A stretch of DNA of 64,000 nt from contig OY282371.1 of the NCBI GenBank assembly GCA_958295715.1, positions 1,063,183-1,127,182 of the forward strand, read 5' to 3'. Of the stretch, positions 1-64,000 are shown in pieces (the stretch's first letter is position 1; every line of letters begins with the position of its first letter). A model generated the notes under the pieces. The model did no database searches. It was not told the DNA's origin and saw nothing but the letters and a program-made list of their open reading frames with translations. Made by a program: the position numbers and the translations under genes. The DNA comes from an uncultured Dehalococcoidia bacterium. Lineage in GTDB: Bacteria > Chloroflexota > Dehalococcoidia > Lucifugimonadales > GCA-2712585.

Positions 1-359
1 AGCGTGAGCGGAACTTGGGCCGGACGGTGTTCATGATGCGCTACGCCACGGGCCCTGCGCCTCTGGGCTGGTGCTTCCCCATGAGCAACGTGGCCGGCGG
101 CTGCGGCTCCGCCATCTGGGAATACGACGAACTGGACGCCCTCTACGTTGACCTGAAGGAGCGGGTGCTGCCGGAGGACATCCTCAGACTCACCCACGAG
201 ACGGGGGACTGGATGTACGCCAACCACCTCATCATCCCGTTGTTCTTCCTGTTCCCGCAGGTGGGCTACGACCCCAACATCCTGGAGGGTTACGAGGCCA
301 ACATGCTCCACATGGGGCCGGTGCGCCACCACGAGTACACCGTGCCCGTGTACAAGTAG
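1..359 (+). CDS. ABC transporter substrate-binding protein, family 5 (C-terminal part)
   Basis: Only the last ~119 codons are inside the window; the frame stays open to base 3, so this is the 3' end of a larger gene and the internal TTG at 15 is not taken as a start. The end of the protein has the character of peptide/nickel-type (SBP_bac_5) binding proteins: a DLKERVLPEDILRLTHETGD helix, a hydrophobic run (HLIIPLFFLFPQVGYDP) and a terminal beta section before VPVYK. Such proteins sit outside the membrane and deliver peptides or other solutes to an ABC permease. The family call rests on a short tail and is moderate. A strong terminator follows directly. Confidence 0.6.
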   Translation, partial: RERNLGRTVFMMRYATGPAPLGWCFPMSNVAGGCGSAIWEYDELDALYVDLKERVLPEDILRLTHETGDWMYANHLIIPLFFLFPQVGYDPNILEGYEANMLHMGPVRHHEYTVPVYK

Positions 360-385
360 CCCAACCGAATCCATAGCTTCTCAAC

Positions 386-420
386 AGAAGGCCCCCCAGC
401 TGTCTGGGGGGCCTTCTTTA
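386..420 (+). terminator. Rho-independent terminator of the solute-binding protein gene
   Basis: A perfect 14-bp stem (386-399 with 404-417, core GGCCCCCCAG/CTGGGGGGCC) closes on a 4-base CTGT loop and runs into TTTA. It lies 27 bases past the stop codon of the upstream gene. It is the clearest intrinsic terminator in the window. Confidence 0.93.
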
Positions 421-495
421 TATGGATGGTCCGGCGGCGTCCCGAGTAGCCGCCCTACCTGCCCCCTTAGCCCTTCCCGCCTCCCTTTCCGTCAT

Positions 496-985
496 TCCCG
501 CCTCCCTTCCGTCATTCCCGCTCGCCCTCCGTCATTCCCGTGAAAACGGGAATCCAGGAAGCCTTGTCGTAAGACCAACGTTCCTCAGAAAGGGGGCGTT
601 CCCCTTGGTTGGGCAGGGCCAACGGCTGCTGACCGCCCCCCACGCCTGGATTCCTGCGCCCTTTCCGTCATTCCCGCGCAGGCGGGAATCCATCCCCCGC
701 CGGCGTTGCGCAGGGCAACCGCGCACCGGCGCGCCGCCCCATCCGTCCGTAAGGGCCAAGCCTCTATGACAGGGATGTGGAGTTTCTGGATTCCCGTTTT
801 CACGGGAATGACGGATAAGAGGGGAGGCGGCAGGCGGCAGGCGGGAACGAAGGATGGGAGCGCGCATTTTTTTTGGCCCGGCGCAACTCCGCCGGGGGAT
901 GGATTCCCGCCTACGCGGGAATGACGGATAGAGGTGGTACCGGGAATGACGGATAGAGGGGAGGCGGGAATTCGGGAAGCCTCTC
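496..985. repeat. Dispersed palindromic repeat cluster (gap 421-1043)
   Basis: This gap holds several copies of the GTCATTCCCG...CGGGAATCCA palindrome. Its two larger blocks (about 534-650 and 818-940) recur in the same order at 1939-2050 and 2078-2188, on the other side of the orphan gene. Shared landmarks are GGAAGCCTTGTCGTAAGACC and GGGAGCGCGCATT. ORFs readable here on both strands are repeat translations, not genes. Confidence 0.85.
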
Positions 986-1043
986 TATAGGGTCAACGAA
1001 TTGCCATTTGCTTGGCTAGTTAGACCCCGCTGTCGTGCGAAGC

Positions 1044-1832
1044 TTAATATGTGACGCTGCGCATTTTTTGGAGTTGCCCTTGAACACGTTTGAGCGTGAA
1101 ATCAAAACGGCCAAATCTTTCATAAAGTCCACCCAAAAGAGTATGGATGACCTGCGGGAGGTTATCCTGTGCCTGCCGCAGAGAAACTTGCTTGTTCAAA
1201 GTGATTTCTTTCCTGTGGCTGACATGTTTAGGGGGTCCTAGTCCTAATCCGAGGAGCATGACCCGATTCATTTCGTCAAAGCAATCGAGCCTTCTGCCGT
1301 CCAGTCCGGTGAAGCGACAGTGAATGGCAATCTCGTCGACCTCTTCAAATGTTTCAGCGAACCGGCTCGCAAACATCAGTCCTTCCGCAATTCGCCATAT
1401 CGGTAAATTGACCTCTATAACTTCACCATGAGTGAAGTGCTCGCGATGGTCTTCTAGATATGGACGAATCGTGTAAAGCTTTCCGTCACGTGAAGCGCGC
1501 CAAAAGTCGCCATGTAATGAGTCATTAATCTCCCCAGTATCGCTTGGTTTTCCAAGCCATGTTTCTACGAAATCTTTATAAGGATGTGGCTTGTACTCCA
1601 TCTCTTGTGGCTGCCAAAACGGATGCCATGGCATTGGCATTGTTCTTCCGGCTTCTGTAAGCCTCGTTTGAAGTTCAGGTAGGTCCTTTGAAGGTTTTGC
1701 GTTCACTAAAGAAAACCCCATCTCGTAGTAGCCGAGAGTGAACCTCGCCGGGGAGTTGGCGGGCTGATTTGACGTCAGTTCTTCCCACCTATTCCGTGCG
1801 TCGTTGGAAAAATCCTGTAACTGATTGATCAC
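1044..1832 (-). CDS. Hypothetical protein (262 aa), AT-rich orphan gene between direct repeats
   Basis: I do not recognise the family. The gene looks complete: a GTG start is preceded by an excellent Shine-Dalgarno (AAAAGGAGG, 5-base spacing). The product is soluble-looking, with no signal peptide or membrane segment. It has a Trp/Pro/His-rich middle (MPMPWHPFW near residue 85) and an acidic stretch FAETFEEVDEIAIHCRF. Codon use is clearly more AT-rich than in neighbouring genes. Compound repeats in direct orientation lie on both sides. Together these suggest a recently gained cassette, perhaps a DNA-binding or defence accessory. No function is proposed. Confidence 0.6.
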   Translation of the reverse strand: MINQLQDFSNDARNRWEELTSNQPANSPARFTLGYYEMGFSLVNAKPSKDLPELQTRLTEAGRTMPMPWHPFWQPQEMEYKPHPYKDFVETWLGKPSDTGEINDSLHGDFWRASRDGKLYTIRPYLEDHREHFTHGEVIEVNLPIWRIAEGLMFASRFAETFEEVDEIAIHCRFTGLDGRRLDCFDEMNRVMLLGLGLGPPKHVSHRKEITLNKQVSLRQAQDNLPQVIHTLLGGLYERFGRFDFTLKRVQGQLQKMRSVTY

Positions 1833-1937
1833 GCTAACCTCCTTTTCTATGTTCCAACTCGCTCCGATACGATTATCCTAATCCTATCATATAAATCGTC
1901 GCTATTGGCCCTAACACAGCGATTAAGCAAAGCTCGT

Positions 1938-2190
1938 AATTCCCGCGAAAACGGGAATCCAGGAAGCCTTGTCGTAAGACCAACGTTCCTCAGAAAGGGG
2001 GCGTTCCCCTTGGTTGTGCAGGGCCAACGGCTGCCGACCTCCCCCCACCCCTGGATTCCCGCCTACGCGGGAATGACGGAGGCGGCAGGCGGGAACGAAA
2101 GATGGGAGCGCGCATTGTTGTTGGCCCGGCGCAACTCCGCCGGGGGATGGATTCCCGCCTACGCGGGAATGACGGATAGAGGGGAGGGCC
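1938..2190. repeat. Dispersed palindromic repeat cluster, right flank of the orphan gene
   Basis: This fills the gap 1833-2202. It is a direct, slightly shorter copy of the 534-940 block, differing by a few substitutions (for example TTGTTGTT in place of a T-run after GCGCGCA) and lacking about 150 bp of the left copy. It ends just before the stop of the SDR gene and may act as a hairpin terminator. Confidence 0.85.
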
Positions 2191-2202
2191 GAGGCCCCTC
2201 CA

Positions 2203-3021
2203 CTAGTAGTAGACGGCGGTTCCGGAGCCGCCGCCGGCCGCTATCACCTCGCCGGTCACGGCCCACGCCTTTTCCGAGGCCAGGTACGCCGTCAGGAACC
2301 CGACCTCTGACGCGTCCACCATCCGGCAGATGGCGTTGCCGCCCGGCGCGCCCGGCGCGAAGTCCTGGCGCTCCAACTCCCCAGGGGCCAGCCCCTCCGC
2401 CGCGGCCCGCTGCGCCAACATCCCCGGCGTGCGCTCGGTCCTGGTCATGCCGGGGTGGATGCAGTTCACGGTTATCCCGTATCGCCCCAACTGGTTGGAG
2501 AGGGTTTTGGTCATGTGGACCAGGGAAACGTTGCGCGCCCCGCCGCTCAGGTTCCCCGCCATCCTGGCGTTGCCGCCGCTGATGTTGATAATCCTGCCCC
2601 AGCCCGCCTCCTTCATAAAGGGTATGGCGGCGCGGGCGCATCGCAAGGCCCCGACGTACTTGGTGTTGAAGTCCAGCAGCAGGACCTCGTCGACCACCGT
2701 ATCGATGGGGCCTATGGCCGCCGGGGAGCCGCCCGGCAGGGCCGCGCTGTTCACCAGAATGTGCAGCCCGCCCAGCCTATCGGCCGCCTCAGCCACGCCA
2801 GCGTCCACCTGCTCTCGACTGGTCACGTCAAAGACCAGGGGTTCCGCGCGGCGCCCCGTTTCCGCGGCTACCTCCCGCGCCGCGGCCTCCACCTCCTCGC
2901 GGGTGCGTGACACAAGGGCCACGTCCACTCCCTCGCGGGCCAACTCCAGGGCGATGGCCTTGCCTATGCCGCGACCTGCGCCCGCCACCAACGCCTTCCT
3001 TCCATCCAATCCCAAATCCAT
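2203..3021 (-). CDS. Short-chain dehydrogenase/reductase (SDR)
   Basis: A 272-aa NAD(P)-dependent oxidoreductase with a Rossmann fold. The N-terminus has the cofactor motif GAGRGIGK (about residues 11-18), the middle has NSAALPGG (the NNAG position) and a catalytic Ser in INISGGNA. The usual YxxxK is not evident; the matching segment reads NVSLVHMTKT, so the catalytic Tyr may be replaced by His. The ATG at 3021 is chosen over longer upstream starts because AAGGAGG sits 7-8 bases before it and MDLGLDGRKALV is a normal SDR start. The gene diverges from the propeller gene at 3101. The substrate is unknown. Confidence 0.85.
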   Translation of the reverse strand: MDLGLDGRKALVAGAGRGIGKAIALELAREGVDVALVSRTREEVEAAAREVAAETGRRAEPLVFDVTSREQVDAGVAEAADRLGGLHILVNSAALPGGSPAAIGPIDTVVDEVLLLDFNTKYVGALRCARAAIPFMKEAGWGRIINISGGNARMAGNLSGGARNVSLVHMTKTLSNQLGRYGITVNCIHPGMTRTERTPGMLAQRAAAEGLAPGELERQDFAPGAPGGNAICRMVDASEVGFLTAYLASEKAWAVTGEVIAAGGGSGTAVYY

Positions 3022-3100
3022 GTCTTCACCCTCCTTGCTCCAATTGACATAACCCCGCCCCGCCCATATGATGAGCGGACTATACCAAAGGAGGCTTCTC

Positions 3101-4045
3101 GTGACCACAACAGTAGGCAGCGGCTCTTTGACTTTTGAGGTGGCGGAGGACTGGGCCAAGCTGCCCGACGGCTGGTCCCTGAAGGAGTGCCCGGACGTGG
3201 CCGTTGACAGCCAGGACAGGGTTTACGCCTTCACCAGAGGCCCCCACGCCGTTATCGTTTTTGACAGGGATGGAACCGTGCTCTCGTCTTGGGGGGAGGG
3301 CGTCTTCGGCAGCGCTCATGGCATCTGCATAGGCCCCGATGACTCTGTGTACTGCGTGGATAACGGCGACCACACCGTCAGGAAGTTCTCCACCGACGGC
3401 AAGCTCCTGATGACCTTGGGAACCAAAGACCAGCCCTCGCCGCGCTTCAGTGGCAAGGCCTTCAACCTGCCCACCGGCTTGGCCGTGTCCCAAAAGACCG
3501 GCGACCTCTTCATCTCCGACGGCTACGGCAACGCCAGCATCCACAGGTACACCGCCGATGGTGAGCACGTGGCCTCCTGGGGTTCTTCGGGAATCGACCC
3601 CGGCCAGTTCGTCATCCCCCACAACATCGCCACCGACGCCGACGACTTCGTTTACGTGGCCGACCGGGAGTGCCACCGGGTACAGGTCTTCGACGCCGAC
3701 GGCACCCTTCAAGCCATGTGGAACAACATATGGAAGCCGTCCGGCATACGGGTTGGCGTGGATGGAAACGTCTACATCGCCGAGCTAATCGGCGACGGCT
3801 ACTACGCCGACGCCCCCAGCGTGGGACACCGGGTGAGCATCTACGACAAGTCCGGCCAACTCCTAGACCGCCTGGGAGACCCCAACTGGGGCGAGGAGCC
3901 GGGCCGGTTTGTAAGCCCTCACGGGATTAACTTGGACTCTCGCGGGGATGTCTACGTTGGCGAGGTGTCTTGGACGATGATGGGCCGCACCCTGGACCCG
4001 CCGAGGGAGTTGCGCAGCCTTCAAAAGCTCGTTCGGGTGAACTGA
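3101..4045 (+). CDS. NHL-repeat beta-propeller protein (PAL-like)
   Basis: A 314-aa six-bladed propeller built from NHL repeats. The recurring blade is DGYGNASIHRYTADGEHVAS followed by WGSSGIDPGQF and IPHNIATDADDFVYVADREC. This layout matches the peptidyl-alpha-hydroxyglycine alpha-amidating-lyase-like group. No signal peptide is visible. The GTG start at 3101 has AAAGGAGG 6 bases upstream; the ATGs at 3068 and 3071 precede that site and are rejected. Two paralogs occur in the window (29558-30451 and 62808-63701). The role is probably ligand binding or lyase chemistry on small catabolites; no catalytic residues could be assigned. Confidence 0.85.
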   Translation: MTTTVGSGSLTFEVAEDWAKLPDGWSLKECPDVAVDSQDRVYAFTRGPHAVIVFDRDGTVLSSWGEGVFGSAHGICIGPDDSVYCVDNGDHTVRKFSTDGKLLMTLGTKDQPSPRFSGKAFNLPTGLAVSQKTGDLFISDGYGNASIHRYTADGEHVASWGSSGIDPGQFVIPHNIATDADDFVYVADRECHRVQVFDADGTLQAMWNNIWKPSGIRVGVDGNVYIAELIGDGYYADAPSVGHRVSIYDKSGQLLDRLGDPNWGEEPGRFVSPHGINLDSRGDVYVGEVSWTMMGRTLDPPRELRSLQKLVRVN

Positions 4046-4119
4046 GAGACCAAGGCGTCACCCGGCTGGCGAAACCCCGCAGCCTTGAGAGCACTGGGCG
4101 GGCTGAAAGCTTAGGGCCG

Positions 4120-5067
4120 TTACCCGTTCCCTAGTATGGACTCCACCAGTTCCTGAACCTGAAGGCCGGCCTCGAAGTCGGGGAGGTCGTGGGCCTCTCC
4201 CCTCAGCATACTGGACACCGCGTCAAGCTGGGATGGCCCCTGCCAGTCGCCGGGCATGGCGTCGCGCCACCCCTCCTCGGAGCCTACCTGCAACTCGCTC
4301 CAGTTCCTGACCCTGTAGGAACGGCCCTTTCCGTAGAGGGTCCACTCCACCAGTTCGGGGGCCTCTGCGCCCACCCGCCCGGTCATTCGGATGGGCGTTC
4401 CCCCGCTCTCCATGACGGCTGAGACGCCGGTCTCCGAAAGCCCCGGCTCGCTGGGGTAGACAACGGCGCTGTGGCGCAGGGTTGGCGCGCCCACCGTCTG
4501 AAGGGTTAGGTAGGCGAAGTGGGAGAAGACCTCGCGCACAAAGCCGCCCTCCCGCCTTTCGCTCAGCCACCTGCCCGCCGTCTGCCATGCCCGGGGCCAC
4601 CTGGGAAAGTGAAACCGCATCTCCACCTCGACGATCTCACCCGTCTGTCCGCTTTCCACGGCCTCGCGTATGGTCCCGGCCACCGGCCCCGTGGCAAAGC
4701 TGAAGTTCACCGCGTTGGGAACCCCCGACGCCTTGGCCTTCTCCACCAGTGACCTGGACGCTATCGCGTCCACGCCCAGGGGCTTTTCGCAGAGGGTGGC
4801 CTTGCCCCCTTCTATGGCCATCCCGGCGTACTCGGCGTGAGTGGACGGGGGCGAGGCGATATAGACAATATCCACGTCGTCGTAGCCGATAAGCTCCCGC
4901 GCGCTCCTGGGAATCTCAATGTCGGGGTGGCGTTTCCACACGTCATTGCACCGGGCCACGTTCAAGTCCCAGGCGTACCGCGCTTCGAAGTCCGGATGCC
5001 GGGCTATGGAGTCGAGCATCCGATTTCCCATCACCCCCAGCCCAATTACACCTACCCTATGCGGCAT
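4120..5067 (-). CDS. Gfo/Idh/MocA-family oxidoreductase
   Basis: A 315-aa NAD(P)-dependent dehydrogenase for sugars or cyclitols. The Rossmann motif GVIGLGVMG lies at residues 5-13 and the family hallmark CEKPLGVD follows near residue 95, with the Lys-Pro of the catalytic region. ATG 5067 (GGAGG at 5-base spacing) is preferred; ATG 5079 with AAAGAGG is nearly as good. The longer GTG at 5136 would overlap the upstream gene and has no ribosome site. It lies just downstream of the RraA-like gene on the same strand, so the two probably share an mRNA. Confidence 0.85.
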   Translation of the reverse strand: MPHRVGVIGLGVMGNRMLDSIARHPDFEARYAWDLNVARCNDVWKRHPDIEIPRSARELIGYDDVDIVYIASPPSTHAEYAGMAIEGGKATLCEKPLGVDAIASRSLVEKAKASGVPNAVNFSFATGPVAGTIREAVESGQTGEIVEVEMRFHFPRWPRAWQTAGRWLSERREGGFVREVFSHFAYLTLQTVGAPTLRHSAVVYPSEPGLSETGVSAVMESGGTPIRMTGRVGAEAPELVEWTLYGKGRSYRVRNWSELQVGSEEGWRDAMPGDWQGPSQLDAVSSMLRGEAHDLPDFEAGLQVQELVESILGNG

Positions 5068-5111
5068 TGGCGCCTCCATCAAGCCTCTTTCTTCGCTCCA
5101 TAGACCCTCCT

Positions 5112-5888
5112 TCAGCCCTGCTGGGACCTGCGCCACGCCTGATACCGGGCCTCGAGCTCCGGCGGCAGGTCTCCGTGAACGTCGTTAACCGAATAACCCT
5201 CCTCCAGCAGTTCGCGGGTAAAGGTCTCCTCCACCTCCTGGGCGACGGCCTTCTCGATGACCTCCTCGGCGATGGCCTGAGGACACACCACCACGCCATC
5301 GTCATCCCCCACCAGCAGGTCGCCGGGGTACACCGTCACGTTGCCGCACTCCACGGCCAACTGAACGTCCATGGCCCAGTGCTCGGCGATGTGGCCGTAG
5401 CCGTGGGGCGCGCGAACAAACACCGGGAAGTCCTGCTCCCTGAGATAGGGCACGTCCCGGATGGCGCCGTCGGTGACCAGTCCCGCCGCGCCGAGATAGT
5501 TCATCCGCGCCACCAGCCGGTCGCCGAATATGCCGGCCTGCACGTTGCCGCGAGCGCTCACCACCAGGACGTCTCCCTCCCCCACCGACTCCACGGCCAC
5601 GTGCTCGGCGTACTGGGACCGAACTTCCAAAGGGATGGGAAACATGGGGTGGTCCTCCCGCCGCGGCAGGTAGCGGAGGGTGTAGGCCCGGCCTGCGAAC
5701 ACGGAGCCGGCCTTTAGCGGCAGGACGCCGGCCATGTACACAAACCGGAAACCCAGCTTGTTAAGCTCCCAAGAGATGGTGGCGGAACTGGCCCTCTTGG
5801 CCCTCGCCAGCAAGTCGGCGGTCAGAAACTTCTTGGGCGGCGTCAGGGACGGGCCGCCGTCGTTGATGGGACCCTTGGCGTCTTCCAC
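5112..5888 (-). CDS. RraA-like / 4-hydroxy-4-methyl-2-oxoglutarate aldolase family protein
   Basis: A 258-aa member of the RraA/demethylmenaquinone-methyltransferase-like fold. The central block FGDRLVARMNYLGAAGLVTD then GAIRD is the family signature, with the substrate-binding Arg in VARM and the metal-linked Asp in DGAIRD. Members are pyruvate aldolases or oxaloacetate decarboxylases, or RNase E inhibitors in enterobacteria. In this catabolic setting an aldolase/decarboxylase is more likely. The GTG start at 5888 is picked because GAGGAGG precedes it. The next gene downstream is a Gfo/Idh dehydrogenase, 44 bases away. Confidence 0.8.
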   Translation of the reverse strand: MEDAKGPINDGGPSLTPPKKFLTADLLARAKRASSATISWELNKLGFRFVYMAGVLPLKAGSVFAGRAYTLRYLPRREDHPMFPIPLEVRSQYAEHVAVESVGEGDVLVVSARGNVQAGIFGDRLVARMNYLGAAGLVTDGAIRDVPYLREQDFPVFVRAPHGYGHIAEHWAMDVQLAVECGNVTVYPGDLLVGDDDGVVVCPQAIAEEVIEKAVAQEVEETFTRELLEEGYSVNDVHGDLPPELEARYQAWRRSQQG

Positions 5889-5926
5889 GCTTCCTCCTCT
5901 AATAGCGATTGCCTGTTGACATAATC

Positions 5927-6562
5927 CTAAGGCGCGTCTCTGCCGGCTTCCTGCGAAACTCCCCACCGGTCCCGGAAGATGACCTCCTCAACGGGCCGGC
6001 GACTCGTGGGCCCGTACCGCGACCCCTCGGCCATGAAGCCGACCGGCAGCAGGGCCGCGGTTTCCACCCCTTCCGGTATGCCCAGCAGCGCCTTTATCTC
6101 CTCCTCAAACCCCTTGTGGAGGGTGGTCAACGCGCTTCCCAGCCCCAGCCCTCTGGCGGCCAGAAGGATGTTTTGGACGGCGGGATAGATTGACGCTCCC
6201 CGGCCCATGGCGCTTGGCCCGCCGCGGTGCTCTATGCACGCCAAAATCAGGACCGGCGCCGCGCCCATGCCCTCGGCCAAGTGGGTCGCCGAGGCCCTGA
6301 CCCTGGGATGAAGGGGCGGCCCGGCGGCGGCGTCTCCGTACACCGCGTTCCACGACCGCAGGTAGTATTCGCCAATCCGACGCTTCAGTTCGGGGTCGCG
6401 TATGACTATGAACTTCCACGGCTGACTGTTCCCGCCGCTTGGCGCTTTGACGGCCGCCTTGATGAGTTCCAATACCATCTCCTCCGGCACGGGGTCCGGC
6501 TTCAGATAGCGGATGGCCCTCTGACTGTGTATGGCCTCAAACAGACCGATGTCCCTACTCAT
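5927..6562 (-). CDS. Nitroreductase family protein
   Basis: A 211-aa FMN-dependent oxidoreductase. The FMN-binding start is HSQRAIRYLKPDPVP (the RR.R/F pattern) followed by KAPSGGNSQPWKFIVIRD, the most conserved nitroreductase block. Later come the PAVQNILLAARGLGLGSALT helix and a C-terminal PVEEVIF. Such enzymes reduce nitro groups, quinones or enones, or dehalogenate. ATG 6562 was chosen; an in-frame GTG at 6580 is possible. The gene is leftward, upstream of the RraA-like gene with a 38-base gap. Confidence 0.87.
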   Translation of the reverse strand: MSRDIGLFEAIHSQRAIRYLKPDPVPEEMVLELIKAAVKAPSGGNSQPWKFIVIRDPELKRRIGEYYLRSWNAVYGDAAAGPPLHPRVRASATHLAEGMGAAPVLILACIEHRGGPSAMGRGASIYPAVQNILLAARGLGLGSALTTLHKGFEEEIKALLGIPEGVETAALLPVGFMAEGSRYGPTSRRPVEEVIFRDRWGVSQEAGRDAP

Positions 6563-6665
6563 AGCGTCGTCCTGCGTCACAAACTCCCTGGGCTGGCCCT
6601 AGTGTGGTGAACGGCGGCGGCAATGTCAATGACGCGGCCTTCCCGCGCCTATACTAGCACACACC

Positions 6666-6674
6666 TGTTATAAT
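6666..6674 (+). promoter_or_regulatory. Extended -10 promoter for the epimerase gene
   Basis: TGTTATAAT is a perfect extended -10 hexamer, 38 bases before the ATG at 6712. No clear -35 box is seen. AAAGGAG precedes the start codon. Confidence 0.6.
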
Positions 6675-6711
6675 CGTTACCGGTTCACCAATTTGGACTA
6701 AAGGAGTCGTC

Positions 6712-7680
6712 ATGGCAACCCTGGTCACGGGAGGCGTTGGCTTCGTGGGTTCCAACATCGTGAGGACGCTTGCGGAAAAGGGCCACCGCGTCATTTGCCT
6801 AGACATCGCGCCCGCCCCGGACATGGTAAGGAAGTACCTGGAGCCGTGGGTGAGCCGCATCGACTTCGTTCAATGCGACATCCTAGACGCCTCAGCCTTG
6901 GCCCGTCTCCCTGACTCCTTCGATATCGACAAAATAGTCCATGCCGCCGTGTACACCTCCACCCTTGAGCAGACCGAGCGGGAGGACGGCCGCCGGATTG
7001 TTGACGTGAACTTCGGCGCCACCGCCAACATGCTGGAATTCGCCCGACGTCTGCCGCTGAAGCGGTTCCTCTACGTTAGCTCCGGCGGCGTGTACAGGCG
7101 ACGTGGATATCCCGGCGGCGCCATGACCGAGGACATGCCCCTTCTGCCCACCACCCTATACGGCATCACCAAGTTCGCCTCGGAGGGGCTAACCCAGCGA
7201 TACGGCCAACTCCACGGCATGGACACCGTGTCGGTGCGGCTCTCGTCGCCCTACGGCCCCATGGAACGGGCCACAGGCTACCGCCTGCTCATGGGCATGT
7301 TGTACAACTGGACCCGGGGCGTGGTCAGGGGCGAGCCTATCTACGTTCCCGAGGGAACCCAGGGCGGCGACTGGATGTTTGTGACCGACAAGGCGGAGGC
7401 CATCCGGACGGTTCTGGACGCCCCGGCCCTGAACCACAACGTGTACAACATCACCCAGGGTCGGCCCCTCTCACTGGAGGAGTTGATGGCGGCCTTCCGG
7501 GACGTCGAGCCTGGCGTGGAGTTCGCCGGCCCCGGCGCCGAGCCTGGGGATCCCGGCCCCGCCCGCGGCTACATGGACATATCGCGGCTCCGGGAACTGG
7601 GCTTCACGCCCCGGCACGACATCCATTCAGGCGTCCGCGAATACATCGCCTGGCGCCGCGCCTTCCCCTTCCTGGACTGA
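6712..7680 (+). CDS. NAD-dependent epimerase/dehydratase
   Basis: A 322-aa extended SDR. The NAD motif GGVGFVGS has glycines at 7/10/13, followed by the strand-end acid in CLDIAP. The catalytic triad fits Ser-Ser in YVSSGGVY and Tyr150-Lys154 in LYGITKFASEG. The C-terminal half is the variable sugar-binding region. Such enzymes epimerise or dehydrate nucleotide sugars or reduce related carbonyls. Start ATG has AAAGGAG 6 bases upstream. It is transcribed toward the restriction-modification island and seems to be the last resident gene before it. Confidence 0.88.
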   Translation: MATLVTGGVGFVGSNIVRTLAEKGHRVICLDIAPAPDMVRKYLEPWVSRIDFVQCDILDASALARLPDSFDIDKIVHAAVYTSTLEQTEREDGRRIVDVNFGATANMLEFARRLPLKRFLYVSSGGVYRRRGYPGGAMTEDMPLLPTTLYGITKFASEGLTQRYGQLHGMDTVSVRLSSPYGPMERATGYRLLMGMLYNWTRGVVRGEPIYVPEGTQGGDWMFVTDKAEAIRTVLDAPALNHNVYNITQGRPLSLEELMAAFRDVEPGVEFAGPGAEPGDPGPARGYMDISRLRELGFTPRHDIHSGVREYIAWRRAFPFLD

Positions 7681-7692
7681 CGGGGGGAGGGC

Positions 7693-8628
7693 TCAGGATA
7701 TGGGGCCAAGGAATCTATCCCCATTAAAGTGAATCAAGTGGTCAGGTATCTCAGCTATCCAAACCTCTGTATCCCAGGCAATGTTCTCTACATGTCGCTT
7801 GAATTGCCGGAAATCTAAGAAGGCGCTGATGTATAGACGCGTTGCAACACATTTCTTCAGAGTTGATTCTAGTTCCTCTACCCGCTTAGGACTCATGGGA
7901 CCGTGAGACGTGACAGCCTCAACTAGAAAGAGCCAGTTCCGTTCCTCTTGATAAAGTACCACGTCAGGCAACTTATCGTGTTCTGAAAGTGGAATACCAA
8001 GCTGATTCAAATTCTCCCTATCCAGGTGCAGAAGCTTACGGGCAGTGTCACCTAGATACAGCAAAGTTGCCCCAGGAGCGAACCTTGGTCCAAAGGCAGA
8101 AACAACCAAAGCTTGCAATTGATTGTGACTACCTGGAGACAGGTGAATTTCCTCTCCCGTAGAGATACGGATAGGAATCTCTCTCATGCGACGACGGCGT
8201 TGGTAAACCTCTAGGAGCGCACCATGTCTTGAGCGAAAGGCGCGTAACTCAGGTTTCCAAGCGTCGGTCTGGTACAACTGAAGCACTTTTAGGACTTCCT
8301 TCGTAAGACCATAATGATAGCGTGGACTATTAGTGGGAAGATTTGGATTATCAGGATTGCGGTCTACCAAGCGCGCCTGCTCGAACTGGTGGATGACCTG
8401 ACGCCGCACAACCTCTCGTGTATTCTCAGCGTATTCCCTGCCGTAGATTTTCTTCATAAACCCAAGTATCTGGTGAATAGTACGAGACGGATTAGAGGCT
8501 TCACTCCAAGCATTGTCCTCCGCAATCGCTGCTAGGGCCAATAGAGTTAGACACGAGATATCGTTCCACTGAGCTTTAGGCAAACCCAGTTGCTTTAAGA
8601 TGTCTCGTGCTTCGTCAAGTTTATCCAT
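7693..8628 (-). CDS. Type II restriction endonuclease, BsuBI/PstI family
   Basis: A 311-aa protein whose C-terminal half has the BsuBI/PstI endonuclease signature. It shows HLSPGSHNQLQALVVSAFGP, then LLYLGDTARK, and a PD-(D/E)XK-type core: Pro-Asp at 221-222 (KLPDVVLYQ) and Glu237 in LFLVEAVTSHGPMS. The N-terminal half is likely the DNA-recognition part. Family members cut CTGCAG. It lies 23 bases downstream of the partner methyltransferase on the same strand. It is AT-richer than the flanking genes, in keeping with horizontal gain. Confidence 0.88.
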   Translation of the reverse strand: MDKLDEARDILKQLGLPKAQWNDISCLTLLALAAIAEDNAWSEASNPSRTIHQILGFMKKIYGREYAENTREVVRRQVIHQFEQARLVDRNPDNPNLPTNSPRYHYGLTKEVLKVLQLYQTDAWKPELRAFRSRHGALLEVYQRRRRMREIPIRISTGEEIHLSPGSHNQLQALVVSAFGPRFAPGATLLYLGDTARKLLHLDRENLNQLGIPLSEHDKLPDVVLYQEERNWLFLVEAVTSHGPMSPKRVEELESTLKKCVATRLYISAFLDFRQFKRHVENIAWDTEVWIAEIPDHLIHFNGDRFLGPIS

Positions 8629-8651
8629 TCCGTAGTTACCTCTTGGTTCCT

Positions 8652-10295
8652 TTATAGTTCAAAGGAGAGATTAAGAGTCCTAGAAATGATGGCATCAAGT
8701 TCGGAAAGGGGGGTTCTAAAGCTAAGTAGTCTACTTACCGTCGCGCCAGTCGTGCGGATATCTTGCTCGTTCGGCAATGGAATGCTCCGCAACTCGGTGG
8801 CGCTGACTTGGGTATTCCCGTTGAATAGGCGGAAGTACCTGTCCAAGAAGGTTGAATTGAGGAGAGCGGCAAGCCCATAGGCAAGTTCCTCGTCTAATTC
8901 TCTGGAAACACCGCGAATATAATTCAAGTGATTTTCCAGTCCCACTTTGTGCGCATTCAGGCACCCTCGGAACAACGGAGCAGCTACGAGCCTTTGTTTC
9001 TCTTCCTTGCTGCTGAAACGCCGAAGAAGAATATAAGTTTGGTCTGTTTGAAGGAGCCGCACTGACTTTGTCTTGCTTTTGATCCACTGCGGTTTGCTAG
9101 TGCTGATTGAGGGCCATTCTATTCGCATGGGATGTACGTGATGCATCCACACCAGCGGAACCGACGAATGTTGAGATGAATCATGAGTTAGAAACTCAGT
9201 AGCCCTGAAAGGTACTATAGGGCCGGTAGAGATTTCCAACCCGAGAGAATGCAGTGTGTTGGGCCATGACCGGATGACATCCATCAATTCCAAATCTTCC
9301 AGACGAACGGGAATGCACAATTCTTTGTTCACACTAGTCAAGTTCAGCACAGAATTAAGTTGCACCACAAGGCTCTTTCGGTCAGAGAGGTCATGAACAG
9401 CTTTGCTATGAGAAACGAGGACTTGACCTACATTGAGGTCATCACCCTCCCTTCGGTTCCGCGCTGTAATTACCATATTCTCTTGGAGCACAGTCTGATT
9501 CTTAAATAGGTCCTTCCTGGATTCAAAGAGATGAATAGCTGTGGGTGCTACATGTTGGAAAAAGACCTCCCGAAACTTTTTAAAATACTGCCCAGACGCA
9601 AAACTCCTTGGCACAATGCACACTAGCTCTCCGTTCTCTGAAAGGAGTTCAGCCGAAATAGACATGAACAGCGCATAGATATTGGGTTGTCCATGCACGA
9701 CGGATGCTCCTGCTACGATACGCGGGTCACCTTTTCTTATCTTAAAATACGGGGGGTTAGAAATTACTAATCCGTACTTAAGATAGTATCTATCGGGGAT
9801 TTCTGTGTGTCCGTTGGTCTTCAATTTGTCCACGTGCTTTAAGACAAAATCTTCATGTCGCACATTGAAGGTTAATACGACGCTACGTTGAATAAGCCAC
9901 TCTTGGGAGAAGGCAAGAACTAGACGGGTAAGATTAGCCAGCAGTGGATCCGTCTCGTAGGCGTTTATATGTAGTCTTCGAATGGTTCCTCTGGCTGAGG
10001 CAGTTTCACATACCGCAGCGGACAGGATACCTGACCCACTCCCAGGATCGAGTACCCTAAGGAACTGCTTTGAGTAAGAGAAGCTCTCCGCCATAAATTT
10101 CGCGATAGGAGCAGACGTCAGGTACTGTCCATTATTCTTTCGGCGATCATAGTCAGCGAATGCTAAATAGATTTCTCCAAGAACCGCAGCATACTTGACT
10201 GGCGTTGTACCCTCAATCGGTAAAGGGACTTTCAGCCCAACTGGAAACATGTCAAGAGGAATTTTGGGTGGTTGTTCCTTTTGTGTTGTATTCAT
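8652..10295 (-). CDS. Type II adenine-specific DNA methyltransferase (BsuBI/PstI-type modification enzyme)
   Basis: A 547-aa N6-adenine methyltransferase. The SAM-binding motif I is VLDPGSGSG (81-89), preceded by a GQYLTSAPIAKFMAESF motif-X region. The catalytic motif IV is N180-P-P-Y183 in LVISNPPYFKI. A long C-terminal target-recognition part follows. It protects host DNA from the endonuclease encoded just downstream. The start ATG lies about 120 bases from the divergent small Cys-rich gene. Codon use is AT-rich compared with the resident genes. Confidence 0.92.
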   Translation of the reverse strand: MNTTQKEQPPKIPLDMFPVGLKVPLPIEGTTPVKYAAVLGEIYLAFADYDRRKNNGQYLTSAPIAKFMAESFSYSKQFLRVLDPGSGSGILSAAVCETASARGTIRRLHINAYETDPLLANLTRLVLAFSQEWLIQRSVVLTFNVRHEDFVLKHVDKLKTNGHTEIPDRYYLKYGLVISNPPYFKIRKGDPRIVAGASVVHGQPNIYALFMSISAELLSENGELVCIVPRSFASGQYFKKFREVFFQHVAPTAIHLFESRKDLFKNQTVLQENMVITARNRREGDDLNVGQVLVSHSKAVHDLSDRKSLVVQLNSVLNLTSVNKELCIPVRLEDLELMDVIRSWPNTLHSLGLEISTGPIVPFRATEFLTHDSSQHSSVPLVWMHHVHPMRIEWPSISTSKPQWIKSKTKSVRLLQTDQTYILLRRFSSKEEKQRLVAAPLFRGCLNAHKVGLENHLNYIRGVSRELDEELAYGLAALLNSTFLDRYFRLFNGNTQVSATELRSIPLPNEQDIRTTGATVSRLLSFRTPLSELDAIISRTLNLSFEL

Positions 10296-10359
10296 TCTGT
10301 CTGTACAGTGTGGATTGCTAGGTCAACAAAGGTGGCATTCGCTAAGAGTTGGTGGCCTA

Positions 10360-10368
10360 TGATATAGT
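10360..10368 (+). promoter_or_regulatory. Extended -10 promoter in the divergent spacer of the R-M island
   Basis: TGATATAGT is a near-consensus extended -10, 45 bases before the ATG of the small Cys-rich gene. The leftward methyltransferase gene starts only ~65 bases away, so this spacer must hold both promoters. Confidence 0.5.
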
Positions 10369-10413
10369 CGGAGTACATGTTAACCTGTTGTCATCAATTT
10401 CAGGAGAGAACAA

Positions 10414-10737
10414 ATGGCTATCTATGATGTTGAGGGGAATCTATTAACCTGTGGGAACTGCGCCTTTTTCGAGGTGTTTGTGAGAAGGATTACAATGGCC
10501 AAGATACTGCAAGACGACCAAATGGTCAACGAGGCAGAGGAAGAACCTGGGGTTCTGGTTGGCCATTGCTGTCTTATCCCTTCTAATCAGTGGTCACCGC
10601 TAGATCAGGATAATGAGTTGATGAAGCGTACCGGTGGAATGATTGGAAGCACAGGCTTTTGTAGCCATCACTCTAACATCTCTATGAAAGAGACCAGACG
10701 ACAGAATGCCCAGAAGCATAACTTGGGAATTGAGTAA
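10414..10737 (+). CDS. Small Cys-rich protein (107 aa), unknown
   Basis: Not recognised. Start ATG follows CAGGAGAG with good spacing. Cysteines occur as C13-x-x-C16 (TCGNCAFFE), a Cys-Cys pair near residue 51 (GHCCLIP) and a final Cys-His-His (GFCSHH). This pattern could bind zinc or an iron-sulfur centre. There is no helix-turn-helix, so it does not look like a restriction-modification controller protein. AT-rich base use links it to the adjacent R-M genes. Confidence 0.6.
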   Translation: MAIYDVEGNLLTCGNCAFFEVFVRRITMAKILQDDQMVNEAEEEPGVLVGHCCLIPSNQWSPLDQDNELMKRTGGMIGSTGFCSHHSNISMKETRRQNAQKHNLGIE

Positions 10738-10761
10738 GAGCGACCGCGTGTCCGCAGGCGG

Positions 10762-12201
10762 CTAGTAGTCGTTGGGGTAGGCGGCGTAGCTGTAAATCAG
10801 GTCCACAAAGGACTGCTCAAGCTCCACCAGCCCTCCCACCTTGCCGTCCCCCTCAATGACCAGGAACTCGTTGGGGGCCGAGTGGCCGCTGGCGTATCCT
10901 ATGCCCGTTGCGCCCAAGAGCTTCAACCCCAGCATCTGGCTGAAGAAACCCATGGGGCCACTGGCGCCGCGGCGGGGCCAAACGGTGGGCTTCACGTTCC
11001 ACGAGTCGAAGACGCGGAGGCCGGCGCGGGCCACGTCATCCGTGACGCTGAGCTTCTGGGCCGGCACCGCCATGAGAACCTTCATGCCCACGTCTTCGTA
11101 GCCGTGCCTGTCCAGGTGGTCGCGGATCTTCTGGCGGCAAACGTTGGGGTCAAGGTCGGGCGGCAGGCGGTGGTCAATGGTGCAGTAGGCGGCGTTGGGC
11201 AGCGTCCAGAGGAGGGTTCCCGGGCCGGTGTAGCCCGCCCTGAGGCCGTTGATGTTCATGGTCGGCTGGAAGCAGTACCGCAGAAAGAGGTCGCGCCCCG
11301 AAAGGCCGTCGATGAACCTGTCCACCTTGCCCGGGGCCAGGCCCGGCAGGACGCTGGCCTCGTTGCCCTCGTATCGTTGGGCCAAGGCGTCGATTAGCTC
11401 CAAGTCCTCGGCGGTGGGTTCCAGAAGGCCGTCGTAAAAGCCATCAACCAGCACGCGGTTGGAAACCGGGTCGTACAGGGTGGCCAACGCGTTCACCAGT
11501 CGCCATACCGGGTGGTCGACCACGGGCTGAGCGGAGGAGTGGACGGGGCCGCCGGATGGGCCTTGTCCCCATCGCTCGCCGGAGCACTCGTACTCAATGT
11601 GCAGGTTGCCCTTGTTTCCCAGGAACAGGGTGACGTCGCCAGTGGCCGTTTGACACGCCCCGGCCACGATGGCGTCGTCGGCCTTGGAGAGGTGATGGCG
11701 GTATCTGTCGATGAGCAGGGGGATATGGTCGCTTCCCACAAACTCCTCCCCCTCGGAAACGAACATCAGGTTGACGGGAAGGTTGCCCTCAACGGCTTTG
11801 ATGGACGACAGGGCGTTCAGGAAGGCGATGAAGGCGCCCTTGTTGCCCGCGCCGCGACCGTAGAGGACCTTGTTGAAGGGCGGGCGCGGGGCCACCACAG
11901 CGTCGTAGGGCGGGTGGTCCCAGCCCTCCCCCACCACGTTGGTGTCGAAGTAGCTGTACACGGCCAGGGTCTTGGGCGCCCCGGCGTCGTAGTAGGCCCA
12001 CACCGCCGGGAACACCGGGGTCTCGGCCAGTTCAGCCTCGCGGCAGCCCAGGTCCCGGTAGTACTTCAGCAGCAGGGCGGCGCACTCCTCCATGCCCTGC
12101 CCCTCCTGGCTCACGCTGGGTTGGGCCATGAACCTGCGCGCCTGCTCTAGGTGCTGAGCCTGGTTGTTCGCGACGTGGTCGTGTACTGCCTGGCGTGTCA
12201 T
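10762..12201 (-). CDS. M20-family metallopeptidase-like protein with altered metal site
   Basis: A 479-aa protein of the M20 (dipeptidase/carboxypeptidase G2) fold. Preserved parts are SEGEEFVGSDHIP (catalytic Glu and neighbour), the dimerisation-domain stretch NAAYCTIDHRLPPDLDPN and the C-terminal ASGHSAPNEF with its metal His. Other ligand positions look changed. The usual GH(Y/F)D reads YSYFDTN, the usual DDKG or DMKG reads GAGNKGA, and the third Asp position falls in VAGACQTATG. It may be a non-hydrolytic relative or use a different metal. It is leftward, with the ABM gene upstream on the same strand. Confidence 0.78.
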   Translation of the reverse strand: MTRQAVHDHVANNQAQHLEQARRFMAQPSVSQEGQGMEECAALLLKYYRDLGCREAELAETPVFPAVWAYYDAGAPKTLAVYSYFDTNVVGEGWDHPPYDAVVAPRPPFNKVLYGRGAGNKGAFIAFLNALSSIKAVEGNLPVNLMFVSEGEEFVGSDHIPLLIDRYRHHLSKADDAIVAGACQTATGDVTLFLGNKGNLHIEYECSGERWGQGPSGGPVHSSAQPVVDHPVWRLVNALATLYDPVSNRVLVDGFYDGLLEPTAEDLELIDALAQRYEGNEASVLPGLAPGKVDRFIDGLSGRDLFLRYCFQPTMNINGLRAGYTGPGTLLWTLPNAAYCTIDHRLPPDLDPNVCRQKIRDHLDRHGYEDVGMKVLMAVPAQKLSVTDDVARAGLRVFDSWNVKPTVWPRRGASGPMGFFSQMLGLKLLGATGIGYASGHSAPNEFLVIEGDGKVGGLVELEQSFVDLIYSYAAYPNDY

Positions 12202-12260
12202 TGTCTACCTCGCTAAGAGTTAGTTTCGGGATGGAAGGCGCCGCTGGCCCGGGCGCGCGG

Positions 12261-12599
12261 TCACCAGTTAAGAAGGCCGGGCTTCTGCTTCCTCCAACCG
12301 TCGTCGGAGGGGAAGATGGTGGAGGTGAGGACTCGCTGCGGGTCGCCGTCGAACCAGTCCTCCACGGTGGAGCGCCACTTGGTGTAGTGGGGGGCCTGCC
12401 GGTGGGCCTCCAAGGCGGCCTCGTCGGCGTAGACCTCGTAGAGGCGGATGCGGTTGGGGTTCTCCTGGTCTTGCAGCACGTCGAAGCGGTAGCAGCCCGG
12501 CTCGTCTCGGACGGAGCCTTGGGCGTCCCCCATCAGCGAGTCCAAGAAGGCCTCTTTGAAGCCAGGTTTGATGTCTATGGTGACGAAGATGGATATCAT
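12261..12599 (-). CDS. Antibiotic biosynthesis monooxygenase (ABM) domain protein
   Basis: A 112-aa ferredoxin-like alpha+beta barrel. It starts MISIFVTIDIKPG, has the central GCYRFDVLQDQENPNRIRLY block and a YEVYADEAALEAHRQAPHY helix, all typical of ABM/YgiN proteins. These dimers act on quinones, or degrade haem or polyketides, often without a cofactor. ATG 12599 is chosen because an AAAGGA site lies upstream; the longer reading starts inside a duplicated region. A second ABM protein is at 44202-44519. It probably shares an mRNA with the M20-like gene 59 bases downstream. Confidence 0.82.
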   Translation of the reverse strand: MISIFVTIDIKPGFKEAFLDSLMGDAQGSVRDEPGCYRFDVLQDQENPNRIRLYEVYADEAALEAHRQAPHYTKWRSTVEDWFDGDPQRVLTSTIFPSDDGWRKQKPGLLNW

Positions 12600-12621
12600 G
12601 GTTGCGACTGTCCTTTCCGGT

Positions 12622-12720
12622 ATGGTCGGGGCCGCCGGCGCGGAGGCCAGCCCGTGGATTATAGCAGGCGTCACGGCGCGGGGCTAGGCGGCGGGAGTCT
12701 TAGCCGGCGGGGGCGTGTGG
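12622..12720. repeat. 100-bp direct repeat, left copy
   Basis: This segment (ATGGTCGGGGCCGCC ... GGGGGCGTGTGG) is repeated at 13286-13385 with only a handful of differences. The two copies enclose about 565 bp with the 192-aa gene. The left copy forms the leader of the ABM gene and ends in an extended -10 for the rightward gene. Confidence 0.9.
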
Positions 12721-12726
12721 TAGAAT
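12718..12726 (+). promoter_or_regulatory. Extended -10 promoter at the edge of the left direct repeat
   Basis: TGGTAGAAT, 46 bases before ATG 12773. The TG comes from the end of the repeat and the hexamer from unique DNA, so this promoter exists only at the left copy. Confidence 0.5.
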
Positions 12727-12772
12727 TGAGCCAATTTCGGTATCTTCTTTGCATGATGAGACAGAGCGGGAT

Positions 12773-13351
12773 ATGAGCAGCCGCGAAGAGCGTATTGTGC
12801 AGATGCTTCAGGCCAAGCGCCGGGAAGACCCTGAGGGCTTTCGTGAGTATCTGCCTGATGTGGTGAAGCTCCTTCCGGAACCGGCCGGAAGGCGAGACAG
12901 GACAAGGTCCCCCTTTGGACTCACGGAGCGGGAGCTTTCCTACCACCGGGAGGGACTGGCTGAGTTGATGTCGAAGCAGGCTGAAGGGATGATTTCCAGT
13001 GAGCAGGCCATTGACGCTCTGCGCCACTGCGCCAACCTAATCAGGGACGACAACCTGCCGGAGGAGGCGGGTTATGAGGCGCTGAAGGGCCTCATAAAGT
13101 CGGCCCTTGGCAAGTCGCCGGGTTCGTACAAGTCCAATACTACGGTTCCCATTGAGGAAGGAGGCCCTGTCCTGGAACGCGTCTCCGCTGTCCGGGGCGT
13201 GTGCTTGGAGCTCGATAGAGAGGGGCGAATGGTGTCCGTGTCCATCCAACCCAGAAAGGTTAGAGAGCGGCGCAAGCTCATGGAGATGGTCGGGGCCGCC
13301 AGCGCGGAGGCCAGCCCGTGGATTATAGCAGGCGTCACGGCGCGGGGCTAG
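12773..13351 (+). CDS. Hypothetical protein (192 aa) ending inside a duplicated segment
   Basis: Not recognised. ATG 12773 is used (weak AGCGGG site); a TTG at 12749 would add eight codons. The product is charged and helical (SREERIVQMLQAKRRED, then LTERELSYHREGLAELMSK) with no membrane segment. The C-terminal half could fold as a small beta domain (GVCLELDREGRMVSVSIQP). The last ~22 codons (MVGAASAEASPWIIAGVTARG) are read from the right copy of the 100-bp repeat, whose left copy is non-coding. The natural C-terminus may therefore be lost. It is followed by a PIN-domain remnant, so it may be a leftover of a larger module. Confidence 0.55.
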   Translation: MSSREERIVQMLQAKRREDPEGFREYLPDVVKLLPEPAGRRDRTRSPFGLTERELSYHREGLAELMSKQAEGMISSEQAIDALRHCANLIRDDNLPEEAGYEALKGLIKSALGKSPGSYKSNTTVPIEEGGPVLERVSAVRGVCLELDREGRMVSVSIQPRKVRERRKLMEMVGAASAEASPWIIAGVTARG

Positions 13352-13385
13352 GCGGCGCAGGGTCTTAGCCGGCTGGGGCGTATGG
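13286..13385. repeat. 100-bp direct repeat, right copy
   Basis: About 93% identical by eye to 12622-12720. It supplies the 3' end and stop codon of the 192-aa gene, and its last bases contain the ATG of the PIN remnant. Confidence 0.9.
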
Positions 13386-13489
13386 CTCTGCCTGAGCGTA
13401 TACTGGTAGACACGTCCGCCTTCTACGCCCCCGTGTTCACCTTCGACGGCGGGTTTGCCAGCCAGGGGGTTCCCGCCCTGCCGCGTTAA
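13382..13489 (+). pseudogene. PIN-domain (VapC-like) remnant with internal in-frame deletion
   Basis: A 35-codon frame. The first part, RILVDTSAFYA, is the N-terminal strand of PIN ribonucleases with its first catalytic Asp. It joins directly to VFTFDGGFASQGVPALP, which matches the last strand and end of a PIN domain. Some 90 central residues, including the other acidic catalytic positions, are missing. A normal toxin would be ~130 aa, so this one cannot be active. No antitoxin-sized partner is evident. Confidence 0.7.
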
Positions 13490-13519
13490 CCTTTCCCCCG
13501 CCTTCTTAAGAGGACGCGC

Positions 13520-16500
13520 CTAGCTGCTGCCCTTCTTGTCCGGCGCGGCAGTGGTGATTTGGGCCGAGACCAGGTGGGAGTAGAGGCCGCCCTTGGCCAG
13601 CAACTCCTCGTGGGTTCCCTCCTCAAGAAGCCTGCCCTCGTCGAGAACCAGTATCTTGTCGGCGTTGCGCACCGTGGAGAGGCGGTGGGCGATGACCAAG
13701 GTGGTGCGTTCCCGCATCAGCCTGTCCAAGGCCTGCCGCACCAGCCGCTCGTTGAGGGCGTCAAGGTGGGAGGTGGCCTCGTCCAAGACCAGCACCGGCG
13801 CGCCTTTGAGGGCCGCCCGCGCTATGGCGACGCGCTGCCTTTGGCCGCCGGAAAGCTGTATCCCCCGCTCCCCAACGGTGGTGTCGTAGCCGTCGGGCAT
13901 TGACGCGATGAACTCGTCGGCGTTGGCCTCCTTGGCCGCCGCGATTATCTCCTGGTCCGTGGCGTCGGGCTTGGCCACCTTCAGGTTCTCCCTAATCGTC
14001 GTGTTGAACAGGTAGGTGTCCTGGGCGACTAGGGCTATGGAGTGGCGCAGCTGGTCCAGCTGGAACTCCTTGAGGTTATGCTCGTCCAGGTCTATGGCCC
14101 CGTTGGCGGGGTCCCAGAACCGGAGGAGCAGGTGAGCCGACGTCGTCTTGCCCGCCCCGGAGCGTCCCACCAGGGCAACGGTCTGGCCCGGCTCTATGGA
14201 GAAGGCGACGCCCTTCAGGGCCTGTGGGAGGTCGAGTCCGTAGGCGAACTCAACCCCCTTGAAGTCGATGGCGGAACCCGACGCCTCGGCGCGCTCCCGC
14301 CGGACTCCCGGCCCGTCCTGAACGGGGACCGGCTCATCGTGGACGGCGAATACGCGCCGGGAGCTTCCCAAAGTGTCGGCCAACTGCTTGCCCACCTGGG
14401 CCACCTCGGAAACGGGTATGAAGGAGGCCAGGGCGATGAGGCTCAGGAGGGGCAGAAGGCTGCCGGCGAGGTTGCCTTGGGTGGCGAAGTAGGCGCCGGC
14501 CCCCAGAACGGCGATGCCGCCCAGACCGATGCACGTTTCGATGGCCACCTTTTGCAGTGTTAGATGATTGAAGAACTGGATGCGATACGCGGCGAACTTG
14601 CGCTGGTTCTCCTCCACTTCGCCCAGCCGGACTTCCTCGTGCCCAAAGGCCACAATCTCCCGCATCCCCTGAATGCTGTCGACCATGTGGGCGTTTATCT
14701 CCCCCAACTGCTCCCGGGACCGGGAGGCGACCCTATCCAGGGCCTTGTTGGCATAGAAGGGAGTGAGTCCCACCAGTACCAGGAAGGGCAGCAGTATGAG
14801 GGCCAAGGGCCACTGGAACAGGGCCAGGGTGACCAGAACCGCGCCGGGAATGGTGACGGCCACGAAGGCCGGGGCGATGGTGTGGGCGAAGAAGAACTCG
14901 ACCGTCTCTATGTCGGCGGTCACCAACCCCACGATGTCCCCTGAGCGCCGGCGCACCAGGTAGGCCGGCGACAACGGGTCTAGCTTGTTATACATGTCGA
15001 TGCGCATCTCCGCCAGCAGGCGGAAGGCCATGTCGTGAGCCACCCACGACTCGGCCCAGTGGAACAGGGGCGTCAGCAGGGCCAAGGCTCCAAGGGCCGC
15101 CAGCAGCGGGGCTATCTCGCCCCCCTGGGCCAACTGCCGCACGATGAGGGCGCCGACGATGCCGATTCCTATGAGGACGAAGACCCTCAGGACCCCGAGG
15201 ATGAAGGTGGCGGTGAGCTCCAGGCGCCAGGGTTTTGTCAGTTGCAGCAGTCTGCCAAAGACCCGCGCCCAGTTCATGTGCTCGGCGGTGGCGCTGATAA
15301 CGTCCGACTCCGGGGAGACCTCGGCGGCGGGAGAGGGCAGCGTGTCGCGTCCCGCCGCGGCGCCACGGGCCGGGTCGGCGGTGGCCAGCAAGGGGGAGAC
15401 TTCAACGGCCTCCCGTTCCATCTGCGCCGCCATCAGGCTGCTGTAGAGGCCGCCGCGGTCCATAAGCCGGCTGTGGACGCCTTCCTCCATCAATCGCCCC
15501 TCGTCCAGCACGAGAATCCTGTCGGCTAGGATGACGCTTGAGAGCCGGTGGGCGATGACCAGGGTCGTGCGGCCCTTCATCAGGCGTCGCAAGGCCTCCT
15601 GTATGACGGACTCATTCTCCGTGTCGACGTTGGAAAGGGCCTCATCCAGAAGCAGGATTGGCGCGTCCTTCAGCAGAGCCCTCGCTATGGCGATGCGCTG
15701 CCTCTGGCCGCCGGAGAGCCGTATTCCCCGCTCCCCGATAACCGTGTCGTAGCCGTGGGGCAGGGCGGCGATGAACTCGTGGGCGTTGGCCGCTCTAGCC
15801 GCCTCCTCCATCTGCCGGTAAGTGGCGTTGGGGTTTCCCAGGTGGAGGTTATGCGCCACCGTGCCGTGAAACAGGTAGGTGTCTTGAGCGACGACGGCTA
15901 TGCTCTTTCGGAGGACGGAAAGGGGCAGGGTTCTCAGGTCATGGCCGCCCAGCAGAACCCGGCCTTGAGACGGATCGAAGAACCGGAGGGTCAGCCAAAC
16001 GAGGGTGCTCTTCCCGGCCCCGCTGCGCCCCACCACCCCAAGGGCCTCCCCCGCGTTCAGTTTCAGGGAGAGGTTGGTCAGGGCTGGGGCGCGCCCGCCC
16101 GGGTAGGAGAATGTCACGTTCTCAAAGGTGAGGGTCGGCTCCGGGGCCGGCGGCGAATCGGCGGCCGGGCCGGGGGCCGGGTCTTCCACCTGGGGCTTGG
16201 AATCTATCAGGTCGAACACGGCGGCGGCGGATGACATCCCCAACATGCCCTTGTGGTAGAGCATGGTCAGTTCCCTCAGAGGACGAAACACCTCGACGCC
16301 CAGCATCAGGACGATTAGCAGGGTGGATAGGGTCAGGGAGCCGTCGTCCACCCGCACGGCCCCCCATCCCAGGGCCACGGCGGCCCCGGCGGTGATGCCG
16401 AACCAGGTGACCCCCGTGGTGCCCACGTTCATGAGCAGGATTCTCATGGTGCTGCGATACACGCCCCGCGCCTTCTCCGCCAGCATCTGGCCCCGGGCGC

Positions 16501-17143
16501 GGCTCTGGCCGAAGGCCTTAAGCGTGGCCAGCCCCTGAACGCTGTCCAGAAACTCCGCGCTCAGGTCTCCGTAGACGTCGCGCCGCTTCTTGCTGCTGGA
16601 GGCGTTCCACCGGTGAAAGATGAGGGGGGCCACCAGGGTGAACAGGGCGAAGGCCAGATACACGGCGGCGGTGGGGACGTCCAGAAAGGCCATGAAGACG
16701 AATATGCCGATGGGAGTCAGGGCGGCCACGGCCATCTGGGGCAGGTACTCGCCGTAGTAGGTCTCCAGCTGGTCAATGCCCTCCACCAGGGAGACTAGAA
16801 CGTCCCCGGCCCGCTTCTGACCGAGGGCGCCGGGTCCCAGGAGCAGGGCCCGTTGGTATAGCTCCCTCCTCATCTTGGCCTGTACCCGCACGGCGGCCCG
16901 GTGCCCAGTCATCTCCTTTAGATACTGGAAGATGGCGCGAGCGACCACGGAGGCGACGACGCCAACAACGGCAAGGATGATTTCGCCGGCGGGCCGGCCC
17001 TGTATGAGAAGGGCGATGGCGTAGCCCGAAAGGGCCAGACGGCTGACGCCGGACGCCGCCGTCAGCAGGCCGAATATGAGGGCTAGGACGAGGCGCAGCC
17101 GCACCCCGTCGGTGAAGGCGAAGAGACGCCTATTGAAGAACAT
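13520..17143 (-). CDS. Fused double ABC exporter (CydDC/MsbA-type, TMD-NBD-TMD-NBD)
   Basis: A 1207-aa inner-membrane exporter made of two half-transporters in one chain. The first membrane domain (~1-310) leads to NBD1: Walker A GRSGAGKST (~372-380), signature LSGGQ (~476-480), Walker B ILLLDE (~496-501). A linker and second membrane domain (~640-930) lead to NBD2: Walker A GRSGAGKTT (~993-1001), LSGGQ (~1097-1101), Walker B VLVLDE (~1117-1122). Both ATP sites look intact. The first half resembles CydD in QAKMRRELYQRALLLGPGAL. Candidate cargoes are thiols, lipids or drugs. Most relatives are encoded by two genes, so the fusion is notable. It is monocistronic here. Confidence 0.9.
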   Translation of the reverse strand: MFFNRRLFAFTDGVRLRLVLALIFGLLTAASGVSRLALSGYAIALLIQGRPAGEIILAVVGVVASVVARAIFQYLKEMTGHRAAVRVQAKMRRELYQRALLLGPGALGQKRAGDVLVSLVEGIDQLETYYGEYLPQMAVAALTPIGIFVFMAFLDVPTAAVYLAFALFTLVAPLIFHRWNASSSKKRRDVYGDLSAEFLDSVQGLATLKAFGQSRARGQMLAEKARGVYRSTMRILLMNVGTTGVTWFGITAGAAVALGWGAVRVDDGSLTLSTLLIVLMLGVEVFRPLRELTMLYHKGMLGMSSAAAVFDLIDSKPQVEDPAPGPAADSPPAPEPTLTFENVTFSYPGGRAPALTNLSLKLNAGEALGVVGRSGAGKSTLVWLTLRFFDPSQGRVLLGGHDLRTLPLSVLRKSIAVVAQDTYLFHGTVAHNLHLGNPNATYRQMEEAARAANAHEFIAALPHGYDTVIGERGIRLSGGQRQRIAIARALLKDAPILLLDEALSNVDTENESVIQEALRRLMKGRTTLVIAHRLSSVILADRILVLDEGRLMEEGVHSRLMDRGGLYSSLMAAQMEREAVEVSPLLATADPARGAAAGRDTLPSPAAEVSPESDVISATAEHMNWARVFGRLLQLTKPWRLELTATFILGVLRVFVLIGIGIVGALIVRQLAQGGEIAPLLAALGALALLTPLFHWAESWVAHDMAFRLLAEMRIDMYNKLDPLSPAYLVRRRSGDIVGLVTADIETVEFFFAHTIAPAFVAVTIPGAVLVTLALFQWPLALILLPFLVLVGLTPFYANKALDRVASRSREQLGEINAHMVDSIQGMREIVAFGHEEVRLGEVEENQRKFAAYRIQFFNHLTLQKVAIETCIGLGGIAVLGAGAYFATQGNLAGSLLPLLSLIALASFIPVSEVAQVGKQLADTLGSSRRVFAVHDEPVPVQDGPGVRRERAEASGSAIDFKGVEFAYGLDLPQALKGVAFSIEPGQTVALVGRSGAGKTTSAHLLLRFWDPANGAIDLDEHNLKEFQLDQLRHSIALVAQDTYLFNTTIRENLKVAKPDATDQEIIAAAKEANADEFIASMPDGYDTTVGERGIQLSGGQRQRVAIARAALKGAPVLVLDEATSHLDALNERLVRQALDRLMRERTTLVIAHRLSTVRNADKILVLDEGRLLEEGTHEELLAKGGLYSHLVSAQITTAAPDKKGSS

Positions 17144-17307
17144 TGTGGGGTTTGTGTGGTGACATCAAGGTTCTAATCTGGGATTTTACCCCCGCCACGG
17201 CTTTGAAGCAAGACCGGCGGCCAGAGCCGCGTTGCTGCTCGCCAAGAGGCCTTTACATAAACACAACCGGCCACGAACCCCGCCCCCACTCCCCCCCACC
17301 TTTCCGT

Positions 17308-17790
17308 CATTCCCGCTTCTCCCCTCCCGTCATTCCCGCGCAGGCGGGAAGGGCGTGTGCGCCCACTTAAGTTTTGAAGAGCGTTGGTTCTGCGTTGCGC
17401 CTAGTCAGCGACGCCACGCCCGCCGGCCCTTGGCCGCCCGCCATTCATTGCCCGCCGCCCTTCCGTCATTCCCGCGTCCCCCTTTCCGTCATTCCCGCGA
17501 AGGCGGGAATCCATCCCATCCCCGCTGCGCCGGGCCAACCGCGCCTCGGCGCCCCGGCCAGCCTTTTCGCTCCTCCCCTCCGTCATTCCCGCGAAGGCGG
17601 GAATCCAGGAAGGCCGCAACCCGGAACCAACGCCGCGAATCCCGGCGCCAGCCCGTAGATACGCCCCTCCACGGCTGAGCCGCGCGGCGCCCCCGCTCCT
17701 GCGCATCGTTACGCGGTTGCTCTGTCGCAGTGGGGTAAGAAAGATGGATTCCCGCCTGCGCGGGAATGACGAATAAGAGGGGGCGGGAAT
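17308..17790. repeat. Dispersed palindromic repeats (gap 17144-17968)
   Basis: Several GTCATTCCCGCG...GCGGGAATCCA palindromes, plus one long composite copy (17328-17397). The composite has hairpin TTCCCGCGCAGGCGGGAA, a second hairpin GGGCGTGTGCGCCC, then a tail close to TTTTGAAGAGCGTTGGTTCT. The rest of the gap (17144-17307) shows nothing recognisable. Confidence 0.85.
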
Positions 17791-17908
17791 GACGGAAGGG
17801 AGAGATAAGCGTCGCCAATGGCGGTTAGGCTATGGCCGCTTGACATAATCGGGTTATGATGATGGCGAATAGGCCCCGCGACGGCCGGCCCTGGCGGACA
17901 CAGGCCAA

Positions 17909-17937
17909 TTGGCCTTACACTCACCCTTTGCTATAAT
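17909..17937 (+). promoter_or_regulatory. Promoter for the flavin monooxygenase gene
   Basis: TTGGCC, a 17-base spacer, then a perfect TATAAT, 31 bases before the ATG. TTTAGGAG supplies the ribosome site. Confidence 0.6.
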
Positions 17938-17968
17938 CGGCGCAATTACAGAAGTTTAGGAGTAGCCC

Positions 17969-19126
17969 ATGAAATTCGGTTTCTTTATGATGCCCCTGCA
18001 CCACCCATCGGAAAACCCCACCCTGGCCTTCGAGCGGGACCTGGACTTTATCGAGTACGTGGACCACCTCGGCTTTGACGAGTGCTTCATCGGCGAGCAC
18101 CACTCGGCCGGCTGGGAAACCATACCCGCCCCCGACATTTTCATCGCCATGGCCGCCGCCCGCGCCAAGCGCATCACCCTTGGCACCGGCGTCATCAACC
18201 TGCCCTACCACCACCCCTTTCACGTGGCCGAGAGGATGGCCTTCTTGGACCACCTCCTGCGGGGCCGTCTGGTCATGGGCGTTGGCCCCGGGGTCCTGGC
18301 CACCGACCTAATGCTCTTTGGATTAGCCGTGGACCAGGTGCGCCCCATGTCCAACGAGTCCCTCGAAATCATCATCAAGCTGCTCGAGTCCGACGGCCCC
18401 GTCACCTACGAAGGGGAGTACTGGCAGATAAGGGACATGGAGTTGCAGATAAAGTCCTACCAGCAGCCCAGGCTCCCCATCGCCATGGCCAGTTCCGGCA
18501 GCATGAACAGCCTCCAGCAGGCGGGAAGGCACGGCCTGCCCATATGGTCCCTGGTCAACTCCCCCATCGCCGGCTCCGTGCCCTTGTCCCAGCAGTGGGA
18601 CGTTGTGGAGGAAGCGGCCCGCTCAGCGGGACGGCAGGTCAGCCGCGACGACTGGCGCCTGGTCCACTACGTCCACGTCGCCGAGAGCAAGGAACAGGCC
18701 ATGCGGGACATAAGCGACGGCATCCTTGAGTCCGTCAGCTACAACTTCGGAAACGGGAGCCAGGGGCAGTTCCAAGACTACCCCGGCCAGCCCTTCAGCG
18801 AGGTCACCGCCGAGCAGGTGGTGCGTAACAGGCAGTGGATAGTCGGCTCGCCGGATGAGGTGTCCCGGCAGCTTCAAGACCTGTTCACCGAGTCGGGCGG
18901 CGCCGGCGGGTTCCTCATCACCATCAACGAGTGGGCCCCCGTCGATAGGATGTACCGCAGCCTGGAGATGTTCGCCCGCTACGTGATGCCGTCCCTCCAA
19001 AAGTCCAACGCGGGCGTCCTTCGGGCGTGGGAGAAGACCCAGCGGTGGAACGAGGAGGGCGTTATCGCCGGGTATCGACAGGGTATGAGGGGAAGCGACA
19101 GCGCGACGGCCGGGAGCCGGTCCTGA
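17969..19126 (+). CDS. LLM-class flavin-dependent monooxygenase
   Basis: A 385-aa luciferase-like TIM-barrel oxidoreductase that uses FMNH2 supplied by a reductase. Family landmarks are KFGFFMMPLHHP at the N-terminus, GFDECFIGEHH with the active-site His pair, ITLGTGVINLPYHHPFHVAE and GRLVMGVGPG. Relatives oxidise terpenes, alkanes, sulfonates or nitrilotriacetate. The start has TTTAGGAG 8 bases upstream. It is followed 37 bases later by a two-domain alpha-beta barrel gene that is probably co-transcribed. A second, shorter LLM enzyme lies at 26184-27221. Confidence 0.9.
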   Translation: MKFGFFMMPLHHPSENPTLAFERDLDFIEYVDHLGFDECFIGEHHSAGWETIPAPDIFIAMAAARAKRITLGTGVINLPYHHPFHVAERMAFLDHLLRGRLVMGVGPGVLATDLMLFGLAVDQVRPMSNESLEIIIKLLESDGPVTYEGEYWQIRDMELQIKSYQQPRLPIAMASSGSMNSLQQAGRHGLPIWSLVNSPIAGSVPLSQQWDVVEEAARSAGRQVSRDDWRLVHYVHVAESKEQAMRDISDGILESVSYNFGNGSQGQFQDYPGQPFSEVTAEQVVRNRQWIVGSPDEVSRQLQDLFTESGGAGGFLITINEWAPVDRMYRSLEMFARYVMPSLQKSNAGVLRAWEKTQRWNEEGVIAGYRQGMRGSDSATAGSRS

Positions 19127-19163
19127 GGGCCGCCTATCCAACCAATCAGAAAGGAGATTTCCA

Positions 19164-19859
19164 ATGGCAGAGTTGCCCATAATCTACACCGTGAGGCTGG
19201 ACATGCTGGAAGAGGTGGAGGAGGAGTCCAACCGGTGGAACAACACCAAGCACATCTCAGACCTGCTGGGGTCGGGCTTCCTAAGCGCCGTCCGGTACCG
19301 CTCCATAAGCGGCGAACCCAAGTATCTGCATGTCTACGAGCTCCCCAGCGTGGAGCTGCTGAGCACTGAGGCCTACCAAAACGTTCGTAAGCATGACGAT
19401 TGGGGGCCGAAGCTCAGCCACGGCTTCAGCAGCCACTCGGCCTCGCTGTACAAACAGGTGTTGGCGGTGAACATAGCGGAAACGCCGCGCGACTTCACGG
19501 AGCCGCGGGACCCGGCCAAGTCCATGGGGGCTATCACCAGCAGCCATCTCGTGACGGCGCGGATGGACGTTGCCCCTGAGTCCGCCGACGAGTTTGTCCA
19601 GTGGCACCGGGAGGAGCACATACCCATGCTGCTAGACGCCCCGTCCTTCCGCAGCGTCAGGCTGTGCCAAAAGCATGGGGAACACCCCAGAACGCCGTCC
19701 CACGACCCTGAGTGGGTATCCATCTACGAGATGGAGGACGCCGGCGCCGTGGAACACCCGCGAGTCAAGGAGTCCAACAGCACGGAGTGGGCGAAGCGTA
19801 TGCACGCCGTGGCCGCCAACGTTCAGGTCAACGTGCTGGAGCGAATCCACCCCGCATAG
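19164..19859 (+). CDS. Two-domain dimeric alpha-beta barrel (EthD/ABM-like) protein
   Basis: A 231-aa soluble protein that looks like an internal duplication. Each half has a strand (YTVRLDMLEEVEEE; TARMDVAPESADEF), an RWN/QWHREEHIPMLLD helix and a YLHVYEL/WVSIYEMED strand. This is the layout of EthD-like small-molecule enzymes that normally form dimers of ~110 aa. The second half keeps the conserved WHREEHIPML motif; the first half has a degenerate RWNNTKHISDLL. AAAGGAG precedes the ATG. Downstream of the LLM monooxygenase it may process the oxidised product. Function inferred, moderate. Confidence 0.7.
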   Translation: MAELPIIYTVRLDMLEEVEEESNRWNNTKHISDLLGSGFLSAVRYRSISGEPKYLHVYELPSVELLSTEAYQNVRKHDDWGPKLSHGFSSHSASLYKQVLAVNIAETPRDFTEPRDPAKSMGAITSSHLVTARMDVAPESADEFVQWHREEHIPMLLDAPSFRSVRLCQKHGEHPRTPSHDPEWVSIYEMEDAGAVEHPRVKESNSTEWAKRMHAVAANVQVNVLERIHPA

Positions 19860-19982
19860 CCCCCCGCCCGCCCCGGCGCTGGGGGAACCCGGCAACCGCG
19901 ACTTCCGGTTAGCCGCGACCCCTTGCCGCCGCCGTGACTCCGGCGGGCAGCGCTGGGGGTCGCGACCCCTGCCCGCCCTCCC

Positions 19983-20235
19983 ATCCGTCATTCCCGCGCA
20001 GGCGGGAAGGGCACGTGTGCCCATTTTTGTTTTGCGGAGGGTCGGTTCTGCGTTATGGGCTTCCTGGATTCCCGCGCTCTCCCCTTCCGTCATTCCCGCG
20101 CAGGCGGGAAGGGCGCGCGCGCCCATTTTTGTTTTGCGGAGCGTTGGTTCTGCGTTAGAAGCTCCGGCTTCCCGCCATCCCGCCATCCCGCCGCCTTCTT
20201 ATCCGTCATTCCCGCGCAGGCGGGAATCCATCCCC
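19983..20235. repeat. Dispersed repeats with two composite copies (gap 19860-20382)
   Basis: Two composite copies in the same orientation (19986-20054 and 20088-20157). Each has the CATTCCCGCGCAGG hairpin, a GC-rich second hairpin (GGGCACGTGTGCCC; GGGCGCGCGCGCCC), then a TTTTGTTTTGCGGAG tail. A plain palindrome follows at ~20205-20233. The adjacent 100 bases before the next gene show no further structure. Confidence 0.85.
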
Positions 20236-20382
20236 ATTCATGCCACAATCCACGGGCGAGAGAGCGTCACTTCCCTCGGAGGGCGGCGCAAAGGCCTCAA
20301 TTCTTAAGAGCATCCCCTTTGTGCTAACATATAACCGGGTGGCCTGTCCGGAGGGCCGCCACCGAATCGAGGAGGAGTGAGC

Positions 20383-21303
20383 GTGGCGACGGAGATTGAG
20401 CGGTACAGGGGCGCGCTGCTCGGCCTAGCCGTGGGTGACGCCTTGGGGACCACCTTGGAGTTCAAACCGCCAGGCTCTTTCCAGCCGGTGTCGGACATTG
20501 TGGGCGGCGGCCCCTTCGGCCTGGAGCCGGGGCAGTGGACGGATGACACCTCTATGGCCCTATGCCTGGCCGAGAGCCTGGTCGAATGTCGCGGATTCGA
20601 CCCCATTGACCAGCTTCAGAGGTACGTGGACTGGTGGCAGAACGGGCATCTCAGCAGCACGGGAGAGTGCTTTGACATCGGCACCACCACCGCCGCCGCC
20701 CTGTCCGGCTTTCTATCCAGCGGCAAGCCCTGCGGCCAGACGTCGCAGTGGAGCGCGAGCAACGGTTCAATCATGCGCTTGGCCCCGGTTCCCATGTTCT
20801 ACGCCAAGGACATGGACAAAGCCGTTGAGTTCGCCGGCCGCAGCTCCGTCACGACCCACGCCGCCGCCGAGCCGGTGGGCGCCTGCCGCTACATGGCCGG
20901 CCTCATCGTCCAAGCGCTGCGGGGCGGCGCGAAAGAGGAGATGTTGGCCCCTTCGTCTATGGGCGGGCTGCCCGGTGGGATTCAGAGGGTGGCGAGCGGC
21001 TCCTTCAAGATAGCTCAGCCCCCGGAAATCCGGGGGACGGGATACGTCGTCGAGTCGCTGGAGGCCGCTTTGTGGGCCTTTTGGAACAGCGACAACTTCG
21101 CCGGCGGCGCCCTCCTCGCAGTGAATCTCGGCGACGACGCCGACACCACGGGCGCGGTTTACGGGCAAATCGCCGGGGCATTCTATGGAGACGTCGGAAT
21201 ACCCCAAGGCTGGCGTGACGTGGTGGCCCTGGGAGACAAGATAACCGCCTTGGCGGAACAACTCTACCGCTTGAGACACGTCCCGCAAGAAGTTGGGGGA
21301 TAG
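20383..21303 (+). CDS. ADP-ribosylglycohydrolase family protein
   Basis: A 306-aa all-helical hydrolase that removes ADP-ribose from proteins or small molecules using two metal ions. The metal-binding acids are in place: GDALGTTLE near the N-terminus, WTDDTSMALCLAESL, and the C-terminal NLGDDADTTGAVYGQIAGA. GTG 20383 is preferred because GAGGAGG lies 7 bases upstream; the GTG at 20377 overlaps that site. It sits alone between repeat clusters. DraG-type nitrogenase regulation is unlikely without nif genes nearby. Confidence 0.9.
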   Translation: MATEIERYRGALLGLAVGDALGTTLEFKPPGSFQPVSDIVGGGPFGLEPGQWTDDTSMALCLAESLVECRGFDPIDQLQRYVDWWQNGHLSSTGECFDIGTTTAAALSGFLSSGKPCGQTSQWSASNGSIMRLAPVPMFYAKDMDKAVEFAGRSSVTTHAAAEPVGACRYMAGLIVQALRGGAKEEMLAPSSMGGLPGGIQRVASGSFKIAQPPEIRGTGYVVESLEAALWAFWNSDNFAGGALLAVNLGDDADTTGAVYGQIAGAFYGDVGIPQGWRDVVALGDKITALAEQLYRLRHVPQEVGG

Positions 21304-21325
21304 CAGCCCAGACCCTCCCCCTCCC

Positions 21326-21355
21326 GTCATTCCCGCGAAGGCGGGAATCCATCTT
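21326..21355. repeat. Single dispersed palindrome after the ADP-ribosylglycohydrolase gene
   Basis: One GTCATTCCCGCGAAGGCGGG hairpin followed by AATCCATCTTCCC, 24 bases past the stop codon. Its position would suit a terminator-like or mRNA-end role. Confidence 0.8.
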
Positions 21356-21540
21356 CCCAAGACCGGGGTCTGCCGGCGCCGGCCCTCCTGCCGTTCCTCA
21401 ATAGAATCAATCACACGGGGGGCGGTTCACGCCGGCCTACATCCATCCAGCCCAGGCCCGTTTCCAACTTGGATGCTTCACCGCCCTGTGATACCATGGC
21501 GCCATTCCACCCGCATCCACCGCCGCGCAAAGGAGAAACC

Positions 21541-22758
21541 ATGCGTCTCCCCAAGTCTGCCCTTGAAGGCGTCCGAGTCCTCGACTTAGGCCGGTACCAG
21601 GCCGGGCCACGGGCCGGGCTGGTCATGGCGCGCCTCGGCGCCGAGGTCATCAAGGTCGAAGCCCCCGGCGGCGACGAAAGCAGGGACCACGGCCCCTTTG
21701 TGAGGGGGCAGAGCGCCTACTGGGTGCAGTACAACAGCGGCAAGAAGAGCCTTGGCCTGAACCTGCGCTCCGACGAGGGCAAGGACGTGCTCCGCAAACT
21801 GGTCAAGGTCTCCGACGTGCTCATCCAAAACTTTCGCCCCGGGACCATCGCCAAGATGGGCTTCCCCTATGAGGAGCTTGAAAGGCTCAACAAGGGCATT
21901 ATCATGGTCAACGTGTCCGCCTATGGGCAGTACGGCCCCTACAGCGACAGGGTGGGCTTCGACCCCATCGGGCAGGCCATAAGCGGCATGATGACCCTCA
22001 CCGGCTTCCCCGACATGCCCCCCATAACCACCGCCAACCCCGTCATAGACCGCATAACCTCCCTCCACGCCACCATCGGCGCCCTGGCCGCCCTCCACGA
22101 GCGCGCTATTTCGGGAAGGGGCCAGTGCGTGGACGTCTGCCTGGCCGACACCGGCTACTCCATGACCGAGATACAGTGCAGCGCCTACCTGGGGTCCGGC
22201 TTCGATACCCCCCGCAGGGGCAACGGCAAGGGCACGAGCAACATCTACAGGGCGAAGGATGGCTGGGTGCTCCTGTCCGCTCAGAGCAACAACATCTGGC
22301 CCAGGTTCTGCGCCGTTATTGGGAAGCCTCACTGGGCCGCCGACCCCCGCTTTTCCACCCGTTCATCCCGTGACGACAACGCCGACACCATTGAGGAGGA
22401 GTTGAACGGCTGGTTCTTGGAGCGGACGGTCGCCGAGGCCGTGGACCTCATCGCCGCTGAGGGGATACCCTGCCAGGCGGTGAACCGCATCCCCGAGGCG
22501 GCCACCGACCCGCACCTGAGCCAGCGCGAACTGCTGGTGGAGGCGCCTGACCCCGTGGCCGGGAGCATTCACGTGTCGGGGAAGAACATCAAGCTGAGCC
22601 GCAGCGAGGTCATCGTCGGCTCCGCCCCGACGCCCGGTCAGCACACCCGCGAGATCCTTGGCGGCCTGCTTGACTACTCCGACGCGGAGATAGACGCCCT
22701 GGAAAGCCGGGGCGCCGTCTACACCGGCCTGGCCAGGCAGGAGGCCGGGGCGCCCTAG
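21541..22758 (+). CDS. CaiB/BaiF-family CoA-transferase
   Basis: A 405-aa class III CoA-transferase that moves CoA between carboxylic acids through an aspartyl thioester. Seen: GVRVLDLGRYQAGPRAG at the start, the GAEVIKVEAPGGDESRDHG block, YNSGKKSLGLNL, and RGQCVDVCLADTGYSMTE, which carries the likely catalytic Asp. The C-terminal lid domain is present and length is normal. ATG 21541 follows AAAGGAG; upstream in-frame ATGs lack a site. The gene stands alone, convergent with the small RNA unit at 22825-23131. Confidence 0.92.
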   Translation: MRLPKSALEGVRVLDLGRYQAGPRAGLVMARLGAEVIKVEAPGGDESRDHGPFVRGQSAYWVQYNSGKKSLGLNLRSDEGKDVLRKLVKVSDVLIQNFRPGTIAKMGFPYEELERLNKGIIMVNVSAYGQYGPYSDRVGFDPIGQAISGMMTLTGFPDMPPITTANPVIDRITSLHATIGALAALHERAISGRGQCVDVCLADTGYSMTEIQCSAYLGSGFDTPRRGNGKGTSNIYRAKDGWVLLSAQSNNIWPRFCAVIGKPHWAADPRFSTRSSRDDNADTIEEELNGWFLERTVAEAVDLIAAEGIPCQAVNRIPEAATDPHLSQRELLVEAPDPVAGSIHVSGKNIKLSRSEVIVGSAPTPGQHTREILGGLLDYSDAEIDALESRGAVYTGLARQEAGAP

Positions 22759-22824
22759 CCGCGGCGGGAAGGCCGCCTAGTCCCACCACCCCGCCGCCGT
22801 GGACATGGCCCTTTCGCGGGACAA

Positions 22825-22852
22825 CAAAAAAGAAGCCTTGCGGCTCCTCTTT
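22825..22852 (-). terminator. Intrinsic terminator of the stand-alone small RNA
   Basis: On the minus strand AAGAGGAGCC, loop GCAA, GGCTTCTTTTTT: a GNRA-capped stem with three G-U pairs running straight into a T-tract. No minus-strand gene lies downstream, so it ends a self-contained transcript. Confidence 0.85.
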
Positions 22853-23096
22853 CGTCAGCGACGTCGGGCCCGAACCCTGAACTTCAACATCCCTTAGGTC
22901 CTAGGGTGGACCCCCGCACAGGGCGATGGCAGGCATTTGCCCGAACCCGACCGCCGAAACTCCTGTTTTTTGCTTGACTCCGTTAGCTGGTCGAATCCAG
23001 ACAGATGCCTGCCATCGCCCTCTTACTTAAACTATATCCCATACTTCACCTCCTTAGGGCCCTCACGAGCGCCTGTTAAGATTCCGCGCGAGCGGT
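22826..23096 (-). ncRNA. Candidate structured small RNA (~270 nt) carrying a 19-codon ORF
   Basis: This transcription unit has a strong promoter, a Shine-Dalgarno with a short ORF, and an intrinsic terminator, but no downstream gene. A near-perfect 20-bp inverted repeat (arms 23002-23021 and 22920-22939, AGGGCGATGGCAGGCAT core, one mismatch) encloses ~60 bases. The 5' arm lies inside the short ORF, so translation would compete with folding. A second GC-rich section (22861-22915) contains GGGTTCGGGCCCG-like hairpins. It lacks tmRNA ends, the SRP tetraloop helix, 6S layout and RNase P core. It could be a dual-function regulatory RNA or a leader without its gene. Confidence 0.6.
22983..23042 (-). 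CDS. 19-aa short ORF inside the small RNA
   Basis: ATG at 23042 is preceded by AAGGAGG at a 6-base spacing, one of the best ribosome sites in the window. The peptide is MGYSLSKRAMAGICLDSTS, mildly basic then polar, with one Cys. Codons 8-14 form the 5' arm of the 20-bp hairpin. It may be a leader peptide or a small effector. No homolog is recalled. Confidence 0.45.
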   Translation of the reverse strand: MGYSLSKRAMAGICLDSTS

Positions 23097-23102
23097 AGCC
23101 CC

Positions 23103-23131
23103 ATAGTAAGCCCCGCGCCGCTGGGTGTCAA
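23103..23131 (-). promoter_or_regulatory. Consensus sigma-70 promoter for the small RNA
   Basis: TTGACA, a 17-base spacer, TACTAT on the minus strand. This is the only full -35/-10 match I found in the window. Transcription should start near 23096. Confidence 0.8.
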
Positions 23132-23149
23132 GCAGGTTCACGCTAAACT

Positions 23150-23935
23150 TCAATCCTTATAGACCACGACGGTGTCGCAGATATGGTCGTGCACCCCCCG
23201 CTTGTCCTCGCTGAAGGCGACCAGTAAAAAGGGGATGCCAAACAGCGGGAAGAAAGACAGTGAGATGGCGCAGTATCTGACAAAGGCCCTGCCGATTCCG
23301 CACCTGGAGCCGTCGGTACGCAGCACGCACAGCCCCAAGATCCGCTTGCCAAGGGTGGCTGCCCACTGGGAGACGCTAACCGTATAATAGAGTATGACAC
23401 CCGCCCAGGAAATCAGTTGAAGAAAGGTGTCAAGGGTAGTCGCTTCACCACCCTGCGCCTGCCATTCGTCAAGGGCCTCAGGAGACGCGATAGCCACTGC
23501 AACTCCCACTACAATAAACAAAGCTAATATGCCGACTGCAAGAATCAGCGAGTCCAGCAGATAGGCGGCCACCCGTATCCAGAACCCGGACCGGCGCCGG
23601 TCCGGGTTCAATGAAGCGCTTGCCGCCTCTTTTTCTCCGAGGGGCAACGAACATGAGGAGCAGAAGGCGGCCCCCGGCTCGTTGACGCTGTGGCAGCTAG
23701 GACAAACGGCGAGTTTGATGGATTCGGTAACCGGCGGGGGGTCGGCCGCGCCGCTCTGTTCGTGGCCCTGGGCGCCGACGCCTAAACCCGCTCCGCAGAT
23801 CCGGCAAGACTGGCTGTCTATAGAATTCTCAGCGTTGCAGCTTGGGCAGAGGCCTTGCAGCATCCCGCCGCACTGGGGGCAATGGATAAACCTTTCATTA
23901 AAGGTCCGGTAACAGTTAAGGCATCGCCTTTCCAC
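23150..23935 (-). CDS. Zinc-ribbon and RDD-domain membrane protein
   Basis: A 261-aa protein. The first ~100 residues carry three zinc-ribbon knuckle pairs: CLNC/CPQC, CPSC/CRIC and CPSC/CSSC. The rest is an RDD domain with R-V-A-A-Y-L-L-D-S at its first helix, about four hydrophobic segments, and a final DKRGVHDHICDTVVV strand typical of the family. RDD proteins are poorly understood; some act as sodium/proton antiporters. GTG 23935 is the likely start, with AGGGGA upstream. The downstream small RNA has its own promoter. Confidence 0.85.
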   Translation of the reverse strand: MERRCLNCYRTFNERFIHCPQCGGMLQGLCPSCNAENSIDSQSCRICGAGLGVGAQGHEQSGAADPPPVTESIKLAVCPSCHSVNEPGAAFCSSCSLPLGEKEAASASLNPDRRRSGFWIRVAAYLLDSLILAVGILALFIVVGVAVAIASPEALDEWQAQGGEATTLDTFLQLISWAGVILYYTVSVSQWAATLGKRILGLCVLRTDGSRCGIGRAFVRYCAISLSFFPLFGIPFLLVAFSEDKRGVHDHICDTVVVYKD

Positions 23936-24095
23936 GGGCTGCGTTCCCCTAACCTTTTTTCCTGGAAGGCTCGGCGTTCATTTCACGGCTTAACATAGGC
24001 TTAGCCGCCTTTGCTGTCAATGCCGCGTTTCCCCTCTCCCCGCTCTGAGGCGTATAATGCGCCCACTTACCCCAATCAGCGAATAGAGGTGTCAG

Positions 24096-24404
24096 ATGCA
24101 GCAGAAACCTTCCTACGTAGCCACCCTGGAGGCCAGCGACCCGGACCTGCTCCGCGGCGTCGCGGCCATGAGGGAGTTCACCCTTAAGGATGGCGCCCTT
24201 TCCACCAAGGTCAAGACCCTTATGATGATGTTGTGCGACTCCCTGCTTTCCCACCCCGACGGCGTCCGGGCCATTGCCGGCAGGGCGAGGGGGATGGGCG
24301 CCAGCGAGGAGGAGATAGCCGAGACGCTCCACGTGGCCTTCCTGATGGGCGGCCTGCCCGCGCTGGTCACGGGATGCAACGCCTTCGAATCGCCATCCGG
24401 TTAG
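24096..24404 (+). CDS. Carboxymuconolactone decarboxylase (CMD)-family protein
   Basis: A 102-aa helical protein with the CMD/AhpD core: LSTKVKTLMMMLCDSLLSHPDGV, then ARGMGASEEEIAETLHVAFLMGG. Only one Cys is present at the active-site turn, so the CxxC of AhpD disulfide reductases is missing. A lactone-decarboxylase-like or structural role fits better. It converges on the amidase gene with one base between them. TATAAT at 24053-24058 may be its -10. Confidence 0.8.
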   Translation: MQQKPSYVATLEASDPDLLRGVAAMREFTLKDGALSTKVKTLMMMLCDSLLSHPDGVRAIAGRARGMGASEEEIAETLHVAFLMGGLPALVTGCNAFESPSG

Positions 24405-24405
24405 C

Positions 24406-25833
24406 CTATATGGGCGGCCGTTCGGTATGCCAGGATGCGCTTTGCTGGTAGATATGGGCCAACTTCAGCAGCAGCCCGTCGGAGAAGGGGCCGCCGGCCA
24501 GCTGCAAGGCCGTTGGCAGCCGCCTGCCCTCCTCCGAGGTCACAAAGCCGCAGTGGACGGCCAGGGCCGGAACGCTGGCGAGATTGAAGCATCCGGTCAG
24601 GCTCCGGCGGCCGGACATCCGCCCCTTAGCCTCCTCCCGGCTGAAGATGCCCGGCTTGGTGTTGATTAGGGGCGGCGGCTCCGAGGTGTTGGGCAGGGCC
24701 AGCGCGTCCACCCCCTCAAGGGCCTCAAAGACCTGGCGCCGTATCAACTCCCTGAGCTTCTGCGCCTTGTAGTACAACTGCGCCGGCAGAACGGAGCCGG
24801 TCAAAAAGTCGGTGCGCACGTTGTGGTCGTACTCCTCGGGCCGCGTCTGAAGCCATCGCCGGTGCATGGGCGCGGCCTCCACCTCAATGTGAATCCGGTT
24901 GACGGAGGCGGTGTAGGGCAGCAGCGGTATGGACACTTCCGACACGGAGGCCCCCAGTCCTTGCAACGCGGCTATGGCCTCGGAAACCCTTTCCCTGACC
25001 TGCGGCTGCACGAAGTCGGCGTAAAGGGCCTCCCTGACCACCCCTATCCGCAGACCCCTGATATCCCCCTCCAGCGCCCCGGCGTAGTCGTCAACGGGCC
25101 TCTTGGCGCTGTAGCGGTCCTTCGGGTCGTGGCCCGCGATGGCCTGAAGGGTCGCCGCGCAGTCCTCCGCCGTGCGGGACACCGGCCCCGCGATGTCGTT
25201 GGACCAGGAGGCCCCCAACATCCCGTAGCGGCTGACCAGCCCGTAGGTGGGTCTCAGGCCCACGAGGCCGCAGTTGTTGGCCGGGTTGCGTATGGAGCCC
25301 CCCGTGTCCTCACCCAGCGAGGTGGCGCAGAGGAAGGCGGCGGTGGCCGCCCCGGAGCCGCTGCTGGACGTGCCTGGGTTCCTGCTCAAGTCCCACGGGT
25401 TCCGGGGGATGCCCCAGGGATGGCTCACGCTGTTGCCGGTGGCGAACTCACTCATGTTGAGCTTGCCCAGCAGGACGGCCCCGGCCCTCTTCAGCCGGGA
25501 TATCACCGTGGCGTCCTCCTGTGGGGTGAAATCGGCCAGTATCCTGGAGCCGCCGGTGGTGCGGACGCCCTTGGTCCAGAACTGGTCTTTGACGGCAAAG
25601 GGCACGCCGTGCAGCGGTCCCAGGTAGTCCCCGGCGGCTATGGCCCGTTCGGCCTCCTTGGCGGCTTCAAGGGCCTCGTCGCGGCACACGGTGATATAGC
25701 TGTTCAGCCTGCCGTCCACCTCGTCAATGCGTTCGAGGTAGGCCTCGGCGGCCTCCACCGGGGACACCTCCCGCCGCCGGATGAGGCCGCCCAACTCCAT
25801 CGCCGTCAAGAAGGGTATGTCAGCCCTGTTCAT
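24406..25833 (-). CDS. Amidase-signature enzyme (GatA-like)
   Basis: A 475-aa Ser-cisSer-Lys hydrolase of amides. The catalytic Lys is in GVPFAVKDQF. The Gly/Ser-rich signature reads GTSSSGSGAATAAFLC, then LGEDTGGSIRNPA with the nucleophile Ser. Length suits GatA and stand-alone amidases. Its start overlaps the end of a GatC-like gene by 14 bases. No gatB is nearby, so it is more likely a catabolic amidase with a GatC-type partner than the tRNA amidotransferase, though that is not excluded. Confidence 0.9.
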   Translation of the reverse strand: MNRADIPFLTAMELGGLIRRREVSPVEAAEAYLERIDEVDGRLNSYITVCRDEALEAAKEAERAIAAGDYLGPLHGVPFAVKDQFWTKGVRTTGGSRILADFTPQEDATVISRLKRAGAVLLGKLNMSEFATGNSVSHPWGIPRNPWDLSRNPGTSSSGSGAATAAFLCATSLGEDTGGSIRNPANNCGLVGLRPTYGLVSRYGMLGASWSNDIAGPVSRTAEDCAATLQAIAGHDPKDRYSAKRPVDDYAGALEGDIRGLRIGVVREALYADFVQPQVRERVSEAIAALQGLGASVSEVSIPLLPYTASVNRIHIEVEAAPMHRRWLQTRPEEYDHNVRTDFLTGSVLPAQLYYKAQKLRELIRRQVFEALEGVDALALPNTSEPPPLINTKPGIFSREEAKGRMSGRRSLTGCFNLASVPALAVHCGFVTSEEGRRLPTALQLAGGPFSDGLLLKLAHIYQQSASWHTERPPI

Positions 25834-26023
25834 CTTGAACTCTCTGGTAAGGATGTATTATGGGCAGCGGCTCCACCTCGTCCAGCCCCGGCGGGTTCAA
25901 CTCGTCCAGCAACTCCTTGAGGGCGTTGATGTTGTGGGTCACCTCGGACAGATGCGGCTCTTGAAGGTCAAGCCCCGCCGCGCGGCCCAGGGACCTAACC
26001 TCCTCCCTGCTCAGGTCGGCCAT
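25820..26023 (-). CDS. GatC-like small subunit
   Basis: A 67-aa protein resembling GatC, the belt that stabilises GatA. It starts MADLSREEVRSLGRAAGLDL, continues with a helix HLSEVTHNINALKELLDELN, and ends in a proline-rich DEVEPLPII tail as in GatC. GatC is usually ~95 aa, so this is short. ATG 26023 has AGAGG upstream. Overlap with the amidase gene implies coupled translation. Confidence 0.75.
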   Translation of the reverse strand: MADLSREEVRSLGRAAGLDLQEPHLSEVTHNINALKELLDELNPPGLDEVEPLPIIHPYQRVQDEQG

Positions 26024-26099
26024 GCTTTCACCTCTCAACCTGCAAGCTGCGCCTATTGTCCCCTTGCGCGCCCCCCAAGTCAACGCCCCGGCCCTCCTG

Positions 26100-26108
26100 T
26101 GATATAAT
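26100..26108 (+). promoter_or_regulatory. Extended -10 promoter for the second LLM monooxygenase
   Basis: TGATATAAT, a perfect extended -10, about 75 bases before ATG 26184. No good -35 is visible. Confidence 0.55.
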
Positions 26109-26183
26109 GGCCTCGCCTGTCCCTTTAACGACGTGGAGTTTCCCGCCAAATTAGAGCTTTTTGGGACTGGGTGAGGAAGCTAA

Positions 26184-27221
26184 ATGCGGTTTGGACCCTT
26201 CGTTCTCCAGGTTAGCCCGGACCCGAGTCTGGACAGCCGTATCATCGACAGCTCCCTGAAGGAAGCGGAACTGGCCGACGCCCTGGGCTACGACGTCATT
26301 TGGCTGACGGAGCACTACTTCGGCGGCGACACCGTTTACGCCGACCCGGTGGTTTTTGGCGCCGCCGTAGCCGCTAGGACCAGCCGCATCAAGATAGGGT
26401 TCGCCGTTGTGCAGATGGCCTTCCACCACCCGGTGAAGCTGGCCGCCCAGACCGCCCTCCTCGACAACCTCAGCCACGGACGTCTCATCGTCGGCACGGG
26501 GCGAGGCTCGGCCTACAACGCCTACGAGTACATGGGCTTCGGCATCACCATTGAGGAGGGGCGCCGCCGCTTGGATGAAGCCGAGGACCTCCTCCTCAAG
26601 TCCTGGACTGAGCAGGACCTGGACTACCGCGGCGACTACTGGCAGGTGGCCTTCCCCATCATGCGCCCCCGGCCCTACCAGAAGCCCCACCCGCCCCTGG
26701 TGAGGGCCTGCATCGGCAGGGAGTCGATGCTGGTCATGGCGAGGGCCGGCCGCCCCGTGCTCATGGGCGTGGACAGCGTGGAGGAGACGGCCGACAGGCT
26801 GCGGCTGTACCGCGACACGATGCTTGACGCCGGTTTCAGCGAGTCCCACGTAGAGCGATGCCTGGACGAGACCTGGATTCGTCGCAGCGTTTACCTGGCG
26901 GACACCACCGAGCAGGCTTTAGAGGAAGCCGTCCCGGCCTTCCAGGCGGAGCGCAACCACATCAGCGAGGCCAGGGAGCGGTTCAATCCCAAGGAGTACC
27001 CGGACCCCATACCCACGCCGCCCTCCATATCAGCCATGCCGGAGCACTACCTCTTGGCGGGAAGCCCGAAATCCGTGGCTGAAAGCATAGCCGAACTCAG
27101 GGACCTTGGCGCTCGCAACGTGCTTTTGGGCATGGCCCCCAGCGACCTGCCTAGAGACAAGGTGGCCAAGTCCATGCGCCTGTTCGCCGAAAAGGTGTCC
27201 CCCCTGTTCCGGAGCGACTAG
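26184..27221 (+). CDS. LLM-class flavin-dependent oxidoreductase
   Basis: A 345-aa luciferase-like monooxygenase, a distant paralog of the enzyme at 17969. Landmarks: LGYDVIWLTEHYFGGDTVY with the active-site His, IKIGFAVVQMAFHHPVKLAA, GRLIVGTGRGSAYNAYEYMG. The C-terminal stretch LLAGSPKSVAESIAELRDLG is the usual barrel end. It needs reduced FMN from a partner not seen next to it. GAGGAAG precedes the ATG. Its last four bases overlap the convergent lhgO-like gene. Confidence 0.9.
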   Translation: MRFGPFVLQVSPDPSLDSRIIDSSLKEAELADALGYDVIWLTEHYFGGDTVYADPVVFGAAVAARTSRIKIGFAVVQMAFHHPVKLAAQTALLDNLSHGRLIVGTGRGSAYNAYEYMGFGITIEEGRRRLDEAEDLLLKSWTEQDLDYRGDYWQVAFPIMRPRPYQKPHPPLVRACIGRESMLVMARAGRPVLMGVDSVEETADRLRLYRDTMLDAGFSESHVERCLDETWIRRSVYLADTTEQALEEAVPAFQAERNHISEARERFNPKEYPDPIPTPPSISAMPEHYLLAGSPKSVAESIAELRDLGARNVLLGMAPSDLPRDKVAKSMRLFAEKVSPLFRSD

Positions 27222-28435
27222 CCCTTTAGCCCGAAGGACTTGCCCGCCCTTTCAGCGATGTGCCGCCCTATGGACAGGGATGACGTGGCCCCCGGCGACG
27301 GCGCGTTGAGGACGTGAATGGCCCCGCGGCTCTCCTCTATGCAGAAGTCGTCCAGCAAGGCCCCTTGCCGGCTCACCGCCTGGGCGCGGACCCCCGCCCC
27401 GCCCGGCGCCAGGTCCTCCGACCGTATCTCCGGCAGCAGCTTCCGCAGGTCTTTCACGAACACGCTCTTGACCAGAGAGCGGCGCATCTCTGCCAGCCCC
27501 ACCCTCCACGTCCGCAAGGTCATCCGCCAGAAGCCCACGTAGGCGAAGGTGCCGATGGCGTCCCTGGCGTTGACCACCGTCTTCCGGTACCCCTCCCTGC
27601 TCCAGGCGAGAACGGCGTTTGGCCCGGCCTCCACCTCGCCGTTTATGCCCCTGGTGTAGTGGACGCCCAGGAAGGGGAACCGGGGGTCGGGCGTTGGATA
27701 AATCATGCCCTTGACCAGCCCCCGGCTCTCCGGTCGCAGGGTGTAGTACTCGCCGCGAAAGGGCACAATGCGGACGTCCAGGTCCGCGCCCATCATCCGC
27801 GCCACCCTGTCGGCGTAGAGGCCGGCGCAGTTGATGACGTGTTTGGCCTCAATGGTCTCACCGCCGGTGTCCAGCTCCACCCCGCCGCCATTCCTGCCGA
27901 CCCGCCGCAACCTGCGACCCGTTAGAATCTCGCCGCCGCTCTCTTGAATGTCTTCAGCGTAGGCGTGGGCCACCCTGCGATAGTCCACCACCGCCGTCTT
28001 GGGAAGGCGCAGGGCCTTCACGCCCCGGACGTGGGGTTCAATCTCCGCCAGCCGTTCGGGGCCGATCATCTCCAACCCGTCGACCCCGTTGGCCCGGCCC
28101 CGGCGCCGCAGCTCCTCCAGCCGAGGCAACTCCGACTCGTCGGTGGCCACAATCACCTTGCCGCATTCGTCGTACTCAATGCCCTTTTCGTGGCAGTAGC
28201 TCTTGAGCATCTGCACGCCGCTCACGCAGAACCGCGCCTTCTGCGACCCCGGGCGGTAGTATACGCCGGAGTGGATGACGCCGCTGTTGTGTCCCGTTTG
28301 GTGAAGACCGACCTCAGTCTCTTTTTCCAGGACGGCTACGCGGGTCTTCGGGTAGAGTTGAATGACGTTGAGGGCCGCGGACAGCCCCACAATCCCCCCG
28401 CCTATGACCGCTATGTCCCAGGGCCGGGAGGTCAC
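27218..28435 (-). CDS. lhgO: L-2-hydroxyglutarate oxidase-like FAD enzyme
   Basis: A 405-aa FAD-dependent (DAO-fold) oxidoreductase. The dinucleotide motif is IAVIGGGIVGLSAA, followed by EKETEVGLHQTGHNSGVIHS, the LhgO hallmark with the flavin-site His. Also seen are INCAGLYADRVA and a C-terminal GGAGVRAQAV block. LhgO oxidises L-2-hydroxyglutarate to 2-oxoglutarate and feeds electrons to the quinone pool. The GTG at 28435 is chosen because longer readings lie inside the upstream gene. It is the last gene of a leftward operon beginning at 33230. The symbol is by family resemblance; the substrate is not proven. Confidence 0.82.
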   Translation of the reverse strand: MTSRPWDIAVIGGGIVGLSAALNVIQLYPKTRVAVLEKETEVGLHQTGHNSGVIHSGVYYRPGSQKARFCVSGVQMLKSYCHEKGIEYDECGKVIVATDESELPRLEELRRRGRANGVDGLEMIGPERLAEIEPHVRGVKALRLPKTAVVDYRRVAHAYAEDIQESGGEILTGRRLRRVGRNGGGVELDTGGETIEAKHVINCAGLYADRVARMMGADLDVRIVPFRGEYYTLRPESRGLVKGMIYPTPDPRFPFLGVHYTRGINGEVEAGPNAVLAWSREGYRKTVVNARDAIGTFAYVGFWRMTLRTWRVGLAEMRRSLVKSVFVKDLRKLLPEIRSEDLAPGGAGVRAQAVSRQGALLDDFCIEESRGAIHVLNAPSPGATSSLSIGRHIAERAGKSFGLKG

Positions 28436-28443
28436 ACCGCGAT

Positions 28444-29538
28444 TCAAGGGGGAGGGGCCAAAGTGAAGGGGATGCCCATTCCGGCGCAGGTGTCCCGGAA
28501 CCACCCTATCACGTCGCGGTGAAGGGGAATCCCGTTGGCCCGGCGGTCCTGCTCGGCCTCCCACTCCATCTGCCCGGCCACCAGCACCCGTTCGTGGCCC
28601 GGCGCGGGCGGAGTGGCCTTGAGGGCGCGCAGCCACTCGTCCATCATGCCCTTGAACTGGGCCGCGTCCAAGAACGCCTCTATGTTATAGGCCCCCACAA
28701 AGTGGGCGACGGTGTCGGCGCTCCGCACGGCCCCGTAGCCGCTTCCCGACAGACCGCCGCAGAGGATGTCCACCACGCAGGCCAGCCCGTAGCCCTTGTG
28801 GGCCCCGGTCTGAGGGATGCCGCCCAGGGGCAGAAGCTGGTACCCGTCCCGCGGGGGCGCCGGCCCCGGCTCCATGACGGGCGTTCCCCTTTCGTCGCCT
28901 ATCCAGCCGGGGAAGATGTCGCCCCCCAACCGCCGGATGATGTCAATCTTGTTGTCGGGGACAACGCTGGTGGCGGCGTCGAACACGAAGGGCGGCTCCT
29001 CTCCCGCCGGGGCCGCCACCGCGATGGGGTTGGTGCCCAGGCGAACCCGGCTGCCAAGGGACGGCAGCACCGTTGGCCGCACGCTGGACATGCAAACGCC
29101 TATCATGTCGTGCTCCAGGGCCAGCATGGCGTGGTAGACGGCCATCCCCAAGTGGCGGCAGTTGCCCACCGTCACCATCCCCGTTCCCACCTGCTTGGCC
29201 TTGGCGATGGCTATCTCCATGGCCTTGGGAACCACCATTATGCCCAGGCCCCTGTCGGCGTCCACCGTTGCGGTTCCCGGCGTTTCGCGGGTTATTCGCC
29301 ACTGGGGGCGGGGGTTCATAACGCCGCTCTTGTACCGCTCCACGTACCGCTCCAGCATGTTGGAGACGCCGTGGCTCTCCACCCCCATCAGGTCGGCCTT
29401 CACCAGAACGTCGGCGCCTACGCGGGCATCCTCCTGAGGAACGCCGGCCGCCTCGAAAATCCTCTCCACGGTGGCGCGCAAGGCCCCGGGTTCCACTCGA
29501 ACCACGGCGTTTTCCCGTGACGACGCCTGCTTGCTCAA
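28444..29538 (-). CDS. Malate/L-lactate dehydrogenase (type 2) family protein
   Basis: A 364-aa NAD(P)-dependent 2-hydroxyacid or imine reductase of the Ldh_2 fold. Seen: KADLMGVESHGVSNMLERYV with the catalytic His, the CRHLGMAVYHAMLALEHDMI block, LGTNPIAVAAPAG, and GAHKGYGLACVVDILCGGLSG. A TTG start at 29538 has AGGAGAGG ~7 bases upstream. Position between a propeller and lhgO hints at a 2-hydroxyacid substrate related to 2-hydroxyglutarate. A paralog (351 aa) lies at 59708-60763. Confidence 0.88.
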   Translation of the reverse strand: MSKQASSRENAVVRVEPGALRATVERIFEAAGVPQEDARVGADVLVKADLMGVESHGVSNMLERYVERYKSGVMNPRPQWRITRETPGTATVDADRGLGIMVVPKAMEIAIAKAKQVGTGMVTVGNCRHLGMAVYHAMLALEHDMIGVCMSSVRPTVLPSLGSRVRLGTNPIAVAAPAGEEPPFVFDAATSVVPDNKIDIIRRLGGDIFPGWIGDERGTPVMEPGPAPPRDGYQLLPLGGIPQTGAHKGYGLACVVDILCGGLSGSGYGAVRSADTVAHFVGAYNIEAFLDAAQFKGMMDEWLRALKATPPAPGHERVLVAGQMEWEAEQDRRANGIPLHRDVIGWFRDTCAGMGIPFTLAPPP

Positions 29539-29557
29539 CGGTCCGGCCTCTCCTGGC

Positions 29558-30451
29558 TCAACGAATCCGGGCGAACTTCTGCACCCGCTGGCCCTCCAGG
29601 ACCTCGCTAACGTATATGTCGCCTTGGGCGCAGACCCATATGCCGTGGGCGCCCCAGAACTTGCCCGGCTCCCGGCTCCGCTCGTCGCCCCACCGGGCCA
29701 GCAGATTGCCCTCCAGGTCCAGGATGCTCACCCGGTCGCCCAACTCGGAGACGTACACCACCCCGTCAGGGTCTATGTATATGTCCGTGGGTTGTTGGAA
29801 CCCCGTCCAGGTGGCGCTATGCTCCCCGTCACCCGTGAACACCTGTATGCGGTGGTTCTCCCGGTCGCACACCAGGACCCGGCCCGCCGCGTCCACCCAC
29901 AGGCTGTGGGGAAGGTGAAACTCGCCAACGCCGTCGCCGGGAGTTCCCCACGACTTCAGAAGCTCCCCCTCGGCTGAGAACTTGTGGACGCGGCAGTTCC
30001 CGTACCCGTCGGCCACGTACACCTCGCCGGCGGGTCCCAAGGCGACTTTGGTTGGCAGATTGAAGGGGCCGGCCGCCCGTTTCACCACCCGCTCATCCTC
30101 ACCGTACCCCGTGTCGGAGGGCTGGTCGCGGTTGCCCAGGGTCATTAGAAGCTCACCCTCGGCTGAGCGCTTCTGGACGACGTGAGCGTCCCGGTCCGCC
30201 AGCCAGTACGTGTTGTCCGGGGCTATGGTGATGCCGTGGGGGTTGGCGAACGCGCCGCCGCCCCACGACCTGAGAAACTTGCCGTCCCGGTCGAAGACCT
30301 GCACGGGATGCGCGCTGCGGTTGAACAGATGCACCCGCCCCTCCGCGTCGGCGGCCACGCCCGCCACCTGGCCGAACTCGTAACCCTCCGGAAGCTGACC
30401 CCAACCCTCGGCGAGGCGATAGCTGAACCTTCCCGTTCCCACGTTAACCAT
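29558..30451 (-). CDS. NHL-repeat beta-propeller protein (PAL-like)
   Basis: A 297-aa six-bladed propeller, paralog of the one at 3101. The blade pattern is clear: GEVYVADGYGNCRVHKFSAE, then LKSWGTPGDGVGEFHLPHSL and VLVCDRENHRIQVF. ATG 30451 is chosen since GAGGAGG stands 6 bases before it; a TTG two codons upstream is worse. No export signal is seen. It lies in the pxpABC-lhgO operon. Confidence 0.85.
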   Translation of the reverse strand: MVNVGTGRFSYRLAEGWGQLPEGYEFGQVAGVAADAEGRVHLFNRSAHPVQVFDRDGKFLRSWGGGAFANPHGITIAPDNTYWLADRDAHVVQKRSAEGELLMTLGNRDQPSDTGYGEDERVVKRAAGPFNLPTKVALGPAGEVYVADGYGNCRVHKFSAEGELLKSWGTPGDGVGEFHLPHSLWVDAAGRVLVCDRENHRIQVFTGDGEHSATWTGFQQPTDIYIDPDGVVYVSELGDRVSILDLEGNLLARWGDERSREPGKFWGAHGIWVCAQGDIYVSEVLEGQRVQKFARIR

Positions 30452-30542
30452 GACCAACCTCCTCGCCTGGAATCGCCTACAAGAGGCCGCGGCGCGTTGG
30501 TAGTGTACTTTGGAACCCGCAGGCGGTCAACAGACCGGGCGG

Positions 30543-31730
30543 CTATCCGGCCTCCTCAACCTCGAAGGTGTAGGAGCGGCCATTGACGGTGACGGAAACG
30601 GTGCGGCTGGAAGCGGCCGTTCCCCTTCCTGAAGACCCGCGCCTAGCAGGGGCCGGCTCCTCGCCCACAATCTCAACCTCAAAGGTGTGGGAACGGCCGT
30701 TGATGGTGGCCGTGACGCTGCGACGCGGGGAAGCAGTCGCTGAAGGCTGAAGCCCGCCTGTGGCCTCTGCCTCCCCTTTGCTCCGGGCCACCTCTTCCTT
30801 GAACTCCTGAATATCCGCCTCCTGCTCCCGCAGGCGTTGGTGGGCCTCCTCCACCGTGACGGCGCGGAAGCTGACCTTGTCGCCGGGGAGGCTTTGGGCC
30901 AGCTTGCCCACGTCCACGCTGATGACCGTCGCTATCTTGGCGTATCCCCCCGTTGCCCCCCGGTCGGCCATCAGGACCACGGGAAGCCCGTCGCCGGTCA
31001 CCTGCACGGCTCCCAGGGGCGCGCCGTCGGAGATGATGTCCGCGCCGGCCTTGTGACTGATGACCGGGCCTTCCAGCCGGTATCCCATCCGGTCCGACTG
31101 CCGGCTCACCGTGTAGTCGGAGCTTAGAAACACGCTGACGCCCTCGGCCGTGAAGGCGTCGGCCTGAGGCCCCATGACCACGCGGAGCAGGTGCTGATGC
31201 TCCTTGTCAGGCAGCAACCGTTGAGGCAGCTTGGTCGCCTTGATGGGCCGCCCGGCCACGTCGGCGGCCGACGAAAGAATATCCCCCGGCTTCAGGGCGC
31301 GGCCTTCATAGCCCCCCAACTTGCCCCGAGCGTAGGTCGACCTGCTGCCCATGACCACCGGCGTTCCGATGCCGCCAGGAGCCGCCAGATAGCACTTGAC
31401 CCCCGTTTGAGGGCCGTCGAAGGACAGCAGGCTCCCTTTTCTCACCCTCAACCCGCTCCACGTGGATACGGGGTCCCCGTTCAGCCGGGGCCTCAGATTG
31501 GCGCCGGCCAGGGCGATGACCGTGTCCTCCAAGAACTTGAGCTTTGGCCCCACCAGGGTCATCTCCAAGGCCGCCGCCCCCTCCTCGTTGCCCAGCAGGA
31601 TGTTGGCCATTCGCAGGCCGTAGCTGTCCATGGCCCCCGACACCGGCACGCCGTATCGCTGGTACCCGTACCGGCCCAGGTCCTGCACCGTGGTGAAGAA
31701 CCCGCCCTCTACAACCTCTATAATCTCCAC
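30543..31730 (-). CDS. pxpC: 5-oxoprolinase subunit PxpC (KipA family) with a two-repeat C-terminal tail
   Basis: A 395-aa biotin-dependent-carboxyltransferase-domain protein. Together with PxpA and PxpB it hydrolyses 5-oxoproline to glutamate with ATP. Family features: VQDLGRYGYQRYGVPVSGAM at residues ~14-33, the NILLGNEEGAAALEMTL block, and a central DRGATGGYAKIATV. Beyond the normal end come a charged linker and two copies of an NGRSxTFEVE motif (ATINGRSHTFEVEIVGEE; SVTVNGRSYTFEVEEAG). These resemble the beta-strand that opens biotin carrier proteins such as the one at 35390. GTG 31730 starts 4 bases after the pxpB stop. Confidence 0.85.
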   Translation of the reverse strand: MEIIEVVEGGFFTTVQDLGRYGYQRYGVPVSGAMDSYGLRMANILLGNEEGAAALEMTLVGPKLKFLEDTVIALAGANLRPRLNGDPVSTWSGLRVRKGSLLSFDGPQTGVKCYLAAPGGIGTPVVMGSRSTYARGKLGGYEGRALKPGDILSSAADVAGRPIKATKLPQRLLPDKEHQHLLRVVMGPQADAFTAEGVSVFLSSDYTVSRQSDRMGYRLEGPVISHKAGADIISDGAPLGAVQVTGDGLPVVLMADRGATGGYAKIATVISVDVGKLAQSLPGDKVSFRAVTVEEAHQRLREQEADIQEFKEEVARSKGEAEATGGLQPSATASPRRSVTATINGRSHTFEVEIVGEEPAPARRGSSGRGTAASSRTVSVTVNGRSYTFEVEEAG

Positions 31731-31734
31731 GGCC

Positions 31735-32442
31735 CTAGCCCGTCGCCTGCGCCGCCGCGTCAATGGCTAAGGCGGCGTATTCCTGCTCATTGATGGGAAC
31801 GAACTGAATATAGTCGCCCTGCTCCACCAGGCACGGCGGCTCCCGGTTGGGGTCGAAGAGGGCCAAGGGCGTCCGGCCAATGAGCCGCCATCCCCCCGGC
31901 GTCTCCGTCGGATACACGCCGGTTTGCCTCTCCGCTATGCCCACGGACCCCGCCGGTATCACGGCGCGGGGCGTGGCTAGCCGGGGCGTCTCTATCCGCT
32001 CCGACATGCCCCCCAGATAGGGGAATCCTGGCGAGAACCCCAGCATGTACACCAGATAGCGGGTCTCCGAGTGAATGCGGACCACCTCCTCGGCGCTGAG
32101 ACCGTTGTGCTGGGCCACGTAGTCCAGGTCAGGCCCGGCCTCGCCGCCGTACAGCGTCGGTATCTCAACGCTCCGGGGCGTGGAGGGTTCCCCCTCCAGG
32201 GCCAGGGCTTCAAGGGCCGTTATCTCCTCCTGGAGCCGCGACAGGTCAGCCACCAGAGGGTTGTACTGGACCAGTATGGCCCTGTAGGAGGGAACCAGGT
32301 CCATTATCCCGTCCAAGCCCCGCTCCTCTATGGCCACGAGGAGGTCGTGGACGGCTTGGTTCACCCTGGGGTCGATGCCGGCTCCCAACTCCACCGAAAA
32401 GGCGCAGTCACCGGCGGGCAGAAAGCGAGGCGCTTGGTACAT
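31735..32442 (-). CDS. pxpB: 5-oxoprolinase subunit PxpB (KipI family)
   Basis: A 235-aa protein of the allophanate-hydrolase-subunit-1 type. Signatures: FLPAGDCAFSVELG at the N-terminus, YMLGFSPGFPYLGGM, PRAVIPAGSVGIAERQTGVY, and the final TPGGWRLIGRTPLALFDPNR. It forms the PxpBC complex that handles the phosphorylated intermediate. It sits between pxpA (24-base gap) and pxpC (4-base gap). The Shine-Dalgarno is weak, so translation may depend on coupling with pxpA. Confidence 0.92.
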   Translation of the reverse strand: MYQAPRFLPAGDCAFSVELGAGIDPRVNQAVHDLLVAIEERGLDGIMDLVPSYRAILVQYNPLVADLSRLQEEITALEALALEGEPSTPRSVEIPTLYGGEAGPDLDYVAQHNGLSAEEVVRIHSETRYLVYMLGFSPGFPYLGGMSERIETPRLATPRAVIPAGSVGIAERQTGVYPTETPGGWRLIGRTPLALFDPNREPPCLVEQGDYIQFVPINEQEYAALAIDAAAQATG

Positions 32443-32465
32443 CTAATTACACCCTAATCCACACC

Positions 32466-33230
32466 CTACGCGATGCTGTTCATGGGGGCAATCTCCACCC
32501 CGGCGGCCTCCAGCCCCTCCCTGACGGCGCGGGCCATCTCGACGGCCCCGGGCGTGTCACCGTGGAGGCAGAGGCTGTCGGCGTGGATCTCTATCTCCTC
32601 GCCGGTTATGGCCGTGACCCTTCCCTCTGTGACCATCTTAACACTGCGGCGCACCACCTCGTCCACGTCATGGACCACCGCGCCGGCCTGGGAGCGAGGC
32701 ACGAGGGTTCCCTGGGCGGTGAAGGCGCGGTCGGCGAAGGCCTCTCTAGCCACCCGCAAGCCCATTTCGGAGGCCAGGTCCACCCACTGCGAGCCGGCCA
32801 AGGCCACCAGTATCATGTCCGCGTCCACGTCCAGAACGGCCTGGCAAATGGCCCGCGCCAGGGCTTCATCGGCCACGGCCATGTTGTACATGGCGCCGTG
32901 GGGCTTCACGTGTTGGAGCTTTTTGTTGGAAGCGAAGGCTTGCAGGGCGCCTATCTGGTAGGTGACGTCATTCCGGGCCTCCTCCGGACTCACGCTCATG
33001 TTGCGGCGGCCAAAGCCCATGAGGTCGGGGAAGCTGGGCTGAGCGCCAATCCCTACGCCGTGCCGCTCGGCAAGCTCGACGGTGGCGCGTATCCACATGG
33101 GGTCGCCGGCGTGGAAACCGCACGCTATGTTGGCCGAGGTGATGAACTTGATAACCTCGTCGTCGTAGCCCAACTTGTACATGCCGAAACTTTCGCCCAT
33201 GTCGCAGTTGAAGTCAATCTTGCCTGCCAT
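32466..33230 (-). CDS. pxpA: 5-oxoprolinase subunit PxpA (LamB/YcsF family)
   Basis: A 254-aa protein starting MAGKIDFNCDMGESFGMYKL, the diagnostic opening of LamB/YcsF. ANIACGFHAGDPMWIRATVE and VKPHGAMYNMAV carry the conserved metal/active-site His and Lys positions. Length is normal. GGAGGA precedes the ATG. It is the first gene of the leftward operon pxpA-pxpB-pxpC-NHL-Ldh-lhgO, with a promoter at 33290-33318. Confidence 0.95.
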   Translation of the reverse strand: MAGKIDFNCDMGESFGMYKLGYDDEVIKFITSANIACGFHAGDPMWIRATVELAERHGVGIGAQPSFPDLMGFGRRNMSVSPEEARNDVTYQIGALQAFASNKKLQHVKPHGAMYNMAVADEALARAICQAVLDVDADMILVALAGSQWVDLASEMGLRVAREAFADRAFTAQGTLVPRSQAGAVVHDVDEVVRRSVKMVTEGRVTAITGEEIEIHADSLCLHGDTPGAVEMARAVREGLEAAGVEIAPMNSIA

Positions 33231-33289
33231 GCTGACATTCCTCCGAGGGATGTATTGGCGGCGCCCCGCCCCGGCTTGCCGCCGCCATC

Positions 33290-33318
33290 ATTATAAGCGC
33301 AAGTGGATTTCCATGAAA
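33290..33318 (-). promoter_or_regulatory. Promoter of the pxpABC-lhgO operon
   Basis: On the minus strand TTTCAT, 17 bases, TATAAT. The transcript would start about 50 bases before the pxpA ATG. Confidence 0.55.
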
Positions 33319-33391
33319 GGGCATCTTTCCCTCGCTTACCCTCTCCCGTCAAGAGGGCTGAAAACAACCGGCGTTCCCGCCTCCCCTTCTC

Positions 33392-33745
33392 GTCATTCCC
33401 GTTTTTCCCTTTCCGTCATTCCCGCGTAGGCGGGAATCCATCCCTGGGCGGGGTTGGGTAACCTGTGTAAGCGGGAATCCAGGAACGCCTGTCTAAAAGC
33501 AATGCGTGGAACCTCCGATTTGCCCTCCCACCGTCCAATTTAGTGGCGGCGCCTCGCCCTCCCCACCCGGCGCAACGGGGAGAAGATGGATTCCCGTTTT
33601 CACGGGAATGACGGATAGGGGGCGGGAATGAGGAGAGGGGAGTGGCGGCAGGCGTGAGACGCGCCACAGCCTCCGGCGTCGGTCCTGCGATGCGGCCTTC
33701 CTGGATTCCCGTTTTCACGGGAATGACGGATAAGAGGGCGGGAAT
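33392..33745. repeat. Dispersed palindromic repeats (gap 33231-33890)
   Basis: Plain palindromes of both variants occur: CATTCCCGCGTAGGCGGGAA at ~33417, and two TTCCCGTTTTCACGGGAA hairpins at ~33592 and ~33706. The remaining ~145 bases before the next gene show nothing recognisable. Confidence 0.85.
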
Positions 33746-33890
33746 GCAGGCTTCTCTTTGACCGCAAGGGCCAGACGCAAGTGGGCGTCCGGTCTGCCCT
33801 GGCGCGGCAGCCATCAAGCGGCTATGGCGCTAACGGCGGCTCTCGTGTAGAATTCCTTGCGCCACATACTGAAGACGGAAAGACGCAGCC

Positions 33891-34151
33891 ATCAACTTCA
33901 GCGCCTCTGAAGCCCTAACCCTCACCCTAATCGGCATCGGCACGGCCTTCATACTGCTGGCCGTCCTGTCAATCTTCACCGCCGCCCTGCCATGGCAAAC
34001 GGGCCTTCTTTCCAAGGCGTTCTCCAAGACTCGAAGGGAGGACAGTGATAGGGACAAGGCCCTGGTGGCGGCCATAGCGGTTAACATAATACTGTCCCGG
34101 CCCGACGCCGCCGCCCGGAGCAAAGGGGAGGAAGGCGGCGCTGAGTCCTGA
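33891..34151 (+). CDS. OadG-like small membrane subunit, no canonical start codon
   Basis: An 86-codon frame reads INFSASEALTLTLIGIGTAF, then ILLAVLSIFTAALPW, ending KALVAAIAVNIILSRPDAA. This is the gamma-subunit pattern of sodium-pumping decarboxylases: one N-terminal membrane helix and a short charged tail. The frame is open only back to a TGA at 33870 and contains no ATG, GTG or TTG before the helix. The likely start is ATC 33891 after a GGAAAGACG stretch, unless a sequence error hides a normal codon. It precedes oadB, as in many oad operons. It would anchor the complex. Confidence 0.6.
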   Translation: MNFSASEALTLTLIGIGTAFILLAVLSIFTAALPWQTGLLSKAFSKTRREDSDRDKALVAAIAVNIILSRPDAAARSKGEEGGAES

Positions 34152-34218
34152 GCCAGTCAGCCCAGGGCCGGTTACAGCACAGTGAAGCAGCCCCCAGCCC
34201 CCCGAATCCCCCGAATCT

Positions 34219-35358
34219 ATGGATGAGCTAAGAGACTTTCTAGGCGTCAGCGGCTTCGCCAACCTGCACTGGCAGAACGTCCTTCTGCTGCTCTTGGGGT
34301 CGTTCTTCGCCCTCATCGCCATCGCCCGGAAGACGGAGCCTTACGTCCTGCTTCCCATCGGGTTGGGCATCATCCTGGCCAACCTGCCCCTTACGGGACT
34401 GACCGGCTACTCGCCCACCGCCGAACAGCAGGGGTCCGGCATCCTGGGCGTAATCTTCGAGTTCGCCCTCTTCAAGTGGAACATCCTGCCGCCCCTCATC
34501 TTCCTTGGCCTGGGCGCGCTGACCGACTTCGGGCCTATCATAGCCAACCCCAAAACGCTGCTGCTGGGCGCGGCGGCTCAGATGGGCGTGTTCGCGGCCC
34601 TCTGGCTGGCCCTGCTGTCCGGCTTCGACATGAAGGAGGCCGGGGCCATCGCCATCATCGGCGGCGCCGACGGTCCCACCACCATCTTCGCCTCGGCGCG
34701 CCTGGCCCCCCACCTCCTGGGCATAACCGCCGTCACCGCCTACTCCTACATGGCCAGCGTCGTATTCATCCAACCGCCCCTAATGCGCCTCCTCACCACC
34801 AAGCGCGAGCGCGAGATAACCATGAAGCCCCTGAGAGAGGTCTCGCGGTTGGAAAAGCTCCTCTTTCCCATCGCAGTCATGGTCATCATCATCCTTGTGG
34901 CGCCGGAGTCGGCGCCCCTCATAGCCATGTTTATGATAGGGAACCTGTTCCGGGAGAGCGGAGTAGTGCCGCGACTCCAGAACGCCTCTTCCAACGAAAT
35001 TCTCAACATCGCCACGATTTTCTTGATGATAACCGTGGGCGCGCAGCTGTCCTCGGAGCGGGTCTTCGACCTGAACACCGTGAAGATTCTGGGCTTGGGA
35101 CTGGGGGCCTTCGCCTTCAGCACCGTTAGCGGCCTCCTATTCGCCAAGTTTATGAACCTGTTCATAAGGGAGAAGATTAACCCGCTCATCGGCTCGGCGG
35201 GCGTTTCCGCCGTCCCCATGGCCGCCCGCCTATCCCACAACATGGGCCAGCGCGCCAACCCCAGCAGCTTCCTGCTGCCCCACGCCATGGGCCCCAACGT
35301 GGCCGGGGTCATCGGCTCGGCGGTGGTGGCCGGCGTGTTCATATCCATTCTCGGATGA
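34219..35358 (+). CDS. Sodium-pumping decarboxylase beta subunit (OadB family)
   Basis: A 379-aa integral membrane protein with about nine hydrophobic segments. Conserved sodium-site motifs are present: AIAIIGGADGPTTIFASARL in the middle and IGSAGVSAVPMAARLSHNMG near the C-terminus, plus MGPNVAGVIGSAVVAG. It releases CO2 from carboxybiotin and exports Na+. Together with the OadG-like frame and the biotin carrier it forms a decarboxylase pump. No alpha (carboxyltransferase) gene is in the window, so the substrate (oxaloacetate, malonyl- or methylmalonyl-CoA, glutaconyl-CoA) stays open. Confidence 0.93.
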   Translation: MDELRDFLGVSGFANLHWQNVLLLLLGSFFALIAIARKTEPYVLLPIGLGIILANLPLTGLTGYSPTAEQQGSGILGVIFEFALFKWNILPPLIFLGLGALTDFGPIIANPKTLLLGAAAQMGVFAALWLALLSGFDMKEAGAIAIIGGADGPTTIFASARLAPHLLGITAVTAYSYMASVVFIQPPLMRLLTTKREREITMKPLREVSRLEKLLFPIAVMVIIILVAPESAPLIAMFMIGNLFRESGVVPRLQNASSNEILNIATIFLMITVGAQLSSERVFDLNTVKILGLGLGAFAFSTVSGLLFAKFMNLFIREKINPLIGSAGVSAVPMAARLSHNMGQRANPSSFLLPHAMGPNVAGVIGSAVVAGVFISILG

Positions 35359-35389
35359 AGCGCGGAAAGGCTTTGAGAGAGGTCGCTGA

Positions 35390-35791
35390 ATGACCCGGCT
35401 AAAAATTAAAATGGATGGGCGCTGGCACACCGTGGAGGTGGGACGGTGGGAAGGGGACACCGTGCAGGTCCTGGTGGACCAGGAGCCGGTGACCGTCAAC
35501 CTCAACGCCATCGATATCCCCGACGCGCCCGTTGCCGACGCCCCTGTTCAGGCTGAGACCCCAACGCCGGGCGGAGGGCAAAACCCGGTCAACTCCCCTC
35601 TGCCCGGGATGGTCCTTTCCATAGAGGTAAGTGTGGGACAGCGGGTCGCTGCGGGCGAAAAGCTCTGCGTCCTTGAGGCCATGAAGATGGAGCAGGCGAT
35701 CTTGGCCCCCACCGCCGGGGTGATAAGGGCGATCCACGTCCAAAAGGGGCAGAGCCTGCTCATTGGGGAACCCATAATGGAGTTGGAATGA
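35390..35791 (+). CDS. Biotin carrier (biotinyl-domain) protein
   Basis: A 133-aa biotin carboxyl carrier. It opens with LKIKMDGRWHTVEVG, has a Pro/Ala linker, then a biotinyl domain with the EAMKMEQAI biotinylation site (Lys ~108) and GQSLLIGEPIMELE at the end. It shuttles carboxyl groups from the carboxyltransferase to the beta subunit encoded 31 bases upstream. The N-terminal strand resembles the NGRSxTFEVE tail repeats of PxpC. Confidence 0.92.
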   Translation: MTRLKIKMDGRWHTVEVGRWEGDTVQVLVDQEPVTVNLNAIDIPDAPVADAPVQAETPTPGGGQNPVNSPLPGMVLSIEVSVGQRVAAGEKLCVLEAMKMEQAILAPTAGVIRAIHVQKGQSLLIGEPIMELE

Positions 35792-35825
35792 CTCAGGGCC
35801 GCAACCCTTTGCCGGGAGCAGTAAA

Positions 35826-36719
35826 ATGACCCTTGAAACAGTCGCCATCCTCAGCCCGGGAGACATGGGCCACTCCGTCGGAGCCGCCCTGCGAGAGGGC
35901 GGGCTGGAGGCGATAACCTGTCTTGAAGGCCGCAGCGCCCGGACCCGCCGGCTATCCGAGTCCGCCGGCATTCAGGACACGCCCAACCTTGAAGTCATGG
36001 TCGCCAAGGCCGACCTGGTCCTGTCCATCATAGAGCCGGCCCACGCGGCCAGCCTTGCGCGCCGGGTGGCCGTGGCCCTGGCGGCCGTTGGTTCCAACGC
36101 CTTCTACGCCGACTGCAACGCCGTGTCGCCCCAAACGTCTAAGGAGATGGAGGCCGTCATCACCGGGGCCGGGGGCCGCTACATAGACGCGTCTATCATT
36201 GGCGGCCCTCCGGGCAGGGGCGCGCCGCCGCCCCGCTTCTACGCGTCGGGCCGCCACAGCCCCCTCATGTCGCGGCTGGACGGCATGGGCATTGTGGTGA
36301 AGACCCTGGGAAACGAAATCGGCAGGGCCTCTGGCATCAAGATGTGCTACGCCGGGCTTACCAAGGGGACGTCGGCCCTTCACGTGGCCGTCCTCGCCGC
36401 CGCCGAGTCCCTGGGCCTTTCCGACGAACTCCGCGGCGAGCTGAGCGCCAGCCAGCCCGACGCCTTCCGGCAGATGGAGACCGGCGTGTCCCGGATTCCC
36501 TCCAAGGCCTTCCGGTGGATTGGAGAGATGGAGGAGATAGCCGCCACCTACCAAAGCCTTGGCGTACCTCCGGGCTTTCACAAGGGGGCCGCCGAGATAT
36601 ACCGGCTCCTCAGCGAGACGCCCTACGCGTCGGAGAGGGCTGAGTCCATAGACGAGGACCGCTCCACCGCCCAGACGATAGAGGCGTTAGTGGAACTCCT
36701 CTCCCGCGCGGAGGGCTAA
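35826..36719 (+). CDS. NAD(P)-binding dehydrogenase with DUF1932 C-terminal domain
   Basis: A 297-aa relative of 6-phosphogluconate and 3-hydroxyisobutyrate dehydrogenases. The Rossmann start is VAILSPGDMGHSVGAAL (GDMG replaces GxMG). The middle has YADCNAVSPQTSKEMEAV and DASIIGGPPGRG. The C-terminal domain carries KMCYAGLTKGTSALHVAVLA, the DUF1932 signature. It probably oxidises a 3-hydroxyacid. The ATG is 34 bases after the biotin carrier, so it likely belongs to the same mRNA. Confidence 0.85.
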   Translation: MTLETVAILSPGDMGHSVGAALREGGLEAITCLEGRSARTRRLSESAGIQDTPNLEVMVAKADLVLSIIEPAHAASLARRVAVALAAVGSNAFYADCNAVSPQTSKEMEAVITGAGGRYIDASIIGGPPGRGAPPPRFYASGRHSPLMSRLDGMGIVVKTLGNEIGRASGIKMCYAGLTKGTSALHVAVLAAAESLGLSDELRGELSASQPDAFRQMETGVSRIPSKAFRWIGEMEEIAATYQSLGVPPGFHKGAAEIYRLLSETPYASERAESIDEDRSTAQTIEALVELLSRAEG

Positions 36720-36771
36720 AACTGGCTAGGCCGCCTGCAACGTGTTAACCTGTCAACCAATCTTTTATCTT

Positions 36772-36808
36772 ACCCGATTCTAGAAAGGGCACCCGACTTT
36801 AGAAAGGC
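36772..36808. repeat. Two tandem 18-19-bp repeats upstream of the aminotransferase
   Basis: ACCCGATTCTAGAAAGGGC is followed at once by ACCCGACTTTAGAAAGGC, ending 11 bases before the start codon. The arrangement suggests a two-site operator or a local duplication of the ribosome-site region. Confidence 0.6.
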
Positions 36809-36819
36809 GTCAAGGCTTT

Positions 36820-38001
36820 TTGGCTAAAGACCACTCCTCACACAGAGTAAACCTGTTCACCGAGTCCGTCATTCGCGAGATGACGCGGATAAACAACCTC
36901 CACGACGGCATCAACCTGGCCCAGGGGTTCCCCGACTTTGACCCGCCCCGGGAGCTTATCGACGCCGCCAAAACGGCTCTCGACAACGGATACAACCAGT
37001 ACGCCATCACCTGGGGCGCGCCCTCTCTGCGGCAGGCCCTCGCCGAGAAGTTCCGCCGGGACAACGCGGTCATCGTGGACCCGGACAAGCACATAACCGT
37101 AACCTGCGGCGGCACCGAGGCCATGGTCTCCACCATGCTGGCGGTAATCGACCCCGGCGACGAGGTGATAATCTTCGAGCCGTTCTATGAAAACTACGGC
37201 CCCGACACCCTCCTCTGCCAGGGCGCGCCCGTGTACGTGAAGATGCGCCGCCAGGGTGACGCCTTTGTCTTCGACCCCGACGAACTGCGCCGCGCCTTTT
37301 CCAAGAAAACCAAGGCCATAGTCATCAACACGCCCCACAACCCCACGGGCAAGGTCTTCTCCTACGACGAGCTTAAGACCATTGGCGACCTCTGCCAGGA
37401 GTACGACGCCCTGGCCATTACCGACGAGCCGTATGAGCATATTCTCTTTGACGATGAGACGCACCACAGCATAGCCGCCCTGCCGGGAATGGGGCGGCGC
37501 ACCATTACGGTTAACAGCCTGTCCAAGACCTACAGCGTCACGGGGTGGCGCATCGGATGGGCCATCGCCTTAGACGAGTGGATAACCACCGCCATCCGCC
37601 GCGCCCACGACTTTGTGACGGTGGGAGCCGCGGCCCCGCTCCAGGAGGCCGCCGCCGCCGGCCTCAGGTTCCCCCAAAGCTACTACCGGGAGTTGGCCCA
37701 GGGCTACACCCACCGGCGCGACACCATGCTGTCGATACTGGGCGAGATGGGCTTTGACTACGTTACGCCCAAGGGAGCCTACTACGTTATGACGGGATAC
37801 CCGGACTGCGGCTTTGACGACGACAACGACTTCGCCATATTTCTGTCTAGCGAGATAGGGGTGACCCCCGTCCCCGGCCGGGCCTTCTACCACGACCCGG
37901 AAAGCGGCAGGGAGTATATCCGCTTCGCCTTCCCCAAGCGCCCCGAGACCTTCGCCAAGGTGCGGGAACGCCTCTCGCGGCTGGCCGACTACCGCCGGTA
38001 G
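36820..38001 (+). CDS. Class I/II PLP-dependent aminotransferase
   Basis: A 393-aa fold-type I aminotransferase. NLAQGFPDFDPP near the N-terminus is the aromatic/aspartate-type substrate loop. INTPHNPTGKVFSYDEL and ITDEPYEHI hold the cofactor Asn and Asp-Tyr. SLSKTYSVTGWRIGWA carries the Schiff-base Lys. The C-terminal RFAFPKRPET has the carboxylate-binding Arg. Such enzymes resemble methionine or kynurenine aminotransferases. The start appears to be TTG 36820 with AAGG upstream. Confidence 0.9.
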   Translation: MAKDHSSHRVNLFTESVIREMTRINNLHDGINLAQGFPDFDPPRELIDAAKTALDNGYNQYAITWGAPSLRQALAEKFRRDNAVIVDPDKHITVTCGGTEAMVSTMLAVIDPGDEVIIFEPFYENYGPDTLLCQGAPVYVKMRRQGDAFVFDPDELRRAFSKKTKAIVINTPHNPTGKVFSYDELKTIGDLCQEYDALAITDEPYEHILFDDETHHSIAALPGMGRRTITVNSLSKTYSVTGWRIGWAIALDEWITTAIRRAHDFVTVGAAAPLQEAAAAGLRFPQSYYRELAQGYTHRRDTMLSILGEMGFDYVTPKGAYYVMTGYPDCGFDDDNDFAIFLSSEIGVTPVPGRAFYHDPESGREYIRFAFPKRPETFAKVRERLSRLADYRR

Positions 38002-38030
38002 CGCCCGGCCACCCCACCTTTTCTCCTTTC

Positions 38031-38360
38031 CGTCATTCCCGCGCAGGCGGGAAGGGCGCGTGCGCCCACTTAGTTTTGAAGAGCGCTGATTCTGCGTCGG
38101 AAGCTCCGGCTTCCCGCCCGCACCCCTTATCCGCCATTCCCGCGCAGGCGGGAATCCATCTTTCTTACCCCCGCTGATACAGGGCGACCGAGCAACGACG
38201 CTCAAGGGCGGCGCTTGGGATTGAAGCGTTGGTTATCGGATGTAGGCTTCCTGGATTCCCGCCTTCGCGGGAATGACGGGAAGAAAGCATGCGGAATGAC
38301 GGAACGGAGAGGGGAGGCGGGAAAGATGGATTCCCGCCTTCGCGGGAATGACGGGAAGAA
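38031..38360. repeat. Dispersed repeats with one composite copy (gap 38002-38491)
   Basis: A composite copy (38031-38098) has both hairpins and the TTTTGAAGAGCGCTGATTCT tail. Three plain palindromes follow at ~38133, ~38253 and ~38331. The last two end in the same GAATGACGGGAAGAAAGCAT, a short tandem-like duplication. The aminotransferase gene ends 30 bases before the cluster. Confidence 0.85.
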
Positions 38361-38439
38361 AGCATGGGGAATGCCGAACGGAGGGGCAGACGGAAGGCCG
38401 CGCGCCGCTCCCCCTTCCAACCCCGCCGTCCTTCATCTA

Positions 38440-38448
38440 TGGTAAAAT
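38440..38448 (+). promoter_or_regulatory. Extended -10 promoter for the histidine-decarboxylase-like gene
   Basis: TGGTAAAAT, 44 bases before ATG 38492, just past the repeat cluster. No clear -35. Confidence 0.5.
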
Positions 38449-38491
38449 GCCATGCGCCCGTAGCAACCTGACCAAAACCGGGGGACTGTAC

Positions 38492-39610
38492 ATGGACACT
38501 CAGGCTCGCCTAGACGCGCTCCTAGCCCACTTTGAGACCCACAGCAAGACCTTCGCCGGCTACCCCGTCAACCAGAACTTCGACTACTCGGCCCTGCTGC
38601 CCTTCCTGCGGTACTCCGCCAACAACGTAGGCGACCCCTTCCACGGCAGCAACTTCCAGATAAACAGCCACGAGATGGAGCGGGAGGTGGTGGGCCGCTT
38701 CTCCGACCTCATGCGCATCCCCCGGGAGGACGCCTGGGGCTACGTCACCTCCGGCGGCAGCGAGGGCAACATGTACGGCCTGTACATGGCCAGGGAGATC
38801 TTCCCCGACGGCGTCTTCTACTTCTCACAGGACACCCACTACAGCGTCCTCAAGATCCTGCGCATCCTCAAGGCGCGGCACATCATGGTCAAGAGCCAAA
38901 AGAACGGCGAGGTGGACTACGACGATCTCTACGAGATGGTCCGCATCCACCGCGACGCCCCGGTCATCTTCATGGCCAACGTGGGCACCACCATGAAGGG
39001 GGCCATAGATGACATAAGCAAGATGCGGGGCATCCTGGACGACCTGGCCGTCACCGACTCCTACATCCACGCCGACGCCGCCCTCAGCGGCATGATACTC
39101 CCCTTTGTCGACGACCCGCAGCTTTACGGTTTCGACGCCGGGGTCGACAGCGTGGCCGTCAGTGGACACAAGATGATTGGCTCCCCCGTCCCCTGCGGGA
39201 TCGCCCTCACCAAGCGGGCCTACGTCAACCGCATCTCCCGCTCCATCGAGTACGTGGGCGTCCTCGACACCACCCTATCCGGCTCGCGCTCCGCCTTCAC
39301 GCCCATCATGTTGTGGTACGCCTTTCAACTCCACGGCTTGGATGGCTTCAAGCGAATGGTCCAACAGTCCCTGGAGGTGGCCGAGTACGCGGTCAACCGC
39401 TTCAACGATAGCGGCATCCCGGCTTGGCGGCACAAGAACTCCATCACCGTGGTCTTCCCCAAGCCGTCCGAGGAGATCATCCACAAGTGGCAACTCGCTT
39501 CCTACGAAAACATCGCCCACGTCATCACCATGCCTCACATAACCCGCGAGGTTGTGGACGCGGTGGTGGATGACTGCCTGGCCGATTCCCGCCAAAGGGC
39601 GGTGCAATAA
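38492..39610 (+). CDS. PLP-dependent histidine decarboxylase-like enzyme
   Basis: A 372-aa group II decarboxylase close in length (~378 aa) and pattern to bacterial PLP histidine decarboxylases. Seen: AGYPVNQNFDYSALLPFL, YVTSGGSEGNMYGLY, FSQDTHYSVLKILRIL with the PLP-stacking His, HADAALSGMILPFV, and SVAVSGHKMIGSPVPCG with the Schiff-base Lys. It would make histamine or a related amine. ATG 38492 is chosen as the natural family start; longer readings run through repeats. The ACT-domain gene follows 15 bases later. Confidence 0.85.
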   Translation: MDTQARLDALLAHFETHSKTFAGYPVNQNFDYSALLPFLRYSANNVGDPFHGSNFQINSHEMEREVVGRFSDLMRIPREDAWGYVTSGGSEGNMYGLYMAREIFPDGVFYFSQDTHYSVLKILRILKARHIMVKSQKNGEVDYDDLYEMVRIHRDAPVIFMANVGTTMKGAIDDISKMRGILDDLAVTDSYIHADAALSGMILPFVDDPQLYGFDAGVDSVAVSGHKMIGSPVPCGIALTKRAYVNRISRSIEYVGVLDTTLSGSRSAFTPIMLWYAFQLHGLDGFKRMVQQSLEVAEYAVNRFNDSGIPAWRHKNSITVVFPKPSEEIIHKWQLASYENIAHVITMPHITREVVDAVVDDCLADSRQRAVQ

Positions 39611-39625
39611 ACTAAGGAGACTCTA

Positions 39626-40018
39626 ATGACCAGAATCGTTATCATGGCGGACAACAAGGTGGGCGTTATCGCTGACATCAGCCGGGCCTTGGCCGACGCC
39701 AACATTAACATTGAGACCATTAGCGCGGAGGCCCTGGGCGACAAGGGGACGATTACCCTGACCACCAACGACTACGACGGCGCCCTCACCGTTCTTACCG
39801 AGGCCGGCTTCAAGAACATGACCGACGAGGCCCTTATCCTGAGCGTGCGCGACGAGCCCGGCGTCCTGGCCAAGGTGGCGGGGAGTTTGAAGGATGGAGG
39901 CGTGAACATCGAAAGCCTGCACATCATCGACCGGCGGGAGGGCCGCGCGGTCATAGCCATAACCGCCGACGACCCGGAAAAGGCCGAGTCCCTCCTGGAC
40001 CGGAGCACGATAGTTTAA
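39626..40018 (+). CDS. Tandem ACT-domain protein
   Basis: A 130-aa protein made of two ACT domains. The first is RIVIMADNKVGVIADISRAL with NINIETISAEAL; the second is LSVRDEPGVLAKVAGSLKDG with VNIESLHIIDRR. ACT domains bind amino acids and regulate enzymes of their metabolism. No catalytic domain is attached. AAGGAG precedes the ATG. Co-transcription with the decarboxylase suggests it senses the substrate amino acid. Confidence 0.88.
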   Translation: MTRIVIMADNKVGVIADISRALADANINIETISAEALGDKGTITLTTNDYDGALTVLTEAGFKNMTDEALILSVRDEPGVLAKVAGSLKDGGVNIESLHIIDRREGRAVIAITADDPEKAESLLDRSTIV

Positions 40019-40060
40019 GTGAAGCGAAAGGGTTGATACTTCTGAGTAAGGAATTGTTAT

Positions 40061-42415
40061 ATGTTTAAAACAAACCCGGAAGACCTAATTGATCTCCTTA
40101 AGAAAGCGGATAATGGCAGCCTTCAGTTGCCTCAGTTCCAACGGAGCTTCGTCTGGGACGACGAGAATGTCCAGAATCTCATCGCTTCAGTACTTAGAGG
40201 TTATCCCATTGGCGCCTTTCTCTCTCTGGAAACGGGTGGAGAGATCAATTTCAAACCGCGTCTCTTAGAAAGAGCCAAAAAAGAAAGTTCCGGAGTCTCC
40301 CCGGACGTGCTTCTGTTAGACGGCCAACAGCGACTCACTTCACTCTATCAGGCTATCTACTCTAAGGACCCGGTACGCACCATTAACTCTCGCGGGAGGG
40401 AGGTTAAACGCTTTTACTATCTAGACATCCCAAAAACCCTGCTCACAGGAGCCGACATAAGAGACGCGTTCATCTCAGTGCCTGCCGACCGAATTTTGCG
40501 AAGCGATTTTGGGCGAGCTATCGAGAAGGATCTATCGACCCGCGACCAGGAGTTTGAAAATCACGCCTTCCCGCTTAATCGATTGTTCGATTATGCGCAT
40601 AATTGGTTATACGGCTGGAGGGACCATTGGAGGGAGCGGGAAGAGGGTATTTTCGATTTGGAACGGCATTTTTACGACAGTATTCTACGACCGATTCTCA
40701 ACTACAAAATCCCTGTGATTGAGCTGGACAAGAGCAATGGGCGTGAGGCTATATGTCTCATCTTCGAAAAGGTCAATACGGGTGGTAAGCCTCTCGACAC
40801 CTTTGAGCTTCTCACTGCTATCTATGCCGCCGAAGAGTTTGACCTTCGTTTGGACTGGTATGGCCCAACGGACAAATCCGAACCTGGCCGTAGCAGTAGG
40901 ATTATGGAATTGCCCACTCGCCTTGATGTATTGAGTGGGGTAACTAGCACAGACTTTTTGCAGGCGTGTGCGCTACTCCACACGCGAGAGGAGCGGTTGG
41001 CCAAAGAACGTGAAGGCTATGAAGGTAGAAACCTCCCTCAAGTGAGTTGCACTAGAGAGGCATTGCTTAGCCTGCCCCTCGGATCATATAGGAAATACGC
41101 CGATATAGTCGAAAGTGGGTTTAAGCAGGCAGCTAGTTTTCTAAATGAGCAGAAGGTAATTTCACAAAGAGACGCGCCATACGCTCCATTGATTGTGGGG
41201 TTGGCTGCCACCTTTGCGATCCTTAGACGTGAGAATGGGACTGTTTCGGCTGTAGAAAAAGGCATGATTGGTCGTTGGTTTTGGTCAATGACCTTCGGTG
41301 AAGTCTACGGGTCGCGCACTGAGTCATTGCTTGCCCGTGACGTGCCCGAACTCGTTAAATGGCTCACAAACGCCGGCCCTCAACCACGCACCCTAGACGA
41401 CGCATCCTTCCAACAAAATCGTCTCTTGTCCATGACCACCCGAAATTCTGCGGCCTATAAGGGTGTGCACGCATTGCTGATGGGGTTCAATCATGGGTGT
41501 CGAGACTTCGTGAACCGGAAGCCCGCGGATCTGATGACGTATTTTACTGATAGAATTGACATACACCACGTCTTTCCACAAGCTTGGTGCAGGAAGAACG
41601 GAATCCCGGATAATCTCTCGAACTCAATCATCAACAAGACGCCTCTCTCCGCTGAATCGAACAGGTTCATAGGTGGCGGCGCTCCATCTCAATATCTGCG
41701 CCGCATTCAACAGAGGTACGGTATATCTGCCAATGACCTTGATGAGATCCTTAAGACACATCTCTTAGAGCCGGAACACCTTCGCAATGATGATTTCGAT
41801 TCCTTCTTTAAAGCCCGTTCCAACGCCCTTGCGTCAGCTATATCAGATGCCATGGGTAAGCCCTTTGTCACAGAACAGGGCGCCGATGAGGAAGAGTTGG
41901 ATGTTGACGAGCCAGAGGAAGATAACGGGAACAGGGCAGGGCTTGACCTTGCTGATTTAATCGCCGCCGGCGAGTCCGACGACGTTGAGTTCAAGTCAAC
42001 CCTCCGCGTCAATCTCCACACCCGCCAACCGGACAAGCGCATGGAGCACGCCGCGCTGAAGTCCCTCGCCGGCTTCCTGAACACCAAGGGCGGCACGCTG
42101 ATTATCGGCGTCTCCGATGATGGCTCTCCGGTGGGCATTGAGGCCGACAAGTTCCCCAGTGAAGACAGGATGAACTTGCACCTTGTGAACATCGTGAACG
42201 CCAGATTGGGGCCAACCGCCATGACCTCAATCCAAACCAGCTTCGTTGACTGGGAAGGGGAGCGCGTGCTGACAGCCGCCTGCCGGCGTTCCCCCGCCCC
42301 CGTCTACCTCAAGGATGGCGACGCCCAGCGGTTTTACGTGCGCACCGGCCCGGCCACCACTGAGCTAACGGCGAGCCAAATGGTTCGGTACATAAGCGAC
42401 AACTTCAAAGGCTAA
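40061..42415 (+). CDS. DUF262/GmrSD-type defence protein fused to an AlbA_2 domain
   Basis: A 784-aa three-part protein. Residues ~1-330 form a DUF262 (ParB/GmrS-like) domain: LQLPQFQRSFVW at 21-32 and the diagnostic DGQQR at 87-91. Residues ~440-600 hold an HNH-like DUF1524 segment with DIHHVFPQAW (H502-H503), then conserved Asn in NSIINKTPL. A Glu/Asp-rich linker (EEELDVDEPEED) leads to an AlbA_2/Schlafen-type domain (~628-780): ESDDVEFKSTLR, GFLNTKGGTLIIGVSDDGSP. GmrSD proteins cut modified phage DNA. Base use is AT-rich up to ~41940 and GC-rich after, so the last domain may come from a resident gene. Confidence 0.85.
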   Translation: MFKTNPEDLIDLLKKADNGSLQLPQFQRSFVWDDENVQNLIASVLRGYPIGAFLSLETGGEINFKPRLLERAKKESSGVSPDVLLLDGQQRLTSLYQAIYSKDPVRTINSRGREVKRFYYLDIPKTLLTGADIRDAFISVPADRILRSDFGRAIEKDLSTRDQEFENHAFPLNRLFDYAHNWLYGWRDHWREREEGIFDLERHFYDSILRPILNYKIPVIELDKSNGREAICLIFEKVNTGGKPLDTFELLTAIYAAEEFDLRLDWYGPTDKSEPGRSSRIMELPTRLDVLSGVTSTDFLQACALLHTREERLAKEREGYEGRNLPQVSCTREALLSLPLGSYRKYADIVESGFKQAASFLNEQKVISQRDAPYAPLIVGLAATFAILRRENGTVSAVEKGMIGRWFWSMTFGEVYGSRTESLLARDVPELVKWLTNAGPQPRTLDDASFQQNRLLSMTTRNSAAYKGVHALLMGFNHGCRDFVNRKPADLMTYFTDRIDIHHVFPQAWCRKNGIPDNLSNSIINKTPLSAESNRFIGGGAPSQYLRRIQQRYGISANDLDEILKTHLLEPEHLRNDDFDSFFKARSNALASAISDAMGKPFVTEQGADEEELDVDEPEEDNGNRAGLDLADLIAAGESDDVEFKSTLRVNLHTRQPDKRMEHAALKSLAGFLNTKGGTLIIGVSDDGSPVGIEADKFPSEDRMNLHLVNIVNARLGPTAMTSIQTSFVDWEGERVLTAACRRSPAPVYLKDGDAQRFYVRTGPATTELTASQMVRYISDNFKG

Positions 42416-42464
42416 GCTAAGGGCGTCCGGCTCACCGGTCTCGCGCCGCTCCGGGTCTGCGCGG

Positions 42465-43649
42465 CTACTCCCCCATGCGGTACAACTTCACCGCGTTGTC
42501 GCAGGTTATCTTCCGCAGGCTCCCCGCGTCCAACTGCCCCATGGTGCTTCTTATCACCTCCTGGGAACCGGGCCAAACCCCGTCGGGATGGGGGTAGTCC
42601 GACCCCCACATCAGGTTCTCAACCCCAATATACTCCGCCATGTAGCCCACGCACGGGTCTTGTTGGAAGGTTGTCGCGCCCTGCCGGTGCCAGTACTCGC
42701 TGGGCAGCAGACTCATGGGAGGGTCAAACTTCTCATCCAGAAGGCTATCCTTGTACTTGATGTCCATACGCTCTATGACGAAGGGAATCCACCCGGCGCC
42801 GCACTCCCCAAGAACGAAGCGGAAGTCCGGCAGCCTTTCGCAGGTCCCGCTCATGATGATGCTGATGAGCCACTCGGACCCGGCCAGCTGTCCCAGAGGC
42901 AGCGACGTGCCCACAAAGGCAAGTTGGTTTTGGGTGGGACTCTCCGCGGAGAAGGACTTCTGCCCCTCCTCGCCCTCAATGGGTCCCGGCACCTTGATGC
43001 CGCCTCCACCGATGTGGAAGGAGATGGGCAGGTGGGTCTCGGCGGCCGCGTCCCACAGCGGGTCCCAGAAGCCGTCGCGCAGGTAGATGGGCCTAGTGGT
43101 CCCGCTGACGTAAAGCTCCCCGCCCCGGATGCCCCCAAGCCCGGCGGCGCGGCGCAGCTCCTTGGCCCCCAACGCCGGGTCGTGAATTGGCATACAGGCG
43201 AGGGCGTACCACCGGCCCGGCGTCGCGGCGCAGAACCCCGACACCCAATCGTTGTAGATGCGGTAGCTCTCCGTGAGGACCTCGGGGTTCCTGATGCGCA
43301 TCCCCGCGGTGGTCATGCCGTAGAGGATCTCGGCGTCCACGCCGTCTAAGGCCATGTCATTCAGCCGCAACTCCGGGTCAATGGCGTGGGCGCCGCCTTC
43401 GTAGTAACCGGCCTCGTACATCCTGTCGACCTGACGTCGATGTCCCCGCCGGGGCGCGCTGAAGCCGAAGCCCAGCCCGCCGTAAACCCCCAACTCGCGG
43501 CCCTCCGTAACCCACCGGGGGCCGTTGTCGGTGTCCACGACACGAGGCATAGCCTCCTTCAGGCCTTCTGGCCCGTTTCGCTCGAACAGGTCGCCGGGCA
43601 GCCAACTCATATCCATGTGGGAATCCGCCGAGACCAGATTGTACTCCAT
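42465..43649 (-). CDS. Amidohydrolase family protein (SAR202-type paralog 1)
   Basis: A 394-aa Amidohydro_2 (COG2159-like) TIM-barrel enzyme. DSHMDMSWLPGDLF at residues ~9-22 holds the first metal motif as HxD. Also seen: LPISFHIGGG (metal His), GECGAGWIPFVIERMD, and NLMWGSDYPHPDGVWPGS with the catalytic Asp. Relatives are decarboxylases or hydrolases of aromatic acids. ATG 43649 follows GGAGG; the longer frame upstream has no site. Paralogs lie at 54740-55924 and 61517-62689. It converges with the defence gene, 49 bases apart. Confidence 0.88.
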   Translation of the reverse strand: MEYNLVSADSHMDMSWLPGDLFERNGPEGLKEAMPRVVDTDNGPRWVTEGRELGVYGGLGFGFSAPRRGHRRQVDRMYEAGYYEGGAHAIDPELRLNDMALDGVDAEILYGMTTAGMRIRNPEVLTESYRIYNDWVSGFCAATPGRWYALACMPIHDPALGAKELRRAAGLGGIRGGELYVSGTTRPIYLRDGFWDPLWDAAAETHLPISFHIGGGGIKVPGPIEGEEGQKSFSAESPTQNQLAFVGTSLPLGQLAGSEWLISIIMSGTCERLPDFRFVLGECGAGWIPFVIERMDIKYKDSLLDEKFDPPMSLLPSEYWHRQGATTFQQDPCVGYMAEYIGVENLMWGSDYPHPDGVWPGSQEVIRSTMGQLDAGSLRKITCDNAVKLYRMGE

Positions 43650-43743
43650 GAGACACCTCCGGATGCTCTGATTTCGCCTAATATACCACAGCCGAGCCTT
43701 GGGGGAGAGGGCCAACGCTTCTTTTCTGCGCCGCCTCCCCCTG

Positions 43744-44112
43744 TCCGTCATTCCCGCGCAGGCGGGAATCCAGGAACTCTGCGCCTGTCATTGAGGCATT
43801 GCCATAATGGGGCTGGCCCTTACGGACTGATGGGGGGCGCGCCGTGAAGTGGTTGGCCGGCGTTACGCCGGGGGAAAGATGGATTCCCGCCTGCGCGGGA
43901 ATGACGGAGGGGGGGGCGGGAATCCAGGAAGCCTACGACGCAGAGCCAACGCTCTTCAAAACAAAAGTGGGCGCGCGCCCTTCCCGCCTGCGCGGGAATG
44001 ACGGGAGGGAGGCGGGAATCCAGGAAGCCTATGACGCAGAGCCAGCGCTCTTCAAAACAAAAGTGGGCGCGCGCGCCCTTCCCGCCTGCGCGGGAATGAC
44101 GGAGGGGGAGGC
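43744..44112. repeat. Dispersed repeats with two inverted composite copies (gap 43650-44201)
   Basis: One plain palindrome (~43748-43772), another at ~43882-43905, and two composite copies on the minus strand (43932-44003 and 44028-44102). The latter are nearly identical tandem units sharing ACGCAGAGCC...GCTCTTCAAAACAAAAGTGG. They read through as a spurious 103-aa ORF. Confidence 0.88.
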
Positions 44113-44201
44113 GGGAGTGCCGACTACTAAAGGTCTCGTCAAGATGGGGGGCTAGGGTGTCCCCTCGCCTACGGCTCACCAGCCAAACCGCGAACCCCCG
44201 C

Positions 44202-44519
44202 CTACTTCCAGGCGTCGTCGGGGGGCCAGATGTTGTAGCTGCCCCGGCCGGCGCCCACAGGCCCCTGGTCTCGCCAACCCTCAGTGGTCTCCAGCCACGT
44301 CTTCAGATGCGGAGACTCCAGGTGGGCCTTGAAGGCCGCCTCGTCCCTGTAAACCTCATACAGCCATATCCTGTCCGAGTGGTCCGCGTCCTGTATGACG
44401 TCGAAGCGCAGGCACCCCTCCTCCCGCTCCACCGCGCCCTTCGCGTCCTCAATCATCGCCTCTATGAACTCGCCTTTGCGTTCATGCTTTATCTGTATGG
44501 GCACTAGAATAACGTACAT
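44202..44519 (-). CDS. Antibiotic biosynthesis monooxygenase (ABM) domain protein
   Basis: A 105-aa ferredoxin-like barrel, paralog of the protein at 12261. It starts MYVILVPIQIKHERKGEF and has GCLRFDVIQDADHSDRIWLY, then YEVYRDEAAFKAHLESPHL. AGGAG lies 5 bases before the ATG, while the longer frame has no site. Possible roles are quinone oxidation or detoxification. It is followed 84 bases upstream-coordinate-wise by the leftward aldo/keto reductase, so the two may be independent. Confidence 0.85.
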   Translation of the reverse strand: MYVILVPIQIKHERKGEFIEAMIEDAKGAVEREEGCLRFDVIQDADHSDRIWLYEVYRDEAAFKAHLESPHLKTWLETTEGWRDQGPVGAGRGSYNIWPPDDAWK

Positions 44520-44603
44520 GCTAACTCCTATTCGCCAATTTGCTCCGGAACCCGCACATTCTACCAAGGGGGAACCCCGCTCACAACGCCCTTTATACCC
44601 GGC

Positions 44604-45419
44604 CTAGAGACACCGTTGCGCCTCTCTTTCGATATACCCCCGCATCTCCGGGGGAAGGGTCACGGAGCCTGCCGCCGCGTTCTCCGCAATGCGTTGAGGT
44701 CTGCTCGTGGCCGGTATCAGCGTCGAGACCCTGGCGTCGGCCAAAATCCAGGCCAAGGCCGCCTGTCCCCACGTCTCCAACCCCCACTCCCTCAGAGGCC
44801 CCATGTCCGGCTGCCGCTTCAGTCCCGACACCACCGCGCCCTTGACCAGGGGCCGCATCACTATAACGCCAACGCCTAACTCCTCGGCTAGGGGAAGCAA
44901 CTCCTGCTCGGCCTCCCGTTCCAGCAGGCTGTAGGGGACCTGGATGACGTCCACCCGGCCCGTTCGCATCACCGCCGCGAGCTCTCCGTAGAAGGGCGGC
45001 TGGTAGTGGGAGACGCCGATGAGACCTATCCTGCCCTCATCCCTCAGCCGTTCCAGGTAGGGCAGGTGGGTCCGCCAGTCCACCAGGTTATGAATCTGGA
45101 GCACGTCGATATAGTCCGTCCCCAGGAGGGAAAAGGAGTTGGCTATCTGCGCTCTCCCGGTGCCGGCTCCGGAGCACCAGACCTTGGTGGCCAGTTGAAA
45201 CAGGTCCCGGCGTCCCGATATCCCCCCTCCGATGACCCCCTCCGCCCGGCGATACATGGGCGACGTGTCCAGGAACGAGCAGCCATGGGCCAGGCAGTTG
45301 TCAAGAATCTCCCGGCAGTTTCGCAGGCCCTCCTCAGACTCCACGTCGAACCCCGAAGACGAGGCTGACCCCATCCCAATGACCGGGACCTTCAGGCCGC
45401 CGAGACTGCGAAACTGCAT
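44604..45419 (-). CDS. Aldo/keto reductase
   Basis: A 271-aa NADPH-dependent TIM-barrel oxidoreductase. It starts MQFRSLGGLKVPVIGMGSAS. The catalytic set appears as Asp-Tyr in FLDTSPMYRRAE, Lys in FQLATKVWCSG and His in VLQIHNLVDW. IGVSHYQPPF and the C-terminal LIPATSRPQRIAENAA (cofactor phosphate site) complete the fold. It is the last gene of a leftward run with the Gfo/Idh and aminotransferase genes. Confidence 0.9.
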   Translation of the reverse strand: MQFRSLGGLKVPVIGMGSASSSGFDVESEEGLRNCREILDNCLAHGCSFLDTSPMYRRAEGVIGGGISGRRDLFQLATKVWCSGAGTGRAQIANSFSLLGTDYIDVLQIHNLVDWRTHLPYLERLRDEGRIGLIGVSHYQPPFYGELAAVMRTGRVDVIQVPYSLLEREAEQELLPLAEELGVGVIVMRPLVKGAVVSGLKRQPDMGPLREWGLETWGQAALAWILADARVSTLIPATSRPQRIAENAAAGSVTLPPEMRGYIEREAQRCL

Positions 45420-45449
45420 CTCGTCAGGCCGGCTCCGGTGTGGGAAGCG

Positions 45450-46511
45450 TCACCGCCAATGGGCCGGGACCTGACGCCTGTCAAAGAACTCCTCCATCTC
45501 CACCGGCTGGCCCGTGTTGTTGGACTCCTCGCAGGCGGCGATGATGCCGAAGGTCTTCAGGTGGTCGATGGCGGTCGGCTCCGGGTTCAGGTTTCCAGCC
45601 AGCAGCTGCTCCACCATTTGCGACAGCATCACGCGGGCGTCGTCCACCAGCTGTTCCTGCTCCGGCAGCGGGATCTTAATCATCTCGTTGGACTCCGACC
45701 CTCGGATTATCCGCAGGTCGGAGAACAGTTCGTACTGGAACAGGGCCCCGTCGTCGCAGTCCGTCCTCCAGAGAAACTGGTCCAACTTGGTCTGACCCGA
45801 CCAGGTCCCGAAGTAGTTCACCTGCAATCCCGCCGTCATGTCGAAGACCGCCGTCACCGTGGCGTCGTCCCGGTACATGCTCCAGGGCGGGTTGGAGCAC
45901 CGGCAGGAAACCCGCTCAACCTCGGCGTCGTAGACGAACCGTATCTCGTCTATGTGGTGGATGGTCTGCTCGTAGAGCATGGGTTGGCGCATGGTCAGGG
46001 GGAACTTGTTCAGCGACGGGCTGTAGCCGTCCCGGTTGCGCCAGTAGCTGTAGCCGGCGAACCGGGGCGCCCCGATGACCCGGTTCCGCAGTATCTCTCG
46101 CGCCTTGAGGACGCAGTGCTGGAACCGGAAGTTCAGGCCCACCGCGAACCCCAGCTTCGCCTCCTCTGCCGCCTTCACCATCCTTACCCCCTCGTCGAAG
46201 TCCAGAGACAGAGGCTTCTCCGAGAGCAGGTGCGCCCCGCGTTCGAAGACCGTCACCACGTCCCTGTACCTGTCCATGGGAGGCGTGGCCAGAACCACAA
46301 AGTCCGGCTCCAACTCCTTCAACGCCTGGTCCATCTCCTTGTAGCAGGCCTTGGGGTTGGCCTCGTACATGGTCTGCGCCCACTCCAAGTTCGACTCATC
46401 CAGGTCCACGTATCCCACGGTCTGGCACTGGGGCTCGTCGTGGAGTATCCGCGCCCACTTCTTGCCCCGGGTGCCCAGGCCCACCATCAACGTCCTAACG
46501 GGCTTGTTCAT
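45450..46511 (-). CDS. Gfo/Idh/MocA-family oxidoreductase
   Basis: A 353-aa NAD(P)-dependent dehydrogenase. Rossmann start TLMVGLGTRGKKW, hallmark LLSEKPLSLDFDEGVRM near residue 95, then GLNFRFQHCVLKAREIL. The C-terminal domain handles the sugar-like substrate. ATG 46511 overlaps the TGA of the upstream aminotransferase gene (ATGA), so translation is coupled. Together they could oxidise and transaminate an amino-sugar or cyclitol. Confidence 0.88.
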   Translation of the reverse strand: MNKPVRTLMVGLGTRGKKWARILHDEPQCQTVGYVDLDESNLEWAQTMYEANPKACYKEMDQALKELEPDFVVLATPPMDRYRDVVTVFERGAHLLSEKPLSLDFDEGVRMVKAAEEAKLGFAVGLNFRFQHCVLKAREILRNRVIGAPRFAGYSYWRNRDGYSPSLNKFPLTMRQPMLYEQTIHHIDEIRFVYDAEVERVSCRCSNPPWSMYRDDATVTAVFDMTAGLQVNYFGTWSGQTKLDQFLWRTDCDDGALFQYELFSDLRIIRGSESNEMIKIPLPEQEQLVDDARVMLSQMVEQLLAGNLNPEPTAIDHLKTFGIIAACEESNNTGQPVEMEEFFDRRQVPAHWR

Positions 46512-47869
46512 ATGGCCAAAATCTCCCTTTCCGCAAAGCTGAGGGTCCGGTCGAAGATATCGACCATCTCCCTTATCTCCTCCTCGGTGATGGTCAGGGA
46601 CGGGTGGATGGACAGCTTCTCTCCGCTGCAACGCATGTACAGGCCGTTATCCACCATGAAGCGGGTCATAGCGCGACCGGCCTCCTTTCCACCCAAAGGT
46701 TCCTTGGAACCGGGGCCCTTCACCAACTCCACCTCGGCCAGCATCCCTATGGCCCGCACCTCTCCCACCACCGACCGCTCCCGCAGGGTCTCAAGCTGAG
46801 AGCGGAAGTAGGGGGCCATGTCCGCCGACCGCTGCACCAGGTTTTCCCTTTCGATAATCTCCAAGTTGGTTAGGGCCGCCCTGGAGACCACGGGATGGCT
46901 GCTGAGGGTGTGGGACTGGATGAGGGTGCGCTCAGGCCCGCCAAGGAACCGCTCAAAGACCTGGTTGGTGGCCACCACCGCCCCGATGGGCTGGTATCCG
47001 CTGCCAAGGGTCTTGCCCAGGACCATGAGGTCCGGCTCCAAGTCCCAGTGGTCGCCGCCGAACCAGGTCCCCGTGCGTCCGAAGGCCGTCACCACCTCGT
47101 CGGCTATCAGCAGGATGTCATGTTTGGCGCATAGCTCGCGCACCATGTCCCAGTACTCCCGCGGCGCCGTCACCGCCCCCTTGGGGACCGGCTCCACCAG
47201 TATGGCCGCTATAGACGCCGGGTCCTCGTACTCAATGGTCGCCTCTATGGCCCTGGCGCAGCCGAGATTGCAGGTCTCGACGCAGTAGAGGCACCGGTAC
47301 GGGTTCCCCTCCGGGACCACCACGCCCATGGGGGCCGCCGGCTCAAAGATGGGCGACCGGATGGCCGGGTCGCCGCTTACGCTCATGGCCCCCCAGGTGT
47401 AGCCGTGATGGGAGTAGTTCCTGTACAGGACCTTGTACTTCTTTGGACTGCCCCCCTGCGCGTGGTACTGCCTGACCATCTTCAGGGCGGCCTCTATGGC
47501 CTCCGACCCCGACAGGGTGTAGAAGACGCGGGACAGGTCGCCGGGCGTGAGTTCGGCCAGCTTCTTGGACAGCTTGGCCGTTGGAACGTTGGTGAAGGGC
47601 ACCAGCCCGGAGCCGGAGAACTCCAAATCCAGCATCTGATGATAAACGGCCTCGGCCATCTCCCTTCGCCCGTGGCCGATGAGACAGCAATGGGAACCGC
47701 CGGTGGCGTCCAGATACCGCCGCCCCTCATGGTCTATCACGTAGCAGCCTTCACCCCGCATGGCGACGCCCAAGGTCGTGGGGTCGTCCCGGTCCCGGAA
47801 CTGGGCGTGACTCATCCAAACGTGGTCCTTGGCCTGCCCTATCACCTCATGGAAACTTGAGTCCGTCAT
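46508..47869 (-). CDS. Class III aminotransferase
   Basis: A 453-aa PLP enzyme of the omega-aminotransferase or glutamate-1-semialdehyde group. Seen: YLDATGGSHCCLIGHG, FYTLSGSEAIEAALKMVRQY (PLP phosphate loop), ILLIADEVVTAFGRTGTWFG (cofactor Asp), and LMVLGKTLGSGYQPIGAVV with the Schiff-base Lys. ATG 47869 has GGAGGAGG upstream. An unusual segment YRCLYCVETCNLGCARA near residue 185 carries four cysteines spaced CxxC...CxxxC and may bind metal or form disulfides. Confidence 0.9.
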   Translation of the reverse strand: MTDSSFHEVIGQAKDHVWMSHAQFRDRDDPTTLGVAMRGEGCYVIDHEGRRYLDATGGSHCCLIGHGRREMAEAVYHQMLDLEFSGSGLVPFTNVPTAKLSKKLAELTPGDLSRVFYTLSGSEAIEAALKMVRQYHAQGGSPKKYKVLYRNYSHHGYTWGAMSVSGDPAIRSPIFEPAAPMGVVVPEGNPYRCLYCVETCNLGCARAIEATIEYEDPASIAAILVEPVPKGAVTAPREYWDMVRELCAKHDILLIADEVVTAFGRTGTWFGGDHWDLEPDLMVLGKTLGSGYQPIGAVVATNQVFERFLGGPERTLIQSHTLSSHPVVSRAALTNLEIIERENLVQRSADMAPYFRSQLETLRERSVVGEVRAIGMLAEVELVKGPGSKEPLGGKEAGRAMTRFMVDNGLYMRCSGEKLSIHPSLTITEEEIREMVDIFDRTLSFAEREILAI

Positions 47870-48016
47870 ACAGCCTCCTCCGTCGTCCGCCCCGAATGGC
47901 GCCATTATCCACTATTTCGCCGCTTATTCCAAGAACCGCCCCCTCTGCCCCATCCCACGCCTGCGAGGCGACGGGAGGCCGCCCCGCCCTGCCCCCGCTC
48001 CGCCCACCGGCCCACC

Positions 48017-48300
48017 CTACCCCTGTCCGTCACTCCCGCGTAGGCGGGAAGGGCGCGTGCGCCCACGTAAGTTTCGAAGAGCGTTGATTCTGTGTTTGAG
48101 GCTTCCGGCCCCCCTATCCGCATTCCCCCCCTCCCTTTCGTCATTCCCGCGCAGGCGGGAATCCATCCCCCCGCACTCGCCGCGCCGTTGACACCGCAAC
48201 GCACCCGCTATCCCCCTCCGTTCCGTCATTCCCGCGCAGGCGGGAATGACGAGAGAGGGAGGCGGCGGGAATGACGGAGCAAGAGGGTGGGAATGACGAG
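48017..48300. repeat. Dispersed repeats with one composite copy (gap 47870-48382)
   Basis: One composite copy at 48028-48105 (CACTCCCGCGTAGGCGGG, GGGCGCGTGCGCCC, then a GTTTCGAAGAGCGTTGATTC tail). Plain palindromes follow at ~48142 and ~48226. Around 48245-48320 GAATGACGAGAGAGGGAGGC occurs twice as a short direct repeat. Confidence 0.85.
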
Positions 48301-48382
48301 AGAGGGAGGCGGCGGGCTTGACGGAAGTAGGGCGGTGGGAAGGGCAGGCGGCAGGCGCCAGGATGCCGAAGGGCGATGGCCG

Positions 48383-50056
48383 TTAGCCGTCCTTGAGCAT
48401 CGCCGCCGCGATGAGGGACACCGGCGCCGAGCCGTAGGAGAGGAGCCTATCGTGAAACTCTCTCAGCCTGAACCCGTCTCCTAGCCGCGCCGACATCTGC
48501 CGGCGCAGCCGCGCTATGGCGTCGTGGCCTACCAGATACATCACGGCCGCGCCGGGGAACATGCTGTTCTTCACCGCCTCGGCGCGGGACGCCGACTGCG
48601 ACATGCCGACCCGCCTATGGTAAAAGGCCGCCGCATCGTCCAAGGTGAACTTTCCCGTGTGCAGACTGGCGTCCACTATGGCCCGCGCCGAAGCCCTGAG
48701 ACGGGCATGACGCAGGGAGTATCCCTCCAAGGCCGTCAGAAAGCCCACCTCGTCCATCAGATAGGTCGAGTAGGTCGCCCATCCCTCGGCCAGGGTCCCA
48801 CCGCAGAACAGAGCCAAGCGAGAAGCGCAGTCCACGGCGGCGATCCGGGCCAGCCGCGACTCCGACTGATACGCATACCAGTTTTGCACGTGGTGCCCAA
48901 GGCCGGCGTGGTGGACCACGTGGTTCAGCTTAATAACGCTGTTATTGGCGGCCCTCAACAGCCGCCGCCGCGCCTCCGGCGCCATCTCCCTGTCGATGGG
49001 CGGCACGATAAAGTCCACGGCGGGCAGGGCGTCAAAGGCCGGGGCCGAGTGGTAGGGCAGGAAGTAGAGGTCCGGGGCCGCGCCCCGCGCCCACGCCGGC
49101 CTGGGGACGAACTCTATGGGGCAGTCCGGCCAGGTTACCAGTTGGTTATCCTCCGCAGCGATGCGGCAGGCCTCCCAAAGCCCCCGGTGGTGGGGGTAGT
49201 AGTGCTCGACCGTCGGGTGATAGTCCGCCAGCCGCCCTATGACCTCCCGCCAATCGGAGCCGCCAAAGTCGCCGGCGCCGGCCTCCAGCAGCCCCTCACT
49301 TTCCTTAAGCTGGTCCCACCCGTAGGCCTCCACCCCGGCGGCGTCCACGTCAAGGCAGTGCCCCTCGCGCAGCATCAGGTTAAAGGCCTCCTCGCCGCAG
49401 CCGTACTCCTCCCTAACCCGGCCCCGTAGCTCCGTCTCCAGGTAGCCCCTAAAATCCATGAAGGCGGCGGCGGCCCTGCCGGCGGCGGCTGTCGCTCCCG
49501 CGCTCTCCACCCCGTTGTCCCTAAGCAGAACGCGAAAACCCTCCTGTAGGAAGGACAGGGCGCCGCCGCACTCCCGGATGGCGCGCTCCGTCCAGGCCGG
49601 GGGAGCCTCCCTCACGTTGGACTTGCCCTGGCCCAGGAGCCGCTCTATGGCCTCCATCCGGTGGATGATGGCCTCCAACCGCTCCTCAAAGGGAGCGAAG
49701 GCGCGGCGGCACAGCGACAGGACGCCGAATATGGCCTCGCCGGTGTACAGGGACGGGTTCCCCCGCGCAAAGTGGTTGGAGCCGCTCTCCCACAGCTGGA
49801 TCTTCAGAAACCCCTCAGCCATCCGGCGGTCCATCTCCTCGGCCTCAGTGAGCGGCTCCGGGGGAAGGCTGCCAAGGGAGTTCAGCAGGCCGCGCATCTC
49901 CGCCGCGCGCTCGTCCATCCCGGCCGACGACAGGTCCGGCAGGAGGTGGTCGTAGTCGTGGACGCCTATGAAGGTGGCGTTGACGGGACGCCGCCGGTAG
50001 TAGGCCGCCAGGAACCCATCCAGCCACGCCGAGAACGCGGGGCTTCCGCTCTTCAT
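48383..50056 (-). CDS. DUF885 family protein with altered HExxPGHH motif
   Basis: A 557-aa protein of the DUF885 group, which resembles metallo-carboxypeptidases. Conserved parts: VNATFIGVHDYDHLLPDLS near the start, FCGGTLAEGWATYSTYLMDE in the C-terminal half (metal-site Glu), and MSQSASRAEAVKNSMFPGAAVMYLVG at the end in pieces. The zinc motif normally HExxPGHH reads HHAGLGHH, so the general-base Glu is His. Activity is therefore in doubt. The start ATG is 2 bases after the Gfo/Idh stop, which implies coupling. Confidence 0.8.
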   Translation of the reverse strand: MKSGSPAFSAWLDGFLAAYYRRRPVNATFIGVHDYDHLLPDLSSAGMDERAAEMRGLLNSLGSLPPEPLTEAEEMDRRMAEGFLKIQLWESGSNHFARGNPSLYTGEAIFGVLSLCRRAFAPFEERLEAIIHRMEAIERLLGQGKSNVREAPPAWTERAIRECGGALSFLQEGFRVLLRDNGVESAGATAAAGRAAAAFMDFRGYLETELRGRVREEYGCGEEAFNLMLREGHCLDVDAAGVEAYGWDQLKESEGLLEAGAGDFGGSDWREVIGRLADYHPTVEHYYPHHRGLWEACRIAAEDNQLVTWPDCPIEFVPRPAWARGAAPDLYFLPYHSAPAFDALPAVDFIVPPIDREMAPEARRRLLRAANNSVIKLNHVVHHAGLGHHVQNWYAYQSESRLARIAAVDCASRLALFCGGTLAEGWATYSTYLMDEVGFLTALEGYSLRHARLRASARAIVDASLHTGKFTLDDAAAFYHRRVGMSQSASRAEAVKNSMFPGAAVMYLVGHDAIARLRRQMSARLGDGFRLREFHDRLLSYGSAPVSLIAAAMLKDG

Positions 50057-50058
50057 GC

Positions 50059-51186
50059 CTAGGCGCCACCAGCCAACGGGAGGTCCACCCAACGGCGCTG
50101 CCTGATGGAAAGCTCAACGGCGTTGATAACCTCTTGCACGGCGGCGCCGTCGGCGAAGTTGCCCTGATTCCTGTCGCCGCCATCCAGAATGTCGTCTATA
50201 AAATCCTCGATGAGGTTTGCGTAGAAGAGGCTGCGCCAACTCTCTTTGGGGTTGCCCTCGCGGGGGTAGAACTTCCTTGGAATCTCCACCTCCTTGAACT
50301 CCACGCTGTCGGGGGTGGCCAACTTTATGGTTTCCGCAATTCCAAACTCCTCGACCATCCGGCAGATAATGGCCCCCTTGTCGCCAAAAATGCGGGCCTC
50401 CACCCCCGGAAAGTTGCCGATGGTCACGAAGCTGGTCTGGATGGAGCCAATTACCCCGTTGCCAAACTCGGCGACGAACACGTCCCCGTCGTCAATGTTC
50501 ATGGGCGTCAACCGGTCGCTTCCCCACACCCGGCGCTCCGGGATGAAGTTGCGCATGGTTCCCACCACGCTGGAGTATCCCGCTCCCACCCACCACCGGC
50601 CTATGTCTATTATCGGGGCGCCGTACCCTTCAAGAGACACCACCTGCACCATGGACTGGTCCTCCCTCATCTGGGAGCGGCGCAGCGGGGTCTGCGGGTC
50701 AAGCCACTGGGAGTTCTGCTCATAGCCGTTGAAGATGAAGGGTCTTCCCACAAACCCCTGGTCGATGAGGGACTTGGCGTACCTGACCCCCGGGGTGTGG
50801 CGGAAGGTGAAGCCCAACTTGGTCTTCAACCCCTTTCTTTTGGCCTCGGCGTCCAGCCGCAGGGTCTCGCGGAAGTCGTGGGCCACGGGCTTCTCGCTGA
50901 GCACGTGCTTTCCCGCCTCCACGGCGGCGGCGGCCAACTCCTGGTGGGTGTTGGAAGGCGTCACGATGTCAATGACGTCAATGTCCGGCCGGGCTATCAG
51001 CCCTTGCCAGTCATCGGTGTGCTCCGGGATGCCGAACCTCTGCGCCATCTCTTGGGCCAACGCCTTCTCCACGTCACACAGGGCCACCACCTCCACCCGC
51101 GGGTCACGCTTCCACCCCGGGATGTGGGCCATGTTCGCCCATCTGCCGGCCCCAAGAACCCCAATCCTCAGCTTGCTCGCAGCCAT
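50059..51186 (-). CDS. Gfo/Idh/MocA-family oxidoreductase
   Basis: A 375-aa NAD(P)-dependent dehydrogenase. LRIGVLGAGRWANMAHIPGW gives the Rossmann loop; VLSEKPVAHDFRETLRLDAE is the family hallmark; LGFTFRHTPGVRYAKSLI follows. A late NQGNFADGAAVQEVINAVE helix is typical of the family end. ATG 51186 has AGGGGG upstream. It leads into the DUF885 gene on one mRNA. The substrate is unknown. Confidence 0.88.
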   Translation of the reverse strand: MAASKLRIGVLGAGRWANMAHIPGWKRDPRVEVVALCDVEKALAQEMAQRFGIPEHTDDWQGLIARPDIDVIDIVTPSNTHQELAAAAVEAGKHVLSEKPVAHDFRETLRLDAEAKRKGLKTKLGFTFRHTPGVRYAKSLIDQGFVGRPFIFNGYEQNSQWLDPQTPLRRSQMREDQSMVQVVSLEGYGAPIIDIGRWWVGAGYSSVVGTMRNFIPERRVWGSDRLTPMNIDDGDVFVAEFGNGVIGSIQTSFVTIGNFPGVEARIFGDKGAIICRMVEEFGIAETIKLATPDSVEFKEVEIPRKFYPREGNPKESWRSLFYANLIEDFIDDILDGGDRNQGNFADGAAVQEVINAVELSIRQRRWVDLPLAGGA

Positions 51187-51282
51187 ATAAGCCCCCTGTT
51201 TCTCAGAATCTCGCCTAGTATAACCCATTTGGCGGCGCGAGGTTCCCGGATTCCCGCCGGCCTCCTTTGGTCATGCCCGCGC

Positions 51283-51560
51283 CCCCCTTCCCGGCATTCC
51301 CGCGCAGGCGGGAAGGGCTCGTGCGCCCACCTAGTTTTGAGGAGCGTTGGTTCTGTGTGTTAGATGTCCGTCATTCCCGCGCAGGCGGGAATCCATCTTC
51401 CTTACCACCGCTGGGATAGGTCAACGACGGCTTGGCGCGGAGCTAGTCCCGTTGGGGTCAAACCCGCGTGAAGGGTGCCTCTATGGGTGACGCTGGGCTT
51501 GGGGCGTTTGGTTTGGGATGTAGGGTTCCTGGATTCCCGTTTTCGCGGGAATGTACGGAT
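51283..51560. repeat. Dispersed repeats with one composite copy (gap 51187-51698)
   Basis: A composite copy (51293-51362) is followed by a plain palindrome at ~51369 and a TTCCCGTTTTCGCGGGAA hairpin at ~51535. Between them, 51400-51530 carries a stretch (GACGCTGGGCTTGGGGCG) that is echoed near 63965-63985 beyond a similar palindrome. The ~135 bases before the next gene show only its AT-poor leader. Confidence 0.82.
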
Positions 51561-51698
51561 GGGAAGCGGCCTCGGTTGCGGCGTCTCCGGGCGCGCCTGG
51601 CGGCGGCCAACCCTTGACACCCCCCGCTCCTAGTCTACAATCACCCTCACCGGGCAGTCAGGAAACCGCTCAATCTCGCCCACGGAGGCCAAACCGAA

Positions 51699-53147
51699 AT
51701 GCTAGACATGATTATCAAGGGAGCGCAGGTCGTGACGCCCATGGGCGCGGGTCAGTGGGACGTGGGGATTCTTGGCGAGAAGATAGTCGTGGTCAGCGTC
51801 CCGGACGCCCCGCTGCCGGAGGCGAAACGGGTTCTGGACGCCACCGGCAAGATAGTGGTACCCGGCGGCATTGAACCCCACATCCACGCCGCGTCCAACG
51901 TTCAACCCGGGATGCCGGAGTCGGTGCCGGGCGTCCCCAACGCCGGTCCCATGGAGCACTCCCTGGGGGCCATCTGGGGCGGCACGACCACCGTGGTCGA
52001 CTTCGCGCCGGTTCCCAACGAGGGAGACCTGGCCGCCGGCGTCCACGACTACATGGCCGTGTGGTTGGGGAACTCGTACACCGACTACTCCACCCACTGC
52101 GTATACTCAAGCTCCAACACCCCCGACGCCATCTCCCGGTACGGCGAACTGGTGCGGGCCGGGTTCCCCAGCATCAAGATATTCACCACCGACACCAAGC
52201 CGCCGGAGGGCCGCATCCCCATGAGCCTGGTGGCCAAGATGGACATGGGCCGGCTGAGCGACCTCATGGCCGAGATAGCCCGGCACGGCGGCGTTCTGGC
52301 CGTCCACGGGGCCGACGACGAGATAACCATGTACAACTACCTGACGGCCAAGCAGAGGGGGCGGTGGGACTGGCATAACGCCAACCTCATCCACTCCAAC
52401 CTGGTCGAGGACCTGGCCTTCCACCGGGTCATCCGGCTGGCGGAGCGCGCCGGCGTTGGCATCTACTTCGTGCACGTCACCGCCAAGGAGGGCTTGGACG
52501 CCATCGCCGAGGCCCGCAGCAACGGACAGCCCGTGTACGGCGAAGTCCTGACCCTGGCCCTCTCCTTCGAGCGCTCCCGCTACGACGAGGATGACGGCAT
52601 GAAGTACCACACCTTCCCATCTCTCAAATACGAGAAGGACCGGCTCAGCCTTTGGAAGGGACTCTTGCATCACGACTTGACCTTCACCGCCACCGACAGC
52701 GGCTTCACCACCTACCTGGACAAGATAGCCGGGCGGAACATTCTGGACATGCGGGGTGGCAACATCGGCATTGAGATTAGGATGGGCGTGGTCTACACCG
52801 ACGCCGTGGTGAAGCGGGGCATGTCTCTTGAGCGGTACGTGGACGTCACCTCGGCCAACGCCGCCAAGACCCTGGGCCTCTACCCTCAGAAGGGGGCCAT
52901 CGCGGTCAACAGCGACGCCGACATAGCCATCATAGACCCGTCGGTAAAGAAATCTCTGACCATGAATGATCTGCATCTCCGCGACTACAGCCCCTGGGAG
53001 GGTTGGCCGGTTGAGGGCTGGCCGACCACCGTTATGCTGCGCGGCAAGGTCATGGTGGAAGAGGGGCGGCTCCTCGGCAGCCCCACCGACGGCAGGCTCC
53101 TGTTTCGCAAGATAGAACCCTCAGTCCTGCAACGACCGGCCTTTTAG
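51699..53147 (+). CDS. Dihydropyrimidinase/D-hydantoinase-like amidohydrolase
   Basis: A 482-aa cyclic-amide hydrolase with a binuclear metal site. Ligands fit: HxH in GGIEPHIHAASNV, carboxy-Lys in PSIKIFTTDTKP, His in LAVHGADDE, His in YFVHVTAKEGLD, and Asp in FTATDSGFTTY. The DPHxH of typical enzymes is EPHIH here. The C-terminal NSDADIAIIDP is the usual beta domain. It opens hydantoins, dihydropyrimidines or allantoin-like rings. GGAGG lies ~10 bases before the ATG. The MFS transporter gene 106 bases downstream may import its substrate. Confidence 0.88.
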   Translation: MLDMIIKGAQVVTPMGAGQWDVGILGEKIVVVSVPDAPLPEAKRVLDATGKIVVPGGIEPHIHAASNVQPGMPESVPGVPNAGPMEHSLGAIWGGTTTVVDFAPVPNEGDLAAGVHDYMAVWLGNSYTDYSTHCVYSSSNTPDAISRYGELVRAGFPSIKIFTTDTKPPEGRIPMSLVAKMDMGRLSDLMAEIARHGGVLAVHGADDEITMYNYLTAKQRGRWDWHNANLIHSNLVEDLAFHRVIRLAERAGVGIYFVHVTAKEGLDAIAEARSNGQPVYGEVLTLALSFERSRYDEDDGMKYHTFPSLKYEKDRLSLWKGLLHHDLTFTATDSGFTTYLDKIAGRNILDMRGGNIGIEIRMGVVYTDAVVKRGMSLERYVDVTSANAAKTLGLYPQKGAIAVNSDADIAIIDPSVKKSLTMNDLHLRDYSPWEGWPVEGWPTTVMLRGKVMVEEGRLLGSPTDGRLLFRKIEPSVLQRPAF

Positions 53148-53152
53148 CGGTA

Positions 53153-53253
53153 GGGCCGGTTGCTCCGCAAGCCTTCCACAGACGGCACTCTCGACACGCG
53201 CCGGCCTTCGTATCTGAGACCGCCCCCGCGCGCTGAGAGGGCGCAACCGGCCC
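53153..53253 (+). promoter_or_regulatory. Inverted repeat spanning the leader of the MFS gene
   Basis: GGGCCGGTTGC (53153-53163) pairs with GCAACCGGCCC (53243-53253), whose last base touches the ATG. If transcribed with the upstream gene, the 79-base loop structure would hold the start region and could control translation. Confidence 0.4.
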
Positions 53254-54576
53254 ATGCCCTTCCTAGTTAGGGCCCTCAGTTGGAGGCCCTCCCCGCCCTT
53301 CTACTACGGCTGGCTGGTCATGATTATGGCGGCCCTGGCCACCTTCGCCTGCACGGGGATAACCCAGGTGGTCTTGGGCGGCATCCAGGACTTCATCTTC
53401 GAGGACACCGGCTGGCGGTATAGCTCCATCGCCTTGGCCGTCACCCTGGGCACCTGGACTTCCGGCCTCATCTCCCCGTTTATCGGCCACCTAGCCGACC
53501 GCTACGGCCCCCGGTGGCTCATGCCCTTCGCCGCCGTTGTCATGGCCGTGGCCTTCTTATCCCTGGCCGAGAGCGTCCAGATATGGCATTTCTTCGCCGC
53601 TTACATCTTGGGCCGGGCCGTTGGGAACCCGATCCTCATAGGCGTGGTGCCCCGGACCATGGCCGTTAACTTCTTCCGGCGCCGGCGAAATCTCGCCCTG
53701 GCCCTCAACTCGCTGAACCGGCCCATCGGCAGCGCCATCAACATCCAAATCATCGCCGCCATCGCCGTCAGGTACAGTTGGCGTGACGCCTACAGGTACA
53801 TGGGCGCGCTGAGCCTGGTCATGGTCATTCCCCTCATTCTGATTATGCGCCGCCGCCCGGAGGATATCGGCCTGCTGCCGGACGGGGCCACCCGCCGCCC
53901 CGCTCCCCGCGTCAGAAGCGGCGCGTCTCCCTCTCAGCCGCCACGCCCGGACGCCGACGCCGAGTTCAGTTGGACCACCGGCGAGGCCGTGAGGACAAAG
54001 GCCTTTTGGCTTGTTGGAATGACCACGGTGTTGGCCCTGCTCGGCGCCTCCACCATCGGATTCGCCATGGTGCCGTATCTACGCGACGAGGCGAGCATGT
54101 CGACGGCCCAGGCCGCCGGTGTCCTGAGCTTGAGCACCTTCCTGGCCATCGGGGTTCTCGTTTGGGGGCAGCTTGCCAACAGGTTCACGCCCCGCCGCCT
54201 GCTGATAGCCCTGCTTATCGCCTCATCCGCCCTCGTCATCTACCTGCTCACGGTGCAGTCGTCCCTCGGCGCCTACGTCTTCGGCCTCGCCTGGGGCCTC
54301 TTCTCAGGGGCCACCGGGGTCTTGGAGCAGATGCTGTTGGCCCAATACTTTGGCAGGAACTCGTTTGGGACCATCACCGGCGTCCTGACGCCCCTATCCA
54401 TGGGGGCCCTTGGCCTGGGGCCGTTCTTGGGAGCCGGGATACGGGAGGCCACGGGAAGCTACAGCCAGCTATTCATCGTCTTGGCCGGCGTCTACCTGCT
54501 GGCCGCCCTGCTGATATACTTCGCAACCCCGCCGGCGAGGCCCCTCCGGGCGGCGGCCCCTCTGCCGGGAGTCTGA
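53254..54576 (+). CDS. MFS transporter
   Basis: A 440-aa permease with about twelve hydrophobic helices. It starts FYYGWLVMIMAALATFACTG, resembling the OFA/monocarboxylate branch. The loop 2-3 motif is GHLADRYGPRWLMPF, and a central cytoplasmic loop (RRRPEDIGLLPDG, then Pro/Arg-rich) splits two six-helix halves. It likely imports an organic anion or a cyclic amide for the adjacent hydrolase. Shine-Dalgarno is weak (GAGAGGGCGC), so the leader inverted repeat may matter. Confidence 0.9.
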   Translation: MPFLVRALSWRPSPPFYYGWLVMIMAALATFACTGITQVVLGGIQDFIFEDTGWRYSSIALAVTLGTWTSGLISPFIGHLADRYGPRWLMPFAAVVMAVAFLSLAESVQIWHFFAAYILGRAVGNPILIGVVPRTMAVNFFRRRRNLALALNSLNRPIGSAINIQIIAAIAVRYSWRDAYRYMGALSLVMVIPLILIMRRRPEDIGLLPDGATRRPAPRVRSGASPSQPPRPDADAEFSWTTGEAVRTKAFWLVGMTTVLALLGASTIGFAMVPYLRDEASMSTAQAAGVLSLSTFLAIGVLVWGQLANRFTPRRLLIALLIASSALVIYLLTVQSSLGAYVFGLAWGLFSGATGVLEQMLLAQYFGRNSFGTITGVLTPLSMGALGLGPFLGAGIREATGSYSQLFIVLAGVYLLAALLIYFATPPARPLRAAAPLPGV

Positions 54577-54739
54577 GCGCGCTTCCCTAACTGAATTCTT
54601 CCCGGTTGGACAGGGGGGATATCGGTATGCCGGCGCCTATTCCCACGGACGCGGGGAGCCAAGAACCAGCACGCGGCCACGGGCGCGAAACAAGGCCGCG
54701 CCTTCTAACCCAGGAAGCGGGTGGACAGACCCCTAGCCT

Positions 54740-55924
54740 CTATCGGTCCATCTTATAGAGGTTCACCGCGTTGTCGCAGACTATCTGCTTCACGACGGTA
54801 GGCTCTAGGTTCCCCAAGGTCTCCTGGATAATCTCCAAGGAGTCCGGCCATACGCTGTCCGGGTGCGGGTAGTCCGACCCCCACATCAGGTTGTCATAAC
54901 CCACCAGGTGGGCTATCTGTCCAACCTTATGCTCCTCCTGGAAGGTGGTGTACCCCTGCCGGAACCAGTATTCGCTGGGCTTCAGCGAGAAGGGCGGGTC
55001 AAACTTCAACTCGTACTGGCCGTCGTCAAAGATATGGTCCATCCTGTCCAGGGCGAAGGGTATCCACCCCGCCCCGCACTCACCCATGACAAACCTCAGG
55101 TCCGGGTAACGCTCGCAGGACCCGTTGAAGATGACCCCCATCATCACCTGCACCATGGAAAACATGCCCAGGGAGCCCCGCACCGCCTGGTAGCCGTGCT
55201 CGTTCTGGGTCGGCTGGCCCTGGGTGACCCACCCGGTGTTCACGTCCGGCGTCGTCGGTATGGGAATGCGACCGCCGCCTATGTGAAAGGAGATGGGCAT
55301 GTCCGTTTCGACGCACGCCTCCCAAAGGCAGTCCCAGTAGCCATCCCTGGCGTAGAGCGGGTAGTTCAATGCCCCGGCCATCAGGTCGGCGCCCCGTATG
55401 TACTGGTGACGAGCCGACCGCCGCACCTCCGCCGCCGCCAGCTTGGAGTCGTGAATGGGCAGGCAGGCCAAGCCGTACCAACGGCCCGGGTAGCTGGCGC
55501 TGAACTCGTTGACCCAGTCGTTATAGACGCGGTAGACCTCCGTCACCACCTCCATGTTCTTCAAGTTCTTGCCGGAACCGGTGATGCCGTAGAGGACTTC
55601 AGCGTCCACGCCGTCGGTCATCATGTCCTTCAGCCGCAGCTCCGGGTCCACAGGCCGGGCCGGGCCGTCGTAGAAACCGGCGTCCAGCATCTTGTCGGTG
55701 CGCTTCCTGCGACCCCGTTGGGGCGGGATGAACTCGAAGCCCGCCGACTGAGCCACGCCCAGCACGTTGTCACCCTCCGCCTTCCAGATAAGCCCCTTCT
55801 CCGTCTCGATTATCCGGGGCATCAGGTCCTGAAGGTGAGGCTGCGAGTTGTTGTTGACGAACAGGTCTCCCGGAAGCCAACTCATGTCCACGTGAGAGTC
55901 GCCCGAAACTACTTTGTGCTCCAC
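54740..55924 (-). CDS. Amidohydrolase family protein (SAR202-type paralog 2)
   Basis: A 394-aa enzyme of the same group as 42465-43649. DSHVDMSWLPGDLF near the start, MPISFHIGGGRIP, VMGECGAGWIPFALDRMDH and NLMWGSDYPHPDSVWPDS are preserved. The GTG start has AAGGAGAG upstream. It is probably the last gene of the six-gene leftward operon starting at 60763 (77-base gap to the phosphotriesterase-like gene). Confidence 0.88.
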   Translation of the reverse strand: MEHKVVSGDSHVDMSWLPGDLFVNNNSQPHLQDLMPRIIETEKGLIWKAEGDNVLGVAQSAGFEFIPPQRGRRKRTDKMLDAGFYDGPARPVDPELRLKDMMTDGVDAEVLYGITGSGKNLKNMEVVTEVYRVYNDWVNEFSASYPGRWYGLACLPIHDSKLAAAEVRRSARHQYIRGADLMAGALNYPLYARDGYWDCLWEACVETDMPISFHIGGGRIPIPTTPDVNTGWVTQGQPTQNEHGYQAVRGSLGMFSMVQVMMGVIFNGSCERYPDLRFVMGECGAGWIPFALDRMDHIFDDGQYELKFDPPFSLKPSEYWFRQGYTTFQEEHKVGQIAHLVGYDNLMWGSDYPHPDSVWPDSLEIIQETLGNLEPTVVKQIVCDNAVNLYKMDR

Positions 55925-56001
55925 TTTTTCTCTCCTTGCCTTGAGTCTTACGCCAGTCTAGCAGATTCTCCAACGCCGCGACAAATCCTAATTTTGGACG
56001 C

Positions 56002-56961
56002 CTACTTTATGGAGAGGGCGCGGGCGGGATTCAGAGTCATCACCTGGTGGATATCCTCATCGGACACCCCAAGCCTCCTCAGCCTGGGCAAGAAGGTCTC
56101 GAAGATGTGACAGTACCCCGTGCTGCCGCCGTAACGCATCTCGTAGTCCCGGTTCCTGTCGTGGGATATCATCAGGTGGTTGACATAACCCCTCTCTATG
56201 AGGGCGTGAACAAGCTCGGCGCGGGTCTCGTCCAGCAGGTAGTGCTCCTTGCCGATGACGTCGAACTGTATGAAGCACCCCTCGTCGGCGAGGGCGCACA
56301 GGACGTCGATGTCCGGGCGTTCGTCCACGTGCCCGACTATCAACCTAGACGGGTCCACCCCCTCGCCCTTCAGAATCTCCAGCTGGTGCACACCCACCGT
56401 TCCCCCCGGCACTTCCATGCGCCGCGACCCCGTGGTGTGGGTTGTGATGGCCGCCCCGGTGCGCTTCTGGGCTATGGCCACCGCCTTCAGGACCTTTAGC
56501 TCGATGGCCTCGACCCGCGCGCGGTGAATGGCCGACTTGAACAGGCCGCACCGGCGGCCGCTCTCACCCACCCCCTTCTCAATCTCTGCCGTGATGTGGT
56601 CGGCCAGCCGCTCCACCGGGTAGTCATCCACGAAGTAGGGGATGTGCGGCTCTATGTAGTAGCCGGAGGTGGACACGATGTGCACCTCAGCCGCCTCCGA
56701 CAGCCTGGCCAGCATGTCTAAGTCCCTGCCCCAGCCGTCGCAGGTCACCTCCACCAGCGCGCCGCCCCCCGCGTCCTTGTAGGCGCGAAGCTCCGACGCC
56801 ACCAGGTCGAAGTCGTCCAGCTTCATAAAGCCGGCGGGATTTCGCGTGCTGCCCATCAGGTCCTTCCTGGGCCCGTAGTTCTGGTCGCACCAGATATGCT
56901 CGTGGGGGAGACACACCCCCAACTCCTCCTCCTTCACCGGCCCCAGCACCGTTTGAATCAT
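56002..56961 (-). CDS. Phosphotriesterase-family (PTE/lactonase-like) hydrolase
   Basis: A 319-aa TIM-barrel metallohydrolase. The HxH is CLPHEHIWCD; the bridging Lys is likely in CGLFKSAIHRARVE; then His in ITTHTTGSRR, His in LIVGHVDERPD, and Asp in LMISHDRNRDY. Such proteins are lactonases or hydrolases of esters; few act on organophosphates. ATG 56961 is the true start. A much longer open frame upstream runs through the next gene in a wrong frame. It follows the isochorismatase-like gene by 20 bases. Confidence 0.87.
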   Translation of the reverse strand: MIQTVLGPVKEEELGVCLPHEHIWCDQNYGPRKDLMGSTRNPAGFMKLDDFDLVASELRAYKDAGGGALVEVTCDGWGRDLDMLARLSEAAEVHIVSTSGYYIEPHIPYFVDDYPVERLADHITAEIEKGVGESGRRCGLFKSAIHRARVEAIELKVLKAVAIAQKRTGAAITTHTTGSRRMEVPGGTVGVHQLEILKGEGVDPSRLIVGHVDERPDIDVLCALADEGCFIQFDVIGKEHYLLDETRAELVHALIERGYVNHLMISHDRNRDYEMRYGGSTGYCHIFETFLPRLRRLGVSDEDIHQVMTLNPARALSIK

Positions 56962-56981
56962 CTCTTTACACCCCCAATACG

Positions 56982-57674
56982 CTAAATGAGAACCGAGCCG
57001 TCCCGCTTTAGGACGTCCAGCAGCCCCAGGAACTCCCCCGCGTTCCGCAGCTTGATAAGCCCGTGGGCGACGCTGTCGGCGGTGTACGCCTGCCCATCCT
57101 GGGTGGAGGAGAAAACGCCATCGGTGATAATCAGGCTGCCGATGCCCCGGTCGCTTAGGTCGATGCAGGTCTGCCGGATTCCGTAGTCGAACATCCCGCC
57201 CATCACGACCACGTTGGCGACGCCGTTTTCCAACAGGAAGTCCACAAATCGAGGATTGGACAGGGCGCTCCAGCCCGGCTTGGAAAATACCCGTTCTCCA
57301 TCGGCGGGTCTCCACGCCTCCGGGTGGACGCCGTGGGGCCCGTCCAGGTCCCAAATCCACTGCGCGGCTTCCTGGAAGGCCGACGCCGGCTCCCCCGCCC
57401 CCCGCCCAAGGCAGCTGTAGGCGACCCGAATCCCCATGCCGCGGGTGGCGTTGAGAACCAATGGAATGTTGGGGCTGATGAGGTCGAGAAGCTGGAAGTA
57501 GTCGTCGAACTCCCGCATGAGGACCTTCTGCCTGACCCGCCGCGCCAGCCAGCCCTCCGACGCGTCGGCGAAGGGGGAGTGAAGGTCTTGGAGGAGCAGG
57601 CAGGCGCTCTCCACCCGCAGGTCGAGGGGCCGGGTCTCCTTCATAACCAGGGTCAACGGGTGACGGACCATCAT
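56982..57674 (-). CDS. Isochorismatase-like protein lacking the catalytic Cys
   Basis: A 230-aa cysteine-hydrolase-fold protein. The Asp (LLLQDLHSPFAD) and Lys (VFSKPGWSAL) of the usual Asp-Lys-Cys triad are present. The nucleophile position, normally DYCVRQTAxD, reads FDYGIRQTCIDLSDRG. So Cys is Gly, and another Cys appears four residues later. It may be non-catalytic or use the shifted Cys. ATG overlaps the SDR stop (ATGA), with GGAGG 7 bases upstream. Confidence 0.8.
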   Translation of the reverse strand: MMVRHPLTLVMKETRPLDLRVESACLLLQDLHSPFADASEGWLARRVRQKVLMREFDDYFQLLDLISPNIPLVLNATRGMGIRVAYSCLGRGAGEPASAFQEAAQWIWDLDGPHGVHPEAWRPADGERVFSKPGWSALSNPRFVDFLLENGVANVVVMGGMFDYGIRQTCIDLSDRGIGSLIITDGVFSSTQDGQAYTADSVAHGLIKLRNAGEFLGLLDVLKRDGSVLI

Positions 57675-58519
57675 GGGGACGCCTCCTTGTCATAGTCGGC
57701 CTGCCATTGCAGCCGCGCTCGCAGGTCGTCGGGGTAGTCGGTCACCTTCTCAGGCGAAAACGGGAAGTCCCAGCCCTCAAGGGCTATGGCGTCGATTATC
57801 GGCCCCGCGTCGAAGCGCAGCCCGCTATAGCGGCCCGGCGGTTGGGCGACCAGCCACACGAAGGCCTTCCCCAGCTCCGCCGGGTCAACCCACAGGGACC
57901 TCACCTCCTCCGGGACACGGCTCGCCGCCTCGCGATTCATCCCCGTCGGCTTTATCCGCTTGCCCGGCCCAACAGTGTTCAGCGATATGTTGAAGGGGGC
58001 CGCCTCCAGGGCCAACGCCTTCACAAACCCCTCCTGGCCGTGCTTCCCGGCGCAGTAGACGACCTCGTCGATATACCCGCGAAAGCTGGAGCCGCTGGCT
58101 ATGCCTATGACGTGGCCGCCGCCCTGGCCCTTCATAACCTCCCACGACGCGCGGGCGCCGTTCATAATGCCGCCCAAGCTGATGCGGAGCTGCCGCCACC
58201 AGGACTCCATAGTCGTGACCTCAAACCGCTCCAAGGGCATGATGACGCCGGCGTGGACCACGGCGTCCAGCCGCCCCCACCGGCCCACCACCTCGCCAAC
58301 GACGGCGGAAAAGGCCCCGGCGTCGCCGGCGTCCAAGGGCCGGGTATAGGCCTCGGAGCCGTCGCTCTTCAGGATCTCACCGGCTATGGCCAGTTCCCTC
58401 TCGTCGACGTCTGTGGCGCACACCCTGGCTCCGGAGCGCCCCAAGGCCCGCGCGATGCCCCATCCGAACCCCTGAGCCGCCCCCGTAACCAGGGCTGTTT
58501 TGCCTTCAAGCAGCGTCAT
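57671..58519 (-). CDS. Short-chain dehydrogenase/reductase (SDR)
   Basis: A 282-aa NAD(P)-dependent oxidoreductase. TALVTGAAQGFGWGIARAL is the cofactor loop, VHAGVI replaces NNAG, IASGSSFRG gives the catalytic Ser and VVYCAGKHGQEG the Tyr and Lys. ATG 58519 is preferred over a TTG two codons upstream. A C-terminal extension (GWDFPFSPEKVTDYPDDL) is longer than in simple SDRs. Coupled to the isochorismatase-like gene. Confidence 0.88.
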   Translation of the reverse strand: MTLLEGKTALVTGAAQGFGWGIARALGRSGARVCATDVDERELAIAGEILKSDGSEAYTRPLDAGDAGAFSAVVGEVVGRWGRLDAVVHAGVIMPLERFEVTTMESWWRQLRISLGGIMNGARASWEVMKGQGGGHVIGIASGSSFRGYIDEVVYCAGKHGQEGFVKALALEAAPFNISLNTVGPGKRIKPTGMNREAASRVPEEVRSLWVDPAELGKAFVWLVAQPPGRYSGLRFDAGPIIDAIALEGWDFPFSPEKVTDYPDDLRARLQWQADYDKEASP

Positions 58520-58550
58520 TGTCAACCCGCCTTCAAGTATACGTTCAGGA

Positions 58551-59669
58551 CTATCCCGTCACGCGGCGCAGAAACTCCAGCGCGTTTCCACCCGCCAGCT
58601 TCCTGATGTCGGCGTCCGACCGCCCCCGCGCTATGAACCCCCGGATGATGTTTTTGCCGTCGGCCGGCGACTCCAGCCCGTCCAGGTAGGGCGCGGGAGT
58701 GGACGGTATCAGGTCCCGGCCCAGCATTGTGACGTGGAAGGCGACGTGATCGCCCACCAGGGTGTCGGTTCCAATCCCAACGTGGTCCACACCCACCAGG
58801 TTCACCATGTAGTCGTAGTGGTCAAGCACGCAGTTGATATCCTGCTTGGGGTCGTCGCTCAGGGAGTTGGGCACCGCGGTCACGGCCACCAGCCCGCCCT
58901 TCTTGGCGCAGGCGACCAGCTCCTCATCCTTGCGGGTCCGCCAGGTTGGGCGGAGGGCGTGGGACGCGTTGTGGCTGTAGATAATTGGGGCCTTGGAATG
59001 CTCGATGGCGTCCATGGCCGTCTTGAACCCGGCGTGGGAAACGTCAACGGCCATGCCGAGGTCGTTCATCCGGCGCACCACCTCGACGCCGAAGTTGGTA
59101 AGCCCGGCGTCGTGGCGCTCCGTAAGCCCTGCGCCTATCTGGTTCTGGAGGTTGTAGGTGAGGCCCCCCATCCGCACGCCCAGGCTGTGCAAAACGTCCA
59201 CGCGGTGCAGCCCGTCGCCCAAGGCCAGGTGCTCCACCGTTGGCAGGATGCCCACTTTCCCGCTCTCCTTGGCGCGAAGCACGTCGCCGGCGCTTCCAAC
59301 CCTCACGGCCTCGCCGCCGCGCCTGCTGACGTCGGCCAGCATCATTCCCACCTCGTCCACCAGGTCTTCAAAGGCGATGTAGGACAGTTCCGGGCTGCCC
59401 ACCATCCCGCGAAAGCCGTTGGCCGTGGCCGCCGCCGTCCAGCCGCCATGCCGCAGGGCCTCGTAGCCCCACCGGTACTCGCCCAAGCGCAGATACTGCA
59501 CGAATTCGCTCATGTCGTCGGGGCACACCATGGGATGCTGGTGCATGTCCACCATCACCAGGTCCTCCATCAGCCCTTCAAACCGCCTCTCCCCCGCCGC
59601 GTCCAGGGGAACGGTCATGGAGGGAACGCGTCCCACCTCCTTGGCCAAGACAATGCCGCCTTTTGCCAT
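58551..59669 (-). CDS. Membrane-dipeptidase-like (M19) metallohydrolase
   Basis: A 372-aa renal-dipeptidase-type TIM barrel, without signal peptide. Ligands: VDMHQHP (HxD of M19 becomes HxH), Glu in LPTVEHLALGD, His in AVDVSHAGFK, His in IIYSHNASHAL, and Asp in HVGIGTDTLVG. Members cleave D-configured dipeptides and similar amides. The operon context (dehydrogenase, SDR, lactonase-like) suggests a specialised substrate. Start ATG is at the gene end with AAAGGA (from GAAAGGATAGAGC) upstream. Confidence 0.87.
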   Translation of the reverse strand: MAKGGIVLAKEVGRVPSMTVPLDAAGERRFEGLMEDLVMVDMHQHPMVCPDDMSEFVQYLRLGEYRWGYEALRHGGWTAAATANGFRGMVGSPELSYIAFEDLVDEVGMMLADVSRRGGEAVRVGSAGDVLRAKESGKVGILPTVEHLALGDGLHRVDVLHSLGVRMGGLTYNLQNQIGAGLTERHDAGLTNFGVEVVRRMNDLGMAVDVSHAGFKTAMDAIEHSKAPIIYSHNASHALRPTWRTRKDEELVACAKKGGLVAVTAVPNSLSDDPKQDINCVLDHYDYMVNLVGVDHVGIGTDTLVGDHVAFHVTMLGRDLIPSTPAPYLDGLESPADGKNIIRGFIARGRSDADIRKLAGGNALEFLRRVTG

Positions 59670-59707
59670 ATCTCGCTCTATCCTTTCCTGGGTTGGACTG
59701 GTGGAAG

Positions 59708-60763
59708 TTAGCCGGCCAGGGTGAACTCCACCTTCAGGGCCGACGCCAGTTCCCGCAACTCTTCAAAGACTGCCGCGTCTATGCCGACGCCGTCGCGCCG
59801 GGCGTTCAACTCCCGGCGGTAGTCGATCTCGCCCGGGACCAGTATCTCGTCGAAGCCCGGACGCAGCTTGGCGCCCTTGACCTCGGACACGAAGGCGTCC
59901 ATGCGCGCCTTGAACTCCTCCACGGGCATGAACCACTCGATATCTATGGCGGTAAAGCTGTGGGCGACGTCCAAGTTGGCGGGGTCGGCGTAAGGGGTCA
60001 GGCCAAAGGCGCCGCCGGCCAAGACCCCGGTGAGCACGTCGGTCATCATCGCCAAGCCGTAACCCTTGTGCCCGCCAATGCCCAGGAGAGGGCCATCCAT
60101 GGCCGCGGCGGGGTCGTCCGTCTCGTTTCCTTCAGGGGTCAAGGCCCAGTCCAAGGGCATAGGCATACCTTCGCGCTGGAACCATCGCATCATCCCCTTG
60201 CCCGCCGTGGTCAAGGCGATGTCGAGGACTACGGGAAAGTTCCCGCCCGTTGGCGCGGCGATGCTCCACGGGTTGGTTCCCACAACCCCCGTCGCCCCGC
60301 CCCACGGGGCCATTTCAGGCCCGGCGTTGGTGTAGGCTATGCCGATGCAATCGTGCTCAAGGGCGACCCGCGCGTGGACCCCCGACGACCCGTAGTGGGC
60401 GCCATGCCGGACTATCACGGAGCCGACGCCGCTTTGCTTGGCCTTCTTCACCGCCAGCCGCATGGACCGCTGCCCCACCGCGGAACCCAGGCCGTTGTGG
60501 GCGTCCACCAGGGCGAGGGCCGGGGTCTCCTTCACCACCTCAAAGGGGGCGTTTAGCCTCACCCAGCCGTTTTGTATGCGCTCGTGGTAGCTTGGCAGCC
60601 GCCTCACCCCCTGCCCCTGGCCCGGCAGGCATCGGAGTTCGCTCTGAATCAGCCCGTTGGCGCAGTATCCGGCCTCCTCCTCCGACATACCCATGGCCCG
60701 GAAGGCTGCGAGGGTGAACCGCTCCAGCCTCTCTACGGAAACCGTCACCAAGTCTATTCCCAT
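59708..60763 (-). CDS. Malate/L-lactate dehydrogenase (type 2) family protein
   Basis: A 351-aa Ldh_2-fold NAD(P) enzyme, paralog of 28444-29538. The catalytic region normally ESHG reads SELRCLPGQGQGVRRL here, so the conserved His is not apparent. HGAHYGSSGVHARVALEHDC, VGTNPWSIAAPTG and GGHKGYGLAMMTDVLTGVLA are preserved. ATG 60763 (GGTGG site) is preferred to the GTG three codons upstream. It is the first gene of the operon that runs to 54740. Confidence 0.85.
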   Translation of the reverse strand: MGIDLVTVSVERLERFTLAAFRAMGMSEEEAGYCANGLIQSELRCLPGQGQGVRRLPSYHERIQNGWVRLNAPFEVVKETPALALVDAHNGLGSAVGQRSMRLAVKKAKQSGVGSVIVRHGAHYGSSGVHARVALEHDCIGIAYTNAGPEMAPWGGATGVVGTNPWSIAAPTGGNFPVVLDIALTTAGKGMMRWFQREGMPMPLDWALTPEGNETDDPAAAMDGPLLGIGGHKGYGLAMMTDVLTGVLAGGAFGLTPYADPANLDVAHSFTAIDIEWFMPVEEFKARMDAFVSEVKGAKLRPGFDEILVPGEIDYRRELNARRDGVGIDAAVFEELRELASALKVEFTLAG

Positions 60764-60912
60764 AAAATCCACCCCCGTCGCGCTGCAAGACCTAGCCGCA
60801 AGTGTAGTATTAACTCATCGTCACCGCAACCGCGCGGCCCAAGATGATGTTGCGGCCGCGCAGCAATTGCCCTGAAATTCTTCAACAATGTTCACAAATA
60901 CGTTTCAAGGTA

Positions 60913-60921
60913 TGGTAGAAT
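60913..60921 (+). promoter_or_regulatory. Extended -10 promoter for the RRM gene, with long leader
   Basis: TGGTAGAAT with a TTCACA at 60891 (19-base spacing). The 5' leader would be ~110 bases. In it AAGCGTT (60968-60974) can pair with AACGCTT (61020-61026), next to the AAGGAG ribosome site. Confidence 0.5.
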
Positions 60922-61039
60922 AAGCCCGACTCCGAGACCGGGTTGTTAAGACGTTCCGTTTAAGTTCAAGCGTTTAGCTGATGTGCTGTGCGGCGTTTAC
61001 TAGGTATGAGGAGAATTTGAACGCTTAAGGAGCGTCGTA

Positions 61040-61306
61040 ATGAACATCTATGTTGGTAATCTGGCCTACGAGGTCACGGATCAGGACTTGAACGATGCCT
61101 TCGGGGCCTTTGGCGCCGTGGCATCCGCTAGGGTCATCAAGGACCGCTTCACCGACCGGTCCCGGGGCTTCGGCTTCGTGGAAATGGACGACGACACCCA
61201 GGCCCAGGCCGCCATTGACGAGCTCAACGGCAAGGAGATCAAGGGCAGGGCCGTCAACGTCAACCAGGCCCGGCCGCGAGAGGACAGGCGCCGCCCCAAC
61301 TACTAG
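61040..61306 (+). CDS. RRM-domain RNA-binding protein
   Basis: An 88-aa single RRM. RNP2 is IYVGNLAYEV (3-12) and RNP1 is RSRGFGFVEM (~41-50), with the aromatic residues for RNA stacking in place. A short Arg-rich tail (ARPREDRRRPNY) follows. It matches the small glycine-poor RRM proteins of cyanobacteria and Chloroflexi, often cold-induced. AAGGAG lies 8 bases before the ATG, with a structured leader and two downstream hairpins. Confidence 0.95.
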   Translation: MNIYVGNLAYEVTDQDLNDAFGAFGAVASARVIKDRFTDRSRGFGFVEMDDDTQAQAAIDELNGKEIKGRAVNVNQARPREDRRRPNY

Positions 61307-61340
61307 ACCCGGCGGCCCACTCCACAACCACAAGGCTTCC

Positions 61341-61370
61341 ATTCCCCCTCCCACGGGGGAATAGGCCTTT
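61341..61370 (+). terminator. Hairpin terminator after the RRM gene
   Basis: ATTCCCCC and GGGGGAAT pair around a 6-base loop. Outer bases AAGGC and GGCCTTT extend the stem with an internal loop, and a short T-run follows. It lies ~35 bases past the stop codon. Confidence 0.65.
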
Positions 61371-61392
61371 ACATAACTAAGCTCCCACGCAG

Positions 61393-61443
61393 AAGGGAAC
61401 CGGTTCCACGCGTCATTGGCTTCGTGGAACCGGTTCCCTTTCG
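61393..61443. promoter_or_regulatory. Perfect 18-bp hairpin made of two GGAACCGGTTCC palindromes
   Basis: Arms 61393-61410 and 61423-61440 pair fully around a 12-base loop and end in CCCTTTCG. Each arm is itself the palindrome GGAACCGGTTCC, in a context like the TGnAAnCGnTTnCA consensus of LacI-family operators. It may be a bidirectional terminator between convergent genes, a paired operator, or both. Confidence 0.6.
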
Positions 61444-61516
61444 CTTGACTGCCCTAACCGGGATTTGCGCGGGGTCTAAGACAGTAGATTTAGTGGGGCG
61501 CTAAAAACCTCCGTCT

Positions 61517-62689
61517 CTACTGCCCCATGCGATACCGCTTCACCGCGTTGTCGCGGGTGATCTTGCCCAACGTCTTGGGGTCCAGGCCGCCCATCGTCTC
61601 CCGGATGACCTGCCTCGAGTCCGGCCAAACGCCGTCGGGGTGCGGGTAGTCCGACCCCCACATCATGTTGTCCTCGCCAATCAGATGGGCCATCTGCGCC
61701 ACGTCCGACTCCTCCTGGAAGGTGGTGCTGCCCTGCCGGAACCAGTACTCGCTGGGCAACATGCTCAACGGAGGGTCGAACTTCTTGTCCAACCCGCTGT
61801 CCAAGTAGATGTGGTCCATGCGTCCGAGGGCAAAGGGCACCCACCCGGCGCCGCACTCACCCATCACGAACTGGAAGTCGGGATACTTCTCGCAGGTCCC
61901 GCTCAGGATGATTCCAATCATCCACTGGACCCCGGAAAGCTGCCCCAGCGACTGGGTTACGCCCTGGTAGGCCAGTTCGTTCTGAGAAGTCCCCCCGTTG
62001 GAGCCTTGGTCTGAGGCGGGCGGCGGCGGCACCGGGATGCGCCCTCCCCCCACGTGAAAGGATATGGACATGCGGTTTTCAGCCACAACCTCCCACACCG
62101 GGTCCCAGAAGCCGTCCCGCGTGTAAATGGGGCAGGTCACCTCGCTGGCGATGAGGTCCGCGCCGCGAATTGGCCCCAACTCGGCGGCCCGCTGCAACTC
62201 CTTGGCGGCCAGATTCGGGTCGTGGATGGGTATGCAGGCCAGGGCGTACCAGCGTCCGGGCTGACTGTCGCAAAACTCCGCCACCCAGTCGTTGTAAATC
62301 CGGTACGTCTCGGCGATGGTCTCGTGGTCCTGAAGCCGCATCCCCGTTCCCGTAATGCCGTAGAGTATCTCCCCGTCGATGCCGTCCAAGACCATGTCAT
62401 TCAGCCGGAGTTCCGGCGTCGTGGGGTGAGGGCCGCCCTCGTAAAAACCGGCGTCCCACATACGGTCTATCCGCTTCCTCATGCCCCGCACCGGCGGGCT
62501 GAAGCCGTGGCCGGCGCCGTTGGCCACGCCAAGGACTCGCCCTTCGGCAACCCACCTCGGCCCCTCGTCAGTCTCCTCAATTCGCGGCACCTGGTCCTTC
62601 AGGCGCGCCGGCGCGTTCCCCACAAACAGGTCTCCCGGCAGCCAGCTAAGGTCTACGTGAGAATCCCCGGAAACAAGCTTATAGTCCAT
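61517..62689 (-). CDS. Amidohydrolase family protein (SAR202-type paralog 3)
   Basis: A 390-aa enzyme of the same group as 42465-43649 and 54740-55924. DSHVDLSWLPGDLF, MSISFHVGGGRIP, VMGECGAGWVPFALGRMDH and NMMWGSDYPHPDGVWPDS are conserved; the middle loop is Pro/Gly/Ser-rich (VPPPPASDQGSNGG). ATG 62689 follows GGAGGG; a longer frame has no site. It diverges from the propeller gene at 62808. It is convergent with the RRM gene across the GGAACCGGTTCC hairpin. Confidence 0.88.
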   Translation of the reverse strand: MDYKLVSGDSHVDLSWLPGDLFVGNAPARLKDQVPRIEETDEGPRWVAEGRVLGVANGAGHGFSPPVRGMRKRIDRMWDAGFYEGGPHPTTPELRLNDMVLDGIDGEILYGITGTGMRLQDHETIAETYRIYNDWVAEFCDSQPGRWYALACIPIHDPNLAAKELQRAAELGPIRGADLIASEVTCPIYTRDGFWDPVWEVVAENRMSISFHVGGGRIPVPPPPASDQGSNGGTSQNELAYQGVTQSLGQLSGVQWMIGIILSGTCEKYPDFQFVMGECGAGWVPFALGRMDHIYLDSGLDKKFDPPLSMLPSEYWFRQGSTTFQEESDVAQMAHLIGEDNMMWGSDYPHPDGVWPDSRQVIRETMGGLDPKTLGKITRDNAVKRYRMGQ

Positions 62690-62807
62690 AATCGCCCTCC
62701 CTTCTTGCAGACACTCTACCACGAAACCGGCCTTCCGTCACCGCCCGCCTTGCCTCCATTGGCCGCAGGCCTTACAGTGTCGCCATAGACTTTTAGGAGG
62801 AAGCGCC

Positions 62808-63701
62808 GTGGCCACAGTTCAGAGCGGCAACTACGCCTACGACGTCATTGAAGACTGGGCAAAGCTCCCCCAAGGATGGACTTTGGGGATACTCGTCGGC
62901 GTGGCCGTCGACTCCCAAGACCGCGTCTACGTCTGTCAACAGCGTCAGGACCCTCCCATCCTGGTCTTCGACCGCCAAGGCGTCTACCTGACCTCTTGGG
63001 GAACCGGCGAAATCAACGAGGGCCACACCCTCTCCATCGGCCCCGACGACACACTGCTAATGCCCGACCGCGGCTCCCACCAGGCCCTGAAGCTGAGCCT
63101 CAGCGGCGAGCGGCTGATGGCCTTGGGCAGGAAGGGCTGGGCCTCCGACACCGGCGTCACCTTCATCGGCGGCCTGCCCCCTCGCTCGGCGGGACCCTTC
63201 AACATGCCCACCCGCGTGTTCGCCGCGCCTTCGGGCGAGATATACGTGTCCGACGGATACCGCAACGCCCGGGTGCACAGGTTCTCAGCCGCCGGAGACC
63301 TCCTCTCATCCTGGGGAACGCCTGGGAGCGCCGGCCCCGGCCGGTTCCACCTGCCCCATAGCCTTTGGGTCGACGGCCAAGGACTCGTCTACGTCTGCGA
63401 CAGGAAGAACAACCGGGTGCAGATCTTCTCGCCAACGGGGGAGTTCGCCGGCCAGTGGCCCGACCTGGTAAGCGTGGTTGACATATTCATGGACGCCACC
63501 GAGACCGTCTACATCCTTGAGGGCGGCTCCGACGCCGCGCCACCCCGGATAAAGGTCCTCGACAAGGCGGGGAAGTTGCAGGCCCAGTGGGACTCGCCCT
63601 ACGGCCATCAGATATGGGTCGACTCCCACGGCGACGTCTACCTGGCGGTGTGCTGGGAGCAGCGAATCTTGAAGTACGTCAGGCGGCCCGCCTCCGGCTA
63701 G
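62808..63701 (+). CDS. NHL-repeat beta-propeller protein (PAL-like)
   Basis: A 297-aa six-bladed propeller, third of its kind here. Blades show GEIYVSDGYRNARVHRFSAA, then SSWGTPGSAGPGRFHLPHSL and LVYVCDRKNNRVQIFSP. The GTG start follows AGGAGGA. No export signal. All three propellers lie next to amidohydrolase, dehydrogenase or Pxp genes, which hints at a shared role with these enzymes. Confidence 0.85.
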   Translation: MATVQSGNYAYDVIEDWAKLPQGWTLGILVGVAVDSQDRVYVCQQRQDPPILVFDRQGVYLTSWGTGEINEGHTLSIGPDDTLLMPDRGSHQALKLSLSGERLMALGRKGWASDTGVTFIGGLPPRSAGPFNMPTRVFAAPSGEIYVSDGYRNARVHRFSAAGDLLSSWGTPGSAGPGRFHLPHSLWVDGQGLVYVCDRKNNRVQIFSPTGEFAGQWPDLVSVVDIFMDATETVYILEGGSDAAPPRIKVLDKAGKLQAQWDSPYGHQIWVDSHGDVYLAVCWEQRILKYVRRPASG

Positions 63702-63769
63702 CAGCCTGTCTAGCCGCCCCTCCCGCCCTCATCACCCCGGCTCCCGACCCCATGACTACCTCCCTATCC

Positions 63770-63995
63770 TCATTCCCGTGAAAACGGGAATCCAGGAAGC
63801 CCACGACGAAGAACAACGCCCTGAAATCCATCCTAACGCATAGAGCCGTGAAGATGGATTCCCGCCTGCGCGGGAATGACGAGAGGGAGAGGGCCGGGAA
63901 TCCATCCTTCCCCCTGGGCGCAAGGGCAGATAACGGGCGCTAGGGACGTCTCCACGGGTTGACGCCGGGGTCTGGGGCGTTGGCCTTGGGATGAA
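63770..63995. repeat. Dispersed repeats at the right edge (gap 63702-64000)
   Basis: TTCCCGTGAAAACGGGAATC at ~63773 and TTCCCGCCTGCGCGGGAATG at ~63859, then a block (GTTGACGCCGGGGTCTGGGG) that echoes the stretch after the 51369 palindrome. The cluster continues out of the window. Confidence 0.8.
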
Positions 63996-64000
63996 AGCGT

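What the first reader, a model, noticed from the sequence alone, without database searches (positions are those of the whole stretch)
40061..42415. DUF262-DUF1524-AlbA_2 fusion with a base-composition switch inside one gene
Seen: DGQQR (DUF262), an HHxFP-type HNH segment and an AlbA_2/Schlafen-like end in one 784-aa frame. The first ~625 codons are AT-rich and unlike the neighbours; the last ~155 codons switch to the GC-rich local style near 41940. Known: DUF262/DUF1524 proteins (GmrSD, BrxU, SspE kin) restrict modified phage DNA, and AlbA_2 domains bind nucleic acids. Inference: an imported restriction module fused onto a resident AlbA_2 gene, giving a single-gene defence protein with a nucleic-acid sensor or second effector.
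Basis: partly seen in the sequence, partly recalled or inferred. Interest (0 to 1): 0.7.

Follow-up and report, generated by a model that had tools for sequence, protein, structure and literature searches.

The report
Restriction protein with a swapped-in RNase-like tail
One bacterial gene joins a known kind of virus-DNA-cutting enzyme to a domain resembling animal antiviral tRNA-cutting proteins (Schlafen, SAMD9), and the join is visible because the two halves have different base composition and different closest relatives.

Summary
The 784-aa gene at 40061-42415 has a DUF262 (GmrSD_N) NTPase domain, an HNH-type domain with the H..N..N signature, a disordered acidic linker, and a C-terminal SLFN_AlbA_2 domain. 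Third-position GC jumps from 0.53 to 0.81 at codon 633 (631-637), within 0-7 codons of where the AlbA_2 domain starts (0 of 2000 permutations reach it). The gene is chimeric. Its head is 65% identical to, and 100/100 sister of, a tail-less protein in another family of the order, beside the same two genes. Its tail is 60-64% identical to tails of a different DUF262 subfamily whose heads match it at only 11-39%. The fused architecture is not unique: it recurs across the phylum, in Acidimicrobiia, on plasmids including an archaeal one, and on viral contigs, and tails joined this head subfamily probably three times. The head models onto BrxU (Z about 20). The tail models onto the SAMD9 tRNase and Schlafens, and keeps SLFN13's catalytic E-E-D triad. 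Best reading: a GmrSD/BrxU-like single-gene restriction protein carrying a Schlafen-type RNase as second effector. The 'resident AlbA_2 gene' is not shown; 'sensor' is less likely than effector. Activity is untested. New variant of a known kind.

The parts
40061..42415 (+). 784-aa DUF262-HNH-AlbA_2 protein
   Evidence: ORF; Pfam; AlphaFold2 mean pLDDT 89.9
40088..40825 (+). DUF262/GmrSD_N NTPase (ParB/Srx-like) domain, residues 10-255, with Q27-R28, D87-G-Q-Q-R91 and F235xxxN239 invariant
   Evidence: Pfam E 8e-32; invariant columns in 40 homologs; match to BrxU
41549..41680 (+). HNH/His-Me-finger-type nuclease segment (residues 497-540; H502/H503, N525, N534)
   Evidence: invariant or nearly invariant columns; strand-strand-helix arrangement in the model; HNH structure matches, Z about 6
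41879..41941 (+). acidic disordered linker, residues 607-627; G016's homolog ends with a stop at this place
   Evidence: pLDDT under 50; alignment
41954..41972 (+). composition changepoint (seam), codons 631-637
   Evidence: GC3 changepoint lnLR 21.7, 0 of 2000 permutations
41972..42367 (+). SLFN_AlbA_2 domain, residues 638-769, with E638, E643 and D686 matching SLFN13 E205, E210 and D248
   Evidence: Pfam E 4e-16; profile match to Schlafens; fold match to SAMD9 tRNase Z 12.6-12.9 and Schlafens Z 8-10
38002..42464 (.). 4.46-kb block absent at the orthologous site of same-genus genome G002
   Evidence: flanking homology stops at about 38001 and resumes at about 42461
38492..39610 (+). PLP-dependent (histidine-decarboxylase-like) gene, upstream companion shared with G016
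   Evidence: Pfam Pyridoxal_deC E 4e-24; 75% identity and same order in G016
39626..40018 (+). double-ACT-domain protein, second upstream companion shared with G016
   Evidence: Pfam ACT E 5e-18; 65% identity and same order in G016

Best explanation
The gene encodes a chimeric, single-gene defence protein. Residues 1-600 are a GmrSD/BrxU-like modification-dependent restriction scaffold: a DUF262 NTPase thought to sense invading (probably modified) DNA, and an HNH nuclease that cuts it. Residues 630-784 are a Schlafen/SAMD9-type AlbA_2 domain joined by recombination at a flexible acidic linker to a head whose nearest relative ends at that linker. The tail kept the three-carboxylate RNase triad, so the likeliest role is a second effector: when the head engages phage DNA, the tail cleaves tRNA or other RNA and stops translation, as a back-up to DNA cutting. 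Shown here: domains, motifs, predicted folds, chimeric origin, recurrent joining. Inferred from families: sensing and cutting of modified DNA. Inferred only: RNase activity of the tail and its coupling to the head.
For: Domains. All three DUF262 motifs (QR, DGQQR, FxxxN) and the HNH residues are invariant or nearly so over 40 homologs. BrxU is the top structure match over residues 2-601, Z 19.8-20.2; DndI and SspE follow. Tail model pLDDT 94 matches SAMD9 tRNase (Z 12.6-12.9, 148-152 residues) and Schlafens. E638 and E643 are invariant and D686 is at least 90% conserved in 29 tails, aligned with SLFN13 E205/E210/D248, which are needed for RNA cleavage (PMC5862951). Chimera: head sister to tail-less G016, 100/100; tail nearest to another DUF262 subfamily; GC3 break at the domain border. 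Defence context: G016's gene abuts a type II restriction pair; related heads lie on plasmids and viral contigs; PADLOC candidate-defence models match.
Against: No activity data. No other obvious defence gene lies around it in the window; the neighbours are metabolic. AlbA_2 domains can bind nucleic acids without cutting, and SLFN13 uses two lobes where this tail has one. The HNH segment is not recognised by Pfam in this protein. The tail position within its subtree is poorly resolved, so the exact donor is unknown.
Confidence: 0.5

Rival explanations
1. The tail is a nucleic-acid-binding or sensing module that helps the DUF262-HNH restriction part find its target or regulates it, without cutting RNA itself.
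For: AlbA_2 domains include DNA-binding examples (SAMD9 DNA-bound structure 7ksp); the domain sits at the end of a complete restriction-like protein, and most relatives of this head do without it.
Against: The E-E-D residues needed for SLFN13 cleavage are invariant or nearly so in 29 diverged tails, which a pure binding role does not need; the best fold matches include a tRNase.
Confidence: 0.3
2. The tail is ancestral to this head lineage and was lost many times (G016 and other tail-less members), so the gene is an old full-length protein, not a chimera.
For: The window and G035 tails could be sisters (AU p 0.40); tails and heads both recur widely.
Against: Tailed heads do not group: window+G035 rejected, p 1e-8; all three rejected, p 7e-26. 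The three tails as one clade are rejected, p 0.005. Parsimony gives 4 changes and most of this head clade lacks tails. The GC3 break at the border is not expected for an unbroken gene. No AlbA_2 remnant lies beside G016's gene.
Confidence: 0.1
3. The protein is not a defence protein: the head may be a housekeeping or stress NTPase tied to the HDC-ACT genes beside it.
For: HDC and ACT genes adjoin it in both G000 and G016; no defence genes near it in this window.
Against: HDC-ACT pairs occur in about 30 genomes of the order without it beside them, and the head occurs without HDC-ACT in most genomes; G016's copy abuts a type II restriction pair; the patchy spread fits mobile defence genes.
Confidence: 0.07
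4. Assembly artefact: two unrelated sequences joined in the assembly.
For: Abrupt composition change inside one gene.
Against: The gene lies inside a 2.35-Mb contig of a two-contig assembly; the join is in frame and at a linker between domains; the same architecture exists in many other genomes.
Confidence: 0.02

Closest known systems
BrxU / GmrSD family type IV restriction enzymes (GmrSD, Eco94GmrSD, TgvB)
   Same: DUF262 N-domain with QR, DGQQR and FxxxN motifs plus HNH-type nuclease region in one chain; best structural match BrxU, Z about 20 over residues 2-601
   Different: About 17% identity to BrxU; HNH part below Pfam DUF1524/GmrSD_C threshold; extra AlbA_2 domain that is not among the extra domains listed in the 2015 GmrSD survey (DUF4268, DUF4357, DNA_binding_1; PMC4619093)
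SspE and DndI (phosphorothioate-sensing DUF262 proteins)
   Same: DUF262 fold and overall layout (Z 6.7-10); SspE pairs DUF262 with an HNH-type (DUF1524) nuclease (PMC10952713)
   Different: No Ssp/Dnd modification genes seen next to this gene; extra AlbA_2 domain
Schlafen RNases (SLFN13, SLFN14, SLFN11, SLFN5) and SAMD9 tRNase domain
   Same: AlbA_2 fold of the tail (Z 8-13) and the SLFN13 E-E-D triad
   Different: One AlbA_2 lobe instead of the two-lobed SLFN core; bacterial; fused to a restriction-type protein
Clade-B DUF262-HNH-AlbA_2 proteins (G203, G182, G853, G186, Acidimicrobiia L021/L023, named here)
   Same: Same domain order and near-identical tail family, 55-64% identity in the nearest ones
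   Different: Heads 11-39% identical to the window head along its length; no composition break at the seam

Membership tests
GmrSD family (type IV restriction) | N-terminal DUF262 with QR, DGQQR and FxxxN motifs | tested here: met
   PF03235 E 8e-32; Q27-R28, D87GQQR91, F235, N239 invariant
GmrSD family (type IV restriction) | C-terminal DUF1524/GmrSD_C HNH nuclease (D/E-H-N-N) | tested here: inconclusive
   Residues H502/H503, N525, N534 conserved and model matches BrxU to residue 601, but no Pfam GmrSD_C hit in this protein and only sub-threshold hits in relatives
GmrSD family (type IV restriction) | Cuts DNA carrying modified cytosines, NTP-stimulated | not testable with these tools
   Needs biochemistry or phage assays
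Schlafen-type RNase | AlbA_2 (SLFN) fold | tested here: met
   PF04326 E 4e-16; fold matches Z 8-13
Schlafen-type RNase | Three-carboxylate catalytic triad (SLFN13 E205, E210, D248) | tested here: met
   E638, E643, D686 in profile alignment; invariant or nearly so in 29 tails
Schlafen-type RNase | Pseudo-dimer of two AlbA_2 lobes | tested here: not met
   Only one AlbA_2 domain in the chain; a homodimer could supply two, not tested
Schlafen-type RNase | tRNA or other RNA cleavage | not testable with these tools
   Needs biochemistry
SspE/Dnd phosphorothioate systems | Encoded with dnd/ssp modification genes | tested here: not met
   Neighbouring genes are PLP-decarboxylase, ACT, aminotransferase and amidohydrolase genes; the rest of the genome was not searched for dnd/ssp

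The most novel reading that the evidence does not exclude
Schlafen-type RNase tails are exchangeable effector cassettes that recombine repeatedly onto DUF262-HNH restriction scaffolds, giving single proteins that attack both phage DNA and host or phage RNA. The window gene is a caught-in-the-act example whose seam is still visible in its composition.
Probability: 0.4. Interest if true: 0.72.

Novelty: new variant of a known kind. Interest (0 to 1): 0.52.

Why it matters
DUF262-HNH proteins are known DNA-targeting defence enzymes, and Schlafen/SAMD9 AlbA_2 domains are known tRNA-cutting antiviral effectors. A single protein holding both would be a direct bridge between restriction and translation shut-off, and its repeated assembly from parts would show how such two-tier defences arise. 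No paper in the searched library holds both 'AlbA_2' and 'DUF262'. The claim is directly testable with point mutants in laboratory E. coli.

Tried and rejected
Resident AlbA_2 donor in the same genome: none found (G000 has one AlbA_2, this one). G002's AlbA_2 gene is not a close relative of the tail (no match at E 1e-6). AlbA_2 remnant behind G016's head: none. Whole HDC-ACT-DUF262 block moving as one unit between G000 and G016: not shown, the HDC tree does not join the two genes with support. Nesting of the window tail inside clade-B tails: not resolved, clade-B tails as one clade not rejected (p 0.52). Window and G035 tails as independent acquisitions: not shown by the tail tree alone (p 0.40), but their heads are not sisters (p 1e-8). 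NCBIfam: no family. Papers on PADLOC's HEC-05 or PDC-M55C as named systems: no description found.

Full report
What is there. The ORF at 40061-42415 encodes 784 residues. Pfam gives GmrSD_N (DUF262) at residues 10-255 and SLFN_AlbA_2 at 638-769. Over 40 homologs, Q27-R28, D87-GQQR91, F235 and N239 are invariant, and H502, H503, N525 and N534 are invariant or nearly so. These are the QR, DGQQR and FxxxN motifs of DUF262 and the H..N..N of the His-Me/HNH nuclease described for GmrSD proteins (PMC11411939; PMC4619093). AlphaFold2 gives mean pLDDT 89.9 with one disordered stretch, residues 607-627, between head and tail.

The composition switch. GC3 is 0.532 up to codon 633 and 0.815 after it. The best single break is at codon 633 (631-637, window 41954-41972), lnLR 21.7 against a maximum of 9.9 in 2000 shuffles, also when only synonymous codons are shuffled. 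Neighbouring genes have GC3 0.81-0.90. The break falls at the first residues of the AlbA_2 domain. Twelve other tailed proteins show no break at their seams. Low GC3 of the head is not special: the same family is below its surroundings in G016, G035, G096, G169, G027 and G038. So composition alone does not prove a recent import of the head; what stands out is a GC-rich tail on a low-GC head.

Where the parts come from. In the same order, G016 (another family) holds a head 65% identical, next to the same HDC and ACT genes (75% and 65% identical), and it ends with a stop in the acidic linker with no AlbA_2 after it. The head tree joins the window and G016 at 100/100. The tail is closest to tails of a different DUF262 subfamily (G853, G203, G182; 60-64%), whose heads match the window head at only 11-39% in 60-residue steps, rising to 70-73% in the tail. 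Two more members of the tail-less head clade carry tails: G035, whose nearest heads are tail-less (72% identity), and G633, whose tail belongs to another tail group. Holding the tailed heads together is rejected (p 1e-8 for two, 7e-26 for three), as is holding the three tails together (p 0.005). Tail presence needs 4 changes on the head tree. The simplest history is at least three joinings. The window and G035 tails could still be sisters (p 0.40), so the donor and direction of that exchange are open.

The genomic site. Same-genus genome G002 has the flanking aminotransferase and amidohydrolase genes side by side; homology stops at about 38001 and resumes at about 42461, so 38002-42464 is an insertion in G000 or a deletion in G002. 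G004 also lacks these three genes there. HDC-ACT pairs are common in the order, but the DUF262 gene adjoins them only in G000 and G016 among those examined. G000 has no second AlbA_2 and only one other, weak, match to the protein.

How common the architecture is. Tailed DUF262 proteins were found in several families of the order (G035, G203, G182, G186), in the class and phylum (G268, G301, G432, G633, G853, G616, G723), in Acidimicrobiia (L021, L023), on plasmids of Haloquadratum and Sinorhizobium and on two viral contigs (L188, L221). Tail-less relatives of the head at about 40-46% identity are on plasmids, phage records and viral contigs. G016's copy abuts a type II restriction enzyme (PADLOC E 4e-76) and methyltransferase. 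PADLOC's candidate families HEC-05 and PDC-M55C match the head at E 1e-20 to 1e-23.

Likely working. The head model matches BrxU over residues 2-601 (Z 19.8-20.2; the high rmsd shows that the domains are placed differently), then DndI and SspE. BrxU and GmrSD cut DNA with modified cytosines under NTP control, and SspE senses phosphorothioate DNA (PMC10952713; PMC11411939). The tail model (pLDDT 94.3) matches the SAMD9 tRNase domain (Z 12.6-12.9) and Schlafens (Z 8-10). Profile alignment places E638, E643 and D686 on SLFN13 E205, E210 and D248, whose mutation abolishes or reduces RNA cleavage (PMC5862951); they are invariant or at least 90% conserved in 29 tails. A recent survey describes Schlafen RNases as back-up effectors beside DNA-targeting BREX systems and cites a preprint on bacterial Schlafens in anti-phage defence (PMC12839542; the preprint was not read). 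From this I infer, without direct evidence, that the tail is a second, RNA-cutting effector set off when the head engages foreign DNA. A binding or sensing role remains possible.

Verdict. Observation confirmed; interpretation partly supported; the architecture is recurrent and not unique to this gene. No paper in the searched library pairs AlbA_2 with DUF262, and the GmrSD survey lists other extra domains. That is absence in what was searched, not proof of novelty.

Noticed in passing
window 38024-38360, and about 0.5-2.2k, 17.3-17.8k, 20.0-20.2k, 33.4-33.7k, 43.7-44.1k, 48.0-48.25k, 51.3-51.56k, 63.8k: A dispersed palindromic intergenic repeat (ATTCCCGCCTTCGCGGGAATGACGG) in many copies; four sit just upstream of the HDC gene, at the left end of the inserted block.
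   Followed up: partly
window 42465-43751 and genomes G000, G002, G004: Large expansion of Amidohydro_2 paralogs: 29 to 46 matches per genome for one window gene.
   Followed up: no
L043:9292-12134 (G016): A type II restriction enzyme and methyltransferase pair with low GC3 (0.50-0.56) lies directly beside the tail-less sister of the window gene.
   Followed up: partly
L051:10826-14067 (G004): The junction that holds the insertion in G000 carries other DNA, about 3.2 kb including an aminotransferase-like match, in G004, so it may be a variable site.
   Followed up: no
L007:1498-3216 (G039) and locus L106 (G427:C1:441237-441695): The same AlbA_2 tail family also ends proteins that gave no DUF262 match to the query; L007 looked repeat-like by eye and is low GC.
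   Followed up: no
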